From positions 167,693-231,692 of the forward strand of contig NZ_LT800494.1 of NCBI RefSeq assembly GCF_900166665.1: 64,000 nucleotides of DNA, in the 5' to 3' direction. Made by a program: the position numbers and the translations under genes. The notes beneath the pieces were generated by a model, which saw only the letters and a list, made by a program, of their open reading frames with translations, was not told the origin of the DNA and made no database searches. Below are positions 1-64,000 of this stretch, piece after piece (position 1 is the first letter of the stretch; the number at the start of each line of letters is the position of its first letter). Origin of the DNA: Cytobacillus gottheilii (GTDB lineage Bacteria; Bacillota; Bacilli; Bacillales; Cytobacillaceae).

Positions 1-58
1 GCAACTAAACCTCTGTCTGCGTCCTTGCAGAACTTGCCAATCGGTAAGTTTTCTTTAT
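1..58. repeat. 58-nt direct repeat, copy 1
   Basis: This segment recurs almost unchanged at 135-192, with only a few substitutions. It contains an imperfect stem around aacttgcc/ggtaagtt with a 4-nt loop, then a T-rich run. The stretch between the copies (59-134) is itself partly inverted: tactacc at 58-64 pairs with ggtagta at 123-129, and aaatgagc at 75-82 pairs with gctcattt at 109-116. The left edge may continue beyond the window. No function is known to me. Confidence 0.8.
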
Positions 59-134
59 ACTACCAGAAGAATATAAATGAGCATCGCAGAAGAAGATTCG
101 ACGCAGTGGCTCATTTAAGGAAGGTAGTATAAGT

Positions 135-192
135 GCAACTAAACCTCTGTCTGCGTCCTTGCAGGACTTGCCAATCGGCAAGTTTTCTTTAT
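135..192. repeat. 58-nt direct repeat, copy 2
   Basis: This is the second copy of the repeat seen at 1-58. Here the stem is perfect (aacttgcc in reverse complement pairs with ggcaagtt). It touches the stop codon of the RpiR-type gene, which reads on the minus strand, so it may act as that gene's 3' transcript end. The T-tail of a classical terminator is weak on that strand. Confidence 0.8.
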
Positions 193-953
193 TTATCTTT
201 TGCAGTGAGATGGGAAATATATTGTTTGAAAATAAATTCAAACAATAGCAGCAGGCTTGGAAAAAAGCTGCTTGGCAGCATATTGCGATCATCAAGCTTA
301 TTCGGATCCGTTATTTTAAAATTCAAATCCGAAAGCTCTGCGACTCGATTTTCCGTTTCCTTTGTGAAGGAGGCTGTAAAAATATCATGCTCTTTAGCAG
401 CCTGCAATTTATTAATGACCAGCTGTGTTTCACCGGATTTGCTTACTACCACTAAAGCACCGATATCTTCCAGATTATTTTCAAAGACACCAATGGAATC
501 TGTACCGCTCGAAAAAATGGTCTTCCTGCCTAATACGAGAAGCTTCTTATAAAAATAGTCTGCGGCAATAGCTGAAAAACCGGTCGCATAAATAAAAATA
601 TATTTGTGCTTAAGATTCAGCACTTTGGTGATAAACATTTCAAAATCCTCGAGTGAGTTATGAGTTAAAAAGTCTTTTTGGCTTATATGTAAATAGTCCT
701 CGATTTCATTGCTTTTAGGGTTTTCTGCTTTGTTGATCATGGGCAGAAGGTGATAGTATAAATCAACAAATCCTGTATAGCCCATTTTTTTTGATAGTCG
801 GATAATGGTCGCGGGAGAAGTGAAATTTTCTTTAGCAATTTCCCGAACGCCTTTTTGCAAAACGTGATCAATGTTATGAATGATATATTGAAGGATCTGC
901 ACATCTAATTCCGTTAAATTTTTCCCTTGGGTCATTTTGCTGATATCAATCAA
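189..953 (-). CDS. RpiR/MurR-family transcriptional regulator
   Basis: This 254-residue protein has the two-domain layout of RpiR regulators. An N-terminal helix-turn-helix covers roughly residues 1-77, with the recognition region around FTSPATIIRLSKKMGYTGF. A sugar-isomerase (SIS) domain follows from about residue 105 to 235, including the ATGFSAIAADYF and VVVSKSGET loops that bind phosphosugars in this family. Such proteins control sugar or amino-sugar genes in response to a phosphorylated sugar. The start is a TTG at 953 with a modest AGAGTG ribosome site; the next Met is residue 7. The target is unknown because the gene downstream lies outside the window. The 3' end abuts a 58-nt repeat. 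Confidence 0.85.
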   Translation of the reverse strand: MIDISKMTQGKNLTELDVQILQYIIHNIDHVLQKGVREIAKENFTSPATIIRLSKKMGYTGFVDLYYHLLPMINKAENPKSNEIEDYLHISQKDFLTHNSLEDFEMFITKVLNLKHKYIFIYATGFSAIAADYFYKKLLVLGRKTIFSSGTDSIGVFENNLEDIGALVVVSKSGETQLVINKLQAAKEHDIFTASFTKETENRVAELSDLNFKITDPNKLDDRNMLPSSFFPSLLLLFEFIFKQYISHLTAKDK

Positions 954-1045
954 TTGGATTCACTCTTTCTTTGCCTTCTTGGAATCGTTTTATTTTACTT
1001 TACCACAAATGCAATAGAAAGTATTACACCTGAAGATATAGTAAA

Positions 1046-1076
1046 AAAGCTAAGACATATGTAACGTCTTAGCTTT
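1046..1076. terminator. Bidirectional rho-independent terminator
   Basis: A perfect 11-bp stem (aaagctaagac / gtcttagcttt) with a short loop is flanked by A- and T-rich runs. It lies just after the last gene of the minus-strand TIR operon and would end that transcript before the rpiR-type gene. Confidence 0.75.
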
Positions 1077-1090
1077 CTTAGATATCTACC

Positions 1091-1924
1091 TTATAGCTCT
1101 TCCTCATAAACATCTACTACATTAGAGCTAATCCACCCTGACAATGTATCGTTAATTTGTATCTTGTACCATGTACGGCCTTCTCCATCAGTTTCTTGCT
1201 CTCCCAGGTATACTGCGTATTCACCATATGGAAGGACATGCAGATCACTGGAATTCAAGCTCGGGCTTTCTCTTACATAAACACCATCCGGAGCTTCTTT
1301 GTTTGGTGATACATAGTATTTTACACTGGCAGAGGCAGTCGTAGAATTATCGTCTTCCTCAAGCATGTTTGTAATGCTAGAAAAGGCAAATTCTAAACTT
1401 TTATAAGTTGAAGGGTCGTACCCTAATGGCTGAAGATGTTCAATCACCAATTTGCCCTCAAAGTTTGCCCAAGCAGTACCTAGTTTTCCATTAGGACTGA
1501 ATAGCCCCCAAATAGGTAATCCGATGATGCAAATGATTGCAAGTCTCTTGTAGTTCTTCTTGGTTTTGGGGTTTACGACGGAAATCTTTTGGATACCATT
1601 TCTCAGCTTCGTTCCAAGGGAAACCATTCCGGTAAAAAGTATATCAATAAGTCCAATTCCAGGAAGAGGATTTTTACCTTGTTTTCTCCGGTTAATTGTC
1701 ATACTTCCCATCTTGTTTGAAGCAGCATCCAAAAACTTTATTCCATTCTTTATTATAGAATGTACAAGCCAAATCAGAAATTTGATGGCAAATGGCAAAA
1801 TGATAGCAGCAATTAGAATGATGATGGCCATTCTGATGGGAGCAGATAAGCCCATGAGCACTATGTACAATTTAAAAATGAGATTCATAATGTAATCAAA
1901 AAGGTTTGTGATCCACTCCGGCAT
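1091..1924 (-). CDS. Membrane protein with C-terminal bacterial SH3 domain
   Basis: This is the last gene of the TIR operon, starting 4 bp after the stop of the SPFH-like gene. The 277-residue product has a hydrophobic stretch at about residues 15-60, enough for one or two membrane segments. A basic linker follows (NRRKQGKN), and another membrane segment lies near 127-145 (LAIICIIGLPIWGLF). An SH3b-like domain occupies about 203-273: it has the VRESPSLNSSDLHVLPYG and GWISSNVVDVY signatures that in other proteins bind peptidoglycan or peptides. The likely role is a membrane anchor or effector partner for the cytoplasmic TIR and SPFH proteins, which is inference from the tight operon. I do not recognise a characterised relative. 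Confidence 0.7.
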   Translation of the reverse strand: MPEWITNLFDYIMNLIFKLYIVLMGLSAPIRMAIIILIAAIILPFAIKFLIWLVHSIIKNGIKFLDAASNKMGSMTINRRKQGKNPLPGIGLIDILFTGMVSLGTKLRNGIQKISVVNPKTKKNYKRLAIICIIGLPIWGLFSPNGKLGTAWANFEGKLVIEHLQPLGYDPSTYKSLEFAFSSITNMLEEDDNSTTASASVKYYVSPNKEAPDGVYVRESPSLNSSDLHVLPYGEYAVYLGEQETDGEGRTWYKIQINDTLSGWISSNVVDVYEEEL

Positions 1925-1928
1925 GATT

Positions 1929-2921
1929 TTAGTCTCCTTTTTCTAGTACTTTATTTAACTCCGCTAACAGTGGATCCTCTTCCTTTTGTTCATGCGGCTT
2001 TTCTAAGTGAGCGGCTGGCTGGCTCTGTGGTGCTGCAGTTATTAGCGGATTCACAGGCACACTGCTTTGAGCAGTCATATTTAAGATTTTCTCAATTTCT
2101 TCAAGAGATAATCCCTTTTCTAAATAGCCATTGATGGTTTCTGTTCTTGCGCGTTGTTCTTTGTCTCTTTTTTCCTGGATCTCCTGGATGATGGCCATGC
2201 GTTCTTGGTCATTTGCGGCATAAGCAATTCTTGCCCCATCTGGTCCGTACATTTCAAGAAGCTGCTGCAGATTATCCATTTCCACATTCTGCACCTGGTT
2301 CTTTGATTGCGTCTCTTTAATTTTTGTTCCTGTGCTGCTGTCGATTTCAGCATTCTTATAGGCTGTATCTTTTTCTAGCTGCTTCATTTTTTCAAGATGT
2401 GCTTTCGATTTAGCACTCAATTCTACTGTGGCTTTGGTATCTAAAAGCTTCAGCCCAATGCTCTCCATTGAGTGTGTAAAACGGGAATCATTTCGCAGAC
2501 CTTCGATATCAAATTTCAGCCCTTGGTATTGGTTAATATCGTACTTTTTCGCAAGATCAGCGATTTCGAAATAGAGCTGCTTATCAATCAGTTGTTTATA
2601 ATTGTGATCTCCGTTTCGAAGGATAAGAACGGGATCATCTACTCTTACTTGGATAGTCACTTCAATCATAAAGGTTTCAACGACCTCAGAAGAAGAGAAC
2701 TCTTTCTGAAATTCAAACAACTTTGGTGTTAATTCTATCTTATGCATCTTTGTAAGCTTTTCGGATTTAACCTCCATCCGGCTTAATCTCTGTCCTGATT
2801 TAACAGGAATCATGTCTCCATGTGCATTCACGTAAACGAATGCCATATCTGAAGTTGCCATTGGCTGTTTTTCAGCAAATAAACCCGTCTTAATTGTCTG
2901 AGTCCCAAGAACAAATGTCAT
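1929..2921 (-). CDS. SPFH/band-7-like protein
   Basis: The start codon overlaps the stop of the TIR gene by 4 bp (ATGA), so the two are translationally coupled; GGAAG lies 8-9 nt upstream. The 330-residue protein has no membrane segment. Residues about 40-180 resemble an SPFH (stomatin/prohibitin) domain, with strands such as MIEVTIQVRVDDPVLILRN. A long charged helical region follows (about 170-290, with many K/E/Q residues), likely coiled coil, then a Pro-rich linker and an acidic end. SPFH proteins form ring or cage assemblies at membranes. Here it may scaffold the TIR effector and the downstream SH3 membrane protein. The SPFH call is by eye and a structure prediction could overturn it. Confidence 0.6.
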   Translation of the reverse strand: MTFVLGTQTIKTGLFAEKQPMATSDMAFVYVNAHGDMIPVKSGQRLSRMEVKSEKLTKMHKIELTPKLFEFQKEFSSSEVVETFMIEVTIQVRVDDPVLILRNGDHNYKQLIDKQLYFEIADLAKKYDINQYQGLKFDIEGLRNDSRFTHSMESIGLKLLDTKATVELSAKSKAHLEKMKQLEKDTAYKNAEIDSSTGTKIKETQSKNQVQNVEMDNLQQLLEMYGPDGARIAYAANDQERMAIIQEIQEKRDKEQRARTETINGYLEKGLSLEEIEKILNMTAQSSVPVNPLITAAPQSQPAAHLEKPHEQKEEDPLLAELNKVLEKGD

Positions 2922-5245
2922 AATTTTTTCTTCCTTTCAATATTAATAATTTCAGTGACAATCGGAACTGCTGCCTCTCGGTAAGGCTCTTGCAATATAT
3001 CTTTTAATATGAGACGGATACTCTCCTTTAAAGTGCTTCCGCCTTTAACAAACAAGGAGAAAGTAAAACGGCGAAGAGGTTCCTGCAAAGTATTGTTTTT
3101 ATGTGCCTCTTGAAAAATATGTTTTATAATAAGGGAGGCAAATTCCCGCGTTTTCCAGTGACTTAGTCCAGCTGCAAGCATGCTGGGGAGAATATCCTCT
3201 CCTATTTCATCTTCAGAAAAAAGAACTTCTAATGAATCCTCATCAATATATGTTAAGATGGCGAAAAATAATTCATAAAAATCATGTATGGTGTTTTTTT
3301 CAGGAGCAGCCTCTTTTAGCCAAATATCGAATAAATAAGGAACAGCCTGATAATAGATAGGATCGTGTTTACCATATAAAAACAGGCTGCTGATGCTATC
3401 TAAAACAACATCTGCAACGCGGTCACTGTTAATATGATAAATGGATGCTAAGTTTGTAAAAGAATCTGGAAATAGGTAGACTCCAAGACTTGTTCCATAA
3501 GCTGCCGCGGCAGTCCATTGAAGTCGATTGTTATTGCTTAATGAAGCCCAGTGATTGAGAAGTTTGTCGACCACCACTAGGTTTTCCTTTTCCTCAGCAA
3601 GCTCATTTAGAAGGTTAATCGCTAAAACGCGATAATATGGCTCTTTGTGATTCGCCCAATCCTGGATGATGTGATTTAGAATATAAAGAGTGTCATCCTC
3701 GAAGATGACTGCTAATGCCTTGATAATTCGGGCATTAAGCTGCTTGTTGCCATGCTCTAATAGAACCTTAAACCAAACCAGCAGAGCTGTTCTTAATCTG
3801 GGATAATTGTGCCAGACATAACGCAGAACGGCGTCTGCATCCTCTTTTGTTTTGAAGCGTATGTATGTGTCCTTTACTTTTCCGATATTCGCATTCGAAA
3901 ATCCTTCATAGCGCTCTGCACCAATCGCCGCTAGCTGAAGGGAAAGGGAGAGATCTAAAACTTGAGTTTGTTCTTCTTCTTGATCATATTTAAACTCTAA
4001 CCGTAAGCATTCTTTTAAATCATCTATAATGACTTCAAGCTGGGAATACGGGGATTCATTGAAAACAGCCAAAGCTGTAATCATGGCATATTGCTCAATG
4101 GTTCGCTCTTCTTCAAACCAATGTTGGATTCTAGTTTCAACATTCTGCTTTAAAGATTGCAGGAATTGTTCAATGGTTTGCTGCTCTGTAAGGACTTCAA
4201 TCAATTTATTCGTTAATGTTTCCGCATCTCTTGGCCAGAAATCATTTCCGATTGAATTGATCATTCGGCTCTCTTCCATGAGCTGGTGAAAGTCATTTTT
4301 TGTTTTTTCGGTTTTATTGTAAAACGTAAAATGATTTTCGAGCAGCTGATATGTATGAAGCGGTTTCTGGTGTTCAAATGAATAATCTAAATGACTTGCT
4401 CCCTCGCTTGTAGTAATAACCAAAAATGAACCAACACTTTGCAGGTGTTCACTCAACTTTTTTAAAGAAAAAGAATTTATTGACTTTAACGTATCAGGGG
4501 ATATGTTATCAATGATGTAGCCTGTATTCTTTTCATATGTAATCTTTAAGAGCTCGGTTTCCGTTATCGCAGGGAAAATCTGCAATAAGGCTTTCACTCC
4601 CTGATCATGTAAAAGGGATAAAGCCGCTGTGTATTTGCCTGTGTGCTGGTTACTATGCAAGATGAGGACTCTTTGTTCCCCAAGCAATGATTTCCCGCTC
4701 TCAAAGGTAGGATCAGGTATAAAAAGGTGTTGAACTTTAGCGATTTCCTGTTGTTGAATCTGATAAATTTGAGTTGAGGAGGCCTTTAAGTTCTTTACTT
4801 CTTGCCTGGCTTTCCCGTAGTGTGAGTGAACAGGGCTATCAGAATCAGACAGATTATCCATCCCTTTAATCTTTTGAATTAATGTTTCGATGGAAGAATC
4901 CATATTTTCAGAGTCTGCCTGAATCCAACTTACCCGAGAAATATAATACTTCATCCAATCAGATAGGAAATCGTCTATTCGAAAGGGGATAATGATCTTT
5001 TTGTTTTGAACCGCTAAGGCAACTTCGCTTTGAACATGCTCAGAGATACAGGAATGCTTAGAAACTAAGACAAGAATGTAGCGAAATTTATTAATGGCTT
5101 GAGTAATTCTTGAGGCATAGTCACCACCAGGAGGAACATCGTTAGGGGCAAACCAACAGGTAAATCCTTGTTCCTTTAACGAAGTATAAAGCTGTTCAGC
5201 TACCTTTGAATCTTTTGTTGAATAGCTAATAAAAATTTCACTCAA
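2918..5245 (-). CDS. TIR-domain protein with degenerate P-loop and long helical C-terminus
   Basis: This is the first gene of the minus-strand operon. It starts at a TTG (5245) with AAGGTG 8 nt upstream. Residues 1-115 form a clear bacterial TIR domain: EIFISYSTKDSKVAEQL, the box CWFAPNDVPPGGDYASRI, and SEHVQSEVALAV, in which E74 sits where NAD-cleaving TIR proteins carry their catalytic glutamate. Residues about 190-290 look like a decayed NTPase: the phosphate loop LHSNQHTGKYT at 196-206 lacks the first Gly and the final Ser/Thr after GK. The rest, about 330-775, is alpha-helical and resembles HEAT/ARM-like repeats seen in sensor halves of STAND-type proteins. Family knowledge suggests NAD+ hydrolysis or TIR signalling after a trigger is sensed. 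The trigger and the effector output are unknown. Confidence 0.8.
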   Translation of the reverse strand: MSEIFISYSTKDSKVAEQLYTSLKEQGFTCWFAPNDVPPGGDYASRITQAINKFRYILVLVSKHSCISEHVQSEVALAVQNKKIIIPFRIDDFLSDWMKYYISRVSWIQADSENMDSSIETLIQKIKGMDNLSDSDSPVHSHYGKARQEVKNLKASSTQIYQIQQQEIAKVQHLFIPDPTFESGKSLLGEQRVLILHSNQHTGKYTAALSLLHDQGVKALLQIFPAITETELLKITYEKNTGYIIDNISPDTLKSINSFSLKKLSEHLQSVGSFLVITTSEGASHLDYSFEHQKPLHTYQLLENHFTFYNKTEKTKNDFHQLMEESRMINSIGNDFWPRDAETLTNKLIEVLTEQQTIEQFLQSLKQNVETRIQHWFEEERTIEQYAMITALAVFNESPYSQLEVIIDDLKECLRLEFKYDQEEEQTQVLDLSLSLQLAAIGAERYEGFSNANIGKVKDTYIRFKTKEDADAVLRYVWHNYPRLRTALLVWFKVLLEHGNKQLNARIIKALAVIFEDDTLYILNHIIQDWANHKEPYYRVLAINLLNELAEEKENLVVVDKLLNHWASLSNNNRLQWTAAAAYGTSLGVYLFPDSFTNLASIYHINSDRVADVVLDSISSLFLYGKHDPIYYQAVPYLFDIWLKEAAPEKNTIHDFYELFFAILTYIDEDSLEVLFSEDEIGEDILPSMLAAGLSHWKTREFASLIIKHIFQEAHKNNTLQEPLRRFTFSLFVKGGSTLKESIRLILKDILQEPYREAAVPIVTEIINIERKKKL

Positions 5246-5395
5246 TTACTTTTCACCTTCTTTTTAAATAAACGGGTATTTTTCCCTATTTTAATATTAG
5301 AATACTATTTAAAATACTCTTTGTAAATAAAGGACTGGCGTTGTTTTATGGTAAGATATGAGGATGAAAATAGTATGGAGAGGGACAAAAAAGGG

Positions 5396-5689
5396 ATGAC
5401 ATACAAACCGAAATATATTGATACATCAGCTGTTGAGGTACCAAAGGAAATTCTCGATTTAAAGGAAGTATTAGCGAAGAATGTTCATGAAGTATGGGCG
5501 ACACAAAGGATTCAGCAAGGATGGAAGTACGGAGAACATATGGATCATCAGAACAAAACTCATCCGAATCTCGTTCCATATGAGGAACTATCAGAAGAAG
5601 ATAAAGATTACGACAGGAATACGATGTTGGAAACCTTGAAGGTTATTCTATCTATGGGATTTACCATTAAGCGGGAGGATTCTCAATGA
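5396..5689 (+). CDS. Stand-alone RyR-domain protein
   Basis: The product of about 97 residues is essentially one RyR (ryanodine receptor repeat) domain. It shows the family signatures NVHEVWATQRIQQGWKYG, KTHPNLVPYEELSEEDKDYDR and a closing helix ETLKVILSMGF. The frame is open from an ATG at 5348, and ATGs at 5375 and 5396 are possible. I prefer 5396 because GGAGAGGG lies 11 nt upstream and the resulting start MTYKPKYIDTS is how bacterial RyR proteins usually begin. The stop overlaps the next gene by 4 bp. Bacterial RyR domains are thought to bind small ligands, possibly nucleotides. The gene diverges from the TIR operon, so the intervening 150 bp is a shared promoter region. Confidence 0.8.
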   Translation: MTYKPKYIDTSAVEVPKEILDLKEVLAKNVHEVWATQRIQQGWKYGEHMDHQNKTHPNLVPYEELSEEDKDYDRNTMLETLKVILSMGFTIKREDSQ

Positions 5690-7599
5690 AATCAATCATC
5701 TATTATTATGTTTTTGCTGCTTTGATGGTGGCAGCCACTTGGATATGCCATGTCCAGCTGGGAAACCCTGATCGCGTTCTTTCTATTATTCTAACCGTTA
5801 TTTTTCTTACATATGGTTTATTTATAAAAGTGATCCCGAAAAATAGGCTTCAGGTTTTTCTGGGCCTGATTGCTATTTCTGCCGGGTTTTACGGGTTCAA
5901 ATATTTTGCGATTAGTGATTATTCATTTGTGAATGCCATTTACTCGACTTTTCGACTATTTCTATTAGATGTGGACCCTGTATTTTCAGAGAATGCAAGT
6001 AAATTTGTTTCATATCCGTTTGCTATAGAATTGGCAAGATTTACAGCTGCTGCTTGTACGATTTCTACTGTGTTTTCTCTGATTTACTCTTTTTTCAATC
6101 AGTCTATGAAGCTATTATGGCATGGAGTTTTTGGAGGGCATATTGTTATTTCAGGATTTAACAGGCATAGCAAAGTGCTGATCGAAAATTTGAACATGCA
6201 GCATAAACAAGTGATGCTATTAACAGAAGATATTTCAGAATCTCAAAGGAAATATTTACAAAATTTAGGAGTTGTTGTGTTTATTGGCAAACAAGGTGAC
6301 CCAGCCTTATATAAAAAGTCCAGGCTTCTGCAAGCCGGAGAGTTTATTATTTTTCATGAAGACGATTCAAAAAATTTAAATGAAATCCTTGCTTTAGATG
6401 AATTTGTAGAAAAAGACTGGTCTCGTTTGCGGGCCGAGCAGGTCATTTTAAACCTTATACATAACCAATCATATGAGTTGTTTGAGGTCATTGAAAAGGA
6501 TTTAGCGATTCATAAGAAAGTGACCATAAAACCATTTAATTTACACCGCTTGGCAGCAGAAAAAGTTCTCGATGATTACCCTTTATATGAGGGGTATGAG
6601 GATAGGCTGAGACAGGAAAATGGAGAACCGCTGCATTTGCTTTTTGTTGGATTTGGTCAAACAGGGAGGCACATGGCCGTTCAAGCGGTTGAACGTTCTC
6701 ATTTTATAAATCCGGATTTGCTGAAAATCACGGTGCTGGATAAAGAAGCTCCAAAAATTGAAAAGCAATGGTTTGATAGTTATCCAAAAAGCAAAAAGTT
6801 TGTAGATATTAAGTTTCAGAAACTTGATATTGAAATAGATTCTATTTATAAATATCTGCAGCAAGCCTCGTGTGAGTTCACTCATATCTTTATTTGTCTG
6901 AAGGATGATTTTGAAGACTTGAAGGAAGGCATGGAATTAACAAGAAAGATTCCTGATATCCCGATTTATTTGAAAATGAGTGAAGAAGGGCAAATCAGTG
7001 AGTGGCTGCAGGAAAATCAATCAAAGTTCTCTAACTTACATTTGTTTGGTGATGTTCAGTCTGTCCTTAATTATGATAATGTAATTAATGACAGTCAGGA
7101 AAACTTTGCCAAAAAGGTGCATGAGACTTATGAAAAAATAAAAGAAGAGGAAACGGGGAAAACCCCTGAAAAATGGGAGGACCTTCCAACCTTCAAGAAA
7201 GAATCAAACCGCAATCAGTTAAACCATACATTTGCCAAATTAATGCTTTTAGGATTGAAGGCAGTGAAAAAGGATCAGGTGGGGAATCAGGAGACATTGA
7301 CTCCTTCTGAATTTGAAGAGATTGCCTCAAACAAAAAAGAAGCAATCGCCGTGACTGAGCATCAGCGCTGGAATACCTTTCATTATGTAAGAGGATGGGA
7401 CACACTTGAACTTGAGCACATAACCAAAGAATATGTGGCAGATTCAGAGAAAAAGCTGCACGGATGCCTTGTACCTTACGGGGAATTAGGTGGAGTAAGT
7501 GCGATTCGTGAGGAAGACTATAAAGAGTATGATCGGGACGTTGTTCTCAAATTGTTTAAAACAATGGAGATCGCAGGCTTTGTGATTGTGAAGGAATGA
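5686..7599 (+). CDS. Membrane protein with two TrkA-N/RCK-type domains and C-terminal RyR domain
   Basis: The 637-residue protein overlaps the preceding RyR gene by 4 bp. Membrane segments lie near residues 4-22, 31-49, 57-75 and 112-136. A TrkA-N-like Rossmann fold starts at 151 (GHIVISGFNRHSKVL, glycine motif degenerate). A second starts at 317 with an intact loop, LLFVGFGQTGRHM. A charged linker (480-510) leads to a RyR domain at about 553-637 (EHQRWNTFHYVRGW, LHGCLVPYGEL, YKEYDRD). The layout resembles a ligand-gated channel with cytoplasmic nucleotide-binding RCK domains, but no TVGYG-type potassium filter is present. An effector channel opened by a nucleotide signal is a plausible inference. 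It forms a two-gene operon with the small RyR protein, and a hairpin terminator follows. Confidence 0.75.
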   Translation: MKSIIYYYVFAALMVAATWICHVQLGNPDRVLSIILTVIFLTYGLFIKVIPKNRLQVFLGLIAISAGFYGFKYFAISDYSFVNAIYSTFRLFLLDVDPVFSENASKFVSYPFAIELARFTAAACTISTVFSLIYSFFNQSMKLLWHGVFGGHIVISGFNRHSKVLIENLNMQHKQVMLLTEDISESQRKYLQNLGVVVFIGKQGDPALYKKSRLLQAGEFIIFHEDDSKNLNEILALDEFVEKDWSRLRAEQVILNLIHNQSYELFEVIEKDLAIHKKVTIKPFNLHRLAAEKVLDDYPLYEGYEDRLRQENGEPLHLLFVGFGQTGRHMAVQAVERSHFINPDLLKITVLDKEAPKIEKQWFDSYPKSKKFVDIKFQKLDIEIDSIYKYLQQASCEFTHIFICLKDDFEDLKEGMELTRKIPDIPIYLKMSEEGQISEWLQENQSKFSNLHLFGDVQSVLNYDNVINDSQENFAKKVHETYEKIKEEETGKTPEKWEDLPTFKKESNRNQLNHTFAKLMLLGLKAVKKDQVGNQETLTPSEFEEIASNKKEAIAVTEHQRWNTFHYVRGWDTLELEHITKEYVADSEKKLHGCLVPYGELGGVSAIREEDYKEYDRDVVLKLFKTMEIAGFVIVKE

Positions 7600-7644
7600 A
7601 GATTATATTAGGGGAAAGATAATTCAAAGTGAAGGAAGGATATA

Positions 7645-7680
7645 GGACAGGCGCTTTAATCCCAAAATGCGGGCCTGTCC
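7645..7680. terminator. Hairpin between convergent genes
   Basis: The stem ggacaggc / gcctgtcc encloses a 20-nt loop. It separates the plus-strand RyR/RCK operon from the minus-strand CBS gene. A U-tract is poor on either strand, so efficiency is uncertain. Confidence 0.5.
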
Positions 7681-7694
7681 CAGTTCCCTATTCT

Positions 7695-8420
7695 TTAGTC
7701 TGCAGTGTAGTCAATTTCGATCAGATCCCATGCGGTGATTAAACCAAGAGGCCATTCATTTTTATTTCCGTTTTCAGTTATAATGACGGCTTCCAAGTTT
7801 GTTTTGTTCATATGGGCTTTTTCGTAAATCTCTTCGACTTCAAAAATATCAATTCCTTTATCGGCAAATGCGATAGGGTGCTCTTTTACATCTTTTAAAA
7901 TGTCTATAACTTTTACATCCACTAAATCCACTTTATGGTTACCTGCATACTTCGCCATCCATTTAACAATATCCTTAGCTGTTAATAGCCCGATAAATTC
8001 CTTGTTTCGATACACCGGGTATTGTGAATAATTGTGCTGGTTGATCCCTTGGATAACTGTGGTTATAGAATCATCAAATTGAAAGGTAATCACTTTTTTT
8101 GTTGCAATTGTCATTGCGTAGTTCGGTTTAGTAAAAATATCGGCAATCTTTTCAATTCGCGCGACTACTTCTGGATGAGGCTCTGCAATATAAGAACCCA
8201 GCTCTCTTTTTTCATGGACAATCGCATTCCGCAGTCTTCCATATTGCTCTAATTCATCAGCATAGGCATTAATTAATCGATGCTGCTTAGCTCCTTGTCT
8301 AAGCAAAACAGTATACCTTTTATCATAATAATTTACCCGTTTTTTCAAAACCTCATCAATTCTATTATAGGCCACTTCAAAGCGGTCGGATAAATTAGAG
8401 ATATTCAGTGTTTTCATCAT
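7695..8420 (-). CDS. CBS-pair protein with HEPN-like Rx4H motif
   Basis: The 241-residue protein carries two CBS modules at about residues 95-165 (VIQGINQHNYSQYPVY, FIGLLTAKDIVKWM) and 170-238 (VKVIDILKDV, WPLGLITAWDLIEI), which normally bind adenosine nucleotides. The N-terminal 90 residues are helical and contain RLRNAIVHEKR. R64 to H69 makes an Rx4H motif like that of HEPN-fold RNases and related proteins, although the same string can be purely structural. Two adjacent ATGs are possible; the second (8417) is better spaced from AGAGG. It faces the RyR/RCK operon convergently, and a link to that island is only suggested by position and the shared theme of nucleotide sensing. Confidence 0.7.
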   Translation of the reverse strand: MMKTLNISNLSDRFEVAYNRIDEVLKKRVNYYDKRYTVLLRQGAKQHRLINAYADELEQYGRLRNAIVHEKRELGSYIAEPHPEVVARIEKIADIFTKPNYAMTIATKKVITFQFDDSITTVIQGINQHNYSQYPVYRNKEFIGLLTAKDIVKWMAKYAGNHKVDLVDVKVIDILKDVKEHPIAFADKGIDIFEVEEIYEKAHMNKTNLEAVIITENGNKNEWPLGLITAWDLIEIDYTAD

Positions 8421-8879
8421 ATGTACCTCTTTCTTTGGAACGGGGATGAGAGTCTTTCGTTATTTTGTTTAGTTCTTTAACTCTAGAAAGTACCCGTTAA
8501 TTTAATTGAATAAATCCATTCAGTCAAAAAAACATCTCATCTCCTGCATTTAAAATGAAATAATATCTGGTAGGAATAATTATAACACTGATTAAAAGCA
8601 ATTTTATGCTCAAGTAAAATAAAAAAGGAGAGTCGCAAAGGAAACAAATTTGAATTTTTTTGGTTTTTTGATGAGGTAAAAGTAAAAGCAGATACTATTT
8701 CTATTATTACATCTAATCCTCGTTCACATTTCCAGCTGCGGTACAACAAGAGTTCTATTTTCAAAATATAATCATTTCAAAATGGTAATTATAAGTGTAA
8801 GTATTTTTAACCTTATTTCTTACATAAATAAGAAACCAAATTCAATTTACCAATTGAATGATTATGATAACTCTTGAAC
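8421..8879. other. AT-rich intergenic region
   Basis: This 459-bp stretch precedes the CBS gene on the minus strand and must hold its promoter. I saw no convincing gene, RNA structure or repeat. The short reading frames here have no ribosome sites and no recognisable protein pattern. Confidence 0.5.
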
Positions 8880-9165
8880 ATGAACCATCTCCCCTTGAAC
8901 CCAAACCTCCCGAATATTCTCCGGCGGTATCATACAAATCTTCGTTAAAATTGAAAATAGTCAGTTTGGCCATAGGTACCTTCGTATCAATGATTTGCAT
9001 ATCCCATGCATGTCTTCTTTCATTCGGCGTGGAAGGCTGAGGCTTTCTCCTCCGCCAGCGGTTGCGGGATAAATTGCCTCATTGATCGTGATGCGTGAGT
9101 TTGCTGCTCCTCTTTCAACTGCTGGAATATTTGCATTGACACCGTCTTCCAGTATTCTTGGTGCG
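8880..9165 (-). pseudogene. Decayed 3' fragment of guanine deaminase gene
   Basis: The DNA matches the last ~320 bp of the intact guanine deaminase gene (10781-11100) in the same orientation. For example, both contain the codons for RITINEA and ATAGGGESLSLP, the phrase LEDGV(D/N)ANI, and the nucleotide run ctgaggctttctcctccgcc. The copy has internal deletions, including a loss of about 30 nt near 8925 and a rearranged stretch near 9030, and has lost the reading frame. No start or upstream two-thirds of the gene remain. It lies just downstream of the WYL-regulator gene, so the WYL/VOC pair is bracketed by two same-direction copies of this sequence. Confidence 0.85.
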
Positions 9166-9222
9166 GAGTGGTGTTTTGCGAAAAAACAGCAAAATCTGAG
9201 TGCCATAAGGTGACAGCCATAA

Positions 9223-10131
9223 TTAAGCGTAATTATTCGCGATTTCAAGTAAATAACGATGGAAATTTTCAGCATATGATGTTGGTTCGATAATGGTTAG
9301 ATTCGTACCGAAGCCTGCTAAAAATTGAAAACCTATGTGATTTTGAGGGACTCGAATGGTAGCTATAAGGCGCTGAGATTGATCCACCTCAATACTCTTT
9401 CGGCCGTACCTTTCTATGAAATGATCTGCAATATTAGATGAAATGATCGCCTTTATAGATATTTGCTGATCTTGATAATTCATATGAACTTGCTCTGGTG
9501 CTTGTTCCCTGGGATTAAAAGCTTGGTCTCCTATAGCGAGATTGTCGATTCTAGATAATTTAAACGTTCGATAATCCTGCCGCTGTAGACAAAACCCCTT
9601 CAAATACCAGCTGCTTTCGCTAAAATGAAGCTGATACGGCTCGACCGTTCGAATGGTGCTAAGACCATTCTTATCTATATAGTCAAAAGTGATCAACTTA
9701 TGTTCTGCTATTGATTTTTGGCATGTCTTTGAGATTTTTGAGACTTCAGATCGGCCTTCCCACTTATAAAAAGATAAATGGATTGAATTTTGCTTCGCCA
9801 ATGGATTAACCATCGCTTCCATCTTTTTAATAGTAAGTTCCACTTCCTCGCTCATAAAAATCTGTTCCAATCCGCCAAGCGCAATCAATATATTTTCTAA
9901 GTCAGAGGTATTTAAGAGTCTTTTATCAACCTTGTATTCTTCCATGATCCCATAGCCGCCATTTACTCCGTGAACCGAGTAGATCGGAATGTTTGATAGG
10001 CTCAATGTTTCCATATCACGAAGAATCGTTCTTTTGGAGACGTTAAAAAGCTGTGAAAATTCTCTTGTGGAAACAACATCCTTTTTCAGCAAGATCATAA
10101 TAATCGTTATTAAGCGCTCAATTTTCCCCAT
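9223..10131 (-). CDS. YafY-type transcriptional regulator, HTH plus WYL domain
   Basis: The 302-residue protein begins with a winged helix-turn-helix of the DeoR/HTH_11 type (residues 1-60: VSTREFSQLFNVSKRTILRDMETL). A WYL domain at about 135-215 includes DYIDKNGLSTIRTVEPYQLHF and the SWYLKGFC strand. A WCX-like extension ends the protein. WYL regulators sense small ligands or nucleic acids and often repress a neighbouring gene. It is divergent from the VOC protein gene 96 bp away, so that gene is the likely target. AAGGTG lies just upstream of its ATG. Confidence 0.85.
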   Translation of the reverse strand: MGKIERLITIIMILLKKDVVSTREFSQLFNVSKRTILRDMETLSLSNIPIYSVHGVNGGYGIMEEYKVDKRLLNTSDLENILIALGGLEQIFMSEEVELTIKKMEAMVNPLAKQNSIHLSFYKWEGRSEVSKISKTCQKSIAEHKLITFDYIDKNGLSTIRTVEPYQLHFSESSWYLKGFCLQRQDYRTFKLSRIDNLAIGDQAFNPREQAPEQVHMNYQDQQISIKAIISSNIADHFIERYGRKSIEVDQSQRLIATIRVPQNHIGFQFLAGFGTNLTIIEPTSYAENFHRYLLEIANNYA

Positions 10132-10227
10132 AACATCACCTTTTTTTATTTATTTAGAAAAGGTGACATACAGCTGTCACCACTAATAAATTATACTTCA
10201 TTTATCAAAACAAGGAGGTAAAACTAT

Positions 10228-10692
10228 ATGTCAGTTATTGTTTATGTAAACTTTGATGGAAACGCAGATGAGGCAATTGAATTTTATTCGGAGGCACTCA
10301 ATGCAAGCAAGGTAAAGAAAGTGAAATTCAAAGATTTCCCGCAGGATCCCAATTTTCCAATGCCGAAAAATGAACTTAATATGATCATGGAATCTTCTAT
10401 AGAATTCGCAGGTGGTAAAATCATGATGTCAGATTTATTGCCTTCCATGAAGAGTGTAACAGGTGCATTGGTGAAGGGAAGTAATGTACTGATTAGTCTG
10501 GTGATGGATGATAAACATTTATTAGAACAATACTTTAGGAATCTATCAAAAGGCGGAATTGTAATCATGCCGTTATCGGAAACGCCTTGGTCTTCCTGCT
10601 TTGGAATGCTGGTTGATCAATTCGGTATAACCTGGAAATTTAATCGTGACGCAGATCAGTTTCTGGACAGTGTCATTGCGAATAAACAGTAA
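10228..10692 (+). CDS. VOC-superfamily protein, PhnB-like
   Basis: The 154-residue product has the paired beta-alpha-beta-beta-beta units of the vicinal-oxygen-chelate fold, in the PhnB/3-demethylubiquinone-methyltransferase-like branch. It opens with the typical YVNFDGNADEAIEFYSEAL and closes with FGMLVDQFGITWKFN. Members include antibiotic-binding and glyoxalase-type proteins, but most PhnB-like ones have no known substrate, and none can be assigned here. A strong AAGGAGG ribosome site precedes the ATG. The divergent WYL regulator is its probable controller, and a perfect hairpin terminator follows. Confidence 0.8.
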   Translation: MSVIVYVNFDGNADEAIEFYSEALNASKVKKVKFKDFPQDPNFPMPKNELNMIMESSIEFAGGKIMMSDLLPSMKSVTGALVKGSNVLISLVMDDKHLLEQYFRNLSKGGIVIMPLSETPWSSCFGMLVDQFGITWKFNRDADQFLDSVIANKQ

Positions 10693-10697
10693 CTAAG

Positions 10698-10728
10698 AAA
10701 ACATGGCCTTGCATGCAAGGCCATGTTT
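10698..10728. terminator. Bidirectional rho-independent terminator
   Basis: A near-perfect palindrome built on acatggccttgc / gcaaggccatgt is flanked by A and T runs. It serves the VOC gene on plus and the guanine deaminase gene on minus. Confidence 0.85.
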
Positions 10729-10775
10729 TTACTATTTATTAAATACCGTCATCAAAACCCACATCTGATCCGTTT

Positions 10776-12140
10776 TTACCGGGTACGAACCTTCACCCCC
10801 TGAACCCAAACCTCACGAATATTCTCCGGCCGAACGTTGTACATGATCTTCTGAAAAATATCATACAAATCTTCATTTGGATCAAAAATAGGCAGCTTTG
10901 CCGCAGGAGCTTTTGTGTCAATGATCTGCACATCCCATGTATAGCCTACTCTCAATCGGCCGACTGGAAGGCTGAGGCTTTCTCCTCCGCCAGCGGTTGC
11001 AAGATAGAATGCTTCATTGATCGTAATGCGTGAGTTTGCTACTCCTCTTTCATCTGCTTGAATATTTGCATCGACACCGTCTTCCAGCATTCTTGAAGAG
11101 ACAACAGCCTGTTTGGCATTATCATATAAACTTGGTGTGGCACCAGCAGAAATATCAGTTCCTAGTCCAATGTCGATCCCCATTCTTCTAAAGCGATAGA
11201 GAGGAAGGACGCTGTTGGCAAAATAAGCATTTGATAAGGGACAATGAGCAATAGCTGTGCCGGTTTCAGCGAATAAAGCAGCGTCCTCATCACTAAGGAA
11301 ATTACTATGAGCCATGACGGATTTATCACTTAGTAATCCAAAGCCATTTAACGCAAAGGCATCATGTTTGTTAAATCTTTCTTTTACATAATGATGTGCC
11401 CAATCACTTTCACTGCAATGGGATTGAATATGGGTATCGTATTTAAGAGCCAGTTCTCCTAAGCCTTTTAATGCTTCATCTGTACAGCTTGGAATAAAGC
11501 GTGGCGTAACAACTGGATAGACACCTTGTTTTACTGTTTTATTCAGGTTTTTTACTGCTAAAATAAACTCCTCTGTATCTCTAAGTGCAGTTTCGGCATC
11601 CAGGTCTCGATAATAGGATGGGTTTTGTTCAGGATCGTCCATTACGACTTTTCCGACTAATCCGCGTTGTCCTTTTTGTGCACAGATTTTGGCCAATAAT
11701 AGACTAGCTTCCTTATGCACAGTTGCGAAATACAAAGCAGTCGTTGTTCCATTTGCCAGCAGTGTGTCTACTAAATTATCATAGACACTTTTGGCAAAGT
11801 CTAAATCGGAGTATTTAGCTTCTAGAGGAAACGTGTACGTATTCAGCCAATCATATAAGGGAAGGTCCTGAGCCGTTCCTGATTGAGCCCATTGTGGAGC
11901 ATGAACATGTAAATCCACAAAACCAGGCAGGAGGAATTGTCCATCAGCCAAAACATGAAAGTGATCTTCTCCCTTATGAGCCTCAATCAAATGCTGGTAT
12001 TCCTCTTCCTGTGGTGCAACTACCTTTTCGATCATGCCATCAGAATTGATGCAAAAAAGGTAATCTTTTAAGATACTTATTTTCTCGGGTGAATCACTTG
12101 TGAAAGCAGTTCCAATAAAAATTTGCGTATAATTATTCAT
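10776..12140 (-). CDS. guaD: Guanine deaminase (amidohydrolase family)
   Basis: The 454-residue protein is an amidohydrolase-fold guanine deaminase, which converts guanine to xanthine and ammonia using zinc. Metal ligands are visible: H78 and H80 in GFVDLHVHAPQW, the HIQSHCSESDW histidine near 240, a HSNFL histidine near 278 and the aspartate in GLGTDISAG near 330. Length fits the bacterial amidohydrolase type rather than the small cytidine-deaminase-like GuaD of B. subtilis. AGGAAGG lies upstream of the ATG. It diverges from the riboswitch-controlled permease/Rieske operon, consistent with a guanine-to-xanthine-to-further-oxidation route. A broken copy of its 3' end lies at 8880-9165. Confidence 0.9.
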   Translation of the reverse strand: MNNYTQIFIGTAFTSDSPEKISILKDYLFCINSDGMIEKVVAPQEEEYQHLIEAHKGEDHFHVLADGQFLLPGFVDLHVHAPQWAQSGTAQDLPLYDWLNTYTFPLEAKYSDLDFAKSVYDNLVDTLLANGTTTALYFATVHKEASLLLAKICAQKGQRGLVGKVVMDDPEQNPSYYRDLDAETALRDTEEFILAVKNLNKTVKQGVYPVVTPRFIPSCTDEALKGLGELALKYDTHIQSHCSESDWAHHYVKERFNKHDAFALNGFGLLSDKSVMAHSNFLSDEDAALFAETGTAIAHCPLSNAYFANSVLPLYRFRRMGIDIGLGTDISAGATPSLYDNAKQAVVSSRMLEDGVDANIQADERGVANSRITINEAFYLATAGGGESLSLPVGRLRVGYTWDVQIIDTKAPAAKLPIFDPNEDLYDIFQKIMYNVRPENIREVWVQGVKVRTR

Positions 12141-12250
12141 AATTACCTTCCTAATGTTCGTATTTTGTGTTATTATCGTGATTATAGTGAAATGGTAACA
12201 CTTTTACTCTATAAAAACACGAATTATATCTATGAAAATTAAATATTGTT

Positions 12251-12319
12251 TTTCATATAATCGTAGGAATATGGCCTACAAGTTTCTACCTGTTTACCGT
12301 AAATAAACAGGCTATGAAA
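12251..12319 (+). promoter_or_regulatory. Purine riboswitch, guanine class
   Basis: This is the three-way-junction purine aptamer. P1 is tttcata / tatgaaa. P2 is gtagg / cctac around the core ataatcgtagga. The J2/3 element is aagtttctacc and P3 is ctgttt / aaacag around accgtaaat. The discriminator at 12312 is C, as in guanine/hypoxanthine/xanthine aptamers, rather than the U of adenine aptamers. A strong terminator lies 59 nt downstream, so ligand binding should switch off the permease and Rieske genes by transcription termination. Confidence 0.95.
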
Positions 12320-12377
12320 AGCAGAGACAGGATCAATTTCTTTCATGGAATTTATCCTTCTTTCGTATTTCGCTAAG

Positions 12378-12430
12378 GCTCGAAGTACATGCTTTTCTAT
12401 TTCCGGAAGCATGTATTTCGAGCTTTTTTT
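12378..12430 (+). terminator. Riboswitch expression-platform terminator
   Basis: The 17-bp stem gctcgaagtacatgctt / aagcatgtatttcgagc (two mismatches) is followed by seven T residues. It lies between the purine aptamer and the permease start and is the presumed off-state terminator. Confidence 0.9.
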
Positions 12431-12533
12431 GTATGTTCAGCCTTGCCGGAAAGAAAGCATAATGGCTTTTTGAAAGGCAGCATAAGTAAACAGCCTTATT
12501 AAAAAAATTAGAATCTAGTAGGAGGATGACAAC

Positions 12534-13892
12534 ATGGAGAGTACTACAAATCATTTAGAGTCTGCTTATAACAATGGGCAGCAGAAAAGAGAGGTAACCT
12601 TCTCGCAATCCTTATTCCTGGGTCTGCAGCAGGTTTTAGCAATGGACCTGTTTATACCGCCGGTTATTTTAGCTGGAATGCTATCCTTTTCTGTTACAGA
12701 TAGTACGATGCTGATTCAAATGACCTTTCTTGCTTGCGGTATTGCAACCATTATTCAAGCAGGACTGGCCATGAAACTGCCTGTTATGCAGGGACCTTCA
12801 TTTGTCCCGCTTAGTGCATTGGCTGCGATCGGTACAACTTCAGGAATTGGCGTAATGATCGGAAGCTTAATACCAGGTGCTATTTTAATCGCTTTATTAG
12901 GTAATCCGCTCAGAGTGTTTAGTAAAGTGGTAAGAAAATTTATCCCGCCAATCGTGGCAGGCACTGTTATTGTAGTGGTTGGTCTATCTCTTATGCCAAG
13001 TGCCATTAATTCCATTTATAATGCAGAAGGAAGCTTTGGAACGAATATGTTAGTTGCTTGTATAACAGCGGCTATTCTAATTTTTTGTATGTATGTAGGG
13101 GAAAAGTCTAAAACAAAATTAAAATATATGAAGCTCGTATCCGTTATTTTATCACTCGGAATGGGAACAATCGTTGCTTCGTTCTTTGGATTAGTCGATT
13201 TTTCATCTGTTGGGGCATCAGCATGGTTCCAGATGCCAAGCCTCTTTGCATTTGGAATGCCGGAATTTGAGCTTCACGCGATTTTAATCATGCTTGCCAT
13301 TTACTTTATTGTCATGATTGAAACGACTGGAACATGGTTTACAGTAGGAAATGTGACAGATGAAGAACTTACAGACAAGCGTCTAAACGGCGGAGCATTT
13401 GGCGAAGGAATCGGCTGTTTTGTTGGATCATTTTTTGGAGGCACGCCAGTAACTGGTTATTCGTCAAATGCCGGTATTATTGCTATTACGGGAGTGAAAA
13501 GCAGAAAGCCGATTATCATGGGCGGTTTCATACTCGTATTGCTTGGAATGATGCCAAAGCTGATGACCGTTATTGCTTGTATCCCAAGTGTTGTCATTAA
13601 TAGTGTGTTTGCTATTCTTTGTGTGGTTATTATGATGAACGGTTTTAAAGTCATTAAAAATGTGCCATTTACAGAGCGAAATATGCTGGTGATTGGCGTA
13701 TCGATTATGCTTGCGATGTTTGCCGTGCTGATTCCAGCCAATATTTCTCAAGGACTGCCTGAAATCGTTACTTATTTCGTTTCTTCAGGGACAGCTGTAG
13801 GGGCGATTACAGCTCTTATTCTGAATTTAGTTCTGCCGCAGAAGCTTGATGACACTGAAGTGACAAGCAAAGTCAACGTAACTATAAACTAA
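12534..13892 (+). CDS. Purine permease, NCS2 (xanthine/uracil permease) family
   Basis: The 452-residue polytopic protein belongs to the nucleobase:cation symporter-2 family. Hydrophobic helices run along the whole length, with family landmarks MQGPSFVPLSALAAIG (residues ~82-97), a central acidic helix region (FGEGIGCFVGSFFGGTPVTGYSSNAG, around 285-310) and an NxG-type turn. It should import a purine base by proton or sodium symport. The riboswitch class upstream and the guanine deaminase next door favour guanine, hypoxanthine or xanthine as substrate. AGGAGG precedes the ATG. It is the first gene of an operon with the Rieske oxygenase 21 bp downstream. Confidence 0.9.
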   Translation: MESTTNHLESAYNNGQQKREVTFSQSLFLGLQQVLAMDLFIPPVILAGMLSFSVTDSTMLIQMTFLACGIATIIQAGLAMKLPVMQGPSFVPLSALAAIGTTSGIGVMIGSLIPGAILIALLGNPLRVFSKVVRKFIPPIVAGTVIVVVGLSLMPSAINSIYNAEGSFGTNMLVACITAAILIFCMYVGEKSKTKLKYMKLVSVILSLGMGTIVASFFGLVDFSSVGASAWFQMPSLFAFGMPEFELHAILIMLAIYFIVMIETTGTWFTVGNVTDEELTDKRLNGGAFGEGIGCFVGSFFGGTPVTGYSSNAGIIAITGVKSRKPIIMGGFILVLLGMMPKLMTVIACIPSVVINSVFAILCVVIMMNGFKVIKNVPFTERNMLVIGVSIMLAMFAVLIPANISQGLPEIVTYFVSSGTAVGAITALILNLVLPQKLDDTEVTSKVNVTIN

Positions 13893-13913
13893 CATTGAGA
13901 AGGAGGATCACTC

Positions 13914-14909
13914 ATGCAACAAGATCGATTATGGAATGAATGGCATCCGGTATGTAAAGCAGAAGAATTGCTGGATGATCCGAAACAAGTATTTGTACTA
14001 GGTGAACGTGTGGCCATCTTCCGCACTGAAAAAGGTGTACATGCATTTAAAGATTTATGTATTCATAGAGGAGCAGCTTTATCACTAGGTAAAGTGGTAA
14101 ATGGAAACTTGAGATGTGCCTACCATGCCTGGGAATTTGGCTGTTCGGGAGCTTGTGTAAACATTCCTGCTCTGCCGAAGGGGCGTCCGATACCGCCTAA
14201 AGCAAAAGCAACCGTGTATAAATGCGAGGAACACCTCGGTCTGATTTGGGTTAATTTAGGTGACGATCCAGCACCGCTCGTTTCCTACCCTGAATATCAT
14301 GAGGACAGCTATCATACAGCCATTTGCGGACCATATGATGTGAAAGCCAATGCACCTAGAATCATTGAAAACTTCCTTGATGTTTCTCACCTTATGTTCG
14401 TTCACGAAGGATTGCTGGGAGACGAGGATCATGCTGAGGTAGCGGATTATACTGTAGAGTTTCGGGAAAATCGTATTATTACAAGTGAAATTCCTGTATA
14501 CCAGCCTAATTCTGACGGCCGTTCAAAGGGTGGCTATGCAAACTATGTATATGAAATTCTAAATCCAAAAACAGTGCGCTTTACGAAGACGACGGATGAT
14601 AATGATGAGGAATTTACGATTTTGCTTGCTGTTAATCAAATGGAAAATGAGAAGTCTCAGGCGTTTATGCTATTGACGAGAAACTATGACTTAGATAAGC
14701 CAGATGAACCTTTTATAGAGTTTCAGGATATCATTTTTAACCAGGATTTAGATATTGTAGAGAGTCAAAAACCGGAGCTGCTTCCATTAGACCTTCAAGC
14801 TGAAATGCACCTGAAGTCCGATGCACTTACCATTGCCTATCGCAAATGGCTGCAGGAGCTTGGGGTGGAAAACGGTACCTCACTAATGGAAAAAGCAACA
14901 CAATTATAG
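13914..14909 (+). CDS. Rieske non-heme iron oxygenase, candidate purine-ring hydroxylase
   Basis: The 331-residue protein has a Rieske [2Fe-2S] site, C49-x-H51 and C68-x2-H71 (CIHRGA, CAYHAW), in the N-terminal third. A catalytic domain follows with the mononuclear iron ligands D156/H159/H164 in NFLDVSHLMFVH and a third acidic ligand near D280. This is the architecture of single-subunit oxygenases of the VanA/TsaM/HpxD type. It is the second gene of the guanine-riboswitch operon, so the substrate is probably a purine. Klebsiella HpxD, a Rieske enzyme of purine catabolism, is the closest functional precedent I know. No reductase or ferredoxin partner is encoded here. The function is inferred from context, while the fold is seen directly. 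Confidence 0.85.
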   Translation: MQQDRLWNEWHPVCKAEELLDDPKQVFVLGERVAIFRTEKGVHAFKDLCIHRGAALSLGKVVNGNLRCAYHAWEFGCSGACVNIPALPKGRPIPPKAKATVYKCEEHLGLIWVNLGDDPAPLVSYPEYHEDSYHTAICGPYDVKANAPRIIENFLDVSHLMFVHEGLLGDEDHAEVADYTVEFRENRIITSEIPVYQPNSDGRSKGGYANYVYEILNPKTVRFTKTTDDNDEEFTILLAVNQMENEKSQAFMLLTRNYDLDKPDEPFIEFQDIIFNQDLDIVESQKPELLPLDLQAEMHLKSDALTIAYRKWLQELGVENGTSLMEKATQL

Positions 14910-14950
14910 TCAGTTTAAATATATTGGTGACTGTAAAGCTATAAAAATAA

Positions 14951-15266
14951 GAGGCTGGGACATAATTATTTAACACTCTTATAGAACCGAATGGTTAGGA
15001 AGTCATCTTTCTAATCATTTGGTTTTTTTGCGATTATAAAATATATCTTATTAGCATGAGTGAAATGGAGCGGAGGACACTTGACTCCTGTGGGAAATAG
15101 AGGAAAAGGTGAGACCCCGCAGGAGCTTTCTCCGAGGAGGCTCAGCTTCCGCCCCACGGAAAGCGAGGGTCCGCAGCGCAGGTGGAACGGACTTGTTTAA
15201 ATACCCAAACCAAGATATTGAAAGTTCGTGTTTTAGAAAGATTTATTTCGTTTTGTCCCAGCTTCC
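14951..15266 (+). repeat. ~315-bp dispersed hairpin-rich repeat, copy A
   Basis: It begins gaggctgggaca and ends tgtcccagcttc, so the termini are inverted repeats. Inside are a stem formed by accgaatggttaggaag and its partner, and a GC-rich block (gaccccgcaggagc, cggaaagcgagggtccgc). The same unit occurs inverted at 25522 and 58229. No transposase is encoded. The termini and internal palindromes suggest a non-autonomous mobile repeat or a repeated structured RNA. Any small reading frame inside is repeat sequence, not a gene. Confidence 0.85.
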
Positions 15267-15468
15267 TTCTTTTATTAATAGAGTTCTAAGCTAACGATGT
15301 TCGCTTAAGTAGCACCGCTAAGAGTTCCAGCTGTCCGATTAGGTATACAAGAAATTCCTTTGGGTAAATGCTGGAAAATTAATAGAATTGGATGATCTGG
15401 TGATATAATTGAGTACAATCTATTAGAAATTTACATACCTATTTACGTATCGGGAAGGAGTTTTATAA

Positions 15469-16683
15469 ATGAACCCACAACTGCAAATGGGGGCAAATAC
15501 AGCAATAACATCACCAAAAGGGACTGTAACAGTTAGCCATGACGTTTCAAATATCATTGATGTTTCTTTAACGGCTTTTCTTTTAACGGATGCTGATAAA
15601 GTACAGGGAGATAACGGCATTATTTTTTATAATCAGCCAGAAGGTCCTTCTGGTGTTGCAACTTTTATACCATCTATGATTGCTGGACAAACCAAAGTAC
15701 ATAAAATGGACTTTGATATGAGCAAAGTTCCCGCAGGGATTGTGAAAATAGCCATTACATTGACAGAGGATCATCATACAGGTTTTTCGAACGTAAAAAA
15801 CCTAAAGGCAGAGATCCGTACCGATCAAGAAGTAATTCAATTGATTCCATCTAGTTTTACAAAGGAAAATGGCATTGTAGTACTCGAAATATACTTAAGA
15901 AATGGCCAGACAAAGGTAAAATCAATTTGGCGAGGATTTAATTCTGGTCTTGAAGGTTTATGTGAAAACTTCGGAGTAGAAGTTGAAGAAGAGGAGAAAA
16001 TAATTCCTTCTGAGCCTAAAATGGCAACAACAGAACCTCAGAGTAAGAGTAGCAAAAATGCTTTCTCGTCAGTCAGTCTGGAAAAAGTAACAGGCAATAT
16101 CAGTCTTGATAAAGGCCAAAAACCCGTTATTATTGAAAAAACACCTGAAATCACTGCTACAGTCTCTTGGAAGACAGGTACAGATTATGATATTTATGCA
16201 TTAGTTTATACAAAGAATGGCAGACAAATAGATGTAGCGATGTTTGGAGCACAGGGCACACCGCCTCTTAGCCGATATGGCAACGGAGCTGTTGAACATA
16301 TGGGCGATGTTGGGAGAAACAGCGGTTCAACTAAGACGGAGATCATTAAATTAAGACTGACAAATGATATTCTCGCAGTTGTTCCTGTTGTTTATTCTGC
16401 ACAGTCAAATGGAACAGGTTCATTTTATCGATATAAGGTGTCTATGAGTATCGATAATCATAAAGGGACATCCGTCACTATATCTTCCAAAAATGCCAAT
16501 AATAATGATCGAATCTATACGTGTGTGCCTGGGATCCTTCATAATACAGATGATGGCATTATCATCAGTCCGCTAGAGTACTACAGTATGCCGAATTCAG
16601 AGAACCGTCCTAGACTGCAAATGGGCCCTCTAAATCTAGTAGAAGTATTTATGGATCAAGGCCCGGTTAATGATTATAAATAA
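15469..16683 (+). CDS. TerD/TerA-type stress protein with two domains
   Basis: Residues 1-165 of this 404-residue protein are a TerD domain: the strand DVSLTAFLLTDADKVQGD and GIIFYNQPEGPSG are family signatures, and their aspartates supply calcium sites in known members. A linker rich in E, P and S (about 170-210) joins it to a second beta-rich region (about 215-395, including TVSWKTGTDYDIYALVYTK) that resembles the second half of TerA proteins. Such proteins occur in stress and tellurite-resistance clusters with TerC and biosynthetic partners. Here the gene stands alone, with no terC or PRTase neighbour. AGGAG precedes the ATG and a hairpin terminator follows. Confidence 0.8.
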   Translation: MNPQLQMGANTAITSPKGTVTVSHDVSNIIDVSLTAFLLTDADKVQGDNGIIFYNQPEGPSGVATFIPSMIAGQTKVHKMDFDMSKVPAGIVKIAITLTEDHHTGFSNVKNLKAEIRTDQEVIQLIPSSFTKENGIVVLEIYLRNGQTKVKSIWRGFNSGLEGLCENFGVEVEEEEKIIPSEPKMATTEPQSKSSKNAFSSVSLEKVTGNISLDKGQKPVIIEKTPEITATVSWKTGTDYDIYALVYTKNGRQIDVAMFGAQGTPPLSRYGNGAVEHMGDVGRNSGSTKTEIIKLRLTNDILAVVPVVYSAQSNGTGSFYRYKVSMSIDNHKGTSVTISSKNANNNDRIYTCVPGILHNTDDGIIISPLEYYSMPNSENRPRLQMGPLNLVEVFMDQGPVNDYK

Positions 16684-16707
16684 GGTCACAGCTTAAATGG
16701 AAGTATA

Positions 16708-16740
16708 AAAAGATCTTGAGCATGGTCCTCAAGGTCTTTT
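16708..16740 (+). terminator. Rho-independent terminator after TerD-type gene
   Basis: The stem aaaagatcttgag / ctcaaggtctttt with a short loop runs into TTTTTG, 25 nt after the stop codon of the TerD-type gene. Confidence 0.75.
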
Positions 16741-16744
16741 TGTG

Positions 16745-17182
16745 TTCCAGTTAAAATAGCTGCAATCTACTTATTATGCATTAAAAATTGAATGATGCTT
16801 GTTTCATAAAGAAGTAACATTTTTAACAAAAATTAACAAAACCTTTACAGGAACTGCCTTTTTTGAGAGGATACAGGTTTGTTACATTGTAAAGTGAATA
16901 TTTTATTCATGATCTCCAGGTGAATAACAAAATGATTTTTAAAAGAATCTTTGTTTTAACTCTGCAATTAAGATTACACTCTTTTTTTTTGGCTTTTTAT
17001 ATTCAATCCAAGTTCAGAAAAAGGAGATGGTCTATAGTCCTGTATCGCTTTATTCGTTTTTACTAGACTCTTTATTAAATAGTGGGGATTAAATGCCCGT
17101 TTTAGATAAAACAAGATGTAGAAATGAAAGATATGTAACAAACAAGACTAACAGGCTCATATTCTAAAATGCGGGGTGGACC
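16745..17182. other. Long intergenic leader before glycosyltransferase gene
   Basis: This 438-bp AT-rich stretch ends with a GGGGTGG ribosome site before the glycosyltransferase ATG. I looked for a c-di-GMP, glmS or other riboswitch core and saw none. No conserved reading frame is visible. Confidence 0.45.
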
Positions 17183-18460
17183 ATGGTCAAGGATCTATTA
17201 GAAATGGTAAGTCAATTTGTTTTCTATTTAGGCATCGTGTTTACACTTTTGTTTCTATATAAAGTTTTTTACGTATTTGTAGCTTTTAAAGCCAGAAGAG
17301 GTAAAACGCAAGAAGAGACAGAAGTTCCGCTCTGTAAGTATGCTTTTCTTATACCGGCTCGAAATGAAGAGCTTGTTATTAGTCAGCTTATTGAAAGCAT
17401 TAGAAATCAAAATTACCCGAGAGATTTGTATGATATATATGTTTGTGCCGACAATTGCACGGACCAAACAGCTAAAATTGCCAGACAAGCAGGGGCCATC
17501 GTCACAGAGCGCTTTAATAAAGAAGTAGTTGGGAAGGGCTATGCACTTAATCACCTGCTGAATATTATTAAAAGGGATCATTCATCCAAAACCTATGACG
17601 GGTACTTTATTTTTGACGCGGATAACCTTCTTGATGAAAATTATATTCTAGAGATGAATAAAACCTTTAATCAGGGCTATCGGGTTACGACAAGTTACCG
17701 AAATTCTAAAAATTATGATGAGAATTGGATTACATCTGGATACGCGCTTTGGTTTTTATATGAAGCAGAGTTTCTAAATCGCCCAAGGATGTATCTGAAG
17801 ACGAGCTGTGCAGTTTCGGGAACAGGCTTTTTAATTCACTCAGATGTAATCAAAGAAAATGGCGGCTGGATCCATCACCTTTTGACGGAAGATATCGAGT
17901 TTACTGTCTCACAGATTATTAAAGGGGAAAAGATCGGCTATTGCGGCAAGGCCGTTTTCTATGATGAGCAGCCATCTATCTTCAGTGAATCCTGGAAGCA
18001 GCGCCTCCGCTGGGCAAAAGGGTTTTACCAAGTGTTCATGAGATATGGCATGGATCTGACAAAGGGAATTATTCGCGGTAAAGGCAACAGATTTTCCTGT
18101 TTCGATATGATGATGACGCTTGCGCCCATCGTTATCGTTTCCGTACTTAGTCTCGTAGGAAATGTAGTTGTCCTGCTGCTTGCCTTATTAGAAGGAGAAG
18201 GACTTTTTAATGACTATGTATTGAGAGGCGCTGGCGGGATCCTTTCAATCTATGGATTTTTATTTTTCTTTGGAGTCATCACAACCATTATGGAGTGGGA
18301 TAAGATTCGCTGTTCAAACTGGAAAAAAATCTTCTATTGTTTTACATTCCCGCTCTTTATGTTCACCTACCTGCCAATATCCTTAGTAGCGTTATTTAAG
18401 AAGATCGAATGGAAGCCAATTCAGCATACTGTTGTTAAATCAATTGATGACCTGCGCTAG
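17183..18460 (+). CDS. Membrane-bound family-2 glycosyltransferase
   Basis: The 425-residue protein has an N-terminal membrane helix (residues 12-36) and three C-terminal ones (about 310-400). The GT2 catalytic domain between them shows FLIPARNEE (55-63), the metal-binding DAD at 145-147, TED at 235-237 and QRLRW at 273-277. The QxxRW and TED motifs mark processive synthases of the cellulose/hyaluronan/poly-GlcNAc type, so the product is probably an exported polysaccharide or glycolipid. The gene stands alone, without a deacetylase, PilZ protein or export partner, and the sugar cannot be named. A clear terminator follows. Confidence 0.85.
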   Translation: MVKDLLEMVSQFVFYLGIVFTLLFLYKVFYVFVAFKARRGKTQEETEVPLCKYAFLIPARNEELVISQLIESIRNQNYPRDLYDIYVCADNCTDQTAKIARQAGAIVTERFNKEVVGKGYALNHLLNIIKRDHSSKTYDGYFIFDADNLLDENYILEMNKTFNQGYRVTTSYRNSKNYDENWITSGYALWFLYEAEFLNRPRMYLKTSCAVSGTGFLIHSDVIKENGGWIHHLLTEDIEFTVSQIIKGEKIGYCGKAVFYDEQPSIFSESWKQRLRWAKGFYQVFMRYGMDLTKGIIRGKGNRFSCFDMMMTLAPIVIVSVLSLVGNVVVLLLALLEGEGLFNDYVLRGAGGILSIYGFLFFFGVITTIMEWDKIRCSNWKKIFYCFTFPLFMFTYLPISLVALFKKIEWKPIQHTVVKSIDDLR

Positions 18461-18526
18461 CTTTTCCAGCAGCATATGCCTGCTTATAGGCGAATGAAAT
18501 AAAAAGTGGCTAAGCCAATGAATAAG

Positions 18527-18577
18527 CCCGAACAAGTAGCAGATACTTTTATTCTGTCTAATTGTTCGGGTTTTTTT
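18527..18577 (+). terminator. Rho-independent terminator after glycosyltransferase gene
   Basis: The stem cccgaacaa / ttgttcggg is followed by seven T residues. The remaining ~190 bp up to the VWA lipoprotein gene holds that gene's promoter. I see no other element in it. Confidence 0.85.
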
Positions 18578-18768
18578 ATGAATTTTGGATACTAATTTTA
18601 AAAAATGATATGTACAAACAACATATTAAGAGGAATTATATTTTGTTTTACATCATTTTGGTAGTAAATACCTAACGTTATATTGATATATTACCCCAAA
18701 AGACTCAGAAACCAAATCTTTCCTAATCCGTACATAAACTAGTAGAATTTTCTAAAGGAGGATTAGGG

Positions 18769-20160
18769 ATGAGGTTTTTAAAAAGAAGCGGCATTTGTGC
18801 GGTTTTCATTCTATTCTTAGCAGTGATGACAGCTTGCGCGAACGAACAAACTCAAAAAGAGGATACAAAATCTGCTGCTGCAACGTCCGCAGAGGAATCT
18901 GCGGAAGAAAAGATTTCTGCTGCTGCAAGAACAGTGGAAGAAATGGTAGAACAAAAAGCTGGCACATTGGTAGAAGAATATATGGATCCAGAGCTGGAAA
19001 CTCTGCAGAGCTGGGATCGTCAGCAATATCTGGATTTTATTCAAGAAACATTCGAGCCAATTGTCGAGGAAGAACTTCAAACTTATTTTTCAGAGAATAA
19101 AAGCCTAAAGAGTGAAGAGGTCTATGATTATCTTGTACATACACTTGGTTCAGGAAATTATAAAAAATATTATGAGGAATTAGCTTCGTATGATCACGGA
19201 TTTAGGATGCCTGAATTGCCGGATGGTGAGGATGAGGTGACAACGAAACAAAAGAAGGTAAATGCTTTAGTATTATTAGATGCGAGCGGCAGTATGAATG
19301 AAGCATTAGAAGGCCAGACAAAAATGGATTTGGCAAAAGCTGCAATTGAGGGTTTTGTAGAGCAAATTCCTGATGAAGCGAATGTTTCATTGATATCGTA
19401 CGGACATGTCGGGACATCGGCTAATTCAGAAAAGGCAAAATCATGTGCAGCTGTAGAAACAGTATATCCTTTAGCAGCCTATCAAAAGGAAAAATTCACA
19501 AACTCGCTCCAATCATTTCAGGCAAGCGGCTGGACTCCATTAGCCGGGGCGATTCAAAAGGCGGGAGAAATCCTACAGGCATACCCATCAGAGGATTATT
19601 ATAATCAGGTTTATATTGTAAGTGATGGAGTAGAAACATGTGACGGAGATCCTGTTGCAGCAGCAAAAGAGCTTCAAAATCAAAATATTAAGGCAACGGT
19701 CAATATTATTGGTTTTGATGTAGATAATGAAGGTCAGCAGCAGTTAAGGCAAGTTGCAGATTCTGGCGGTGGAGAATATATCACTGTAGATAATCCAGCA
19801 CAACTTGAAGTGGAAATGACGAAAAAGTGGCAGCCTACTCTAGGGCAGCTCTGGTGGACACAAGGTGTGACATTAAATGAAACAGTTGAGGCAATGGAAC
19901 GAATGAATGACATTTATAGTCCACTGTATAATGCCTCCAATTCAGAAATAAATCGGATTAAACATGGAATTCGCTTCTTAAGTAATGAAGAACTCATTTC
20001 GATAGAAGTGAAGGATGAGGTTAATGAACTAGCAGATTCTTTATATGAATTAAGGGAAGAGCACTTTTCAGCGTTGAAAGAAACCAAAGAAGAAGAGCGC
20101 GAACAAGCACATGAAGAAATAACCACAAAGGTCGAGGAATGGCGTAAACAATGGCAGTAA
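18769..20160 (+). CDS. VWA-domain lipoprotein
   Basis: The 463-residue protein has a lipoprotein signal: basic start, hydrophobic core, and lipobox VMTAC with C23 as the lipidated residue. A low-complexity A/E/S linker (25-60) follows. A von Willebrand A domain spans about 163-345. Its MIDAS motif DASGS is at 171-175, and the later Thr/Asp positions are in SGWTPLAGAI and IVSDGVETCDGD. A charged helical tail ends the protein. It should sit on the outer face of the membrane and bind a protein partner through a divalent metal. AAGGAGG precedes the ATG. The membrane protein gene 92 bp downstream is the likely partner. Confidence 0.85.
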   Translation: MRFLKRSGICAVFILFLAVMTACANEQTQKEDTKSAAATSAEESAEEKISAAARTVEEMVEQKAGTLVEEYMDPELETLQSWDRQQYLDFIQETFEPIVEEELQTYFSENKSLKSEEVYDYLVHTLGSGNYKKYYEELASYDHGFRMPELPDGEDEVTTKQKKVNALVLLDASGSMNEALEGQTKMDLAKAAIEGFVEQIPDEANVSLISYGHVGTSANSEKAKSCAAVETVYPLAAYQKEKFTNSLQSFQASGWTPLAGAIQKAGEILQAYPSEDYYNQVYIVSDGVETCDGDPVAAAKELQNQNIKATVNIIGFDVDNEGQQQLRQVADSGGGEYITVDNPAQLEVEMTKKWQPTLGQLWWTQGVTLNETVEAMERMNDIYSPLYNASNSEINRIKHGIRFLSNEELISIEVKDEVNELADSLYELREEHFSALKETKEEEREQAHEEITTKVEEWRKQWQ

Positions 20161-20252
20161 ATGATTTGTTTATGAAGGTAGGTCTGGTCAGGTTAACAGC
20201 AGCCAGGCCATCTTCTCGATCAAGTGCATGTTGAGGGTGAGGGATTAGTTTA

Positions 20253-20840
20253 GTGAGCATACATAAAAAGAAAGCAAAAAAGCATGTATCAGGAAGCAGT
20301 AATAAAAGAGAAGCGATAGCTGGAGTAATTGCGGTCATCAGTGTTTGTTTCTTTCTTCTCACACTCATTTTATGGGGAATATCTGAGCTTGTAGATGATA
20401 ATTTTATAGTATCTGAAATGATTGGTGCATATAGTGTTTCAAGCCTATTTCTTTGCTTTGGCATAATGTTTATAGCCCTTTTCGTTGGCATTAAAGGTAG
20501 TTGGTTTGCAAAAATTATCTTTCTGTTTATTGTAGGTTTTACTGTATCAGGCGCCTATTCTTTTATCGAAACATCTGCTCTTCTTTATAAAGATAAAGCA
20601 GCCTATGAAAACAAGCAGTTTGAAACAATCGTGATGATTCCAACTGGAGCGGAATTTGATGATCCGGAACATGGAACCGAATTTCTTATGGAGTTAGAAT
20701 TCAATGAACTGATCATTGATGTCTATTCTTTTGATATCACGAAAAGCTATTATCAAGAAAACTTATCAGGAAAACAGCTTAAGATTGATTTTCTTCCCCA
20801 TAGCAGATATGCAGTTAGTGTTAAGGTATATCAGGAATAA
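20253..20840 (+). CDS. Small membrane protein of unknown function
   Basis: The 195-residue product starts at a GTG preceded by a GAGGGTGAGG ribosome site. Residues 1-20 are very basic. Three hydrophobic segments follow at about 22-45, 55-80 and 85-108. The C-terminal 85 residues are polar, with a beta-rich pattern and the phrase DFLPHSRYAVSVKVYQE. I do not recognise a family. It lies in the same direction as the VWA lipoprotein gene with no terminator between, so co-transcription is likely. Confidence 0.55.
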   Translation: MSIHKKKAKKHVSGSSNKREAIAGVIAVISVCFFLLTLILWGISELVDDNFIVSEMIGAYSVSSLFLCFGIMFIALFVGIKGSWFAKIIFLFIVGFTVSGAYSFIETSALLYKDKAAYENKQFETIVMIPTGAEFDDPEHGTEFLMELEFNELIIDVYSFDITKSYYQENLSGKQLKIDFLPHSRYAVSVKVYQE

Positions 20841-20858
20841 AGGGGGAGAGAAAAATAG

Positions 20859-20934
20859 TGACTTCGCAGGCTTTCCGTGGAGGCTCAGCTTGCTCCCCAC
20901 GGAAAGCCAGAATTAGCAGCTCAATGGAACGACC
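20859..20934. repeat. Short hairpin repeat related to the dispersed repeat core
   Basis: The 12-bp stem ggctttccgtgg / ccacggaaagcc surrounds a loop containing aggctcagcttgctcc. The stem, the ggctcagctt motif and the downstream caatggaacga match the GC-rich core of the ~315-bp repeats at 14951, 25522 and 58229, but the outer arms are missing. It lies between convergent genes and may also act as a terminator-like barrier. Confidence 0.7.
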
Positions 20935-20995
20935 AGCATATTAAAATTTGTTGTCTCCTAAAGTTATGTCAGTATTTTATGGATCAACAAAGAAC

Positions 20996-22414
20996 TTAAG
21001 TCATACATTCTGCCAATTCAATAATCTGATCAGAAGAAACAAGCGGTAAAGAAATACTCACAATGGTTCCTTTTCCAACTGCACTTGTTATATCCATCGT
21101 CCCGTTATGAGCCTCAATAATTCTGAGACTCGTCATCATGCCTAGCCCAGTGCCTTTTTGTTTCGTTGTATAGAAGGGGAGACCAATATTACTAAGTATG
21201 TCCTCAGGAATGCCTTCTCCCTGATCAGCAATGGAAATAAATAAGTTTTGCTCATCTTTTATATGCACATTAACTAAAACTTCGCCGCCATTTTGCATTG
21301 ATTCCAGTGCGTTCTTAATTAGATTAATAAATACTTGTTTTAATTGATTGGCAATACAGCTTACGGGAGGGATTTCCTCGTCATTTACTATCTTTATCTC
21401 AACATTGTGCATTAAAGCTTGTGATCCAAGCAGTGTCGTTACATTATGGATAATTTCTTCTATATTCTCAAGTTTAAACTGGTGGGCCTGTGGTTTTGCC
21501 AGCAGCAATAACTCTCCAGTAATCAGTTCAATCCTTTCCATTTCACTCGACATTACCTCTAAATAACTGTCTTTAATACTTCCTTCTGATGCTTTTATTA
21601 ATTGTAAAAAGCCCTTTAGTGCAGTTAGCGGATTCCGAATTTCATGGGCAATGGATGCAGAGAGCTGTCCTACTGCTGACAGTTTTTCTGATTTTAGAAG
21701 TTTTTGTTCTGTAAGCTTTCGATCTGTGATATTTTTGGCAATCCCGTAGACGCCAATTACCTCCTGATCAACGATAATGGGCATATTCGTTACATTTAGA
21801 TAGACTATGTCACCATTTTTATGTAAACATTTGGTATCATAGTTTTGAGTGGTACCGTTAGCTGCTCTTTTGTAGTAATCCAAGGTTTTGTCTAAATCTT
21901 CCTCGGCAACAAAAGGCAAAAAGGTCTTATGCAGTAGCTCTTGTTCACTATATCCGAGCATCTTTACCATCGCAGTGTTTACACTAAGATAATTTCCTTC
22001 TAAATCAAAAGAAAATACAGCACTAGGGTTATGCTCAAATAGTGATTTATAATGCTGCTCATTTTGGGAGGCCGTCTTCTTCTCTGCCGTTATATCCTGA
22101 AAATACACGGATAGCCCATTGGCAGATGGAAATGCCCGAACACCAAACCATGCATTAAGAGGTGGAAAGAATGCTTCAAAATGCACAAAAACCTGTTCAT
22201 TTACAGCTTTATGATATTGTTCATAAAAAAGTAAGTCTACAGCTTCAGAAAATTCAATCCAAATATTCTTTCCAACCAAATCATCCCGGCTACGAAATAA
22301 AAGGCGAGCTGCATTATCATTTACGTAGGTAAAATTCCAATTCAGATCTAATGCAAAAAATCCATCTGTAATGCGATCTAAAATCTCAAGTGCATCTATT
22401 TCAACCAAATTCAT
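20996..22414 (-). CDS. PAS-domain sensor histidine kinase, sporulation-kinase type
   Basis: The soluble 472-residue kinase has two PAS domains (about 5-110 and 118-230; the second carries GYSEQELLHKTFLPFV). A HisKA domain has the phospho-accepting H257 in SASIAHEIRNPLTALKGF. An ATPase domain has the N-box NLIKNALESM, G1 DQGEGIP and G2 GTGLGM motifs. No membrane segments or receiver domain are present. The layout matches cytoplasmic kinases feeding the Spo0F/Spo0A phosphorelay (KinA/KinE group). The orphan position without a response regulator supports that, but the partner is inference. Confidence 0.85.
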   Translation of the reverse strand: MNLVEIDALEILDRITDGFFALDLNWNFTYVNDNAARLLFRSRDDLVGKNIWIEFSEAVDLLFYEQYHKAVNEQVFVHFEAFFPPLNAWFGVRAFPSANGLSVYFQDITAEKKTASQNEQHYKSLFEHNPSAVFSFDLEGNYLSVNTAMVKMLGYSEQELLHKTFLPFVAEEDLDKTLDYYKRAANGTTQNYDTKCLHKNGDIVYLNVTNMPIIVDQEVIGVYGIAKNITDRKLTEQKLLKSEKLSAVGQLSASIAHEIRNPLTALKGFLQLIKASEGSIKDSYLEVMSSEMERIELITGELLLLAKPQAHQFKLENIEEIIHNVTTLLGSQALMHNVEIKIVNDEEIPPVSCIANQLKQVFINLIKNALESMQNGGEVLVNVHIKDEQNLFISIADQGEGIPEDILSNIGLPFYTTKQKGTGLGMMTSLRIIEAHNGTMDITSAVGKGTIVSISLPLVSSDQIIELAECMT

Positions 22415-22509
22415 AAATAGGAAAACCTCACTAATCCAACTTTTTTAATATTTTTATATTAGTAAAATTCTAGTGAAGTTAGGAAAATCCTTCTATTATC
22501 TAAATAAAA

Positions 22510-22542
22510 ATGAGCTAACCAATTTGAAAATGATTAGCTCAT
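22510..22542 (-). terminator. Rho-independent terminator after MFS gene
   Basis: On the minus strand the stem atgagctaatc / ggttagctcat is followed by a T-rich run. It lies 60 nt after the MFS stop codon and before the histidine kinase gene. Confidence 0.75.
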
Positions 22543-22600
22543 CAGATCTTATATATATGTTCAGAAGATCAATAGAGTTCTTCTGGACATCATCTTATGC

Positions 22601-23782
22601 TTATTTCAGCTGGGTCAGACTATTATCTTTCCCTTTATTCTCCAGCGTTTGATACACCATTGCAATAATCATCGCAGGCACGCTGCAGAGAATCATCCCG
22701 AGGAAGGCATACTGTGGCTGAACTTCATATAGATAGCCGCCGATGATGGTAAACACAGAAGTGCTCCAGCTGAGCGCAAGTGCGGAATAAATGCCTTGAG
22801 CCTTCGGAATTTGTGCATGCGGAATATGAGCAATTAAGTATTTCATAAAAGCATAATGTCCCATTGCAAAAGAGAAGGCATGCAAGGTCTGTGCGATACT
22901 GAATACAATGACGTTTGGAAAAATGAAGACCAGAATCCAGCGAACCGTGGAACCAAGCGCTGATAGCAATAGCAAGGACCCGACTGAAAATTTCCTGAAT
23001 GTTTTATCGGCGGTAGCAAAAAAGATGATCTCAAAAATGACCGCAATATTAATAATCAGACCAATCAGATAGACAGGTGCATGAATATCCTGCAGAAAAA
23101 CATAACCATAATTATAATATGTGGCATGTGCTGCCTGGAGTAAAATCACAATGATCAGTACTAAGCCAAAGTTTTTGATACGGAATAATTGCGACAGGCT
23201 TATTTTTTGTTTTTGGTCTGGTTTCGGCTTTTCTGAAAGAATTCGGGGGGCATTCATAAAGCTGAGGGCGACAAACCCAATCATCCCAATTAAAAGTGCC
23301 CAGAGGATGACTTCATCTCCCATCATGCCTGTAAAGACGGTTAAAACAATTCCAATAGAAACAAACCCAATTGATCCCCATTGTCGGCTTCTTCCATAAT
23401 GCTGAAGCTGTTTACTTTGAACTAAAACACTGGCTGCACTATCTAACGCAGGCATCAATGTAGGATAAAATAGATGGAGAACAATTGTGACGATCAATAA
23501 ACCAGTAAAAGAATCTACTGGAATATAACATAGGATGGACACAAGAGTACCAATCCCAGAAATTTGTAATAAAGCTTTACTGCTTACTCTTTCTAATAAA
23601 TATGGAAATGCAAACAATGTAGACAGGCCTCTGGCAACTAAACCGCAGCTCATAATTAAGCTGGCTTCTGAAACCGAAATCCCCTTTGTATAAATCATCC
23701 ATCCTGACCAATAAGGAAGAAAAATTCCCCATGTTAAAAAGAAACTAAAAAATTGTGTACTCATCCATCGTTGTGTATTCAT
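22601..23782 (-). CDS. MFS transporter, HcaT/phenylpropionate-permease-like
   Basis: The 393-residue protein has twelve predicted membrane helices and belongs to the MFS_1-like branch that includes the 3-phenylpropionate permease HcaT and nucleoside symporters. Markers are the start MSTQFFSFFLTWGIFLPYWSG and the loop QLQHYGRSRQWGSIGF after helix 4. The frame opens at 23806. I chose the ATG at 23782 because AGGGGGA lies 6 nt before it and family members start there. It diverges from a Crp-family regulator with two palindromes in between, suggesting local control. The substrate cannot be told from sequence. Confidence 0.8.
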   Translation of the reverse strand: MNTQRWMSTQFFSFFLTWGIFLPYWSGWMIYTKGISVSEASLIMSCGLVARGLSTLFAFPYLLERVSSKALLQISGIGTLVSILCYIPVDSFTGLLIVTIVLHLFYPTLMPALDSAASVLVQSKQLQHYGRSRQWGSIGFVSIGIVLTVFTGMMGDEVILWALLIGMIGFVALSFMNAPRILSEKPKPDQKQKISLSQLFRIKNFGLVLIIVILLQAAHATYYNYGYVFLQDIHAPVYLIGLIINIAVIFEIIFFATADKTFRKFSVGSLLLLSALGSTVRWILVFIFPNVIVFSIAQTLHAFSFAMGHYAFMKYLIAHIPHAQIPKAQGIYSALALSWSTSVFTIIGGYLYEVQPQYAFLGMILCSVPAMIIAMVYQTLENKGKDNSLTQLK

Positions 23783-23803
23783 TCTAATCCCCCTAACTGA
23801 ATG

Positions 23804-23850
23804 CATGATATCATGGAAGGGAAGGAGATTAATATGAGATATCTCATATT
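23804..23850. promoter_or_regulatory. Two palindromic operator candidates
   Basis: Two perfect palindromes share the GATATC centre. One is a 12-mer, catgatatcatg, at 23804-23815. The other is a 20-mer at 23831-23850 with half-site aatatgagat. They sit between the divergent MFS and Crp-family genes, which is where a dimeric regulator such as that Crp-like protein would bind. Confidence 0.6.
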
Positions 23851-23862
23851 TTGAGGTGAAAC

Positions 23863-24528
23863 ATGGAAGTTTACAGAAATGAAAAGAAGCAATTTTATGT
23901 AGAACATTGTAGTATTGCCCATTTATTTTCCTTTTACATTGATATGGAAGTACATGAGTATGAGCGTGATGAATGGATCATACAAGAGGGAATGAGACCT
24001 CATTATTTATTTTATGTTATCGAAGGAAAAGCAAAGATTTATGTCACACATCAAAATGGGAAAGTATCGCTGATAAATTTTATTAATGCGAACGAATATA
24101 TCGGGGAAATGGAATTATTAAATGATGTATATTACACAAAAGGAATTCAAGCAACGACAAGGACGGTTTGCTTTGCTATTCCTTATCATCGCTACCGGAA
24201 TCAACTGCTCGATGATAATAAATTTCTGCGTGAATTAACCAAGTTTTTAAGTGTAAAAGCTACCTTTATGGCCGCAAAATATTCTCAAAGTCTTGCATTT
24301 CCGCTGGAAAATAGATTAGCTGATTTCATCCTGCAAACGACAGATGAAGGACTCTATAAGGAGAAGCATGTAACTGTCTGTGATTATCTGGGCGTGTCCT
24401 ATCGCCACCTCTTACACGTGCTGACACAGTTCTGTGAGAAGCAGTATTTGCAGAAAGAAGGCAGGAACTACCGGATTATACAGCCCCATTCATTGCATAA
24501 ATTGGCAGGTGCATTGAGGAATGGATAG
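23863..24528 (+). CDS. Crp/Fnr-family regulator, YeiL-like
   Basis: The 221-residue protein has a cyclic-nucleotide-binding-type beta-barrel (about 15-115: GMRPHYLFYVIEGKAKIYV, EYIGEMELLNDVYYT) and a C-terminal winged helix (about 150-215: VTVCDYLGVSYRHLLHVLTQF). The barrel lacks the cAMP-binding RxS motif. It has few cysteines and no Fnr iron-sulfur pattern, so the signal is unknown. GAGGTG lies upstream of the ATG. It diverges from the MFS transporter gene, and the palindromes at 23804-23850 are the likely binding sites. Confidence 0.85.
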   Translation: MEVYRNEKKQFYVEHCSIAHLFSFYIDMEVHEYERDEWIIQEGMRPHYLFYVIEGKAKIYVTHQNGKVSLINFINANEYIGEMELLNDVYYTKGIQATTRTVCFAIPYHRYRNQLLDDNKFLRELTKFLSVKATFMAAKYSQSLAFPLENRLADFILQTTDEGLYKEKHVTVCDYLGVSYRHLLHVLTQFCEKQYLQKEGRNYRIIQPHSLHKLAGALRNG

Positions 24529-24542
24529 CAGGGGTAAAGCTT

Positions 24543-24571
24543 AGGGACATAGAACCTGATCCTATGTCCCT
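24543..24571. terminator. Bidirectional terminator between convergent genes
   Basis: The stem agggacatag / ctatgtccct has a 9-nt loop. It separates the Crp-family gene (plus) from the HAD phosphatase gene (minus). Confidence 0.65.
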
Positions 24572-24576
24572 TCAAG

Positions 24577-25398
24577 TTAAGCGATAATTGGATCTGTCGC
24601 AGACAGCAATTTAAGCTGTGCCATAGCATAAGAGAATCCATCTTCATCATTTGTTTTTGTCACAATGTCGGCTGCGTTTTGAACAGCAAGCGGAGCGTTG
24701 CCCATAGCGATTGAAGTGGTGGCTACTTCAAACTGTGCAAGATCATTTCCGCCATCTCCAATGGCGATAATCTCTTCAAATTCGGTATTGATTAAATTTT
24801 GATAGCGGAAAAGGGCCTTCCCTTTATGTGCTTCACCAGACGTGATTTCTAAGTTGTTAGGAAAAGAAGATGCCATTGAAACATCGAAATGAGGTCCTAA
24901 CGCTGCCTTCATTTCCTCTATTTTTTCTAATTGCCCATTATAAACAAGCGCAATCATTTTATAAATTTTAACATCCTCTTGCTCTAGCAGTTTATCATAA
25001 TCGTATTCCTGAAAAAGAGTTGTCAGTTCATCCACGCTTTTTCCATGTAATGGAGGCAATGTGGACGGATGTCCGCCGGTATTTGTATAAACAAGAATGC
25101 CTACCCCTAACTTTTTCAGGACAGTGAAGATACCCTGATATGTTTTAACAGGGATGGTTGCTTCATAAAGCAATTCACCTGTGCTGGAATATAAAGTGGA
25201 GCCATTAATACAGAATGTAGGCAGTCCTAAGCCTGCTATGCCTGGTACTTTCAAGACATCTGCAATAGCACGGCCGGTATTTAAAATGACACAGTGTCCT
25301 TGATGTTTAAGATCTTGTAATGTTTTAAGATTTGTTTCAGTTATTTCATGCTGAGAATTTAACAAAGTGCCGTCTAAATCGATTGAGATGCATTTCAT
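24577..25398 (-). CDS. Cof-type HAD-IIB phosphatase
   Basis: The 273-residue protein is a haloacid-dehalogenase-superfamily hydrolase with a type-IIB cap, the Cof/YkrA group that dephosphorylates sugar phosphates, FMN or similar metabolites. Motif I is SIDLDGTLLNS at the start, motif II ILNTGRA, motif III the lysine of EAHKGKAL, and motif IV IGDGGNDLAQF. The frame opens at 25419, but AAAGGAG lies 8 nt before the ATG at 25398 and the protein then begins MKCISIDLDGT as the family does. The natural substrate cannot be predicted. Confidence 0.85.
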   Translation of the reverse strand: MKCISIDLDGTLLNSQHEITETNLKTLQDLKHQGHCVILNTGRAIADVLKVPGIAGLGLPTFCINGSTLYSSTGELLYEATIPVKTYQGIFTVLKKLGVGILVYTNTGGHPSTLPPLHGKSVDELTTLFQEYDYDKLLEQEDVKIYKMIALVYNGQLEKIEEMKAALGPHFDVSMASSFPNNLEITSGEAHKGKALFRYQNLINTEFEEIIAIGDGGNDLAQFEVATTSIAMGNAPLAVQNAADIVTKTNDEDGFSYAMAQLKLLSATDPIIA

Positions 25399-25521
25399 CG
25401 TTAAATCTCCTTTCTGCATTTTAAAGGTAGGTACCTATTATTATTACATAGTTAGGTTAAAAAATATATGATGTAGAAGCGACTGGAAAAGAGTGCTTAA
25501 AATACAAAATAAGATTGAAAA

Positions 25522-25820
25522 GAGGCTAGGACAAACGACATTAACCTTTCTAAAACACGAATATTCAATAAGTTGGTTAGGTATTTAAACAAGTCCGTTC
25601 CATTGCGCTGCAGACCCTCGCTTTCCGTGGGGAGGAAGTTGAGCCTCCTCGGAGTAAGCTCCTGCGGGGTCTCACCTTTTCCTCTATTGCCCACAGGAGT
25701 CGAGGGTCCTCCGCTACATTTCACTCATGTTAATAAAATATATTTTAAAATCATAAAAAACCGAATGATTAGAAAGATGACTTCCTAACTATACGGTTCT
25801 ATGAGAGTGTTAAATACTTC
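25522..25820 (-). repeat. ~315-bp dispersed repeat, copy B (worn right end)
   Basis: This is an inverted copy of the element at 14951-15266. It starts gaggctaggaca, carries the same GC-rich core (ctcctgcggggtctcacc) and the accgaatgattagaaag / cttcctaact stem. It loses the terminal tgtcccagcc, so it looks truncated or decayed at that end. It lies upstream of the HAD gene, beyond ahpF. Confidence 0.85.
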
Positions 25821-25870
25821 ATATATGAGTGTTTTCTTTCATCAATGTAAGGAAGAAGATAGGATAAATA

Positions 25871-25904
25871 AAAATCCGCTTTACTATTTAAGTAAAGCGG
25901 ATTT
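25871..25904 (-). terminator. Rho-independent terminator after ahpF
   Basis: On minus, the 14-bp stem aaatccgctttact / agtaaagcggattt sits just 5 nt after the ahpF stop and runs into a T-rich tract. Confidence 0.85.
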
Positions 25905-25908
25905 CACA

Positions 25909-27438
25909 TTAATTTCGAATCATATAATCAAAAGCACCTAATGCAGCTGTTGCACCTGATCCCATTGAAATAATGATTTGGTTATAAGCGCTGTCTGTAC
26001 AATCTCCTGCAGCAAATACGCCAGGCATAGTTGTTGCTCCGCGCTTATCAACGACGATTTCGCCAATTCGAGTGCGCTCAACAGTGCCTTCTAACCATTC
26101 AGTGTTTGGCACAAGACCGATTTGGACAAAAACACCCTGAAGTTCAACATGGTGTTCTTCGTTTGTTTCACGGTCTGTGTACGTAATGCCAGTTACATTG
26201 TCGGTACCAGTAATCTCTTTTGTCGCAGCGTTTGTTACAACCGTTACGTTTGGCAGGCTGTTTAAGCGCTCTTGAAGTACACTGTCTGCTTTTAGTTCAG
26301 AAGCGAATTCAAGAACTGTGACATGTTTCACAATCCCAGCCAGATCAATCGCTGCTTCAATACCAGAGTTACCGCCGCCGATTACGGCTACGTCTTTACC
26401 GGCAAACAATGGACCATCACAGTGCGGGCAGTATGCTACACCTTTGTTTTTAAGCTCCTGTTCACCAGGAACATTAATATTGCGCCAGCGGGCACCAGTT
26501 GAAATGATGACGGTCTTACTCTTAAGAATAGCACCGTTTTCAAGTTCAAGTTCAAAAAGGTCTTTCTTTTCAAGACGCTTTGCACGCTGTAAGTCCATGA
26601 CATCAATCTCATATTCTTTTACATGCTCTTCAAGAGCTTGAGCAAGCTTTGGACCTTCTGTTGCTTTTACGCTGATAAAGTTTTCGATGCTTAGAGTGTC
26701 AAGAATTTGTCCGCCAAAGCGTTCCGCCACAATACCAGTACGGATTCCTTTACGAGCAGAATAAATAGCAGCACTTGAACCAGCTGGTCCGCCGCCGACA
26801 ACTAAAACATCATATGGCTCTTTATCTGCAAAATCTTCAGCACTTAAGCCTTCGCCTAATTTCGCTAAGATTTCCTGCAATGAGATACGTCCGCCATTCC
26901 AGAACTCTCCATTTAAGAAGACAGCTGGTACTGCCATAACGTTTTTGCTTTCAACTTCTTCTTTAAAAGCAGCTCCATCAATCATCGTGTGCGTAATATT
27001 TGGATTAAGTACGCTCATGATATTTAGTGCTTGTACAACATCAGGACAATTGTGGCATGTTAAGCTAACATATGTTTCAAAGTTATACTTGCCATCAATT
27101 TTCTTGATTTGGTCAATGACGCTTTGCTCAACCTTTGGAGCGCGGCCGCTGACCTGAAGCAATGCTAATACCAAAGAAGTAAACTCGTGTCCTAAAGGAA
27201 TTCCGGCAAACGTTACACCAGTATCCTCGCCAGCACGGTTAATGCTAAAGCTAGGTGTTCTATATAATTCTGCTCTTTCGACAGTGATTTTAGATGACAT
27301 GGAAGCTAGCTCATCAACAAGAGCTAGCATTTCCTTTGAAACGTCATCTGTACCTGCACTGACTTTAAGCAGAATGTCATTTTCTAAAAGCTGAAGATAT
27401 TGATTTAATTGTGACTTGATTTCTGCATCCAGTGCCAT
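25909..27438 (-). CDS. ahpF: Alkyl hydroperoxide reductase subunit F
   Basis: The 509-residue flavoprotein passes electrons from NADH to AhpC. An N-terminal thioredoxin-like domain has the redox pair C128/C131 (TCHNC). The FAD site is [19 protein letters not shown] at 213-231. The catalytic disulfide C337/C340 is in AYCPHCDGP. The NADH loop is [12 protein letters not shown] and the second FAD motif VFAAGDCTD lies near the C-terminus. Length is the family norm. AAGGAGG precedes the ATG. It lies 12 bp downstream of ahpC in one operon, and a terminator follows. Confidence 0.97.
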
Positions 27439-27450
27439 GATTAAGCCTCC

Positions 27451-28014
27451 TTAGATTTTACCAACAAGGTCAAGGCTTGGCTTAAGTGTTTCGCTGCCTT
27501 CTTGCCATTTAGCTGGGCAAACTTCGCCTGGGTTGTTGCGAACATATTGTGCAGCTTTAATTTTGTTCACGATTGTGCTAGCGTCACGGCCAATGCCGTC
27601 TGCATTAATTTCAACAGCTTGGATTACGCCGTCAGGATCAATGATGAAAGTACCGCGGTCAGCTTGTCCTAATTCTTCAACTAAAACATCAAATTGACGA
27701 GAAAGAACGTGAGCTGGGTCACCGATCATTGTGTAAGTGATTTTGCCGATCGCATCAGAAGTATCATGCCAAGCTTTGTGAGTGAAGTGAGAATCTCTAG
27801 ATGCAGAGAATACTTCTACTCCAAGTTCTTGAAGTGCTGGGTATTGATTTTGAAGGTCTTCAAGCTCAGTTGGGCAAACGAAAGTGAAATCTGCAGGGTA
27901 GAAGCAAAGAACACTCCAGTTACCTTTGAAGTTTTCTTCTGTTACTTCGATGAAATCACCGTTTTTGTAAGCTTGTAATGTGAATGGTTCTACTTGTTTA
28001 CCGATTAATGGCAT
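27451..28014 (-). CDS. ahpC: Alkyl hydroperoxide reductase subunit C (2-Cys peroxiredoxin)
   Basis: The 187-residue typical 2-Cys peroxiredoxin has its peroxidatic C47 in [18 protein letters not shown] and its resolving C166 in [10 protein letters not shown]. It reduces hydrogen peroxide, alkyl hydroperoxides and probably peroxynitrite, and is recycled by AhpF. AGGAGG precedes the ATG. The upstream promoter carries a PerR-box-like sequence over its -10, so induction by peroxide is expected, as in B. subtilis. Confidence 0.97.
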
Positions 28015-28088
28015 AATAAAATTCCTCCTAAGATTTAATATGTAGATATTATAGAAAATGTTTAATTCCTATAATAGATACTAATTTG

Positions 28089-28124
28089 TAATTATTATTA
28101 TATAGGATTGATTATCTTTGTCAA
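28089..28124 (-). promoter_or_regulatory. ahpC promoter with PerR-box-like operator
   Basis: On minus, TTGACA (28124-28119) and TATAAT (28102-28097) are separated by 16 bp. The 15-mer ATATAATAATAATTA at 28103-28089 matches the PerR consensus TTATAATNATTATAA at 11 of 14 defined positions and overlaps the -10, a position suited to repression. Confidence 0.7.
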
Positions 28125-28139
28125 CAGATTTGAGCGGTT

Positions 28140-28714
28140 TTCATTTATATTCATAAACTTGTAACAAAGAGGCAGTGTGTTAAACAGTTGAAAGGATGGT
28201 TTCTGCAAGAAATGCCTATGGGAAACATAACCACGCCGATTAGTATAATCCAATCATTTTTGTTCTATTCATTAGAATTCATAAGGTTACAGGACCGGAT
28301 TTAATTAAGAGATTAATGAAATGAAAGAAAAATTAAGAAGCCAATGAATAGGATTGTGGCACCAAAATGCATATAAATCATGTATTATGATGTGTTTTTT
28401 AAACCGTTTCTTCCTTTCTAATCTATCAAGAAGAGGGAAAAATGGCAAAAGAAACGATTGAAAATTCTCAATGAAAATAAATGTTACAAATAAATGAACA
28501 AGCAATTCATTAATGTGCTATTTTCAATTGTACCTTTCTAATGAAAATACAATTTCTTCTGAATAAGGATGCTACTACTTTCAAGTCAGCTAGATTTTAA
28601 CTCAAATTCATTTTTATGAGAGTAACCAAATAATATGTTAGGGGCATTCAATAATGCGATGCTGTGATGATATTGTTAAGATAAAAGAATCAAGCACCAA
28701 GGAGGCTGAACGCC
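28140..28714. other. Intergenic region between ahpC and the LytS-type gene
   Basis: This is about 575 bp of AT-rich DNA between divergent transcription units. It must carry the promoter of the two-component pair. I saw no RNA gene, strong hairpin, repeat or believable reading frame. Confidence 0.45.
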
Positions 28715-30382
28715 TTGTACCTTTCAATTGAATTGCAAATGCTCATACAATTAATCGAACGAGCAGCACTTTTACTGATTACCCTATTTTTTATGACCAG
28801 AGTGCCCCGATTTAAAGAAATACTGCAAAGGGATCGGCACTCTCCTACAGAGCTATCACTGATCACGGTGATTTTCTGTTTATTTGCCCTATTTGGAACC
28901 TATTCAGGAATAGAAGTTGAAGGCTCTATTGTGAACATCCGAACAATTGCCATTACGGCCGGAGGGATTCTTTTTGGCCCATGGGTTGGCATTATAACTG
29001 GAATTGTCTCAGGGGTTCATCGGTATTTAATCGATATTGGGGGAGTAACGTCAATACCGTGTTTAATTACGAGTATTCTGGCTGGGTTTGTATCCGGTTA
29101 TATTCATCTTTATATGAAAAAGGCCAGACGGTGGATATATGGTATTGCAGCAGGCATGTTTTGCGAGATTTTAACGATGGTTCTCATTCTGGTTATGGCA
29201 GAACCATATGAACTAGGAGTGGATATCGTTTCAAAAATTGCATTTCCCATGATTCTTGGACAAGGAAGCATTGGATTGATCGTGCTGATGATTGCCAGTG
29301 TGGAGGGTGAAAAGGAACGTATTGCTGCACAGCAGTCACAGTTAGCCCTTAATATTGCGAATAAAACACTTCCGTATTTTCGATCTATTAATACGGAATC
29401 TCTTCATACCATCTGTACGATTATAAAACAGGACATTAAAGCAGATGCCGTAGCGATCACAGATACAAAGGACGTACTTGCCTATGTGGGCTATGGGGAA
29501 GAAAAGTATCAAATTGGGCAAGAAATTATCAGCGATTTAACGAAAGAGACAATCCGAAGCGGGAAAATTACTATTCGAAACAATATTGCGGATCATCATA
29601 CTCCGCAGATCCATTGCCTGCTGATAATTCCTTTAGAGGAAAGAGGCGTTATTACAGGAACGCTGAAAATCTATTACCGTAAGGCGTATACAATTACATA
29701 CACGCTTCAGACAATGGCCATCGGACTTGCCCAGATTATTTCAACTTTAATGGAAGTTTCGAGGGTAGAGCAGATTAAAGAAGAGGCAAATAAAGCAGAA
29801 TTAAGGGCGCTGCAGACAAAAATCAATCCACATTTTTTATTTAATGCACTAAATGCAATAGCTTCTACTACAAGACGTGATCCTGATAAAGCGAGAGAGC
29901 TGATCATCAGCTTATCAGGCTATATGCGCTATAATTTAGAGGTGGATGAAGAGTTTATTGATATTGGTACAGCTCTGCAGCAAGTAGAGAATTATATAAA
30001 AATAGAAAAAGCGAGATTTGGTGAACGTCTGCAGGTTGAATACGATATAGATGATATCCAACTTAAATTGCCGAGTTTACTGATCCAGCCATTAGTTGAA
30101 AACGCAGTTATTCATGGCATTCTGAAAAGAAAAGGGCCGGGAAAAGTGACGATTTCAATTAAAGATGATGGCCGGAAAATTAGAGTGAGTGTGCTCGATA
30201 CAGGAGCGGGGATTGGCCAGGATGTCATCGACCGTTTATATCAGGGAACGGTTTCTTCCAAGCAAATCGGTTTATCCAATGTACATCAGCGTGTGAAATT
30301 AATCTACGGAACAGGTCTGGTCATTCACCGGCTGGAGACGGGAACGGAAGTTTATTTTGACATAACAAAGGAGATATCATGA
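28715..30382 (+). CDS. LytS/YpdA-type sensor histidine kinase
   Basis: The 555-residue kinase begins at a TTG with AAGGAGG 10 nt upstream. A 5TM-LYT membrane sensor region spans about residues 10-195, including [29 protein letters not shown] domain follows (about 205-345). The histidine kinase domain of the LytS type has H373 in [15 protein letters not shown], with an ATPase domain after it ([23 protein letters not shown]). It overlaps the response regulator gene by 4 bp. LytS-type kinases of the YpdA/BtsS group sense pyruvate. The OFA-type transporter downstream makes that a good guess here. Confidence 0.88.
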
Positions 30383-31107
30383 GAGCGATTATTGTAGAAG
30401 ATGAAATTCCGGCGAAGGAAGAGCTGGAATATTTAATTGAAACTCATAGTGGGATCGATATTGTTGGGGCATTTGAAGATGGTCTTGATGTCTTGAAGTT
30501 TTTACAGGTGGAAGAAGTGGATGCGATTTTTTTAGATATCAATATTCCTTCATTGGATGGCATGCTCCTTGCTGGAAATATAAGCAAATTTGCTAAAAAG
30601 CCGTATATTATTTTTACAACAGCTTATAAGGAGCATGCTGCACAAGCATTTGAATTAGAGGCATTTGATTACATCTTAAAGCCTTACGAGGAAAAAAGAA
30701 TTGCAGCGATGTTAGCGAAGCTGGAATCAGCTTTTAAAAAGGACCAGCAGCCGCTAGATGAGGTGCTGTCAGATTCTAATCGCAGAATTAACCTCCGAAA
30801 AAATGAAAATATTATTGTAACAAATGTGAATGATATTTATTATGCAGAAGCAAGTGAGAAGTCGACACTTGTTTATACGAAAACAGATGAATATACTATG
30901 CCCATGTCGATAAGCGAATTTCATGATAAGCTGCCGCAGGATGCTTTCTTTAAATGTCACCGTTCCTACAGCGTGAACCTTTCAAAAATACATGAAATTG
31001 TTCCTTGGTTCAACAATACGTATATCGTACGTTTAAAGGATATAAAGGCAGAAATACCGGTCAGCAGAAGCAAATCAAAAACCTTTCGACAGATTATGCA
31101 TTTGTAA
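30379..31107 (+). CDS. LytTR-family response regulator
   Basis: The 242-residue protein has a receiver domain (about 1-120; E7/D8 acidic pocket, phospho-acceptor D53 in [10 protein letters not shown], later T and K in FTTAYKEH and ILKPYEEKR). A LytTR DNA-binding domain covers about 140-240 ([28 protein letters not shown]). It overlaps its kinase gene by 4 bp. The OFA transporter gene 106 bp downstream is the likely target, by analogy with E. coli YpdB and yhjX. Confidence 0.9.
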
Positions 31108-31213
31108 ATACCATTCATTCCAGATCAGATGCATTTCATTCTGATACCGATTTCATAAAGCTTTCTAGCGGTAAAATTCAAGTATAGAAACCGTTAAGAA
31201 AGAGGAGATCGGA

Positions 31214-32452
31214 ATGAAAAACCAAAATGTAAATCGCTTTCTTATTATAATTGGTACAGTAATTGTCCAAATGGGTTTGGGAACTATTTATACATGGAGT
31301 TTATTTAATCAGCCGCTAGTTGATAAATTTGGCTGGGATTTAAGTGCAACAGCTATTACGTTCTCGATCACAAGCTTTGCGCTAGCGTTCGCTACCCTTT
31401 TCTCAGGAAAGCTGCAGGATAAGTGGGGACTCCGCCGCTTGGTTGCTGCAGCTGGGATCTTATTAGGCGCTGGGTTAATTTTAAGTTCCCAAGTATCTTC
31501 TTTATGGATGCTCTACATTGTGGCAGGTGTCATTGTTGGTTTTGCTGACGGTACAGCATATATTACGTCATTAAGTAATTTGATTAAGTGGTTCCCGGAG
31601 AAAAAAGGATTAATCTCAGGAATTTCAGTAGGTGCATTCGGAACAGGCAGCTTAATTTTCAAATATGTCAACGCAAGCTTCATTTCTTCATTTGGTGTTT
31701 CAACAGCCTTCTTATTATGGGGAATCATCGTGTTAGTCATGGTCGTTGGCGGTTCTTTCTTATTAAAAGAAGCGAAGGTCTCTGGTGAGAGCACAGCACA
31801 AGCAGCATCAATCCAAAAAGATTATACAGTAAAAGAGATGCTTAAGACGAAACAGGCATACATGCTATTTATCATCTTCTTTACAGCTTGTATGAGCGGT
31901 TTATATTTAGTTGGAATTGTTAAGGACATTGGTGTGAGTCTAGCTGGGTTAGATGTTGCCACAGCTGCAAATGCAGTTGCATTAGTAGCAATCTTTAATA
32001 CCACTGGCCGAATTATTTTAGGGGCTTTGTCAGACAAAGTTGGCCGAATGCAAGTTGTCTGTGGAACACTATTAGCCACAGCTATTGCGGTAGCAGTATT
32101 GAGTTTTGTGCCATTGAATTTCCCAATTTTCTTTGCCTGTGTAGCAGCTATCGCCTTCTGCTTCGGAGGAAATATTACCGTTTTTCCAGCCATCGTAGCC
32201 GATTTCTTTGGACTTAAAAATCAAGGTAAAAACTATGGTGTCATTTATCAGGGCTTTGGAATAGGTGCTTTAGCAGGATCAATTGTCGCAGCGATTCTTG
32301 GAGGCTTCCAGGCAACCTTTACGGTTATTGCCGTTCTATGTATTATTTCTCTCATCATTGCTATGACGATCAAACCTCCGCATGAAGCGGATCAGGTGAA
32401 AGAAAGTACAGGTAAGATGAAACGGATGCAGCCTGGAACAAGAGCTGGATAA
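31214..32452 (+). CDS. OFA-family MFS transporter, YhjX-like
   Basis: The 412-residue protein has twelve predicted helices and the oxalate/formate-antiporter-family start MGLGTIYTWSLFNQPLVDKFGW (residues 18-39 only in part shown by GTIYTWSLFNQPL). The motif GKLQDKWGLRR follows helix 2 and GALSDKVGRMQ lies at the middle of the second half. OFA members move small carboxylates such as oxalate, formate, lactate or pyruvate. AGAGGAG precedes the ATG. It follows a LytS/LytTR pair that probably controls it. The exact substrate is not shown by sequence. Confidence 0.85.
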   Translation: MKNQNVNRFLIIIGTVIVQMGLGTIYTWSLFNQPLVDKFGWDLSATAITFSITSFALAFATLFSGKLQDKWGLRRLVAAAGILLGAGLILSSQVSSLWMLYIVAGVIVGFADGTAYITSLSNLIKWFPEKKGLISGISVGAFGTGSLIFKYVNASFISSFGVSTAFLLWGIIVLVMVVGGSFLLKEAKVSGESTAQAASIQKDYTVKEMLKTKQAYMLFIIFFTACMSGLYLVGIVKDIGVSLAGLDVATAANAVALVAIFNTTGRIILGALSDKVGRMQVVCGTLLATAIAVAVLSFVPLNFPIFFACVAAIAFCFGGNITVFPAIVADFFGLKNQGKNYGVIYQGFGIGALAGSIVAAILGGFQATFTVIAVLCIISLIIAMTIKPPHEADQVKESTGKMKRMQPGTRAG

Positions 32453-32589
32453 GAAAATGAAAGGCATTATTGAAGGTATAGGTACACAGCAGACCATCTG
32501 GTTGTTCATTTCAAAGGAACCCGGCAATTTCAAAAAGATTAAGGTATAAAGCAAAGAGATTGAGACATTAGTTTCAGCTCAAGAAACAT

Positions 32590-32638
32590 CCGAACGATTA
32601 GCAGGGGTTAACCACCTGACAAATTGTTCGGTTTTTTT
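32590..32638 (+). terminator. Rho-independent terminator after OFA transporter gene
   Basis: The stem ccgaacgatt / aattgttcgg with an inner hairpin (caggggttaaccacctg) is followed by eight T residues. The rest of the 407-bp gap up to 32860 shows no other element beyond a promoter-like AT-rich stretch. Confidence 0.85.
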
Positions 32639-32859
32639 TGTGGCTTTTAAAGAATAAATATAAAACGATGTTATTAGACTCCTGAGTAAACAAATTATTC
32701 ACATCATCAAGCAATAAAGTTACAAAAACAGCATATTGAGATTAATTTTAGGATGATTGTTTTGTTGTTCAGCATGATTTTGAAACAATTTATCTAACTT
32801 ATACGTATTTAAAAGAAATTTAAAAATTAGGTGAGTACATATAGAACTGGGGTGATAGC

Positions 32860-34302
32860 ATGCCAAGTATGGAAGAAGTTCAGCGGCAGCTTCAAGAACT
32901 GCATGTAAGTGATCATCGAAGGAAATTAATGAGAAAAGAGATTGAAGAGCTGCCCAATATTTTAAAGGAGAATGAAAAGATTTTACGCTTAATGGGCGGC
33001 ACTTATCAAACATTTACTGGGATGTTCATCGCAACCAATAGCCGCTTTCTTTTTATTGATAAAGGCTATAAAGGGAAAGTAACACTGTATGAATTTAAGT
33101 ATGATGAGCTTTTAGATATGAAATACAATCTAGGATGGGTTTATGGGAAAATAGATATATTCTACTTAGGAAAATGGATTAAATTAGAGATGCTGGAGAA
33201 AGAAGAAACAGAGTCTTTTTTTCATTTTATAAACGACAAGAGGGGGAGTTTTAGCCCATCAATTGATGACAGCACTGTGGCAGAAATAAAAATTGAAAAA
33301 GAGATGAATCCTCAATCTCATCGCAAATCCGGCCTTTTTTATGAAGTATCTAATCTTCAGATTGAAGAACGTCCAGAGGTAAAGGAAAAGGTGAGCAGAT
33401 GGCTCGGTTTTAAACCTTTAGATTCCTCTCAGGAGCAATATATAAAGAAGCTGAAAAAACGTTATTTTTGGAGAGTTTGTTTAGCAGCACTTATCTTAGC
33501 AGTTATAGTTATAAGCCTCATTGTACAAAGTTCCTTAATAGAAGTATGGAAGTTTGCAGTCTTCTTAAGTGTTCTTTGGATTGGCGGGGCATGGGTTCTG
33601 CAAAAAGAGCTGAATGAAGATATAAATAAAAAGAAAAGTACTTCTTCACTCGTAATCTATAAATATTGCATCAGGTATTGGAATAGTTTCTTTGAATACC
33701 TTATTCCTAACAGTGGCTATAGAATAAAACCGGATGTCACTAGATTGTTTCTTAAGTATGGTTTTGAGAACCGCAGAAACATGAAAATAACCAGGTTCTT
33801 TCATTTTCCGAAGCTGCAAAAAGACCGAATATATTATATCTCTTATAAAACGAAGAAGCATACTGAAAATACTAGAAAGATGGGGTTATATTTCGAGCTA
33901 ACTATGCCAAAAGACGCGAGGAAAAGTTTACATCCTTTTGTGCTGATACCTAAAGGAAATAAAATTAAAAGTGAAAAGTATACATTACAGCAGTCCTTGG
34001 AAGTTCATAATCTTTTTTCAGAGAAGGAAATTCCTCAAGAACAACTCAATGAAATCATTTCCTTTATTCAACCGCTAATCAATCGAGATATTGGGGTAGC
34101 TGTGAAGTTCCACTACCATTTAGAAATCTATCTTCCTTATTTTTTAGAGACTAAGGAACAGTTAAAGTCAGAAGAACAATTACAACAGATTCTAGAAGAT
34201 ATTCACCTATGGCATGCATTGTATGAAAGGAGTATCATCTGGCGTTATGGACAGTTATCTGCTGAATGGAAAGCAGGAAAAGAGAAGGCGCAGGAGTATT
34301 AA
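32860..34302 (+). CDS. PH-domain-like membrane protein of unknown function
   Basis: Residues 1-130 of this 480-residue protein look like a bacterial pleckstrin-homology (YokE/bPH) domain: GGTYQTFTGMFIATNSRFLFID followed in part by YEFKYDELLDMKYNLGWVYGKI. Two hydrophobic helices lie near 205-225 and 230-248 (VCLAALILAVIVISLIV, WKFAVFLSVLWIGGAWV). The C-terminal 230 residues are basic and mixed in structure with no motif I know. GGGGTG precedes the ATG. The gene stands alone, so no role can be assigned. A membrane-associated sensor or envelope-stress protein would fit the layout. Confidence 0.6.
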   Translation: MPSMEEVQRQLQELHVSDHRRKLMRKEIEELPNILKENEKILRLMGGTYQTFTGMFIATNSRFLFIDKGYKGKVTLYEFKYDELLDMKYNLGWVYGKIDIFYLGKWIKLEMLEKEETESFFHFINDKRGSFSPSIDDSTVAEIKIEKEMNPQSHRKSGLFYEVSNLQIEERPEVKEKVSRWLGFKPLDSSQEQYIKKLKKRYFWRVCLAALILAVIVISLIVQSSLIEVWKFAVFLSVLWIGGAWVLQKELNEDINKKKSTSSLVIYKYCIRYWNSFFEYLIPNSGYRIKPDVTRLFLKYGFENRRNMKITRFFHFPKLQKDRIYYISYKTKKHTENTRKMGLYFELTMPKDARKSLHPFVLIPKGNKIKSEKYTLQQSLEVHNLFSEKEIPQEQLNEIISFIQPLINRDIGVAVKFHYHLEIYLPYFLETKEQLKSEEQLQQILEDIHLWHALYERSIIWRYGQLSAEWKAGKEKAQEY

Positions 34303-34443
34303 AGTTACATCTGTGCTTTCCTCTTAAGTTCTTTTGTTTCTGATTAGGCAGACGTACAATGAAAAAAACTGTAAAAATGGTACAATGATTCCGATAAGAA
34401 TGACCCGTTGTGAATACTACTAATCAGAAATAGGGTGTGAGAG

Positions 34444-34977
34444 TTGTTTAATCAAGTTATACCAGCGATCCGTAATATGAAGGACTTTGAATATGCGTTA
34501 AAAAAAGATCATGAATATATCATTTTCTTAGAAACCCGGCTTTCCCAGGTAGAAAGTGTTGTTAAGTATGCGAAAAAGAATGGTAAAAAGGTGTTTATGC
34601 ATGCGGACCTTATTCAAGGCCTGAAAATGGATGAATACGGCATCGAATATTTAATCAATAATGTGAAGGTGGACGGCATTATCTCCACGAGAGTAAATGT
34701 GATTAATTTGGCAAAGAAACACAATATCATTGCCATTCAAAGGCTGTTTGCATTAGACAGTCATGTGCTTGAGAATAATGTGAAAGTATGCAGAAAAATC
34801 CAGCCTGATTTTATAGAAGTGCTGCCGGGCATTATTCCAGGCATCATGGAAGAAATTCATGAAAAAACAGGTATTCCGCTTATTGCTGGCGGTTTAATTC
34901 GCACAAAAGAAGATGTTGAGAAGTCTATAGTAAATGGTGCGATTGCCGTTACAACATCAAATAGAGAGCTTTGGTAA
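34444..34977 (+). CDS. glpP: Glycerol-3-phosphate-responsive antiterminator GlpP
   Basis: The 177-residue protein matches B. subtilis GlpP in size and landmarks: YIIFLETRLSQVESVVKYAKK, FMHADLIQGLKMDEYGIEYL, EVLPGIIPGIMEEI and the final LIAGGLIRTKEDVE with GAIAVTTSNRELW. GlpP is a TIM-barrel RNA-binding protein that, with glycerol-3-phosphate, prevents termination in the leaders of glp genes. The start is TTG with AGGGTG upstream. Two leader terminators downstream (35095 and 38931) are its presumed targets. Confidence 0.95.
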   Translation: MFNQVIPAIRNMKDFEYALKKDHEYIIFLETRLSQVESVVKYAKKNGKKVFMHADLIQGLKMDEYGIEYLINNVKVDGIISTRVNVINLAKKHNIIAIQRLFALDSHVLENNVKVCRKIQPDFIEVLPGIIPGIMEEIHEKTGIPLIAGGLIRTKEDVEKSIVNGAIAVTTSNRELW

Positions 34978-35031
34978 GGCACGCAATGGACTACTTTGAA
35001 AACATCCTGAACCTTGTCCCAAAATATTTTG

Positions 35032-35060
35032 TTGACACCGTTTTCATATAGTTATACACT
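35032..35060 (+). promoter_or_regulatory. Promoter with overlapping CcpA (cre) site
   Basis: TTGACA at 35032 and TACACT at 35055 are 17 bp apart. The 14-mer TGACACCGTTTTCA at 35033-35046 differs from the cre consensus TGWAANCGNTNWCA at one position and overlaps the -35 box, so catabolite repression is expected. It drives the GlpP-type leader and the hydrolase gene, and perhaps glpK. Confidence 0.75.
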
Positions 35061-35094
35061 GTATTTAAGTTAATAACTAGTGACCGTGACCAGG

Positions 35095-35148
35095 AGACAC
35101 ATTAAATGCTTTGGATATTTATTCAAGGGTATTTAGTGTGTCTTTTTT
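35095..35148 (+). terminator. GlpP-type leader terminator
   Basis: The 14-bp stem gacacattaaatgc / gtatttagtgtgtc is followed by a run of T residues. It lies in the leader about 35-80 nt after the promoter and 66 nt before the hydrolase start. Its place after glpP and in front of glp-linked genes indicates control by GlpP antitermination. Confidence 0.8.
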
Positions 35149-35213
35149 ATGCTTTCGTAATGGTCATTGTTATTGGGGATGGAGTTTTAAAGAGAGATCA
35201 AAAGGGGGATTAA
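35106..35213 (+). CDS. Possible 35-codon hydrophobic leader ORF
   Basis: An ATG at 35106 with GGAG about 10 nt upstream opens a 35-codon frame (start MLWIFIQGYLVCLFYAFVMV) that runs through the leader terminator. It stops at 35211-35213, one base before the hydrolase ATG. Such a frame could be a leader peptide or a chance open frame. Its stop position allows translational coupling to the hydrolase. Confidence 0.25.
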   Translation: MLWIFIQGYLVCLFYAFVMVIVIGDGVLKRDQKGD

Positions 35214-35214
35214 T

Positions 35215-37233
35215 ATGAAAAACATGAAAAAAACAGTCATCTTATTAGTGGTTTCATTATTGCTGATTGTAGTTGGCAGCTTTTCAGCTTCTCAGTTTAA
35301 TAGTTCAAGCGGTGATGTGGATGTATCACGAATTTACTTTGATACACCAAGAGGAGAGCTTTCGGGTCTCTTGTACAAACCAGAAGGAAGTGACGAACAG
35401 CCACGACCAACCATTATTGCGACTCACGGATATCTGAATTCTGCTGAGATGCAAGATGCACAGGCAATTGAAATGTCCAAAAGAGGGTATGTCGTTTTAG
35501 CATTAGATCAATATGATCATGGACACTCAACAGGTACAATGGAAAAGCCAGTTCCATTTTTCTCATTCTGGCCTCAAGCTATTTATGATGCAGTGCAATA
35601 TATGTATGATCAGGAATTTGTTCTGAAAGATGAAAGCGGCAATGGAATCATTGCAGTTTCTGGACATTCAATGGGCGGCTTTTCATCCACTCATGCCGTT
35701 ATGCTTGATGAAATGGACTTCCAGGAAACAGGCATCAGAAAAATCTTTAGTTCTTTAACAATGGGCTCTGATTATCAGTGGCTGAGATCACTTGAATACA
35801 CGGATGAGATCATCAACAATTCATATGGTCCAAGAACGTCTGGTAAAATTGCAGGATTATATGATGAATTCTTCTTCGATGCTGAAGCCGCAGCAACTGG
35901 CGCACCTGTAGTGAAGAAGAATTATATCGGCACAGCTGAGGGGCAAGGATTTTTAGGCAATCCAGAAAATCCGGAGGCAGGAACGATATATGAAGTGAAT
36001 GGTGGAAAAAGGGTGATTTATCAGCCAAATGAAACACACCCTTGGAATCATTTTTCAAAAACATCTACAGAATACGCAATTGATTTTTATGATATGACGT
36101 TTGCTGATTACAGCAATATCGTAACGGTAGATGCTGACAGTCAGACATGGATGTATAAAGAGTGGTTCTCTTTCCTTGCACTGATTGGGTTCTTTATGCT
36201 ATTCATACCAGTTGTATCACTGCTGTCAAAACTGCCTTTCTTGAAAAACGTTTATACTGGCAGACCTGATCTGCTTCCAGACGCAAAAACAAATGGTTCC
36301 AAGCTCGCAGGTTTGTTCTTAATAGTAATCGGGCTGCTGTTCCCTGCTTTATTCTTCTCTGCATTATATAGTGGAGATCTATACGGAATGAGGCTCTTGA
36401 GACAAGTAAGTATGATCTTTATTGCCATTTCCGCCATTGCTCTAATCTTCTCAATGGTGAAAAAGTCAGAGCGTACGATCACAGTCGTTTCTTCTATTAT
36501 GCTTGTTTTGAGTGTGGTTCAATATGTTATTTTAAGGAACCAAGATACTCTTATTGCAACAACAGAGTTCTTTGGAGCGCCAACAGTAAACCCAGTTCTT
36601 TATTGGGCTATTAATGTCGCAATTGTCACTTTAATGATTATGGTGGGCTATCACTATATTGCTAAAAAGCCTGAGGGTGCAACGATTAAAAGCTATGGAA
36701 TTAAGGTTCACATTAAAACGATTCTTGCAGCCTTTGTAACAGCCGTTGCAGCAGTTGCAATTGGCTATGGAATCCTATATCTTGTAGATGCATTATTCAA
36801 GGTTGACTTCCGTCTTTGGACATTAGCTGTAAAAACGTTTGAAGATCAGCATCTGATTGCTCTATTAAAATATGCTCCACTTTTCTTTATTTACTATTTC
36901 ATCGTTGGCTTATCTGTCAATATGAATACAGCTGGTGTAAAATATGATGGATTCAAAGGTTATCTCGTTTCTATCATTCACTTTATAGGCGGCTTAGTTT
37001 TATATTTAGGCTACCAATATGGATTATTATTTACTACAGGAACAGCCGGTTACACAGGAGAATCGCTGTCCTCTATTATCGTCATTGGATTGGTTCCTGT
37101 TCTTCTAGTAGCTGCCATCTTCAATCGCTACTTTTATAGAAAAACCGGCAATGTGTATGTAGGTGCTATTTTAAACACAGTATTAATGACACTCATTACG
37201 CTGGCAAATACTGCGCTGTATACAATTTTTTAA
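35215..37233 (+). CDS. Membrane-anchored alpha/beta hydrolase in glycerol regulon
   Basis: The 672-residue protein starts with a signal-anchor helix (residues 6-26). An extracytoplasmic alpha/beta-hydrolase domain covers about 40-300, with HGYLNSAEMQ as oxyanion strand, nucleophile S152 in VSGHSMGGFSS and a histidine in THPWNHFS near 280. The C-terminal half (about 310-670) holds around ten membrane helices. The reaction is probably ester or lipid hydrolysis outside the membrane. It sits behind a cre-bearing promoter and a GlpP-type leader and just before glpK, where glpF is found in B. subtilis. A role in releasing glycerol from esters, or in import through the membrane half, is inference. 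GGGGG precedes the ATG. Confidence 0.75.
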   Translation: MKNMKKTVILLVVSLLLIVVGSFSASQFNSSSGDVDVSRIYFDTPRGELSGLLYKPEGSDEQPRPTIIATHGYLNSAEMQDAQAIEMSKRGYVVLALDQYDHGHSTGTMEKPVPFFSFWPQAIYDAVQYMYDQEFVLKDESGNGIIAVSGHSMGGFSSTHAVMLDEMDFQETGIRKIFSSLTMGSDYQWLRSLEYTDEIINNSYGPRTSGKIAGLYDEFFFDAEAAATGAPVVKKNYIGTAEGQGFLGNPENPEAGTIYEVNGGKRVIYQPNETHPWNHFSKTSTEYAIDFYDMTFADYSNIVTVDADSQTWMYKEWFSFLALIGFFMLFIPVVSLLSKLPFLKNVYTGRPDLLPDAKTNGSKLAGLFLIVIGLLFPALFFSALYSGDLYGMRLLRQVSMIFIAISAIALIFSMVKKSERTITVVSSIMLVLSVVQYVILRNQDTLIATTEFFGAPTVNPVLYWAINVAIVTLMIMVGYHYIAKKPEGATIKSYGIKVHIKTILAAFVTAVAAVAIGYGILYLVDALFKVDFRLWTLAVKTFEDQHLIALLKYAPLFFIYYFIVGLSVNMNTAGVKYDGFKGYLVSIIHFIGGLVLYLGYQYGLLFTTGTAGYTGESLSSIIVIGLVPVLLVAAIFNRYFYRKTGNVYVGAILNTVLMTLITLANTALYTIF

Positions 37234-37243
37234 TAAAATATAA

Positions 37244-38839
<1,596 letters not shown>

Positions 38840-38930
38840 ATTTTTACAATTGCTGTAACGTAAAACTTTAAAAGTTATTCATCAAATGTTATACTAAAGA
38901 TAAGTTAATATTACTTGGCTGGAGATCTCG

Positions 38931-38992
38931 AGAGACCACAATCACCCTTTTTTGGAAACGAAAAGCAGGGTTGGTTTGTGGTCTCTTTTTTT
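38931..38992 (+). terminator. Leader terminator upstream of glpD, GlpP target
   Basis: The stem agagaccacaa / ttgtggtctct, with an inner atcaccct / agggttgg extension, is followed by seven T residues. It lies about 90 nt before the glpD start, matching the GlpP-controlled leader of glpD in B. subtilis. Confidence 0.85.
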
Positions 38993-39081
38993 GTACCTTC
39001 AGCAAGCAGGAACTAAAACATTGTTTAATAGCTTTTAATGACATAGTGAATGAAGAACATAAAATGAGAGGATTGACTTGT

Positions 39082-40749
39082 ATGAAATTCACAAACTTAG
39101 TAAGACAAGACGTTAAAGCTCAAATGCAAACAGAACCTTTGGATATACTTGTGATTGGAGGCGGAATCACTGGCGCGGGAATTGCACTGGATGCGGTTGC
39201 GCGTGGAATGAAAGCTGCTGTTGTAGAAATGCAGGATTTTGCAGCCGGCACTTCAAGCAGATCGACAAAACTTGTCCATGGCGGATTACGCTATTTAAAG
39301 CAATTTGAAGTTGGAGTTGTGGCTGAAGTAGGAAAGGAAAGAGCCATTGTATATGAAAATGGTCCACATGTAACAACACCGGAATGGATGCTGCTGCCTT
39401 TCTATAAAGGAGGAACCTTTGGGCCTTTTACAACAAATATTGGCTTAAGGGTGTACGATTTTCTAGCGGGTGTTAAAAAGAGTGAAAGAAGAAAAATGTT
39501 TACCCCAGAGGATGCGTTAAGACGTGAGCCATTATTGAAAAGAGAGGGAATGAAAGGTGCAGGCTATTATGTAGAATACAAGACAGACGATGCCCGCCTG
39601 ACCCTTGAAGTGATGAAAAAGGCTGTTGAAAAAGGTGCATTGGCTCTCAACTATATGAAGGTCATTGACCTAGTGTATGAAAACAGTAAAGTGGTTGGGA
39701 TAGTAGCCGAAGATTTAACGGATGGATCAGTGCAGGAGATTATGGCAAAGAAAATTGTGAATGCTGCAGGTCCGTGGGTAGATACTCTAAGGGAGATTGA
39801 CAAGTCAAAAAAGGGAAAATCACTGCAGCTGACAAAAGGAATTCACCTTGTCTTTGATCAAAGCCGTTTTCCGTTAAAACAGGCAGTATACTTTGATACA
39901 CCAGATGGACGCATGGTATTTGCCATTCCAAGAGAAGGCAAGACATATGTTGGTACGACAGATACCGTTTATAAGGGAGATATTGCTCATCCAAAAATGA
40001 CGGTTGAAGATCGTGATTATGTATTAAAAGCAATTGATTTTATGTTTCCAGAAGTGAAGATTACAGCAGAGGATGTGGAATCAAGCTGGGCTGGGCTTAG
40101 ACCATTGATACATGAGGATGGAAAGTCTCCATCTGAAATTTCAAGAAAAGATGAAATTTTTGTTTCAGAATCAGGATTTATCTCCATAGCTGGAGGGAAA
40201 TTGACAGGCTACCGTAAAATGGCGGAAAACATTGTTGACTTAGTGGCGGAGCAGCTCCACAAAGAAGAAAGAAGAGAATTTCCTGGAACACAAACAAAGC
40301 ATATGACCATTTCCGGCGGTGATGTAGGCGGTTCGAAAGGATTCATCGCATTTGCACAGAGCAAGGTAGAAGAAGGCAAGAAGCTAGGTCTGACAGAAGC
40401 TGAAGCGGAAAAATTAGTACAGCGCTATGGATCAAATGTAGATCAAGTGTATTCTATTTATCAGAATAATGCCGGCAAAGCATTAGCAGAAAATCTTGAC
40501 CCAGTCGTTTATGCTTGTTTAACGTATGCCATAAATGATGAGCAGGTCTATAAGCCTGCAGACTTCTTTATTCGAAGAACCAGTGCCCTCTTTTTCAATA
40601 TTGCCTGGGTTCAAGCGCATAAGGAATCAGTTATCCAGTATATGAAAAAAGTCTTTAACTGGAGCAATGAGCAGGAATTAGAATATAAAGAGGAACTGGA
40701 GCAGTTCATTTATGAAGCATCACATCCGATTGCTAAGGAAGAGTTTTAA
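39082..40749 (+). CDS. glpD: Aerobic glycerol-3-phosphate dehydrogenase
   Basis: The 555-residue FAD enzyme oxidises glycerol-3-phosphate to dihydroxyacetone phosphate and passes electrons to menaquinone at the membrane. The FAD loop is DILVIGGGITGAGIALDAVARG in part (VIGGGITGAGIALDA). Family blocks AAGTSSRSTKLVHGGLRYLK and VGTTDTVYKGD are clear. The frame is open from 38971, but that start lies inside the leader terminator. The ATG at 39082 has AGAGG 10 nt upstream and matches B. subtilis GlpD. Expression should depend on GlpP reading through the leader hairpin. Confidence 0.96.
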   Translation: MKFTNLVRQDVKAQMQTEPLDILVIGGGITGAGIALDAVARGMKAAVVEMQDFAAGTSSRSTKLVHGGLRYLKQFEVGVVAEVGKERAIVYENGPHVTTPEWMLLPFYKGGTFGPFTTNIGLRVYDFLAGVKKSERRKMFTPEDALRREPLLKREGMKGAGYYVEYKTDDARLTLEVMKKAVEKGALALNYMKVIDLVYENSKVVGIVAEDLTDGSVQEIMAKKIVNAAGPWVDTLREIDKSKKGKSLQLTKGIHLVFDQSRFPLKQAVYFDTPDGRMVFAIPREGKTYVGTTDTVYKGDIAHPKMTVEDRDYVLKAIDFMFPEVKITAEDVESSWAGLRPLIHEDGKSPSEISRKDEIFVSESGFISIAGGKLTGYRKMAENIVDLVAEQLHKEERREFPGTQTKHMTISGGDVGGSKGFIAFAQSKVEEGKKLGLTEAEAEKLVQRYGSNVDQVYSIYQNNAGKALAENLDPVVYACLTYAINDEQVYKPADFFIRRTSALFFNIAWVQAHKESVIQYMKKVFNWSNEQELEYKEELEQFIYEASHPIAKEEF

Positions 40750-40763
40750 ATCAATTTAAACCA

Positions 40764-40806
40764 AACTAAATCCAGCAGAGTATAATCTCTAGCTGGACTT
40801 AGTTTT
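40764..40806 (+). terminator. Rho-independent terminator after glpD
   Basis: The stem aactaaatccagcagag / ctctagctggacttagtt (17 bp with one bulge) runs into ttttta, 15 nt after glpD. Confidence 0.85.
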
Positions 40807-40965
40807 TATATCCTTGCTCGTGTTAACAGAATAATAATCTTTAAGATCTTCATTAAAACATGCGCAGGAATAAAATACTTTTGAATGAAGGAAACTGTGA
40901 TAAAAAAATCTTGCTAACAAAATGAAACCTTGATATATTATAGCTTAGTTAATGACGGGATACAC

Positions 40966-41069
40966 TTTGACATGTTACTGGTAAAGCAGGCTAGATCAAA
41001 TGTACACCAAATAACCATAGAGTATTTTCGCTCTCTAATGGGGTATTTGTGTATATTTGATCTTTTTTT
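40966..41069 (+). promoter_or_regulatory. LicT/SacT-type antiterminator site with overlapping terminator
   Basis: The stretch from 40971 reads catgttactggtaaagcagg, closely matching RNA antiterminator (RAT) sites recognised by BglG-family proteins (tgttactg, then gcaggc). Its 3' arm overlaps the 5' arm of a 22-bp terminator stem (40994-41016 with 41041-41062, built on gatcaaatgtacacc) followed by seven T residues. A PTS-regulated BglG-type antiterminator should let transcription pass when the beta-glucoside is present. No such antiterminator gene is in the window. Confidence 0.88.
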
Positions 41070-41106
41070 GTTTTAGTGTCTCCTTACCCGTTGGCCAGCG
41101 GATTAA

Positions 41107-43011
<1,905 letters not shown>

Positions 43012-43022
43012 GAGTGTTATAG

Positions 43023-44426
<1,404 letters not shown>

Positions 44427-44541
44427 TCCATCGAAGAAAAATAGCCAGACAGATTCTAAAAAATGATGAACAACTCATTGATATTTTTGGCAGAGCAGAT
44501 AAAATCTATTTAATCATCTAAACGAATCACTAATATGATAA

Positions 44542-44573
44542 AACTCCTCTAAACGATTTAGAGGAGTTTTTTT
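44542..44573. terminator. Bidirectional terminator after bgl operon
   Basis: The stem aaactcctctaaa / tttagaggagttt with a 3-nt loop is followed by seven T residues. It lies between the bgl operon and the convergent siderophore operon. Confidence 0.85.
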
Positions 44574-44641
44574 AATTCGGCAGTGGTTTTCAAAGGCTGA
44601 GGAATCTTCCTCAAGTAAGATTCCTGCAACCCATTCTAAGT

Positions 44642-45451
44642 TTATACTCTATCAGCATGATAGCGTCCGATAGGCACTACATTTGGCGATCCTGAAACAG
44701 GATCTTCAATCACAGTAGAGTTAAGACCAAAGATGTCTTTAATCAAGGTGCTTGTGATTACATCCGATGGTTTCCCCTCCGCTGCCAGCTTTCCGCTGTG
44801 CATCGCGAAAATATAATCAGCATAACGGGCGGATAAATTAATATCGTGCAGAACCATAACAATGGTTGTTCCGCGCTTTCGATTTAGATCTGTCAGCAGA
44901 TCAAGAATTTCAACCTGATACGTAATATCTAAGAAGGTGGTTGGTTCATCAAGAAACAAAATATCTGTTTGCTGTGCTAAGGCCATGGCAATCCAGACAC
45001 GCTGTCTTTGACCACCGGAAAGCTCATCAATATTGCGGTTGGCAAGCTCGGTGATATTCATAATATCCATGGCATCTGCGACCGCTTCATAATCTTTTTT
45101 CGTCCATCCGCTAAATAAGGATTGGTGAGGAAACCTGCCTCTGCCAACCAAATCTGCCACTGATATTCCCTCTGGCACAATTGGAGATTGCGGCAGCAGC
45201 CCAACAATTCTGGCTAATTCTTTAGCGGGAATCTTACTGATCGGTTTGTCATCAAGCGTGATGCTGCCGGAAGTGGGCTTGATTAGCCGTGCCAATGTTT
45301 TTAAAAGCGTCGATTTCCCGCAGGCATTTGCGCCAATAATAACACTTATTTTGTTGCTCGGAATGGTTAAGCTTACTTCATGTAAAATTTTCTTATTTTC
45401 ATAGCCAGCTTCAATTTTTTCTGCTTTAAACACATGCGGTGATATCATCAT
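44642..45451 (-). CDS. Iron-siderophore ABC transporter ATPase
   Basis: The 269-residue protein is the FecE/FhuC-type ATPase of a siderophore importer. Walker A is GANACGKSTLL, the Q-loop LLPQSP, the signature ELSGGQRQRVW, and Walker B DILFLDEPT followed by the HDINLSARYADYI H-loop. Its start overlaps the preceding permease gene by 4 bp. It is the last gene of a four-gene Fur-controlled operon. Confidence 0.93.
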   Translation of the reverse strand: MMISPHVFKAEKIEAGYENKKILHEVSLTIPSNKISVIIGANACGKSTLLKTLARLIKPTSGSITLDDKPISKIPAKELARIVGLLPQSPIVPEGISVADLVGRGRFPHQSLFSGWTKKDYEAVADAMDIMNITELANRNIDELSGGQRQRVWIAMALAQQTDILFLDEPTTFLDITYQVEILDLLTDLNRKRGTTIVMVLHDINLSARYADYIFAMHSGKLAAEGKPSDVITSTLIKDIFGLNSTVIEDPVSGSPNVVPIGRYHADRV

Positions 45452-46479
45452 AAGTCTCCCTTTCGATTCATTCGGATGAGCAAGAAGATCAGATATGGCG
45501 CTCCGAGTATTCCTGTTATGATTCCTACAGGGAATCTGACTTCAAATGCGAATTGACCGATCAGATCTGCTGCCAAGACGAGATTTGCACCAACAAGGCC
45601 TGCAGGGATGATGCTGGAAAAACCAATACCGACAATTCTTTTCGCAATTGGTCCGGCCAGAAATGAAACAAAGGCAATAGGACCAGTCGTTGCAGTAGCA
45701 AGTGCAATCATGCAGACCGAGCTGACAATTAATAATATTCTTGCAAGGTCTGTTCTTACGCCTAAAGTAGTCGCAGCTTGTTCACCAAGCTCTAATATAC
45801 TTAAATGTTTCCCTAATAAAAGGACAATAGGTGTACAAATCAGTACGGCGATTACAAGAGGAGGAAGTTCATCCATTTGTGATCCATTAAGACTGCCGCT
45901 CAGCCATCTGATGGCTGCCGGGATGTCCTGCTGATCACCTTTTAAAAGAACATATGAAATGAAAGCGTCCAGCATTGCCTGGATCCCAATCCCCACTAAA
46001 ATAAGACGGCCGATGGAAAACGTTCTTCCTTTAGATAATAAGTAAATGAGTATAACGGTTATAAGTGCAGCAATCACAGAGACAATGGAAACTACCGTAT
46101 TACTGGTATGAAGTATAACAATGCAAAAGACTGCTGCTGCACTTGAACCAGATGTAATTCCGATAACATTAGGATTTGCAAGTGGATTGCGCAGCATCGT
46201 TTGAAAGATGTATCCTGCTATACCGAAAGCAAAGCCGGCAAAAAGACCCGCCAGCATCCGCGGCAGACGGATGGTATTAACAGCAAATGTTACCCCTTTA
46301 ATTTGTTCGCCAGAAAGAGTGCGAATGACATCGTTTACTGGGTAGATCGTGTTTCCCAGTAAAAGCATGGCACAGCAAAGGACGATTGCAAGAATAAAGA
46401 GGAGGCTAGTGACCAATATCCAGCGGCGGCGTCTAAGACGTCTGCCTTGTTTGATGATTTCAATAGAATTTTTTTTCAT
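45448..46479 (-). CDS. Iron-siderophore ABC permease, FecCD family (second)
   Basis: The 343-residue membrane protein belongs to the BtuC/FecCD permease family, with about ten helices, RMLAGLFAGFAFGIAGYIFQTMLRNPLANPN near the start (key phrase RNPLANPNVIGIT), and GPIAFVSFLAGPIAKRI as the ATPase-coupling loop. It pairs with the upstream permease to form the membrane channel, and overlaps it by 4 bp and the ATPase gene by 4 bp. Confidence 0.93.
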   Translation of the reverse strand: MKKNSIEIIKQGRRLRRRRWILVTSLLFILAIVLCCAMLLLGNTIYPVNDVIRTLSGEQIKGVTFAVNTIRLPRMLAGLFAGFAFGIAGYIFQTMLRNPLANPNVIGITSGSSAAAVFCIVILHTSNTVVSIVSVIAALITVILIYLLSKGRTFSIGRLILVGIGIQAMLDAFISYVLLKGDQQDIPAAIRWLSGSLNGSQMDELPPLVIAVLICTPIVLLLGKHLSILELGEQAATTLGVRTDLARILLIVSSVCMIALATATTGPIAFVSFLAGPIAKRIVGIGFSSIIPAGLVGANLVLAADLIGQFAFEVRFPVGIITGILGAPYLIFLLIRMNRKGDL

Positions 46480-47516
46480 AGTGAACGCACTTTCGCTTTC
46501 ATTGCTATAATAATCAGGATTGGAGCACCGATAAAGGCAGTTACAACTCCAACTTCCAGTTCTCCAGGACTGCCGATAAGCCTGCCTGCTACGTCAGAAA
46601 TGGTTAATATAATGGCTCCTGAAAGGGCGGCCATTGGAATAACGAAACGAAGATCAGGACCAATCATCAGACGGATTACATGCGTAGCCAGTAAACCAAC
46701 AAAGCCAATTGGACCAGCAAGTGCAGTTGCTGCACCACATAGAAGTACCCCGGCAAAAGCGGCAATAATTCTTAGCGTTCCTGTACGCACGCCTAATCCT
46801 GTTGCTACATCATCACCTAGCGCCAAGGCATTTAAGGCTGAAGCTGCCAGGGTTCCAATGACAAGGCCGGTAATGAGAAATGGCAAAAAGAGAGAAATGG
46901 ACTCCCAGTTTCCAGACCCAACACTGCCCACTTGCCAAAATCTAAATTGATCCATTACGTAAGAGCGTGGAATCATAATAGCACTGACAAGGGATGAAAG
47001 TGCTGCACTTGTCGCGGCACCAGCCAAAACAAGCTTAAGAGGCGTGGCACCCCCACGCCCCATAGAGCCAATACCATATACAAATACAGCTGTAACCATC
47101 GCCCCAGCTATTGCCAGCCACATATATTCACCCGCAGTACTAATGTTAAAGAATGCGAGTCCGCAAATAACGAAAAGGGATGCGCCTGTGTTGACTCCTA
47201 GAATGCTTGGATCTGCAATGGGATTACGTGTAACAGCCTGCATAAGCGCTCCGGAAACACCAAGTGCTGCACCGCAAAATAAACTGAAAATGGTCCGGCT
47301 GATTCTCTGACGAACGACGCTGGCCCCATAGGAGTCAACGTCGTTGTGAAATAAGCCAGCCATCAGTTCATTCCAGCTCACAGTACGAGAGCCAAGCGCC
47401 AGAGAGGCGACTATACATACACCAAGCAGGATCAAACAAGCAGTCAATACGATTATGAAGTTTTTTGGTAAATACGCATTTTTCTGCTTTATAGTTTGAT
47501 CTGTTAAACTACTCAT
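46476..47516 (-). CDS. Iron-siderophore ABC permease, FecCD family (first)
   Basis: The 346-residue FecCD permease has GAALGVSGALMQAVTRNPIADPS as its conserved helix-turn (RNPIADPSILGV) and GPIGFVGLLATHVIRLM as the coupling loop. Its start overlaps the end of the binding-protein gene by 8 bp and its end overlaps the second permease. The FeuB/FeuC-like pairing fits hydroxamate or catechol siderophores. The ligand cannot be told. Confidence 0.93.
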   Translation of the reverse strand: MSSLTDQTIKQKNAYLPKNFIIVLTACLILLGVCIVASLALGSRTVSWNELMAGLFHNDVDSYGASVVRQRISRTIFSLFCGAALGVSGALMQAVTRNPIADPSILGVNTGASLFVICGLAFFNISTAGEYMWLAIAGAMVTAVFVYGIGSMGRGGATPLKLVLAGAATSAALSSLVSAIMIPRSYVMDQFRFWQVGSVGSGNWESISLFLPFLITGLVIGTLAASALNALALGDDVATGLGVRTGTLRIIAAFAGVLLCGAATALAGPIGFVGLLATHVIRLMIGPDLRFVIPMAALSGAIILTISDVAGRLIGSPGELEVGVVTAFIGAPILIIIAMKAKVRSL

Positions 47517-48582
47517 TTATCTTTTCAATAGCTCCTCCGATTAACTCTAAATATTCATCAATCGTATAGTCAATTGCAAGCGGATTCGGGTTGCCAGCTG
47601 CTCCTAATGGAGAGGTACCATTAATGAATACCACAGAACCTCTTTCAATGGCAGGAATCTTTCCTAATAGAGGATCAGCTTTTACGGCTTCATATAAACT
47701 ATCATCTCCATAGCCAACAATTAAATCAGCATCATGAAGTAAATCAGCATTCTCAGCACTTAAACTTAAAGAGTAACTAGATGGATCTGTAATCTCGTTT
47801 GTAACACTTTCAGGATACTCCATTCCCAGCTCCATTAAGAATTCTCCACGCGGATCTGCAGGTGTGTAAAGGTGAAGTTTTGACATATCATCAGCTGAGA
47901 AGTTTACCCACACAACCTTTTTCCCTTCCATTTCAGGATGTTCAGCAGCTTTTTCCTTAATTAAATTCTCCGTGTCTGCAATCAGCTGTTCTCCTTCTTC
48001 CTTCATGCCCATACCAGTTGCGCTAAGAAGAACTTGCTCACGCCATGTTGTAGCCCAAGGTCCTGTTTGATATGCAACAACTGGAGCAATTTGACTTAAT
48101 AAATCATAGTCTTCCTGGGTGATGCCTGAGTATGCTGCTAAAATGACATCTGGATCTGAATCAGAAATCGCTTCAAAATCAAGACCATCTGTATCTTGGA
48201 AAACATTCGGGTTTTCTTCCCCAAGCTCCTCAAGCTTTTCCGCTGTCCAAGGCAATAAACCACTGTCATCCTGAACACCAAAGTTTGCAGCTGAAAAACC
48301 TACAGGCACAACACCAAGAGCAAGAGCTACATCATGGTTTGCCCATTGAACAGTAGCAACACGTTCAGGTTTGCTTTCAATAACCGTTTCACCAAAAGCA
48401 TGCTCAATCGTAATTGGATACTCAGAGTTTTCATCTTCGGTAGCATTTGTCTCTTCGGACGAATCTGAGTTACTCTCATTCTCATTTGAAGCTGTATCAG
48501 AATCCTGACCAGAACATGCAGCAAGCAGGAATAGGGTCATAGCAAAAATAATGAAGGTAATAAATTTTTTGTTCGCTTTCAT
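47509..48582 (-). CDS. Iron-siderophore-binding lipoprotein
   Basis: The 357-residue protein is a class-III periplasmic-binding-type lipoprotein. Lipobox LLAAC gives a lipidated C23, and an acidic S/E/N linker follows. The two-lobed binding domain begins ITIEHAFGETVIESKPERVA and ends ERGSVVFINGTSPLGAAGNPNP. The frame opens at 48639, but AAAAGGATGAG lies 8-9 nt before the ATG at 48582, which gives a standard signal peptide. It is the first gene of the iron operon, behind a near-perfect Fur box. Confidence 0.9.
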   Translation of the reverse strand: MKANKKFITFIIFAMTLFLLAACSGQDSDTASNENESNSDSSEETNATEDENSEYPITIEHAFGETVIESKPERVATVQWANHDVALALGVVPVGFSAANFGVQDDSGLLPWTAEKLEELGEENPNVFQDTDGLDFEAISDSDPDVILAAYSGITQEDYDLLSQIAPVVAYQTGPWATTWREQVLLSATGMGMKEEGEQLIADTENLIKEKAAEHPEMEGKKVVWVNFSADDMSKLHLYTPADPRGEFLMELGMEYPESVTNEITDPSSYSLSLSAENADLLHDADLIVGYGDDSLYEAVKADPLLGKIPAIERGSVVFINGTSPLGAAGNPNPLAIDYTIDEYLELIGGAIEKINE

Positions 48583-48783
48583 TCTTTTTCTCATCCTTTT
48601 CGTCATTAAGTTAGTAGTACTCGCAATGCCTGCAATCATTTTAAACCTTTGCTTTAATGGATTACTTTCTTCATTTATTTGAAAGCGGTTATAAATCTAT
48701 GTAAATAGGGTTAGCCATCAGTAAAAATGAAGAGTATTGCAAAACTCTTTGAAAAAATATTTGGTAATGAAATTCATTTTCAA

Positions 48784-48798
48784 TGATAATCGTTATCA
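48784..48798 (-). promoter_or_regulatory. Fur box of siderophore operon
   Basis: tgataatcgttatca matches the 7-1-7 Fur consensus TGATAATNATTATCA with one mismatch, and the flanking attcattttcaa extends it. It lies about 190 bp upstream of the binding-protein start, so the operon should be repressed by iron-loaded Fur. Confidence 0.88.
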
Positions 48799-48861
48799 GT
48801 TAAAGTGTCAATGAAATTTTCATAGAATGCTGTCTTTTCAGAGAATATTGTGGTAATGCAA

Positions 48862-48892
48862 GCAGGAAAGGTGCAAAAACCACCTTTCCTGC
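48862..48892. terminator. Strong hairpin between iron operon and LysR gene
   Basis: The 12-bp stem gcaggaaaggtg / cacctttcctgc has a 7-nt loop. It lies 70 nt after the LysR-family stop codon on minus and probably ends that transcript, but no clear U-tract follows on that strand. Confidence 0.5.
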
Positions 48893-48961
48893 TAAATAAA
48901 AACTTAGATTGAATATATACAACAGGTCGTTAATATCATTTGGTCTAAGCTATTCACCACT

Positions 48962-49843
48962 TCACAGGTCTTCTATTAGCTCGATAATTCCCTTCTGAAT
49001 AGGAGATAGTCTTCGGTTTGGATGGTAAATCAGAAAGACAGAGCGACGTTTATTTGCGTCAAACTCCTTAAAAAGGAGAGATCCTTCTTTGATCTCCTGC
49101 TCTACTGAGAGTTTAGACACAACGGCAATCCCTGCATTAGCAAGAATGGATTTCTTTATAGCCTCAGCGCTTTGAATTTCTAACTCATATCGAAACTGAA
49201 GCTCTTCTTTGTCACACCACTTGCGGAAAGTCTTTGTCGTCGTGGAATCTTCTTCTCTAAGCAGCACTCTCTCATTCTTGAACAGTTGCGGAAGCTCTAA
49301 AGAATAGGAAGCAAGCGGATGCTGACTATTCATGGCAATTCCTATCGGATCCTCCTTGATCGGAATGGAAATAAATTCATCGACATCCTCTCTATGAGCA
49401 ACTACGATCCCAATATCAATGCTATAGTCATGGAGCATTTCCCGAATTGCTCGAGCGTTATGTACATGTATCTTTATCTCTGATTCTGGAAACTGTTCGT
49501 AAATGTTTGGCAGGGCGGAAGGAATGATAGAACTTGCTACGGTATTGCTTACTCCGATCATAATAGATCCTTGCTGGACATGCTGTATATCTAACAAGGT
49601 TTGTTTGGCTTGATTGTGGACCTGCAATATCTTTTCTATATATGGAAGCAGTATTTTACCTGTGGAGGTGAGCATTGTTCTTCTGCCCCTATATTCAACG
49701 AGGGCAAGCTGACACTTTTCTTCCATCTTCTTAATGTGAAATGTAATGGTAGGCTGACTCAATTTAAGGTGCTCTGCTACTTTTGTCAGCTGTCCTTCTT
49801 TATGGATCGCTTGTAAAATTTCGTATTGCTGTAAAGTAAACAT
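48962..49843 (-). CDS. LysR-family transcriptional regulator
   Basis: The 293-residue protein has the LysR winged helix (residues 1-60: LTKVAEHLKLSQPTITFHIKKME) and an effector-binding domain of the periplasmic-binding fold (about 88-290). GAGGAG precedes the ATG on minus. It diverges from the phnD-type gene 140 bp away, the usual position of a LysR activator next to its target, so it probably controls the phosphonate-type importer. The effector is unknown. Confidence 0.88.
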   Translation of the reverse strand: MFTLQQYEILQAIHKEGQLTKVAEHLKLSQPTITFHIKKMEEKCQLALVEYRGRRTMLTSTGKILLPYIEKILQVHNQAKQTLLDIQHVQQGSIMIGVSNTVASSIIPSALPNIYEQFPESEIKIHVHNARAIREMLHDYSIDIGIVVAHREDVDEFISIPIKEDPIGIAMNSQHPLASYSLELPQLFKNERVLLREEDSTTTKTFRKWCDKEELQFRYELEIQSAEAIKKSILANAGIAVVSKLSVEQEIKEGSLLFKEFDANKRRSVFLIYHPNRRLSPIQKGIIELIEDL

Positions 49844-49982
49844 AAAACTCCTCCTATAGAAAAAATCTATCGAATTCTAATATTTTATAAAAGAAATATT
49901 AATAGTAGCTTAACAGCTTGTTAATTTTTAGTTAACGATCCCTTTGTATAGTGGAATTAACACAGAAAAGGGAGGATTTTTA

Positions 49983-50858
49983 ATGAAGCTTAAAAGATTG
50001 TCAGTGCTACTTGGTTTAATGGGTATACTTACTGCCTGCGGTGTAGAAAGTCAGGCTGGGACCAAGACAGAAGAGGCTGCACTCGAAACAATACGGTTTG
50101 TAGATACAGGTGCTGAAGGAATGGAAGAGCTGAAAAGAGAATTTGGGCCATTTAAAGATGCATTAGGAGCAGCTACAGGAAAGGAAATAGAATTCTTCTC
50201 TATTTCAAACAGAACGGCTGCTACTACAGCAATGGAGTTTGGTCAAGTTGATTTAGTGCTTACTGGTCCAGGTGAATATGTGACAATGAAAAACGCAATC
50301 AATGTAAAAGGTGTTGTTGGTATTACAAGACCTGGATATCGCAGTGTCATTGCAGTTCCTGCAAGCAGTGAAATACAAAGTATTGAAGAACTCAAGGGGA
50401 AAACGATTGCGATGAAAGACATCGGTTCAACATCAGGACATGTTGCGCCTGTGGGAATGTTAATGGATGCTGGTCTTGACCCCGAAAAGGATGTAGAAAC
50501 ACTAATGCTGGGAGAAACATTTGTAGAAGCATTTAAAGCAGGTGAAACAGATGCGGTTGCATTTTCTCTTTCCCGCTATAACGATTTAGTGGAAGAATGG
50601 GGTGCCGAGAATGTACGGGTACTAGCCGAAAGTGACGACCTGCCAAATGATCTTTTTGTAGCTAGTGAGGAATTTTCCGAAGAACAAGTGGAAGAGCTTA
50701 GGCAGCAAATGATAGAGGGGCAGGATCAGCTGCTTGAAAGTATGATCACAACAGGTGAGCATGATCATTATTCAGAAAGTGAATTTGTAATTGTGAACGA
50801 TGAAGATTACGATGATCTGCGAAAGATCTATGAAAAATTAGGAATCGAAGTCAATTAG
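49983..50858 (+). CDS. phnD: Phosphonate-type ABC transporter substrate-binding lipoprotein
   Basis: The 291-residue PhnD-family protein has a lipoprotein signal with lipobox ILTAC and lipidated C19. The family features are the repeated ligand loops SNRTAATTAMEFGQVDLVLTGPGEY in part (FGQVDLVLTGPGEY), IALDIGSTSGHVAP-like KDIGSTSGHVAPVGML, and AFKAGETDAVAFS. The frame opens at 49944, but GGGAGG lies 8 nt before the ATG at 49983. Substrates in the family include phosphonates, phosphite and hypophosphite. It heads a three-gene importer operon. Confidence 0.85.
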   Translation: MKLKRLSVLLGLMGILTACGVESQAGTKTEEAALETIRFVDTGAEGMEELKREFGPFKDALGAATGKEIEFFSISNRTAATTAMEFGQVDLVLTGPGEYVTMKNAINVKGVVGITRPGYRSVIAVPASSEIQSIEELKGKTIAMKDIGSTSGHVAPVGMLMDAGLDPEKDVETLMLGETFVEAFKAGETDAVAFSLSRYNDLVEEWGAENVRVLAESDDLPNDLFVASEEFSEEQVEELRQQMIEGQDQLLESMITTGEHDHYSESEFVIVNDEDYDDLRKIYEKLGIEVN

Positions 50859-50871
50859 TTGGAGGACATTC

Positions 50872-51636
50872 ATGCTGCAGGTAAAACAGGTTACGAAAAG
50901 GTTTAATGATGGAACGGTGGCATTGTCTTCTATTGACATGAATATACAAGCGGGAGAATTAGTCATTTTACTGGGTCATAATGGTTCAGGAAAATCGACG
51001 TTATTACGAACGATTGGGGGATTAGAGGCTGCTACATCCGGTGATATTTTATTAAGTGGTGAGTCTATTTCCCATGGTGGAAGAAGGCAGATGAGAAATT
51101 TACGTAAAAAAATGGGTCATGTATTCCAAAAGTTTCATTTAATCCCTAACTTATCTGTTTTTCAGAATGTCCTATTTGGAGCACTTGGACGGCATCCATT
51201 AGTAGTTTCGACACTCCACCCATTTGCCAAAAAAGCACTACGTGAGAAAGCCATGAGTTGTCTGGAGCGGGTTAATCTTGATCACTTGGCGTCGAGACGG
51301 GCTGACCAGCTCTCCGGCGGACAGCAGCAGCGGGTAGCGATAGCGAGAATGTTGATGCAAGAGCCATCTATTATTCTGGCAGATGAGCCAATTGCATCTC
51401 TTGATCCCAAGGCAGGAGTAGAAGTAATGGACTTATTGATTGAAGTGGCAAAGGAACAGGGGATGACGTTAATCTGCACGCTTCACCAGCTTGACTTAGC
51501 TGCAGAATATGGAAATAGGTTTGTTGGATTAAGCAGCGGAAGGCTTGTTATGGATGAGAAGAAATCACATCATCATACCCCTCGTTCATTTGCTTGGCTG
51601 TATGAGGGAGAAAAGGAGCTGCTTGAAAATGTCTAA
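50872..51636 (+). CDS. phnC: Phosphonate-type ABC transporter ATPase
   Basis: The 254-residue ATPase has Walker A GHNGSGKSTLL, Q-loop HVFQKFHLIPNLSVFQNV, signature QLSGGQQQRVAIARM, Walker B PSIILADEPIASLDP and the H-loop CTLHQLDLAAEYG, with the Phn-type insertion HPLVVSTLHPFAKKA. GGAGG precedes the ATG. Its 3' end overlaps the permease start by 8 bp. Confidence 0.9.
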   Translation: MLQVKQVTKRFNDGTVALSSIDMNIQAGELVILLGHNGSGKSTLLRTIGGLEAATSGDILLSGESISHGGRRQMRNLRKKMGHVFQKFHLIPNLSVFQNVLFGALGRHPLVVSTLHPFAKKALREKAMSCLERVNLDHLASRRADQLSGGQQQRVAIARMLMQEPSIILADEPIASLDPKAGVEVMDLLIEVAKEQGMTLICTLHQLDLAAEYGNRFVGLSSGRLVMDEKKSHHHTPRSFAWLYEGEKELLENV

Positions 51637-52429
51637 CCGTACGAATAAAAGCAGTATGCCTCCGCGTTTTTCCATGCCTCCTGTTTGGAGCTGGATTGTG
51701 ATGGTAGGATTTCTAGTGTTTTTTATTTCAGGCGTAGTAAACGCTAACATATCAATAAATAGAGTATGGGAAGGGGCCTCCAATATTGGCACGTTCCTTG
51801 CAAGGGCGTTTCCGCCGGATATGAGCCGCTGGGATAGTATTTTAATGGCGATGCTTGAGACATTTGAAATAGCACTTGTTGGTACAGTACTTGGTGTAGT
51901 CATTAGTCTCCCAATTGCTCTATTGATTTCTCAAAATACAACTCCGCATGTCGCGGTTAGCCGTGCCCTTCGGTTCATGGTATCTGTTATGCGGACTGTG
52001 CCGGATTTAGTATGGGCGCTCATATTTGTAATATCTGTCGGTTTAGGTTCATTCGCAGGGATCTTAACGATTATGGTAGATACGATTGCTTTTTGTGCCC
52101 GTTTCTTTTCAGAGAGAATTGAGGAGATTGATAAGGGTCCGGTGGAGGCCATTCAGTCTACAGGCAGCAATCGTTTAGGAATTTACGCTGCTTCCATTAT
52201 TCCAATCGGTTTTCCTTCCTTCGTTGCCACAGGTTTATTTTCTGTAGAGAAAGCTATACGTTCAGCGGTTGTCCTTGGCCTTGTTGGTGCAGGAGGAATA
52301 GGGATTGAGTTATCGACTTCTATGTCTTTAATGAAATATGATGAGGCATTTATGATTATTATCATTATTTTTATCGTGGTTGTTATGGTTGAACAGCTTT
52401 CATCAGTGATACGAAAAAAGATAATTTAA
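51629..52429 (+). CDS. phnE: Phosphonate-type ABC transporter permease
   Basis: The 266-residue permease has five or six membrane helices and the PhnE-family coupling loop EEIDKGPVEAIQSTGSNRLG, preceded by SVMRTVPDLVWALIFVISVG. The frame is open from 51545 inside phnC. I chose the ATG at 51629, which has GGAG 10 nt upstream and overlaps phnC by 8 bp. It completes a PhnDCE importer. No C-P lyase or phosphonatase gene is near, so the fate of the substrate is not shown here. Confidence 0.88.
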   Translation: MSNRTNKSSMPPRFSMPPVWSWIVMVGFLVFFISGVVNANISINRVWEGASNIGTFLARAFPPDMSRWDSILMAMLETFEIALVGTVLGVVISLPIALLISQNTTPHVAVSRALRFMVSVMRTVPDLVWALIFVISVGLGSFAGILTIMVDTIAFCARFFSERIEEIDKGPVEAIQSTGSNRLGIYAASIIPIGFPSFVATGLFSVEKAIRSAVVLGLVGAGGIGIELSTSMSLMKYDEAFMIIIIIFIVVVMVEQLSSVIRKKII

Positions 52430-52454
52430 GGAATGAACAAGGAGGAAACATAGA

Positions 52455-53054
52455 TTGCTTTTTTTAGTGCGCCATGGAGAAACAGAATGGAATTTACAAA
52501 AGAGATTACAAGGGCAAAAGGATATCCCTCTAAGCAAAATAGGCATTGAACAAGCACAACAATTAGAAGGACATTTCCATCAGCAGCAAATTGTTTTTGA
52601 GCATATATATACGAGCGATTTACTTCGGGCGAAACAAACAGCTCAATTACTAGTGAGAAAAATGACTGATAAAATGATTAAAACAGATATCAATTTAAGA
52701 GAACGTTATTATGGGGAGCTCGAAGGGAAATATATAGCGGAAATTGAAAAGTTAATCCCGAATTATCAGGTTAATTTCGGCGAGAAGATGCTTTATGGAA
52801 TAGAATCGTTAGAAGATATGCAGAAAAGAATGGCCGCAATTATTACTTCTATTGCAGTAAAGACAAAGGGTTCACCAACGTTAATTGTTTCTCATGGAGG
52901 AGCGATTAATGCTTTTCTCCATTTCATAACTAATGGTGAAATGGGTACCGGGAAAGGCCGCTTGGCAAATACAGCGATCACTCAGCTTGATTGGATTGAT
53001 CAAAGCTTTCAAGTCAAAACCTACAATGACACCCCCCATATTGTGGTGAATTAG
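52455..53054 (+). CDS. Histidine phosphatase family protein
   Basis: The 199-residue protein is a phosphoglycerate-mutase-like phosphatase. The phosphorylated histidine is in LFLVRHGETEWNLQ at the start, with arginines in YTSDLLRAKQTA and RERYYGELEG. The second catalytic histidine is in LIVSHGGAINAFL. Start is TTG after GGAGG, 25 bp behind phnE, so it may belong to the phn operon and handle an imported phosphorus compound, though family members act on many phosphoesters. Confidence 0.85.
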   Translation: MLFLVRHGETEWNLQKRLQGQKDIPLSKIGIEQAQQLEGHFHQQQIVFEHIYTSDLLRAKQTAQLLVRKMTDKMIKTDINLRERYYGELEGKYIAEIEKLIPNYQVNFGEKMLYGIESLEDMQKRMAAIITSIAVKTKGSPTLIVSHGGAINAFLHFITNGEMGTGKGRLANTAITQLDWIDQSFQVKTYNDTPHIVVN

Positions 53055-53060
53055 TGGAAT

Positions 53061-53106
53061 AAAGCCTCTCAAAGAGTGTTACAATCTTTGAAAGGCTTTA
53101 TTTTTT
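53061..53106 (+). terminator. Rho-independent terminator after phosphatase gene
   Basis: The 15-bp stem aaagcctctcaaaga / tctttgaaaggcttt is followed by atttttt. It ends the phn/phosphatase transcript. Confidence 0.85.
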
Positions 53107-53219
53107 CTTATTGAATCGTGTCTGACTCCAAAGTCGTCATTAAACAAGCAAACCATTAAAGTGTTACTATAAAAAGGAACAGGAAGTGCCTAGAAGATAG
53201 AGGTCAAGGGGGATGTCAG

Positions 53220-54317
53220 GTGTACATAAAAACCTTAAAAGCAGGTTCAATCATTATCATGTTTTTTCTGATTATTTACTTAGGAACTTTAATTGACTGG
53301 ATATTTAAACCCCTAAGTGTGTTTGTACAGACCTTGTTTTTCCCTATTTTAATTGCAGGAATTCTCTTTTACATGTTTAGACCAGTTATTCAATTATTGA
53401 GCAGAAGAATGTCCAGGATGCTGTCAATTGTTCTTCTGTTTGTTGTGTTAATTGGCCTGCTCATTTCTTTCTTATATTTTATCGTTCCTGAAATCGAGAG
53501 ACAATTTCATAATCTGATTATAAATATGCCGAATATCGTATCAGAGCTCCGCTTGCAGCTGATTACCTTACAGCAAAATGAAATGGTCCAGCGATTTGGT
53601 TTAGAAGAGCTATTTAATTGGGAGGACCAGCTTGATCAGGTTGGCACTGTCGTTGGCCGGCTTGTTGGAGACGTGGTTTCTACGAGTGTAAAGCTAATTA
53701 GTACCTTATTTAGCACAATCATTTTGGTATTTATTGTTCCGTTTATTTTATTTTATTTGTTAAAAGAAGGCGAAAAGCTTCCAACATTCTTTTTAAAGTT
53801 TTTTGATGAAGAAAAGCGGCGTGAAGTTGGCGCTATCCTGACGAATATGGATGAAACATTGAGTAATTATATTCAAGGTGTCCTGATTGTTTGTTCATTT
53901 GTGGGGGTTCTTTACTTTGCTGGCTTCTCAATCATTGGGTTGGATTATGCCTTGATATTGGCCATCATTGGTATGGTGACGAACATTATTCCATATCTCG
54001 GCCCGTGGCTCGGGGCGATTCCTTCCGCCACAATTGGTCTGCTTCATTCTCCGATGATGGCACTATTGGTTTTAATTATTATTGTTGTCATCCAGCAAGT
54101 CGAGAGCATCATCGTGCAGCCGCAAATTATTGGGAAAAAGATGTCTATTCATCCAGTAACTGTTTTGGCATTGGTGCTGGTGGCAGGGCGATTTATCGGA
54201 ATTATAGGGATGGTGTTAGTCATCCCGGTTTATGCGGTAGTAAAGGTTTTAGTCATTTATTTATACAGACTTTGGAAAATAAGGGTGAGGGAAAACAACA
54301 ATAAAAAGACGGAATAG
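53220..54317 (+). CDS. AI-2E family membrane transporter
   Basis: The 365-residue protein has about eight membrane helices, a soluble stretch at about 85-150, and the family block IIGLDYALILAIIGMVTNIIPYLGPWLGAIPS in part (TNIIPYLGPWLGAIP) near residue 260. Start is GTG with AGGGGG upstream. The family was named for autoinducer-2 export, but several members are sodium/proton antiporters, so function is open. The gene stands alone between terminators. Confidence 0.82.
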   Translation: MYIKTLKAGSIIIMFFLIIYLGTLIDWIFKPLSVFVQTLFFPILIAGILFYMFRPVIQLLSRRMSRMLSIVLLFVVLIGLLISFLYFIVPEIERQFHNLIINMPNIVSELRLQLITLQQNEMVQRFGLEELFNWEDQLDQVGTVVGRLVGDVVSTSVKLISTLFSTIILVFIVPFILFYLLKEGEKLPTFFLKFFDEEKRREVGAILTNMDETLSNYIQGVLIVCSFVGVLYFAGFSIIGLDYALILAIIGMVTNIIPYLGPWLGAIPSATIGLLHSPMMALLVLIIIVVIQQVESIIVQPQIIGKKMSIHPVTVLALVLVAGRFIGIIGMVLVIPVYAVVKVLVIYLYRLWKIRVRENNNKKTE

Positions 54318-54417
54318 TGCTTGGCAAGAGAGGCTGTTATGATATAAGGCTCTGTAATGGTATGATAGCGTATATGCAGAGGGCTTCATAAATATTAAAA
54401 ATTGATAGGATGACAAG

Positions 54418-55611
54418 ATGAAACAAGATGTCACGTTAACGGTTAAGAACAAATTTGTAAATAAATTCAAAGAAGGATATCCGCTGATCTCAAAGGAGTC
54501 TGTTCTGAAGTTGCATGATGGGATTGAAGAGGGTACCATTGTGAAGCTTGTAGATGAAAAGAACAGATTTATTGCAAAAGGCTATTATGGCAAGCAGAAC
54601 AAAGGACACGGATGGGTTTTAACAAGAAATGAAAAAGAGCAGATTGACCAGTCTTTTTTCATAAAGCAATTAAAGAAGGCCATTGAGAGCCGGAAATCAT
54701 TTTTCAATAATCAGGATACTACTGCCTTCAGAATAGTAAACGGCGAGGGTGATGGTTTAGGCGGCTTAACGATTGAGTATTTTGATGGCTATTATTTAAT
54801 CCATTGGTATAGTAAAGGGATTTACAGCTTTCGGGAGTCTATTATCGGGGCATTGCAGGAATTGGTACAGTACAAGGCAATCTATCAGAAGAAGCGGTTT
54901 GCTGAGAGTGGAAAATATATTGAGGAAGATGATTTTGTTACTGGAGAAAGAGGTACTTTCCCTATAATCGTAAAAGAAAATGGAGTTCAATTTGCGGTTT
55001 ACTTAAATGAAAGTGCAATGGTTGGCGTCTTTTTAGATCAAAGAGAAGTAAGGAAAAAAATCCGTGACGTGTATGCGGCTGGCAAAAAAGTATTAAATAC
55101 CTTTTCTTATACAGGTGCCTTTTCCGTGTTTGCCGCTTTAGGAGATGCTGAAAAGACAACTAGTGTTGATTTAGCAAATAGAAGCCTAAGCAAAACAATA
55201 GAGCAATTCAGTATAAATGGAATTGACTATGAAGCACAGGATATTATTGTAGAAGATGTATTCCGCTATTTTAAATATGCGGTGAAAAAGCAGTTGAAGT
55301 TTGATATGGTGATTCTCGATCCTCCAAGCTTTGCACGGTCAAAAAAGATGGTATTCAGTGCTGAAAAAGATTACAAAAATCTTCTGAAGGAAACAATCTC
55401 CATTACAGAAGATGGTGGGATCATCGTAGCATCAACAAATGCCAGCTCTTTCAATATGAATAAATTCAAAGGGTTTATTGATCAGGCTTTTAAAGAATCC
55501 AATAAGAAGTATGAGCTTCTGGAAGAATATTCTCTGCCTGAGGATTTTAAAACGATTAAGTCATTTCCTGAGGGAGATTACTTGAAGGTCGTGTTTGTTA
55601 AAAGCTTATAG
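54418..55611 (+). CDS. Class I SAM-dependent rRNA methyltransferase, RlmI/YwbD type
   Basis: The 397-residue protein has an N-terminal PUA domain (about 8-80, EGTIVKLVDEKNRFIAKGYY), a middle EEHEA-like region, and a C-terminal Rossmann methyltransferase domain (about 215-390). The catalytic-site motif VILDPPSFARSKK and the SAM loop LNTFSYTGAFSVFAAL are the RlmI/Cfr-unrelated m5C-methylase signatures. It likely methylates a cytosine in 23S rRNA. AGGATGA precedes the ATG. Confidence 0.88.
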   Translation: MKQDVTLTVKNKFVNKFKEGYPLISKESVLKLHDGIEEGTIVKLVDEKNRFIAKGYYGKQNKGHGWVLTRNEKEQIDQSFFIKQLKKAIESRKSFFNNQDTTAFRIVNGEGDGLGGLTIEYFDGYYLIHWYSKGIYSFRESIIGALQELVQYKAIYQKKRFAESGKYIEEDDFVTGERGTFPIIVKENGVQFAVYLNESAMVGVFLDQREVRKKIRDVYAAGKKVLNTFSYTGAFSVFAALGDAEKTTSVDLANRSLSKTIEQFSINGIDYEAQDIIVEDVFRYFKYAVKKQLKFDMVILDPPSFARSKKMVFSAEKDYKNLLKETISITEDGGIIVASTNASSFNMNKFKGFIDQAFKESNKKYELLEEYSLPEDFKTIKSFPEGDYLKVVFVKSL

Positions 55612-55616
55612 TAAAG

Positions 55617-55638
55617 AGGAAGGGAGTGATCCCTTCCT
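55617..55638. terminator. Bidirectional terminator between convergent genes
   Basis: The stem aggaaggga / tcccttcct with a 4-nt loop is followed by tgtttt. It serves the methyltransferase gene (plus) and gnd (minus). Confidence 0.8.
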
Positions 55639-55642
55639 TGTT

Positions 55643-56539
55643 TTAATGGTTTTTTTCCACCGCATGCCCGCCGAATTCATTTCTCAGGGCTGCAACGACT
55701 TTTCCAGTGAAAGTATCTGTTTCCTGGGAACGATAGCGCATAAGCAGTGACATCGCAATGACTGGTGTAGCAGTCTGCAGGTCTAAAGCTGTTTCAACTG
55801 TCCATTTGCCTTCTCCAGAAGAGTGCATAATACCTTTAATCTCATCCAGTCTAGCGTCCTTGGAAAAGGCCTGCTGCGTTAATTCCATTAGCCAGGAACG
55901 GATGACGGATCCATTATTGTACACCTTTGCCACCTTTTCATAATCATAGTCAAATTGGCTTTTCTCCAATATTTCAAAGCCTTCTCCAATAGCAGCCATC
56001 ATGCCGTACTCAATGCCATTGTGCACCATTTTTAAGAAATGGCCGCTTCCTGCTTCACCTGCATAAAGGTATCCATTGTCTACCGCTGTATCTTTAAAAA
56101 TCGGCTCCACTATTGTCCATGCTTCCTTATCCCCGCCGACCATATAACAAGCTCCATTTCGGGCACCTTCTATTCCGCCAGAAGTACCGACATCCATAAA
56201 ATGAATACCCTTTTCTCTTAATTGGCTGTATCGGCTCAAGGATTCTTTATAATGAGAATTGCCAGCATCAATGACAATATCTCCTTTATCTAAGTGTGGC
56301 ACAATCTCTTGAATTACAGGATCCACAACAGTGTGGGGAATCATCAGCCAGAGAACACGCGGTTTATTTAAAGCTTGAACAAGATCTCTTAGGTTATCAA
56401 ATCCGTGCGCACCGTAGAGGTTCATTTCTTCTACTGCCATTTTATTCAGATCATAGGCAGCGACCTCATGTTTATGATCAATTAAATTTTGTCCTAATTG
56501 CATGCCCATTTTCCCTAACCCTATTAATCCAACTTTCAT
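55643..56539 (-). CDS. gnd: 6-phosphogluconate dehydrogenase, short form (GntZ/YqeC type)
   Basis: The 298-residue protein is the short form of decarboxylating 6-phosphogluconate dehydrogenase. The Rossmann loop is MKVGLIGLGKMGMQLGQNL, the substrate site DVGTSGGIEGARNG, and the catalytic lysine lies in HFLKMVHNGIEYGMM. It makes ribulose-5-phosphate, CO2 and a reduced nicotinamide. AAGGAGG precedes the ATG. It is 37 bp downstream of zwf in one operon, and ribulose-5-phosphate is the formaldehyde acceptor of the HxlA enzyme encoded nearby. Confidence 0.92.
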   Translation of the reverse strand: MKVGLIGLGKMGMQLGQNLIDHKHEVAAYDLNKMAVEEMNLYGAHGFDNLRDLVQALNKPRVLWLMIPHTVVDPVIQEIVPHLDKGDIVIDAGNSHYKESLSRYSQLREKGIHFMDVGTSGGIEGARNGACYMVGGDKEAWTIVEPIFKDTAVDNGYLYAGEAGSGHFLKMVHNGIEYGMMAAIGEGFEILEKSQFDYDYEKVAKVYNNGSVIRSWLMELTQQAFSKDARLDEIKGIMHSSGEGKWTVETALDLQTATPVIAMSLLMRYRSQETDTFTGKVVAALRNEFGGHAVEKNH

Positions 56540-56576
56540 CTGACATGTCCTCCTTAACGTTTTGCAGTACTATTTT

Positions 56577-58028
56577 TTACCACCATTTATGCCCAAATTC
56601 ATCTAACAGCTTTTGAGCAGCATGGGGTCCCATTGATCCGGATGTGTAGAGGTGCAGCGGAACAAGATCTTCTTCAAATGCTTCCAGGATCGGTTCAACC
56701 CATTTCCAGGAGCTCTCAACTTCCTCCCAATGAGCAAAAAAGGTAGGATCTCCACTGAGAGCATCAAAGAGCAATCGTTCATAGGCTTCTGGCAAATCGC
56801 GCTGACTGGCAGAGAAATGCACATTAATAGGCTCAATCTTTCCACTCATGAGACTTTTGCTATTTAACTGCAGCGAAACGCCTTCGTTTGGAAAAATGCT
56901 AATTGTTAATAGGTTTGGTTTTATGTTTTCTATCTCAAAAGAATCCAGATCACTGGAATTTCTGAATTCAACAACAATCTTAGTTGTTTTTTCCTGCATT
57001 CGTTTCCCTGTTCGAATATAAAAAGGTACACCCTTCCAGTAAGGATGATCGATCCATACGCGGGCAGCGATAAAAGTATCATTTTTGGATTGGGCTTGAA
57101 CGCCTGTTTCTTCGCTATAGGAAACAACGGGCTGTCCCTTTATTTCACCTGAGAGATATTGTCCTCTTACTATTTGTGCTTTGGCATCCTCTTTAGTTAA
57201 TGGTCTTATTGATTCCATTACCTCTCTTTTCCCATTCCGGATATCATAAGCACTCTTTTTCTCAGGGATGCGCATAGCCGTCATCATAAGCAGCTGGAGC
57301 AGATGGTTTTGAACCATATCACGAATGGCTCCAGTATGATCATAATAGTCCGCTCGATTTTCTACTCCTACCGTTTCGCTGGCTGTTATTTGGACATTCG
57401 AGATAAACTGATTGTTCCAAATGGCTTTTAACAGTGGATTGGCAAGCACGAAAGCCTCCAAGTTTTGTACCATTGGTTTTCCGAGATAATGGTCGATTCG
57501 AAAGATTTCCTCTTCCTCAAAGGTTCTGCTCAGTTTTTCATTTAGGGCTTGTGCAGAATATACATCATGGCCAAATGGCTTCTCTATGATTAATCGCTTC
57601 CAGCCATTGGTGGTACCTAAGCCACTTCTCTTAATATTTAAAGCAATGACATCAAAAAATTGCGGAGCAACTGATAAGTAAAACATTCTATTCTCTGCAA
57701 TTTTTTGTTCTGCTTCATGTTTTTCTGCTAATTTAAGCAATTCCTGATAGCCTTTTGGGTCGGTCACATCTAATTGGCAGTAATGAAATAGTTTAACAAA
57801 CTCCTGTTTTTTGGAAACGTCGTTTAAAAGGTGTCTTGAGAAAGTATAAAGTGAATCTTTTACTTTAGCCTGAAATTCAGCGTCAGTGCAGTTATTTCTT
57901 CCAACCCCTATAACTGAAAAGGATTTCGGTAATTTTTGATCGAGAAATAAGGTGAACAGTGCAGGATAGATTTTTCTTTTTGCTAAATCACCTGTTGCCC
58001 CGAATAAAACAAATGTCATAGAATCCAT
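56577..58028 (-). CDS. zwf: Glucose-6-phosphate 1-dehydrogenase
   Basis: The 483-residue enzyme oxidises glucose-6-phosphate to 6-phosphogluconolactone with NADP. The coenzyme loop is VLFGATGDLAKRKIYPAL, and the active-site motif RIDHYLGKPMVQN carries the catalytic histidine region. Length is normal. AGGG lies upstream of the ATG. With gnd it forms an operon whose promoter region holds the same 27-nt element as the hxlAB promoter, so it may serve formaldehyde oxidation as well as the pentose-phosphate route. Confidence 0.95.
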   Translation of the reverse strand: MDSMTFVLFGATGDLAKRKIYPALFTLFLDQKLPKSFSVIGVGRNNCTDAEFQAKVKDSLYTFSRHLLNDVSKKQEFVKLFHYCQLDVTDPKGYQELLKLAEKHEAEQKIAENRMFYLSVAPQFFDVIALNIKRSGLGTTNGWKRLIIEKPFGHDVYSAQALNEKLSRTFEEEEIFRIDHYLGKPMVQNLEAFVLANPLLKAIWNNQFISNVQITASETVGVENRADYYDHTGAIRDMVQNHLLQLLMMTAMRIPEKKSAYDIRNGKREVMESIRPLTKEDAKAQIVRGQYLSGEIKGQPVVSYSEETGVQAQSKNDTFIAARVWIDHPYWKGVPFYIRTGKRMQEKTTKIVVEFRNSSDLDSFEIENIKPNLLTISIFPNEGVSLQLNSKSLMSGKIEPINVHFSASQRDLPEAYERLLFDALSGDPTFFAHWEEVESSWKWVEPILEAFEEDLVPLHLYTSGSMGPHAAQKLLDEFGHKWW

Positions 58029-58133
58029 GAACAGCCCTGCTTTCTTATTGAAATGACAACAAATGATACGGAGTTTCAGTCTTTTGTATCTTTTAAGGGG
58101 TCACAACCCTGTTGAACAATGCTTTGCGAACTC

Positions 58134-58186
58134 AGTATATTATGTATAGTTAGCAGGTGAAAGTACGCACTTTCTTTTCATATAGT
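58134..58186 (-). promoter_or_regulatory. zwf promoter with element shared with hxlAB
   Basis: Read on minus, ACTATATG (58186-58179), 4 nt, then GAAAGTGCGTACTTT (58174-58160), then 20 nt, then a TATACT -10 box (58139-58134). The order, spacing and sequence are the same as in front of hxlA at 59011-59063. There is no good -35 box, which suits an activator-dependent promoter. Confidence 0.8.
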
Positions 58187-58228
58187 TACAGCGAAGTATA
58201 ATAGTGAATCAAAAGTAACCATGAAAAA

Positions 58229-58540
58229 GAAGCTGGGACAAAACGAAATTAATCTTTCTAAAACACGAACATTCAATATCCTGGTTTAGGTATTTAAACA
58301 AGTCCGTTCCATTGCACTGCGGACCCCCGCTTTCCGTGGGGAGGAAGCTGAGCCTCCTCGGAGCAAGCTCCTGCGGGGTCTCACCTTTTCCTCTGTTGCC
58401 CACAGGAGTCGAGGGTCCTCCGCTCCATTTCACTCATGTTAATAAAATATATTTTATAATCATAAAAACCGAATGATTAGAAAGATGACTTCCTAACCAT
58501 TCGGTTCTATGGGTTGTGTTAAATACTTATGTCCCAGCCT
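58229..58540 (-). repeat. ~315-bp dispersed repeat, copy C
   Basis: This is an inverted copy of the element at 14951-15266, starting aagctgggaca and ending tgtcccagcctt with intact inverted termini. The core (ctcctgcggggtctcacc, ccacaggagtcgagggtcc) is nearly identical to copy B at 25522. It lies between zwf and hxlR. Confidence 0.87.
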
Positions 58541-58551
58541 TTACTTAAGAT

Positions 58552-58917
58552 TTATTTGGTTGCTGAATGGTCTTCTGATTCTTTTTCCAGGACATCTTCA
58601 ATATAATTTTTGCCCCATTCATACATGGATTCCAAAATGGGCATGAGTCTCTGACCATGTTCTGTTAATGAATATTCCACTTTAGGAGGAACAACAGGAT
58701 ACACCTTACGATGAACAATTAAGTGGTCCTCTAATTCGCGCAATTGATTGACAAGCATTCTCTGAGTAATGCCTGGCATAAGAGACTTTAACTCCCCAAA
58801 TCTCTTCGTCCCCTCTTTGCCTAGATGCCAAAGAATCAACATTTTCCACTTTCCTCCAATAATCGCAAGCGTCAACTCTTTTTCACAGTTAAAATCTCTT
58901 TCTCCAAGATTTGGCAT
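58552..58917 (-). CDS. hxlR: HxlR-type formaldehyde-responsive transcriptional activator
   Basis: The 121-residue winged-helix protein closely matches B. subtilis Hxl[41 protein letters not shown] and [17 protein letters not shown]. With the ATG at 58917 as start, the conserved cysteine and lysine fall at C11 and K13, the same numbers as the formaldehyde-sensing residues of the B. subtilis protein. An earlier GTG at 58926 is too close to the AGGAG site. It diverges from hxlAB and should activate it when formaldehyde is present. Confidence 0.93.
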
Positions 58918-59010
58918 GATGTTCACATCTCCTTTTATTTTAAATGTATGTACATAATTTTTGCCTTGATTACCCTGAAGCCACTTATATCAAACGGTAT
59001 ACTTTTTAGC

Positions 59011-59063
59011 ACTATATGCTTTGAAAGTGCGTACTTTTTCTTTTGATATATGTTCAGTATACT
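59011..59063 (+). promoter_or_regulatory. hxlAB promoter with HxlR-type element
   Basis: ACTATATG (59011-59018), 4 nt, then the palindrome-cored GAAAGTGCGTACTTT (59023-59037), 20 nt, then TATACT (59058-59063). It is the likely HxlR activator site. The same array precedes zwf. No close -35 match is present. Confidence 0.82.
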
Positions 59064-59132
59064 AAGCCGTATATTGATGAGTAAATATTTTTAATTGGAC
59101 TTATCAAAATATTCCAGTAGGAGTGAATGTTC

Positions 59133-59765
59133 ATGAAATTGCAATTAGCATTAGATTTAGTCGATATTCCAGGAGCAATTGAAGTCGTAAAAGAAGTACA
59201 AGATCATGTAGATGTTGTTGAAATTGGTACACCTGTCGTCATCAATGAAGGTCTTAAAGCTGTTAAAGAAGTGAAAGCAGCATTTCCTAATATGACGGTT
59301 CTTGCTGATTTGAAAATCATGGACGCAGCTGGCTATGAAGTGAGTCAAGCATCTGCAGCAGGTGCAGATATTGTAACAATTCTTGGTGCAGCTGAAGATG
59401 AGTCAATTAAAGGGGCAGTAGAAGAAGCAAAGAAACAAGGAAAACAAATTCTTGCTGATATGATCGCAGTGAAGGATGTTGCAGCTCGTGCAAAAGAGCT
59501 TGATGAGCTTGGTGTCGATTATATTTGTGTCCACACAGGCTACGATCTTCAAGCTGTTGGCAAAGACTCTTTCGAAGACCTTGCAACGATAAAAAGTGTT
59601 GTTAAAAATGCGAAAACAGCTGTTGCAGGCGGAATCAAATTAGAGACACTTCCTGATGTTATTAAGCAGCAGCCAGATCTAGTGATCGTAGGCGGAGGCA
59701 TTACAGGAAAAGATGATAAAAAAGCAGTCGCACAAGAAATGCAAAAGCTAATTCAACAAGGATAA
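59133..59765 (+). CDS. hxlA: 3-hexulose-6-phosphate synthase
   Basis: The 210-residue TIM-barrel enzyme condenses formaldehyde with ribulose-5-phosphate. It starts MKLQLALDLVDIPGAIEVV and contains DLKIMDAAGYEVSQA with the metal-binding acids, VDYICVHTGYDLQA and VAGGIKLETLPDVI. I chose the second ATG (59133) over 59127 because AGGAG is then about 10 nt upstream and the length equals B. subtilis HxlA. It is followed by hxlB. Confidence 0.96.
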   Translation: MKLQLALDLVDIPGAIEVVKEVQDHVDVVEIGTPVVINEGLKAVKEVKAAFPNMTVLADLKIMDAAGYEVSQASAAGADIVTILGAAEDESIKGAVEEAKKQGKQILADMIAVKDVAARAKELDELGVDYICVHTGYDLQAVGKDSFEDLATIKSVVKNAKTAVAGGIKLETLPDVIKQQPDLVIVGGGITGKDDKKAVAQEMQKLIQQG

Positions 59766-59771
59766 TTATTG

Positions 59772-60329
59772 ATGAAGACGATTGAATATTTAGCAGAAAT
59801 TGTTCAGGAATTAAGTCAAACGGTTCCTCTAATCTCTGAATCTGAAGCAGACACACTGGTCGAACAGATTTTAAAGTCTAAAAAGGTTTTTGTGGCAGGC
59901 GCAGGCAGATCTGGATTAATGGGAAAATCCTTTGTGATGAGAATGATGCATATGGGCATTGATGCTTATGTAGTGGGTGAAACCGTAACAGCCAATTTGG
60001 AAAAAGGCGATCTATTGATCATTGGTTCGGGTTCAGGTGAAACGAAAACCCTGGTAGCCATTGCCGAAAAAGCCAAAAGCATTGGAGGCACCATTGCAGC
60101 TATTACCATTTCGCCTAACTCAACGATTGGTGAAATAGCAGATATTGTTGTGAAGCTGCCTGGCGTAACAAAGGATCAGGCAGAAGGGGATTATAAAACG
60201 ATTCAGCCAATGGGATCTTTATTTGAGCAAACGATGCTGTTGTTTTACGATGCTCTTATTTTAAGCTTTATGGACAAAAAAGGCTTAGATTCTAACCAAA
60301 TGTATGGCAAGCATGCCAATCTTGAATAA
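59772..60329 (+). CDS. hxlB: 6-phospho-3-hexuloisomerase
   Basis: The 185-residue SIS-domain isomerase converts hexulose-6-phosphate to fructose-6-phosphate, completing formaldehyde fixation. It has VFVAGAGRSGLMGKSFVMRMMHMG in part (AGAGRSGLMGKSF), LIIGSGSGETKTL and YKTIQPMGSLFEQTMLLFYD. A TTG three bases earlier is possible, but the ATG at 59772 gives the B. subtilis length. It lies 6 bp after hxlA. Confidence 0.96.
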   Translation: MKTIEYLAEIVQELSQTVPLISESEADTLVEQILKSKKVFVAGAGRSGLMGKSFVMRMMHMGIDAYVVGETVTANLEKGDLLIIGSGSGETKTLVAIAEKAKSIGGTIAAITISPNSTIGEIADIVVKLPGVTKDQAEGDYKTIQPMGSLFEQTMLLFYDALILSFMDKKGLDSNQMYGKHANLE

Positions 60330-60345
60330 AAAGAACGAAATAGAA

Positions 60346-60376
60346 AGAAGGCCGCATTGATTGCGGCCTTCTTTTA
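60346..60376. terminator. Bidirectional terminator between hxlB and ohr
   Basis: The 11-bp stem agaaggccgca / tgcggccttct with a 5-nt loop is flanked by A- and T-rich tracts. It separates convergent genes. Confidence 0.88.
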
Positions 60377-60378
60377 TC

Positions 60379-60798
60379 TTATTTGGCTACTGCAGATCTT
60401 TCTACTTTTACGTTTCCTTCAATAGCGCGGGAATATGGGCAGACTGCGTGTGCCTTTTCCATAAGCTCTTTGGCTTCCTCTTGCGAAACACCTTCCATTT
60501 CAGCAATCAATTTCACACTTAAACCAAAGCCAGCTCCTTGTTTTTCAATGCTAACTTCTGCTGTTACAGATGAAGTAATTCTTTTTTTCGCTTGTCCTGC
60601 AACTAATTGAAGGGCACTGTCAAAGCATGCTGAATAACCAGCAGAGAATAATTGCTCAGGATTTGTTGTTCCTTCTTTTTCTGTACCGCCCAATCCTTTT
60701 GGCATGGAAAGAGCTAAATCTAATGTACCATCAGATGATTTAACCGAACCTTGACGGCCGCCTGAAGCAGTTGATGAAGCTGTATATAATGCTGACAT
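60379..60798 (-). CDS. ohrA: Organic hydroperoxide resistance protein Ohr
   Basis: The 139-residue thiol peroxidase reduces organic peroxides using lipoylated partners. Catalytic cysteines are C58 in FSAGYSACFDSAL and C120 in AHAVCPYSRAIEGN; the conserved arginine lies near the N-terminus. AAAGGAG precedes the ATG. It diverges from the OhrR-type regulator gene with a perfect OhrR-box palindrome between them. The A/B paralogue name is provisional. Confidence 0.93.
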   Translation of the reverse strand: MSALYTASSTASGGRQGSVKSSDGTLDLALSMPKGLGGTEKEGTTNPEQLFSAGYSACFDSALQLVAGQAKKRITSSVTAEVSIEKQGAGFGLSVKLIAEMEGVSQEEAKELMEKAHAVCPYSRAIEGNVKVERSAVAK

Positions 60799-60827
60799 TT
60801 AGAACACTCCTTTTCATTTGAATTGTA

Positions 60828-60842
60828 TACAATTAAATTGTA
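60828..60842. promoter_or_regulatory. OhrR operator
   Basis: tacaattaaattgta is a perfect 7-1-7 palindrome of the OhrR type (TACAATTnAATTGTA), flanked by further half-site-like ttgtatac and tacacaattg. It lies in the 122-bp gap between divergent ohr and ohrR and should repress both until OhrR is oxidised. Confidence 0.92.
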
Positions 60843-60920
60843 CACAATTGAAATGTCTTTAGTCAAATTTTATATAATTATTCCCCTTCCTTGATATAAT
60901 AAACTCAGGAGTGATTACCA

Positions 60921-61346
60921 ATGACGAAGGAAATTTTAAAATTAGATAATCAAATTTGTTTCCCGCTTTATGCAGCGACACGGGAGATGACAAAATTATA
61001 TCGTCCGTTACTGACGGAGTTAAACATTACGTATCCGCAATATTTAGTATTGCTTGTTCTCTGGGAAACAGATCGTATTTCTGTTAAAGCGCTGGGAGAG
61101 AAACTTTATCTTGATTCTGGCACTCTAACACCGATGCTGAAGAGAATGGAGGAGAATGGGTTAATTAGCCGAACACGCTTAAAGGAAGACGAACGCGTAG
61201 TGGAAGTGACGTTAACGGAGCAGGGAAAAGAGGCAGAGGCACAAGCCGAAAAGATTCCGCTGAAATTCCTTGAGCAAACGAACTTAAATGAAGCAGAGTT
61301 TATTCAGTTGAAAGGTATTTTAATGAAAATGCTGGATGAAGCTTAA
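60921..61346 (+). CDS. ohrR: MarR-family organic peroxide sensor OhrR
   Basis: The 141-residue winged-helix protein has the OhrR sensor cysteine at C13 in DNQICFPLYAATREMTKLY. The DNA-binding region includes LGEKLYLDSGTLTPMLKRME. It is a one-cysteine type regulator, like B. subtilis OhrR. AGGAG precedes the ATG. It represses ohr and itself through the operator at 60828-60842. Confidence 0.93.
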   Translation: MTKEILKLDNQICFPLYAATREMTKLYRPLLTELNITYPQYLVLLVLWETDRISVKALGEKLYLDSGTLTPMLKRMEENGLISRTRLKEDERVVEVTLTEQGKEAEAQAEKIPLKFLEQTNLNEAEFIQLKGILMKMLDEA

Positions 61347-61434
61347 CAATATACTTGCTGTATCTAAGGAATCGAACTTTGCTCAGCAGGTTACATTAAA
61401 TATATATGTAGCTGGCTTATCTTCTATAAAGTAA

Positions 61435-61480
61435 AGCTTCCTCGACTGAATAAACGGCTTTCAATTGAGGGAGCTATTTG
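61435..61480 (+). terminator. Terminator-like hairpin after ohrR
   Basis: The stem agcttcctcgactgaa / ttcaattgagggagct (wobble pairs) is followed by atttgttttt. The remaining ~160 bp up to aspA shows no other signal beyond its promoter and ribosome site. Confidence 0.65.
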
Positions 61481-61644
61481 TTTTTAATGGAGCCTTAAAA
61501 ATTAAGACCGATGATACCTGCTGATTTACGCCAAATATCGTTGCCATTTCAATCTAATCGCATTATAGTGGAAACGAGTATAAAATAGAGAATTTATAAT
61601 GAAAAAACAAGGCTGGATGGTTTATAAAAAGGAGAATGACGGAT

Positions 61645-63075
61645 ATGTTAGCATCAAAGAACAACGTTCGAATTGAGAAAGACTTTTTAGGGGAAAAGGA
61701 AGTGCCATCGGAGGCGTATTATGGGGTACAAACGCTTCGGGCAGTTGAGAACTTTCCGATTACTGGGTATAAAATTCATCCTGAACTAATTAGAGCCATG
61801 GCGATGGTGAAGAAAGCGGCAGCTATGGCCAATATGGATGTCAAGCAATTGTATTCCGGCATTGGAAATGCGATTGTACAAGCAGCTGACGAAATGATTG
61901 AAGGACAATGGCATGATCAAGTGATTGTAGATCCAATACAAGGCGGAGCTGGAACATCTATTAATATGAATATTAATGAGGTTCTTGCTAACCGTGCAAT
62001 TGAATTGCTTGGTGAGGAAAAGGGAAATTATTTTCATTGCAGTCCCAATACACATGTGAATATGTCGCAATCGACAAATGATTCCTTTCCAACTGCTATG
62101 CATATTGCCATTTTAAACCTTCTTGAACAGCTTATTATCACTATGGAACAAATGCAGGCGGTTTTTTTCAAAAAAGGGCAAGAGTTTAATCATGTGATTA
62201 AAATGGGAAGAACGCATTTGCAGGATGCTGTGCCGATTCGGCTCGGACAGGAATTTGAGGCATATAGCCGTGTAATTGGACGCGATATTAAACGGATTAA
62301 GCAGTCGAGACAGCACTTATATGAATTAAATATGGGTGCAACTGCTGTTGGGACGGGCTTAAACGCTTTGCCTCGCTATATTGAACAGGTTGTCCAGTAT
62401 TTGGCTGATATAAGCGGGATGCCATTTAAAGGTGCAGAACATTTGGTTGATGCCACTCAAAATACGGATTCCTATACAGAAGTGTCGGCTGCACTTAAAA
62501 TCTGTATGACCAATATGTCTAAGATTGCCAATGATTTAAGGCTTATGGCTTCAGGACCAAGAGCAGGTTTAGCAGAAATTACACTGCCTGCCAGACAGCC
62601 TGGATCTTCTATTATGCCAGGGAAAGTGAACCCTGTTATGCCAGAACTGATCAACCAGGTGGCTTTTCAGGTAATCGGAAATGATCATACTATCTCTCTT
62701 GCTTCTGAAGCAGGACAGCTTGAATTGAATGTGATGGAGCCAGTGTTGATCTTTAACCTTTTGCAGTCCATTAGCATCATGAAAAATGCATTTACAAGTT
62801 TTACGGAGCATTGTGTAAAAGGGATTGAAGCGAATGAAGCAAGATTAAAGGAGTACGTCGAAAAGAGTGCAGGAATTATTACCGCTGTTAATCCGCATCT
62901 TGGCTATGAAGTGGCAGCTCGGATTGCGAGAGAAGCGATCCTGAATGGTACCTCCATAAGAGATCTATGCCTGAAATACGATGTACTTACAGAAGAAGAG
63001 CTTGACCTCATTCTAGACCCATACGAAATGACCCACCCTGGCATTGCAGGGGCATCACTATTGGAAAAAGATTGA
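61645..63075 (+). CDS. aspA: Aspartate ammonia-lyase
   Basis: The 476-residue enzyme of the fumarase/aspartase family converts aspartate to fumarate and ammonia. The mobile signature loop is GSSIMPGKVNPVMPELINQV in part (SSIMPGKVNPV). Substrate loops are GAGTSINMNINEV and QSTNDSFPTAM. RTHLQDAVPIRLGQEF supplies further active-site residues, and the aspartase rather than fumarase branch is indicated by the N-terminus RIEKDFLGEKEVPSEAYYG. I chose the ATG at 61645, with AAAGGAG 10 nt upstream. The earlier ATG at 61636 is too close. No asparaginase gene accompanies it. Confidence 0.93.
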   Translation: MLASKNNVRIEKDFLGEKEVPSEAYYGVQTLRAVENFPITGYKIHPELIRAMAMVKKAAAMANMDVKQLYSGIGNAIVQAADEMIEGQWHDQVIVDPIQGGAGTSINMNINEVLANRAIELLGEEKGNYFHCSPNTHVNMSQSTNDSFPTAMHIAILNLLEQLIITMEQMQAVFFKKGQEFNHVIKMGRTHLQDAVPIRLGQEFEAYSRVIGRDIKRIKQSRQHLYELNMGATAVGTGLNALPRYIEQVVQYLADISGMPFKGAEHLVDATQNTDSYTEVSAALKICMTNMSKIANDLRLMASGPRAGLAEITLPARQPGSSIMPGKVNPVMPELINQVAFQVIGNDHTISLASEAGQLELNVMEPVLIFNLLQSISIMKNAFTSFTEHCVKGIEANEARLKEYVEKSAGIITAVNPHLGYEVAARIAREAILNGTSIRDLCLKYDVLTEEELDLILDPYEMTHPGIAGASLLEKD

Positions 63076-63081
63076 CGTAAA

Positions 63082-63112
63082 AAGAGCCAGGGGGCGACCT
63101 CCTGGCTCTTTT
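63082..63112 (+). terminator. Rho-independent terminator after aspA
   Basis: The stem agagccagg / cctggctct with a 10-nt loop is followed by tttt, directly after the aspA stop. Confidence 0.85.
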
Positions 63113-63224
63113 TATATGTATCATTATAGGTCTCAACTTTTAGGGTGAAAAAACAGAACATAAAAAAGATGAGCGTTTAAGGAATTTACATCTATTATGT
63201 ATTTTATTCATGTTAGTGAAATTT

Positions 63225-63680
63225 CTAGAAACGTCCCTGCTGTTCGCCTGGTACTCCGATTGAGAGTGCATGATAGCTGCGGAGTATAGAGGTTATTTGA
63301 TGAGTTAGAGGTTCGGGACATTGTATAACAATGATCACTTGCTGGCGTATTTCTTTTAAGGCTTTTTGGCTTTTAGACTTTTTGAAAATTTTTGAAGATG
63401 CTATTCCGATGATAAAGCCTGTAATTGCGCCAATTATTCCACAAAGAATAGGGCCAAGCATAAGGGTGAATCCAAGGCTTGCTCCAATGACGGCAGCTCC
63501 TGTTGCAAAAGCAACGCCAACTTCAAAATCGTGTGGAGGAGGGTACTGCTGTTTAGTGCTTTGCTCGTTCTGATCCATGAACACGACAAGGATTTGTTCG
63601 TTTAATACCGAGATTGCCTCTAACTCTGCAAGTGCCTGTTCTAATTCAATTGACTGTTCAAATAATCCAAAAATCAACAT
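63225..63680 (-). CDS. Small protein with glycine-rich membrane hairpin
   Basis: The 151-residue product starts MLIFGLFEQSIELEQALAEL. It has an acidic first third, a QQYPPPHDFE linker and two glycine-rich hydrophobic helices (GVAFATGAAVIGASLGFTL and GIIGAITGFIIGI). A basic stretch KIFKKSKSQK follows, then a beta-rich tail. The pattern resembles general-stress glycine-zipper proteins, but no family is certain. The frame extends to 63842, but AGGTG lies 7 nt before the ATG at 63680 and the upstream part overlaps the next gene. It is 14 bp downstream of the gene at 63695. Confidence 0.6.
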   Translation of the reverse strand: MLIFGLFEQSIELEQALAELEAISVLNEQILVVFMDQNEQSTKQQYPPPHDFEVGVAFATGAAVIGASLGFTLMLGPILCGIIGAITGFIIGIASSKIFKKSKSQKALKEIRQQVIIVIQCPEPLTHQITSILRSYHALSIGVPGEQQGRF

Positions 63681-63694
63681 GGTAAAGCACCTGC

Positions 63695-64000
63695 TTATGA
63701 GAAGATTCTTAGCTTCGAATTTCTGTACCGCTTCGATAGATAGATTCTCTGTTCCAAGCGGAATAGTTGGTTTTGGTCTTTTGTTGCTAAATATGCTTGG
63801 TAAATAGAGCCAAACAAGACAGAAGGCATAAATAAGAACCAATGAGGGTTCAGCATACTATTTGAAGCTTCAAGCTGTCCCTGCAAAAGGACTAGGGATG
63901 CTTCATGCGCTTTTGAAAGCCATATGTAGATCCACCACCAGAACATCGCATAAAAGGCAAGGCAAAATCGATGATTATATAATTGACCTAACCCTGGGAA
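63695..64000 (-). CDS. Partial membrane protein gene with PGLGQ motif, cut by window edge
   Basis: The frame is open to the end of the window with no start needed inside it. The first residues read FPGLGQLYNHRFCLAFYA, the PGLGQ/H-x-Y turn found between helices of TM2-like or DUF5683-like small membrane proteins. WWWIYIWLS and LFMPSVLFGSIYQAYL give two membrane helices, and a basic C-terminus follows. At least 101 residues are visible. The N-terminus lies beyond 64000. It is probably co-transcribed with the glycine-zipper protein 14 bp downstream. Confidence 0.6.
   Translation of the reverse strand, partial: FPGLGQLYNHRFCLAFYAMFWWWIYIWLSKAHEASLVLLQGQLEASNSMLNPHWFLFMPSVLFGSIYQAYLATKDQNQLFRLEQRIYLSKRYRNSKLRIFS

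Follow-up and report, generated by a model that had tools for sequence, protein, structure and literature searches.

The window, the 64,000-nucleotide stretch of DNA analysed here, places hxlR between the promoters of zwf-gnd and hxlAB and raises the question of whether a single formaldehyde sensor governs both operons. A sequence-only reading had proposed that it does, on the basis of an element common to the two promoters. As judged from sequence comparison, we think it very probable that this element is an HxlR operator of the DUF24 type, through which formaldehyde-activated HxlR would switch on hxlAB together with a dedicated second zwf-gnd, completing a formaldehyde-to-CO2 cycle.

The locus and its two promoters

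The gene calls were confirmed with NCBIfam, Pfam and PDB sequences (Table 1); hxlR lies between the zwf and hxlA promoters. Window HxlR belongs to the HxlR domain family and possesses the Cys-x-Lys formaldehyde-switch motif, as an orthologue should; in PDB sequence comparison its nearest solved structure is B. subtilis HxlR (7bzd). The genes hxlA, hxlB, zwf and gnd stand together as a dissimilatory RuMP module, with pgi elsewhere in the genome.

Table 1. Genes and predicted regulatory features at the hxl-zwf locus (window positions)
Feature	Position	Strand	Basis
gnd, 6-phosphogluconate dehydrogenase, TIGR00872 type (named NAD-dependent)	55643..56539	-	NCBIfam
zwf, dedicated second glucose-6-phosphate dehydrogenase	56577..58028	-	NCBIfam TIGR00871
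zwf-gnd promoter -10 box TATACT, 20 nt past element	58134..58139	-	
zwf-side operator (predicted), ACTATATG-AAAA-GAAAGTGCGTACTTT	58160..58186	-	sequence read, alignment
zwf operator region, distal part CTATTATACTTCGCTGTA, weakly conserved	58187..58204	-	information content
hxlR, DUF24/HxlR activator; Cys-x-Lys kept (NCEKELTL)	58552..58926	-	Pfam PF01638, PDB sequences
hxlA operator, distal block GGTATACTTTTT (consensus ATAGTATACTTTTT)	58996..59007	+	
hxlA-side operator (predicted), ACTATATG-CTTT-GAAAGTGCGTACTTT	59011..59037	+	sequence read, alignment
hxlAB promoter -10 box TATACT, 20 nt past element	59058..59063	+	
hxlA, 3-hexulose-6-phosphate synthase	59127..59765	+	NCBIfam TIGR03128
hxlB, 6-phospho-3-hexuloisomerase	59769..60329	+	NCBIfam TIGR03127

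The description that had been given of the shared element proved exact at both promoters: ACTATATG-N4-GAAAGTGCGTACTTT, then 20 nt, then TATACT, with 23 of the 27 element positions identical. The remark that neither promoter has a good -35 box also holds, more clearly at hxlA, since the best candidates at 16–18 nt are TTCACC (4/6) for zwf and TTTTCT (3/6) for hxlA. By information content a G at -28 and a T at -27 from the core are prominent in the zwf and hxlA sets described below; the window zwf promoter has T and A at these positions instead.

A dispersed repeat of ~318 bp (58228–58545) lies between hxlR and the zwf promoter, and the adjacent operator is intact. Of 312 candidate copies genome-wide 40 were scored, which puts the number of long ones at 40 or more. 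At one related locus (L098) the hxlR-zwf gap is ~280 nt shorter than in the window, which suggests that the repeat is probably absent there.

Census of the source genome

Across the 4,777,676 bases of the genome there are two exact copies of the 15-mer GAAAGTGCGTACTTT, both at this locus. A genome-wide search with ACTATRTN6AAAGTGCGTACTT gave two places without mismatch, none at one or two mismatches and two at three; the only two perfect matches flank hxlR, and the reversed control pattern found no place in the whole genome. Besides hxlR the genome contains two further clear DUF24 genes, making three, plus OhrR as a marginal match, and one of the two adjoins a 3-mismatch site. Control of the housekeeping zwf of this genome was rejected (best match 7 mismatches). 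The regulated zwf-gnd is the dedicated second copy, not the housekeeping one. For the genome's other hxlA copy (C4:3376118-3376720) 780 nt were read and held no site, the best match having 9 mismatches.

Conservation upstream of zwf

Relatives were collected by a scan with the window Zwf, the best 80 of the 90 found being taken as named loci, and site presence was scored over 600 nt upstream of zwf at no more than two mismatches. Among these best 80 of 90 the fetched flanks contain hxlA or hxlB at 42 loci, and the site precedes zwf at 33 of them; it does so at all six loci with hxlR only and at just one of 32 with neither hxl genes nor hxlR (33/42 vs 1/32, Fisher, 1.4e-11). The controls were empty: none of 30 housekeeping zwf genes (43–46% identical to window Zwf) has the site, the best match showing 5 mismatches, nor does any of 400 sequences made by mononucleotide shuffling of 600-nt pieces of these loci. 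When sites with up to three mismatches are admitted, 43 zwf genes bear one, and 35 of these are followed by gnd within 450 nt.

Nine hxl-linked zwf genes lack a site at this stringency. Three (L142, L151 and L163) have it with 3 mismatches, and six of the 42 have none within 600 nt. In two of the six (L130 and L174) the core lies ~1.4–1.6 kb upstream of zwf, with an iron-containing alcohol dehydrogenase gene between core and zwf in L174; in another two (L143 and L146) zwf-gnd stands directly behind an hxlA which itself carries the core. In L149 zwf lies behind hxlAB and no core was found before hxlA, while for L145 no explaining arrangement was found. The zwf of L113 is preceded by a site, and its fetched flanks contain no hxl gene; L119, scored among the unlinked loci, has one with 2 mismatches that begins just past the 600 nt.

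The window's family set comprises 121 genomes. Here all 18 placeable zwf within 3 kb of hxlA among the matches listed (16 from the pattern search and two from separate upstream scoring) have the site in between, as has a nineteenth at a contig end in G009. Nine second-copy zwf away from hxlA among the matches listed were read without a site (best 7–8 mismatches), G001:C141 and G084:C73 being outside the set read. Three sites count against a simple rule of proximity to hxlA: a perfect one before zwf on G006:C116, a contig without hxlA among the matches listed; a perfect one ~600 nt upstream of zwf and ~13 kb from hxlA (G110:C1:417469); and a 3-mismatch one before a second-copy zwf away from hxlA (G113:C14). 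On G113:C14 two short hxlA-like fragments, possibly a decayed hxlA, lie beside hxlR and near that zwf (L221:1679-1835).

In a tree built from 85 Zwf proteins (the 80 relatives, that of the window and four housekeeping enzymes) the site label is clustered, with 9 changes against a shuffled mean of 28.4. The linkage contrast on starred branches yielded three independent pairs (sign test, median p 0.5), too few for significance; with only three, much of the link between site and hxl genes goes back to shared descent. Constraint on the sequence and the fixed spacing carry the argument, rather than a large number of independent gains.

Several hxl-zwf-gnd clusters (L100-L103, L107-L111 and L176) occur at nearly equal coordinates across differently named genera (Robertmurraya, Cytobacillus, Paenibacillus, Oceanobacillus and Bacillus), the Zwf proteins being identical within several sets; this may reflect either horizontal transfer or contamination. 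In L100 a 65-aa ORF with CxxC pairs (9707-9904, + strand) lies in the long leader between operator and zwf.

Promoter geometry

Dereplication at 80% over 92 nt left 25 zwf and 22 hxlA promoters, which were aligned on the 12-nt core alone, the best -10 box being sought at gaps of 8 to 35 nt. Though nothing else was anchored, ACTATATG (ACTAT) and TATACT come into register. The gap between core and -10 box is 21 nt in 22/25 zwf and 19/22 hxlA promoters (21 counted from AAGTGCGTACTT equals 20 counted from ...ACTTT), and TATACT itself is present in 22/25 and 12/22, respectively. Most of the spacer has drifted in the 25 zwf promoters, which are less than 80% alike, and the core, ACTAT and TATACT keep both sequence and distance. 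The sequence-only reading had named absence of the element from orthologous regions as a refutation; this check did not refute it, element and -10 distance being kept at the promoters of both hxl-linked zwf and hxlA. The records that conserve the element include Bacillus and relatives, Geobacillus/Anoxybacillus, Paenibacillus and others; since it is kept across many relatives of Bacillus, one formaldehyde sensor very likely controls both operons.

The core is asymmetric (GTGCGTAC). Its 89 sites at no more than one mismatch (either strand, 80 loci) point toward hxlA in 40 cases and toward zwf in 33, the rest facing other reference genes (2), other ORFs (8) or no called ORF (6). Promoters of hxlA have the distal block in addition, centred ~31 bp (close to three turns of the helix) from the middle of the core, and part of this block is also kept in zwf promoters. 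With the -10 box taken as -12 to -7, the centre of AAGTGCGTACTT would lie at about -39.5, a position which together with the poor -35 would fit a class II activator.

Identity of the regulator

The element is conserved in the hxlR-hxlA intergenic region, and its distribution follows both genes: it is found in 54/54 family genomes with an hxlA of at least 280 bits vs 22/67 others, and in 32/32 class genomes with HxlR at E<1e-53 vs 79/267 others. The same layout precedes hxlA in a genome with an HxlR that matches the B. subtilis protein at 95% identity over 109 residues; compared by eye, the site there departs from the pattern at 3 of the 20 fixed bases, and the core to -10 gap is 21. Two 25-bp HxlR-binding regions, BRH1 and BRH2, were reportedly described by Yurimoto in 2005. 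Cys-x-Lys is present in 77 of the 78 HxlR matches checked (L098-L177 and L236-L265, the B. methanolicus fusion being outside this set); the single exception, in L157, is half of a tandem fusion. That formaldehyde activates HxlR, through a Cys-Lys switch at Cys11, is described in passages of PMC7835342.

A DUF24 gene lies within the fetched ~1.5 kb of the site in 48 of 58 fetched site-centred loci, 29 of these genes at 60% or more and 19 at less than 60% identity to window HxlR, which makes the core an operator of the DUF24 family in general. A core unique to HxlR was rejected, as DUF24 paralogues also adjoin it, and their near-identical cores make cross-regulation possible. It also counts against the HxlR reading that a site is present in 22 of the 67 family genomes that have no strong hxlA. 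Position, conservation and the census of its own genome point to HxlR as the probable regulator here. The element, its geometry, its conservation and its links to hxl and HxlR-family genes are established directly.

HxlR-like promoter architecture was also seen at L118:7723-8580 (-), L281:12583-13446 (+), L282:10340-11332 (+), L271:7156-7674 (+) and L286:7894-8613 (+). The genes behind such promoters include a CN hydrolase, an acrylyl-CoA reductase relative, a DJ-1/PfpI protein, an SDR oxidoreductase and others.

Alternative explanations

One might accept a DUF24 operator and still place zwf-gnd mainly under a DUF24 paralogue, or under HxlR and a paralogue jointly. Many paralogues do adjoin near-identical cores, and the source genome has two candidates, one of them with its own 3-mismatch site. 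This reading is nevertheless improbable in our view, for the only two perfect sites of the genome flank hxlR and across the family the sites follow the hxl genes. 

An old promoter duplication in the hxl cluster, leaving an element copy at zwf that now has no regulatory role, would explain why the two promoters are close, alike in build and mostly co-inherited. It sits badly with the constancy of core, ACTAT and TATACT, in sequence as in distance, across 25 zwf promoters that are less than 80% alike and have drifted over most of the spacer, and with sites before zwf genes not beside hxlA (L113, L157, G006:C116 and, ~5 kb away, L115); we give it very little credence. Hardly any remains for coincidence, or for an element of another kind (a repressor site or attenuator, for example). 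Chance was rejected by the shuffled stretches (0/400) and the housekeeping zwf genes (0/30), and while binding of a repressor is conceivable, the core being nearly palindromic, a site at the -35 position of a promoter with a poor -35 would rather fit an activator.

Bacillus methanolicus and tandem HxlR proteins

Each of three genomes from the Bacillus methanolicus genus (G004, G029 and G046) has exactly four sites at no more than two mismatches, before hxlA, zwf, rpe and glpX; in G029 and G046 the hxlA and zwf sites were assigned by coordinates. The rpe and glpX sites fall on contigs of 18–20 kb (L266:7486-14277; L269, 5440 and 14957; L270, 1685 and 12478). On the 20-kb contig of B. methanolicus PB1 (G004) are rpe and, all on one strand, glpX, fba, tkt and a pfk that is shortened; upstream is a gene for an iron-type alcohol dehydrogenase, which we read as mdh.

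The HxlR matches of PB1 at E<=1e-35 all belong to a single ORF of 226 aa, a tandem fusion of two HxlR domains, neither half of which has the sensing cysteine. Tandem ORFs of this kind were noted at L268:3426-4106 (+), L299:5713-6372 (-), L298:351-1049 (+) and L157:2336-2998 (-). That of G390 is divergent from hxlAB and has no sensing cysteine in either half; those of G236 and of L157, a Paenibacillus abyssi record whose zwf has a perfect site, keep the cysteine in the second half.

We put at even chances the broader proposal that the HxlR-type operator is a common RuMP switch in Bacillales. To it a dedicated zwf-gnd would have been added in species that detoxify formaldehyde, making the formaldehyde-burning cycle complete, and in B. 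methanolicus it would serve hxlAB, zwf, rpe and glpX-fba-tkt-pfk through the cysteine-less tandem HxlR, acting constitutively or reading another signal.

Proposed mechanism

Formaldehyde-activated HxlR would bind the near-palindrome AAGTGCGTACTT as a dimer, would also contact ACTATRT and the AGTATACTTTTT block farther upstream, and would recruit RNA polymerase to promoters with poor -35 boxes, thereby switching on hxlAB and the second zwf-gnd together. HxlAB would then convert formaldehyde and Ru5P via Hu6P to F6P, Pgi (its gene elsewhere in the genome) F6P to G6P, and Zwf and Gnd G6P via 6PG to Ru5P and CO2. This closed cycle would be the cyclic dissimilatory RuMP route, in which formaldehyde is oxidised and the acceptor regenerated. 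Binding by the window HxlR, its contacts, the direction of the effect, the formaldehyde signal at zwf and the flux through the cycle are what we infer. The earlier claim that zwf-gnd is under HxlR along with hxlAB is thus supported by the conserved element and spacing at hxl-linked zwf and hxlA, and is refined in two respects: it would concern the second zwf-gnd copy, and the core is of the general DUF24 type.

Comparison with known systems

If this is true, HxlR would no longer be a one-operon regulator but the head of a regulon that closes a formaldehyde-oxidising cycle, in bacteria not known as methylotrophs. It would also provide a testable candidate regulator of the RuMP genes of B. methanolicus, a methylotroph used in methanol-based production. 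Control of zwf by HxlR was not found in the literature searched, from which many subscription papers were absent.

The closest known system is HxlR-hxlAB of B. subtilis, a formaldehyde-inducible RuMP operon with a DUF24 activator. The window shares with it the HxlR orthologue, Cys-x-Lys, hxlR divergent from hxlAB and, through the genome with the 95% identical HxlR, the operator layout; it differs in adding zwf-gnd as a second putative target. Sections of PMC8879981 list Hps-Phi as the only target of HxlR, and a passage of PMC11577753 names HxlR for hps-phi in B. subtilis.

Hps, Phi, Zwf and Gnd are likewise common to the window and the cyclic dissimilatory RuMP pathway of methylotrophs (B. methanolicus, Methylobacillus). 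The difference lies in the hxl cluster having dedicated zwf-gnd copies of its own in a Cytobacillus gottheilii-like bacterium, not known as a methylotroph. One passage of PMC8879981 has the cyclic dissimilatory route active only in RuMP methylotrophs; elsewhere in the text consulted and in Table 2 it is also given to B. subtilis, and the table gives it to B. cepacia as well. Flux through zwf in B. methanolicus is reported in PMC7511216. AdhR-adhA/yraA of B. subtilis is, according to a passage of PMC11577753, another formaldehyde detoxification regulon; unlike the system proposed here it has a MerR-family regulator and a thiol-dependent dehydrogenase.
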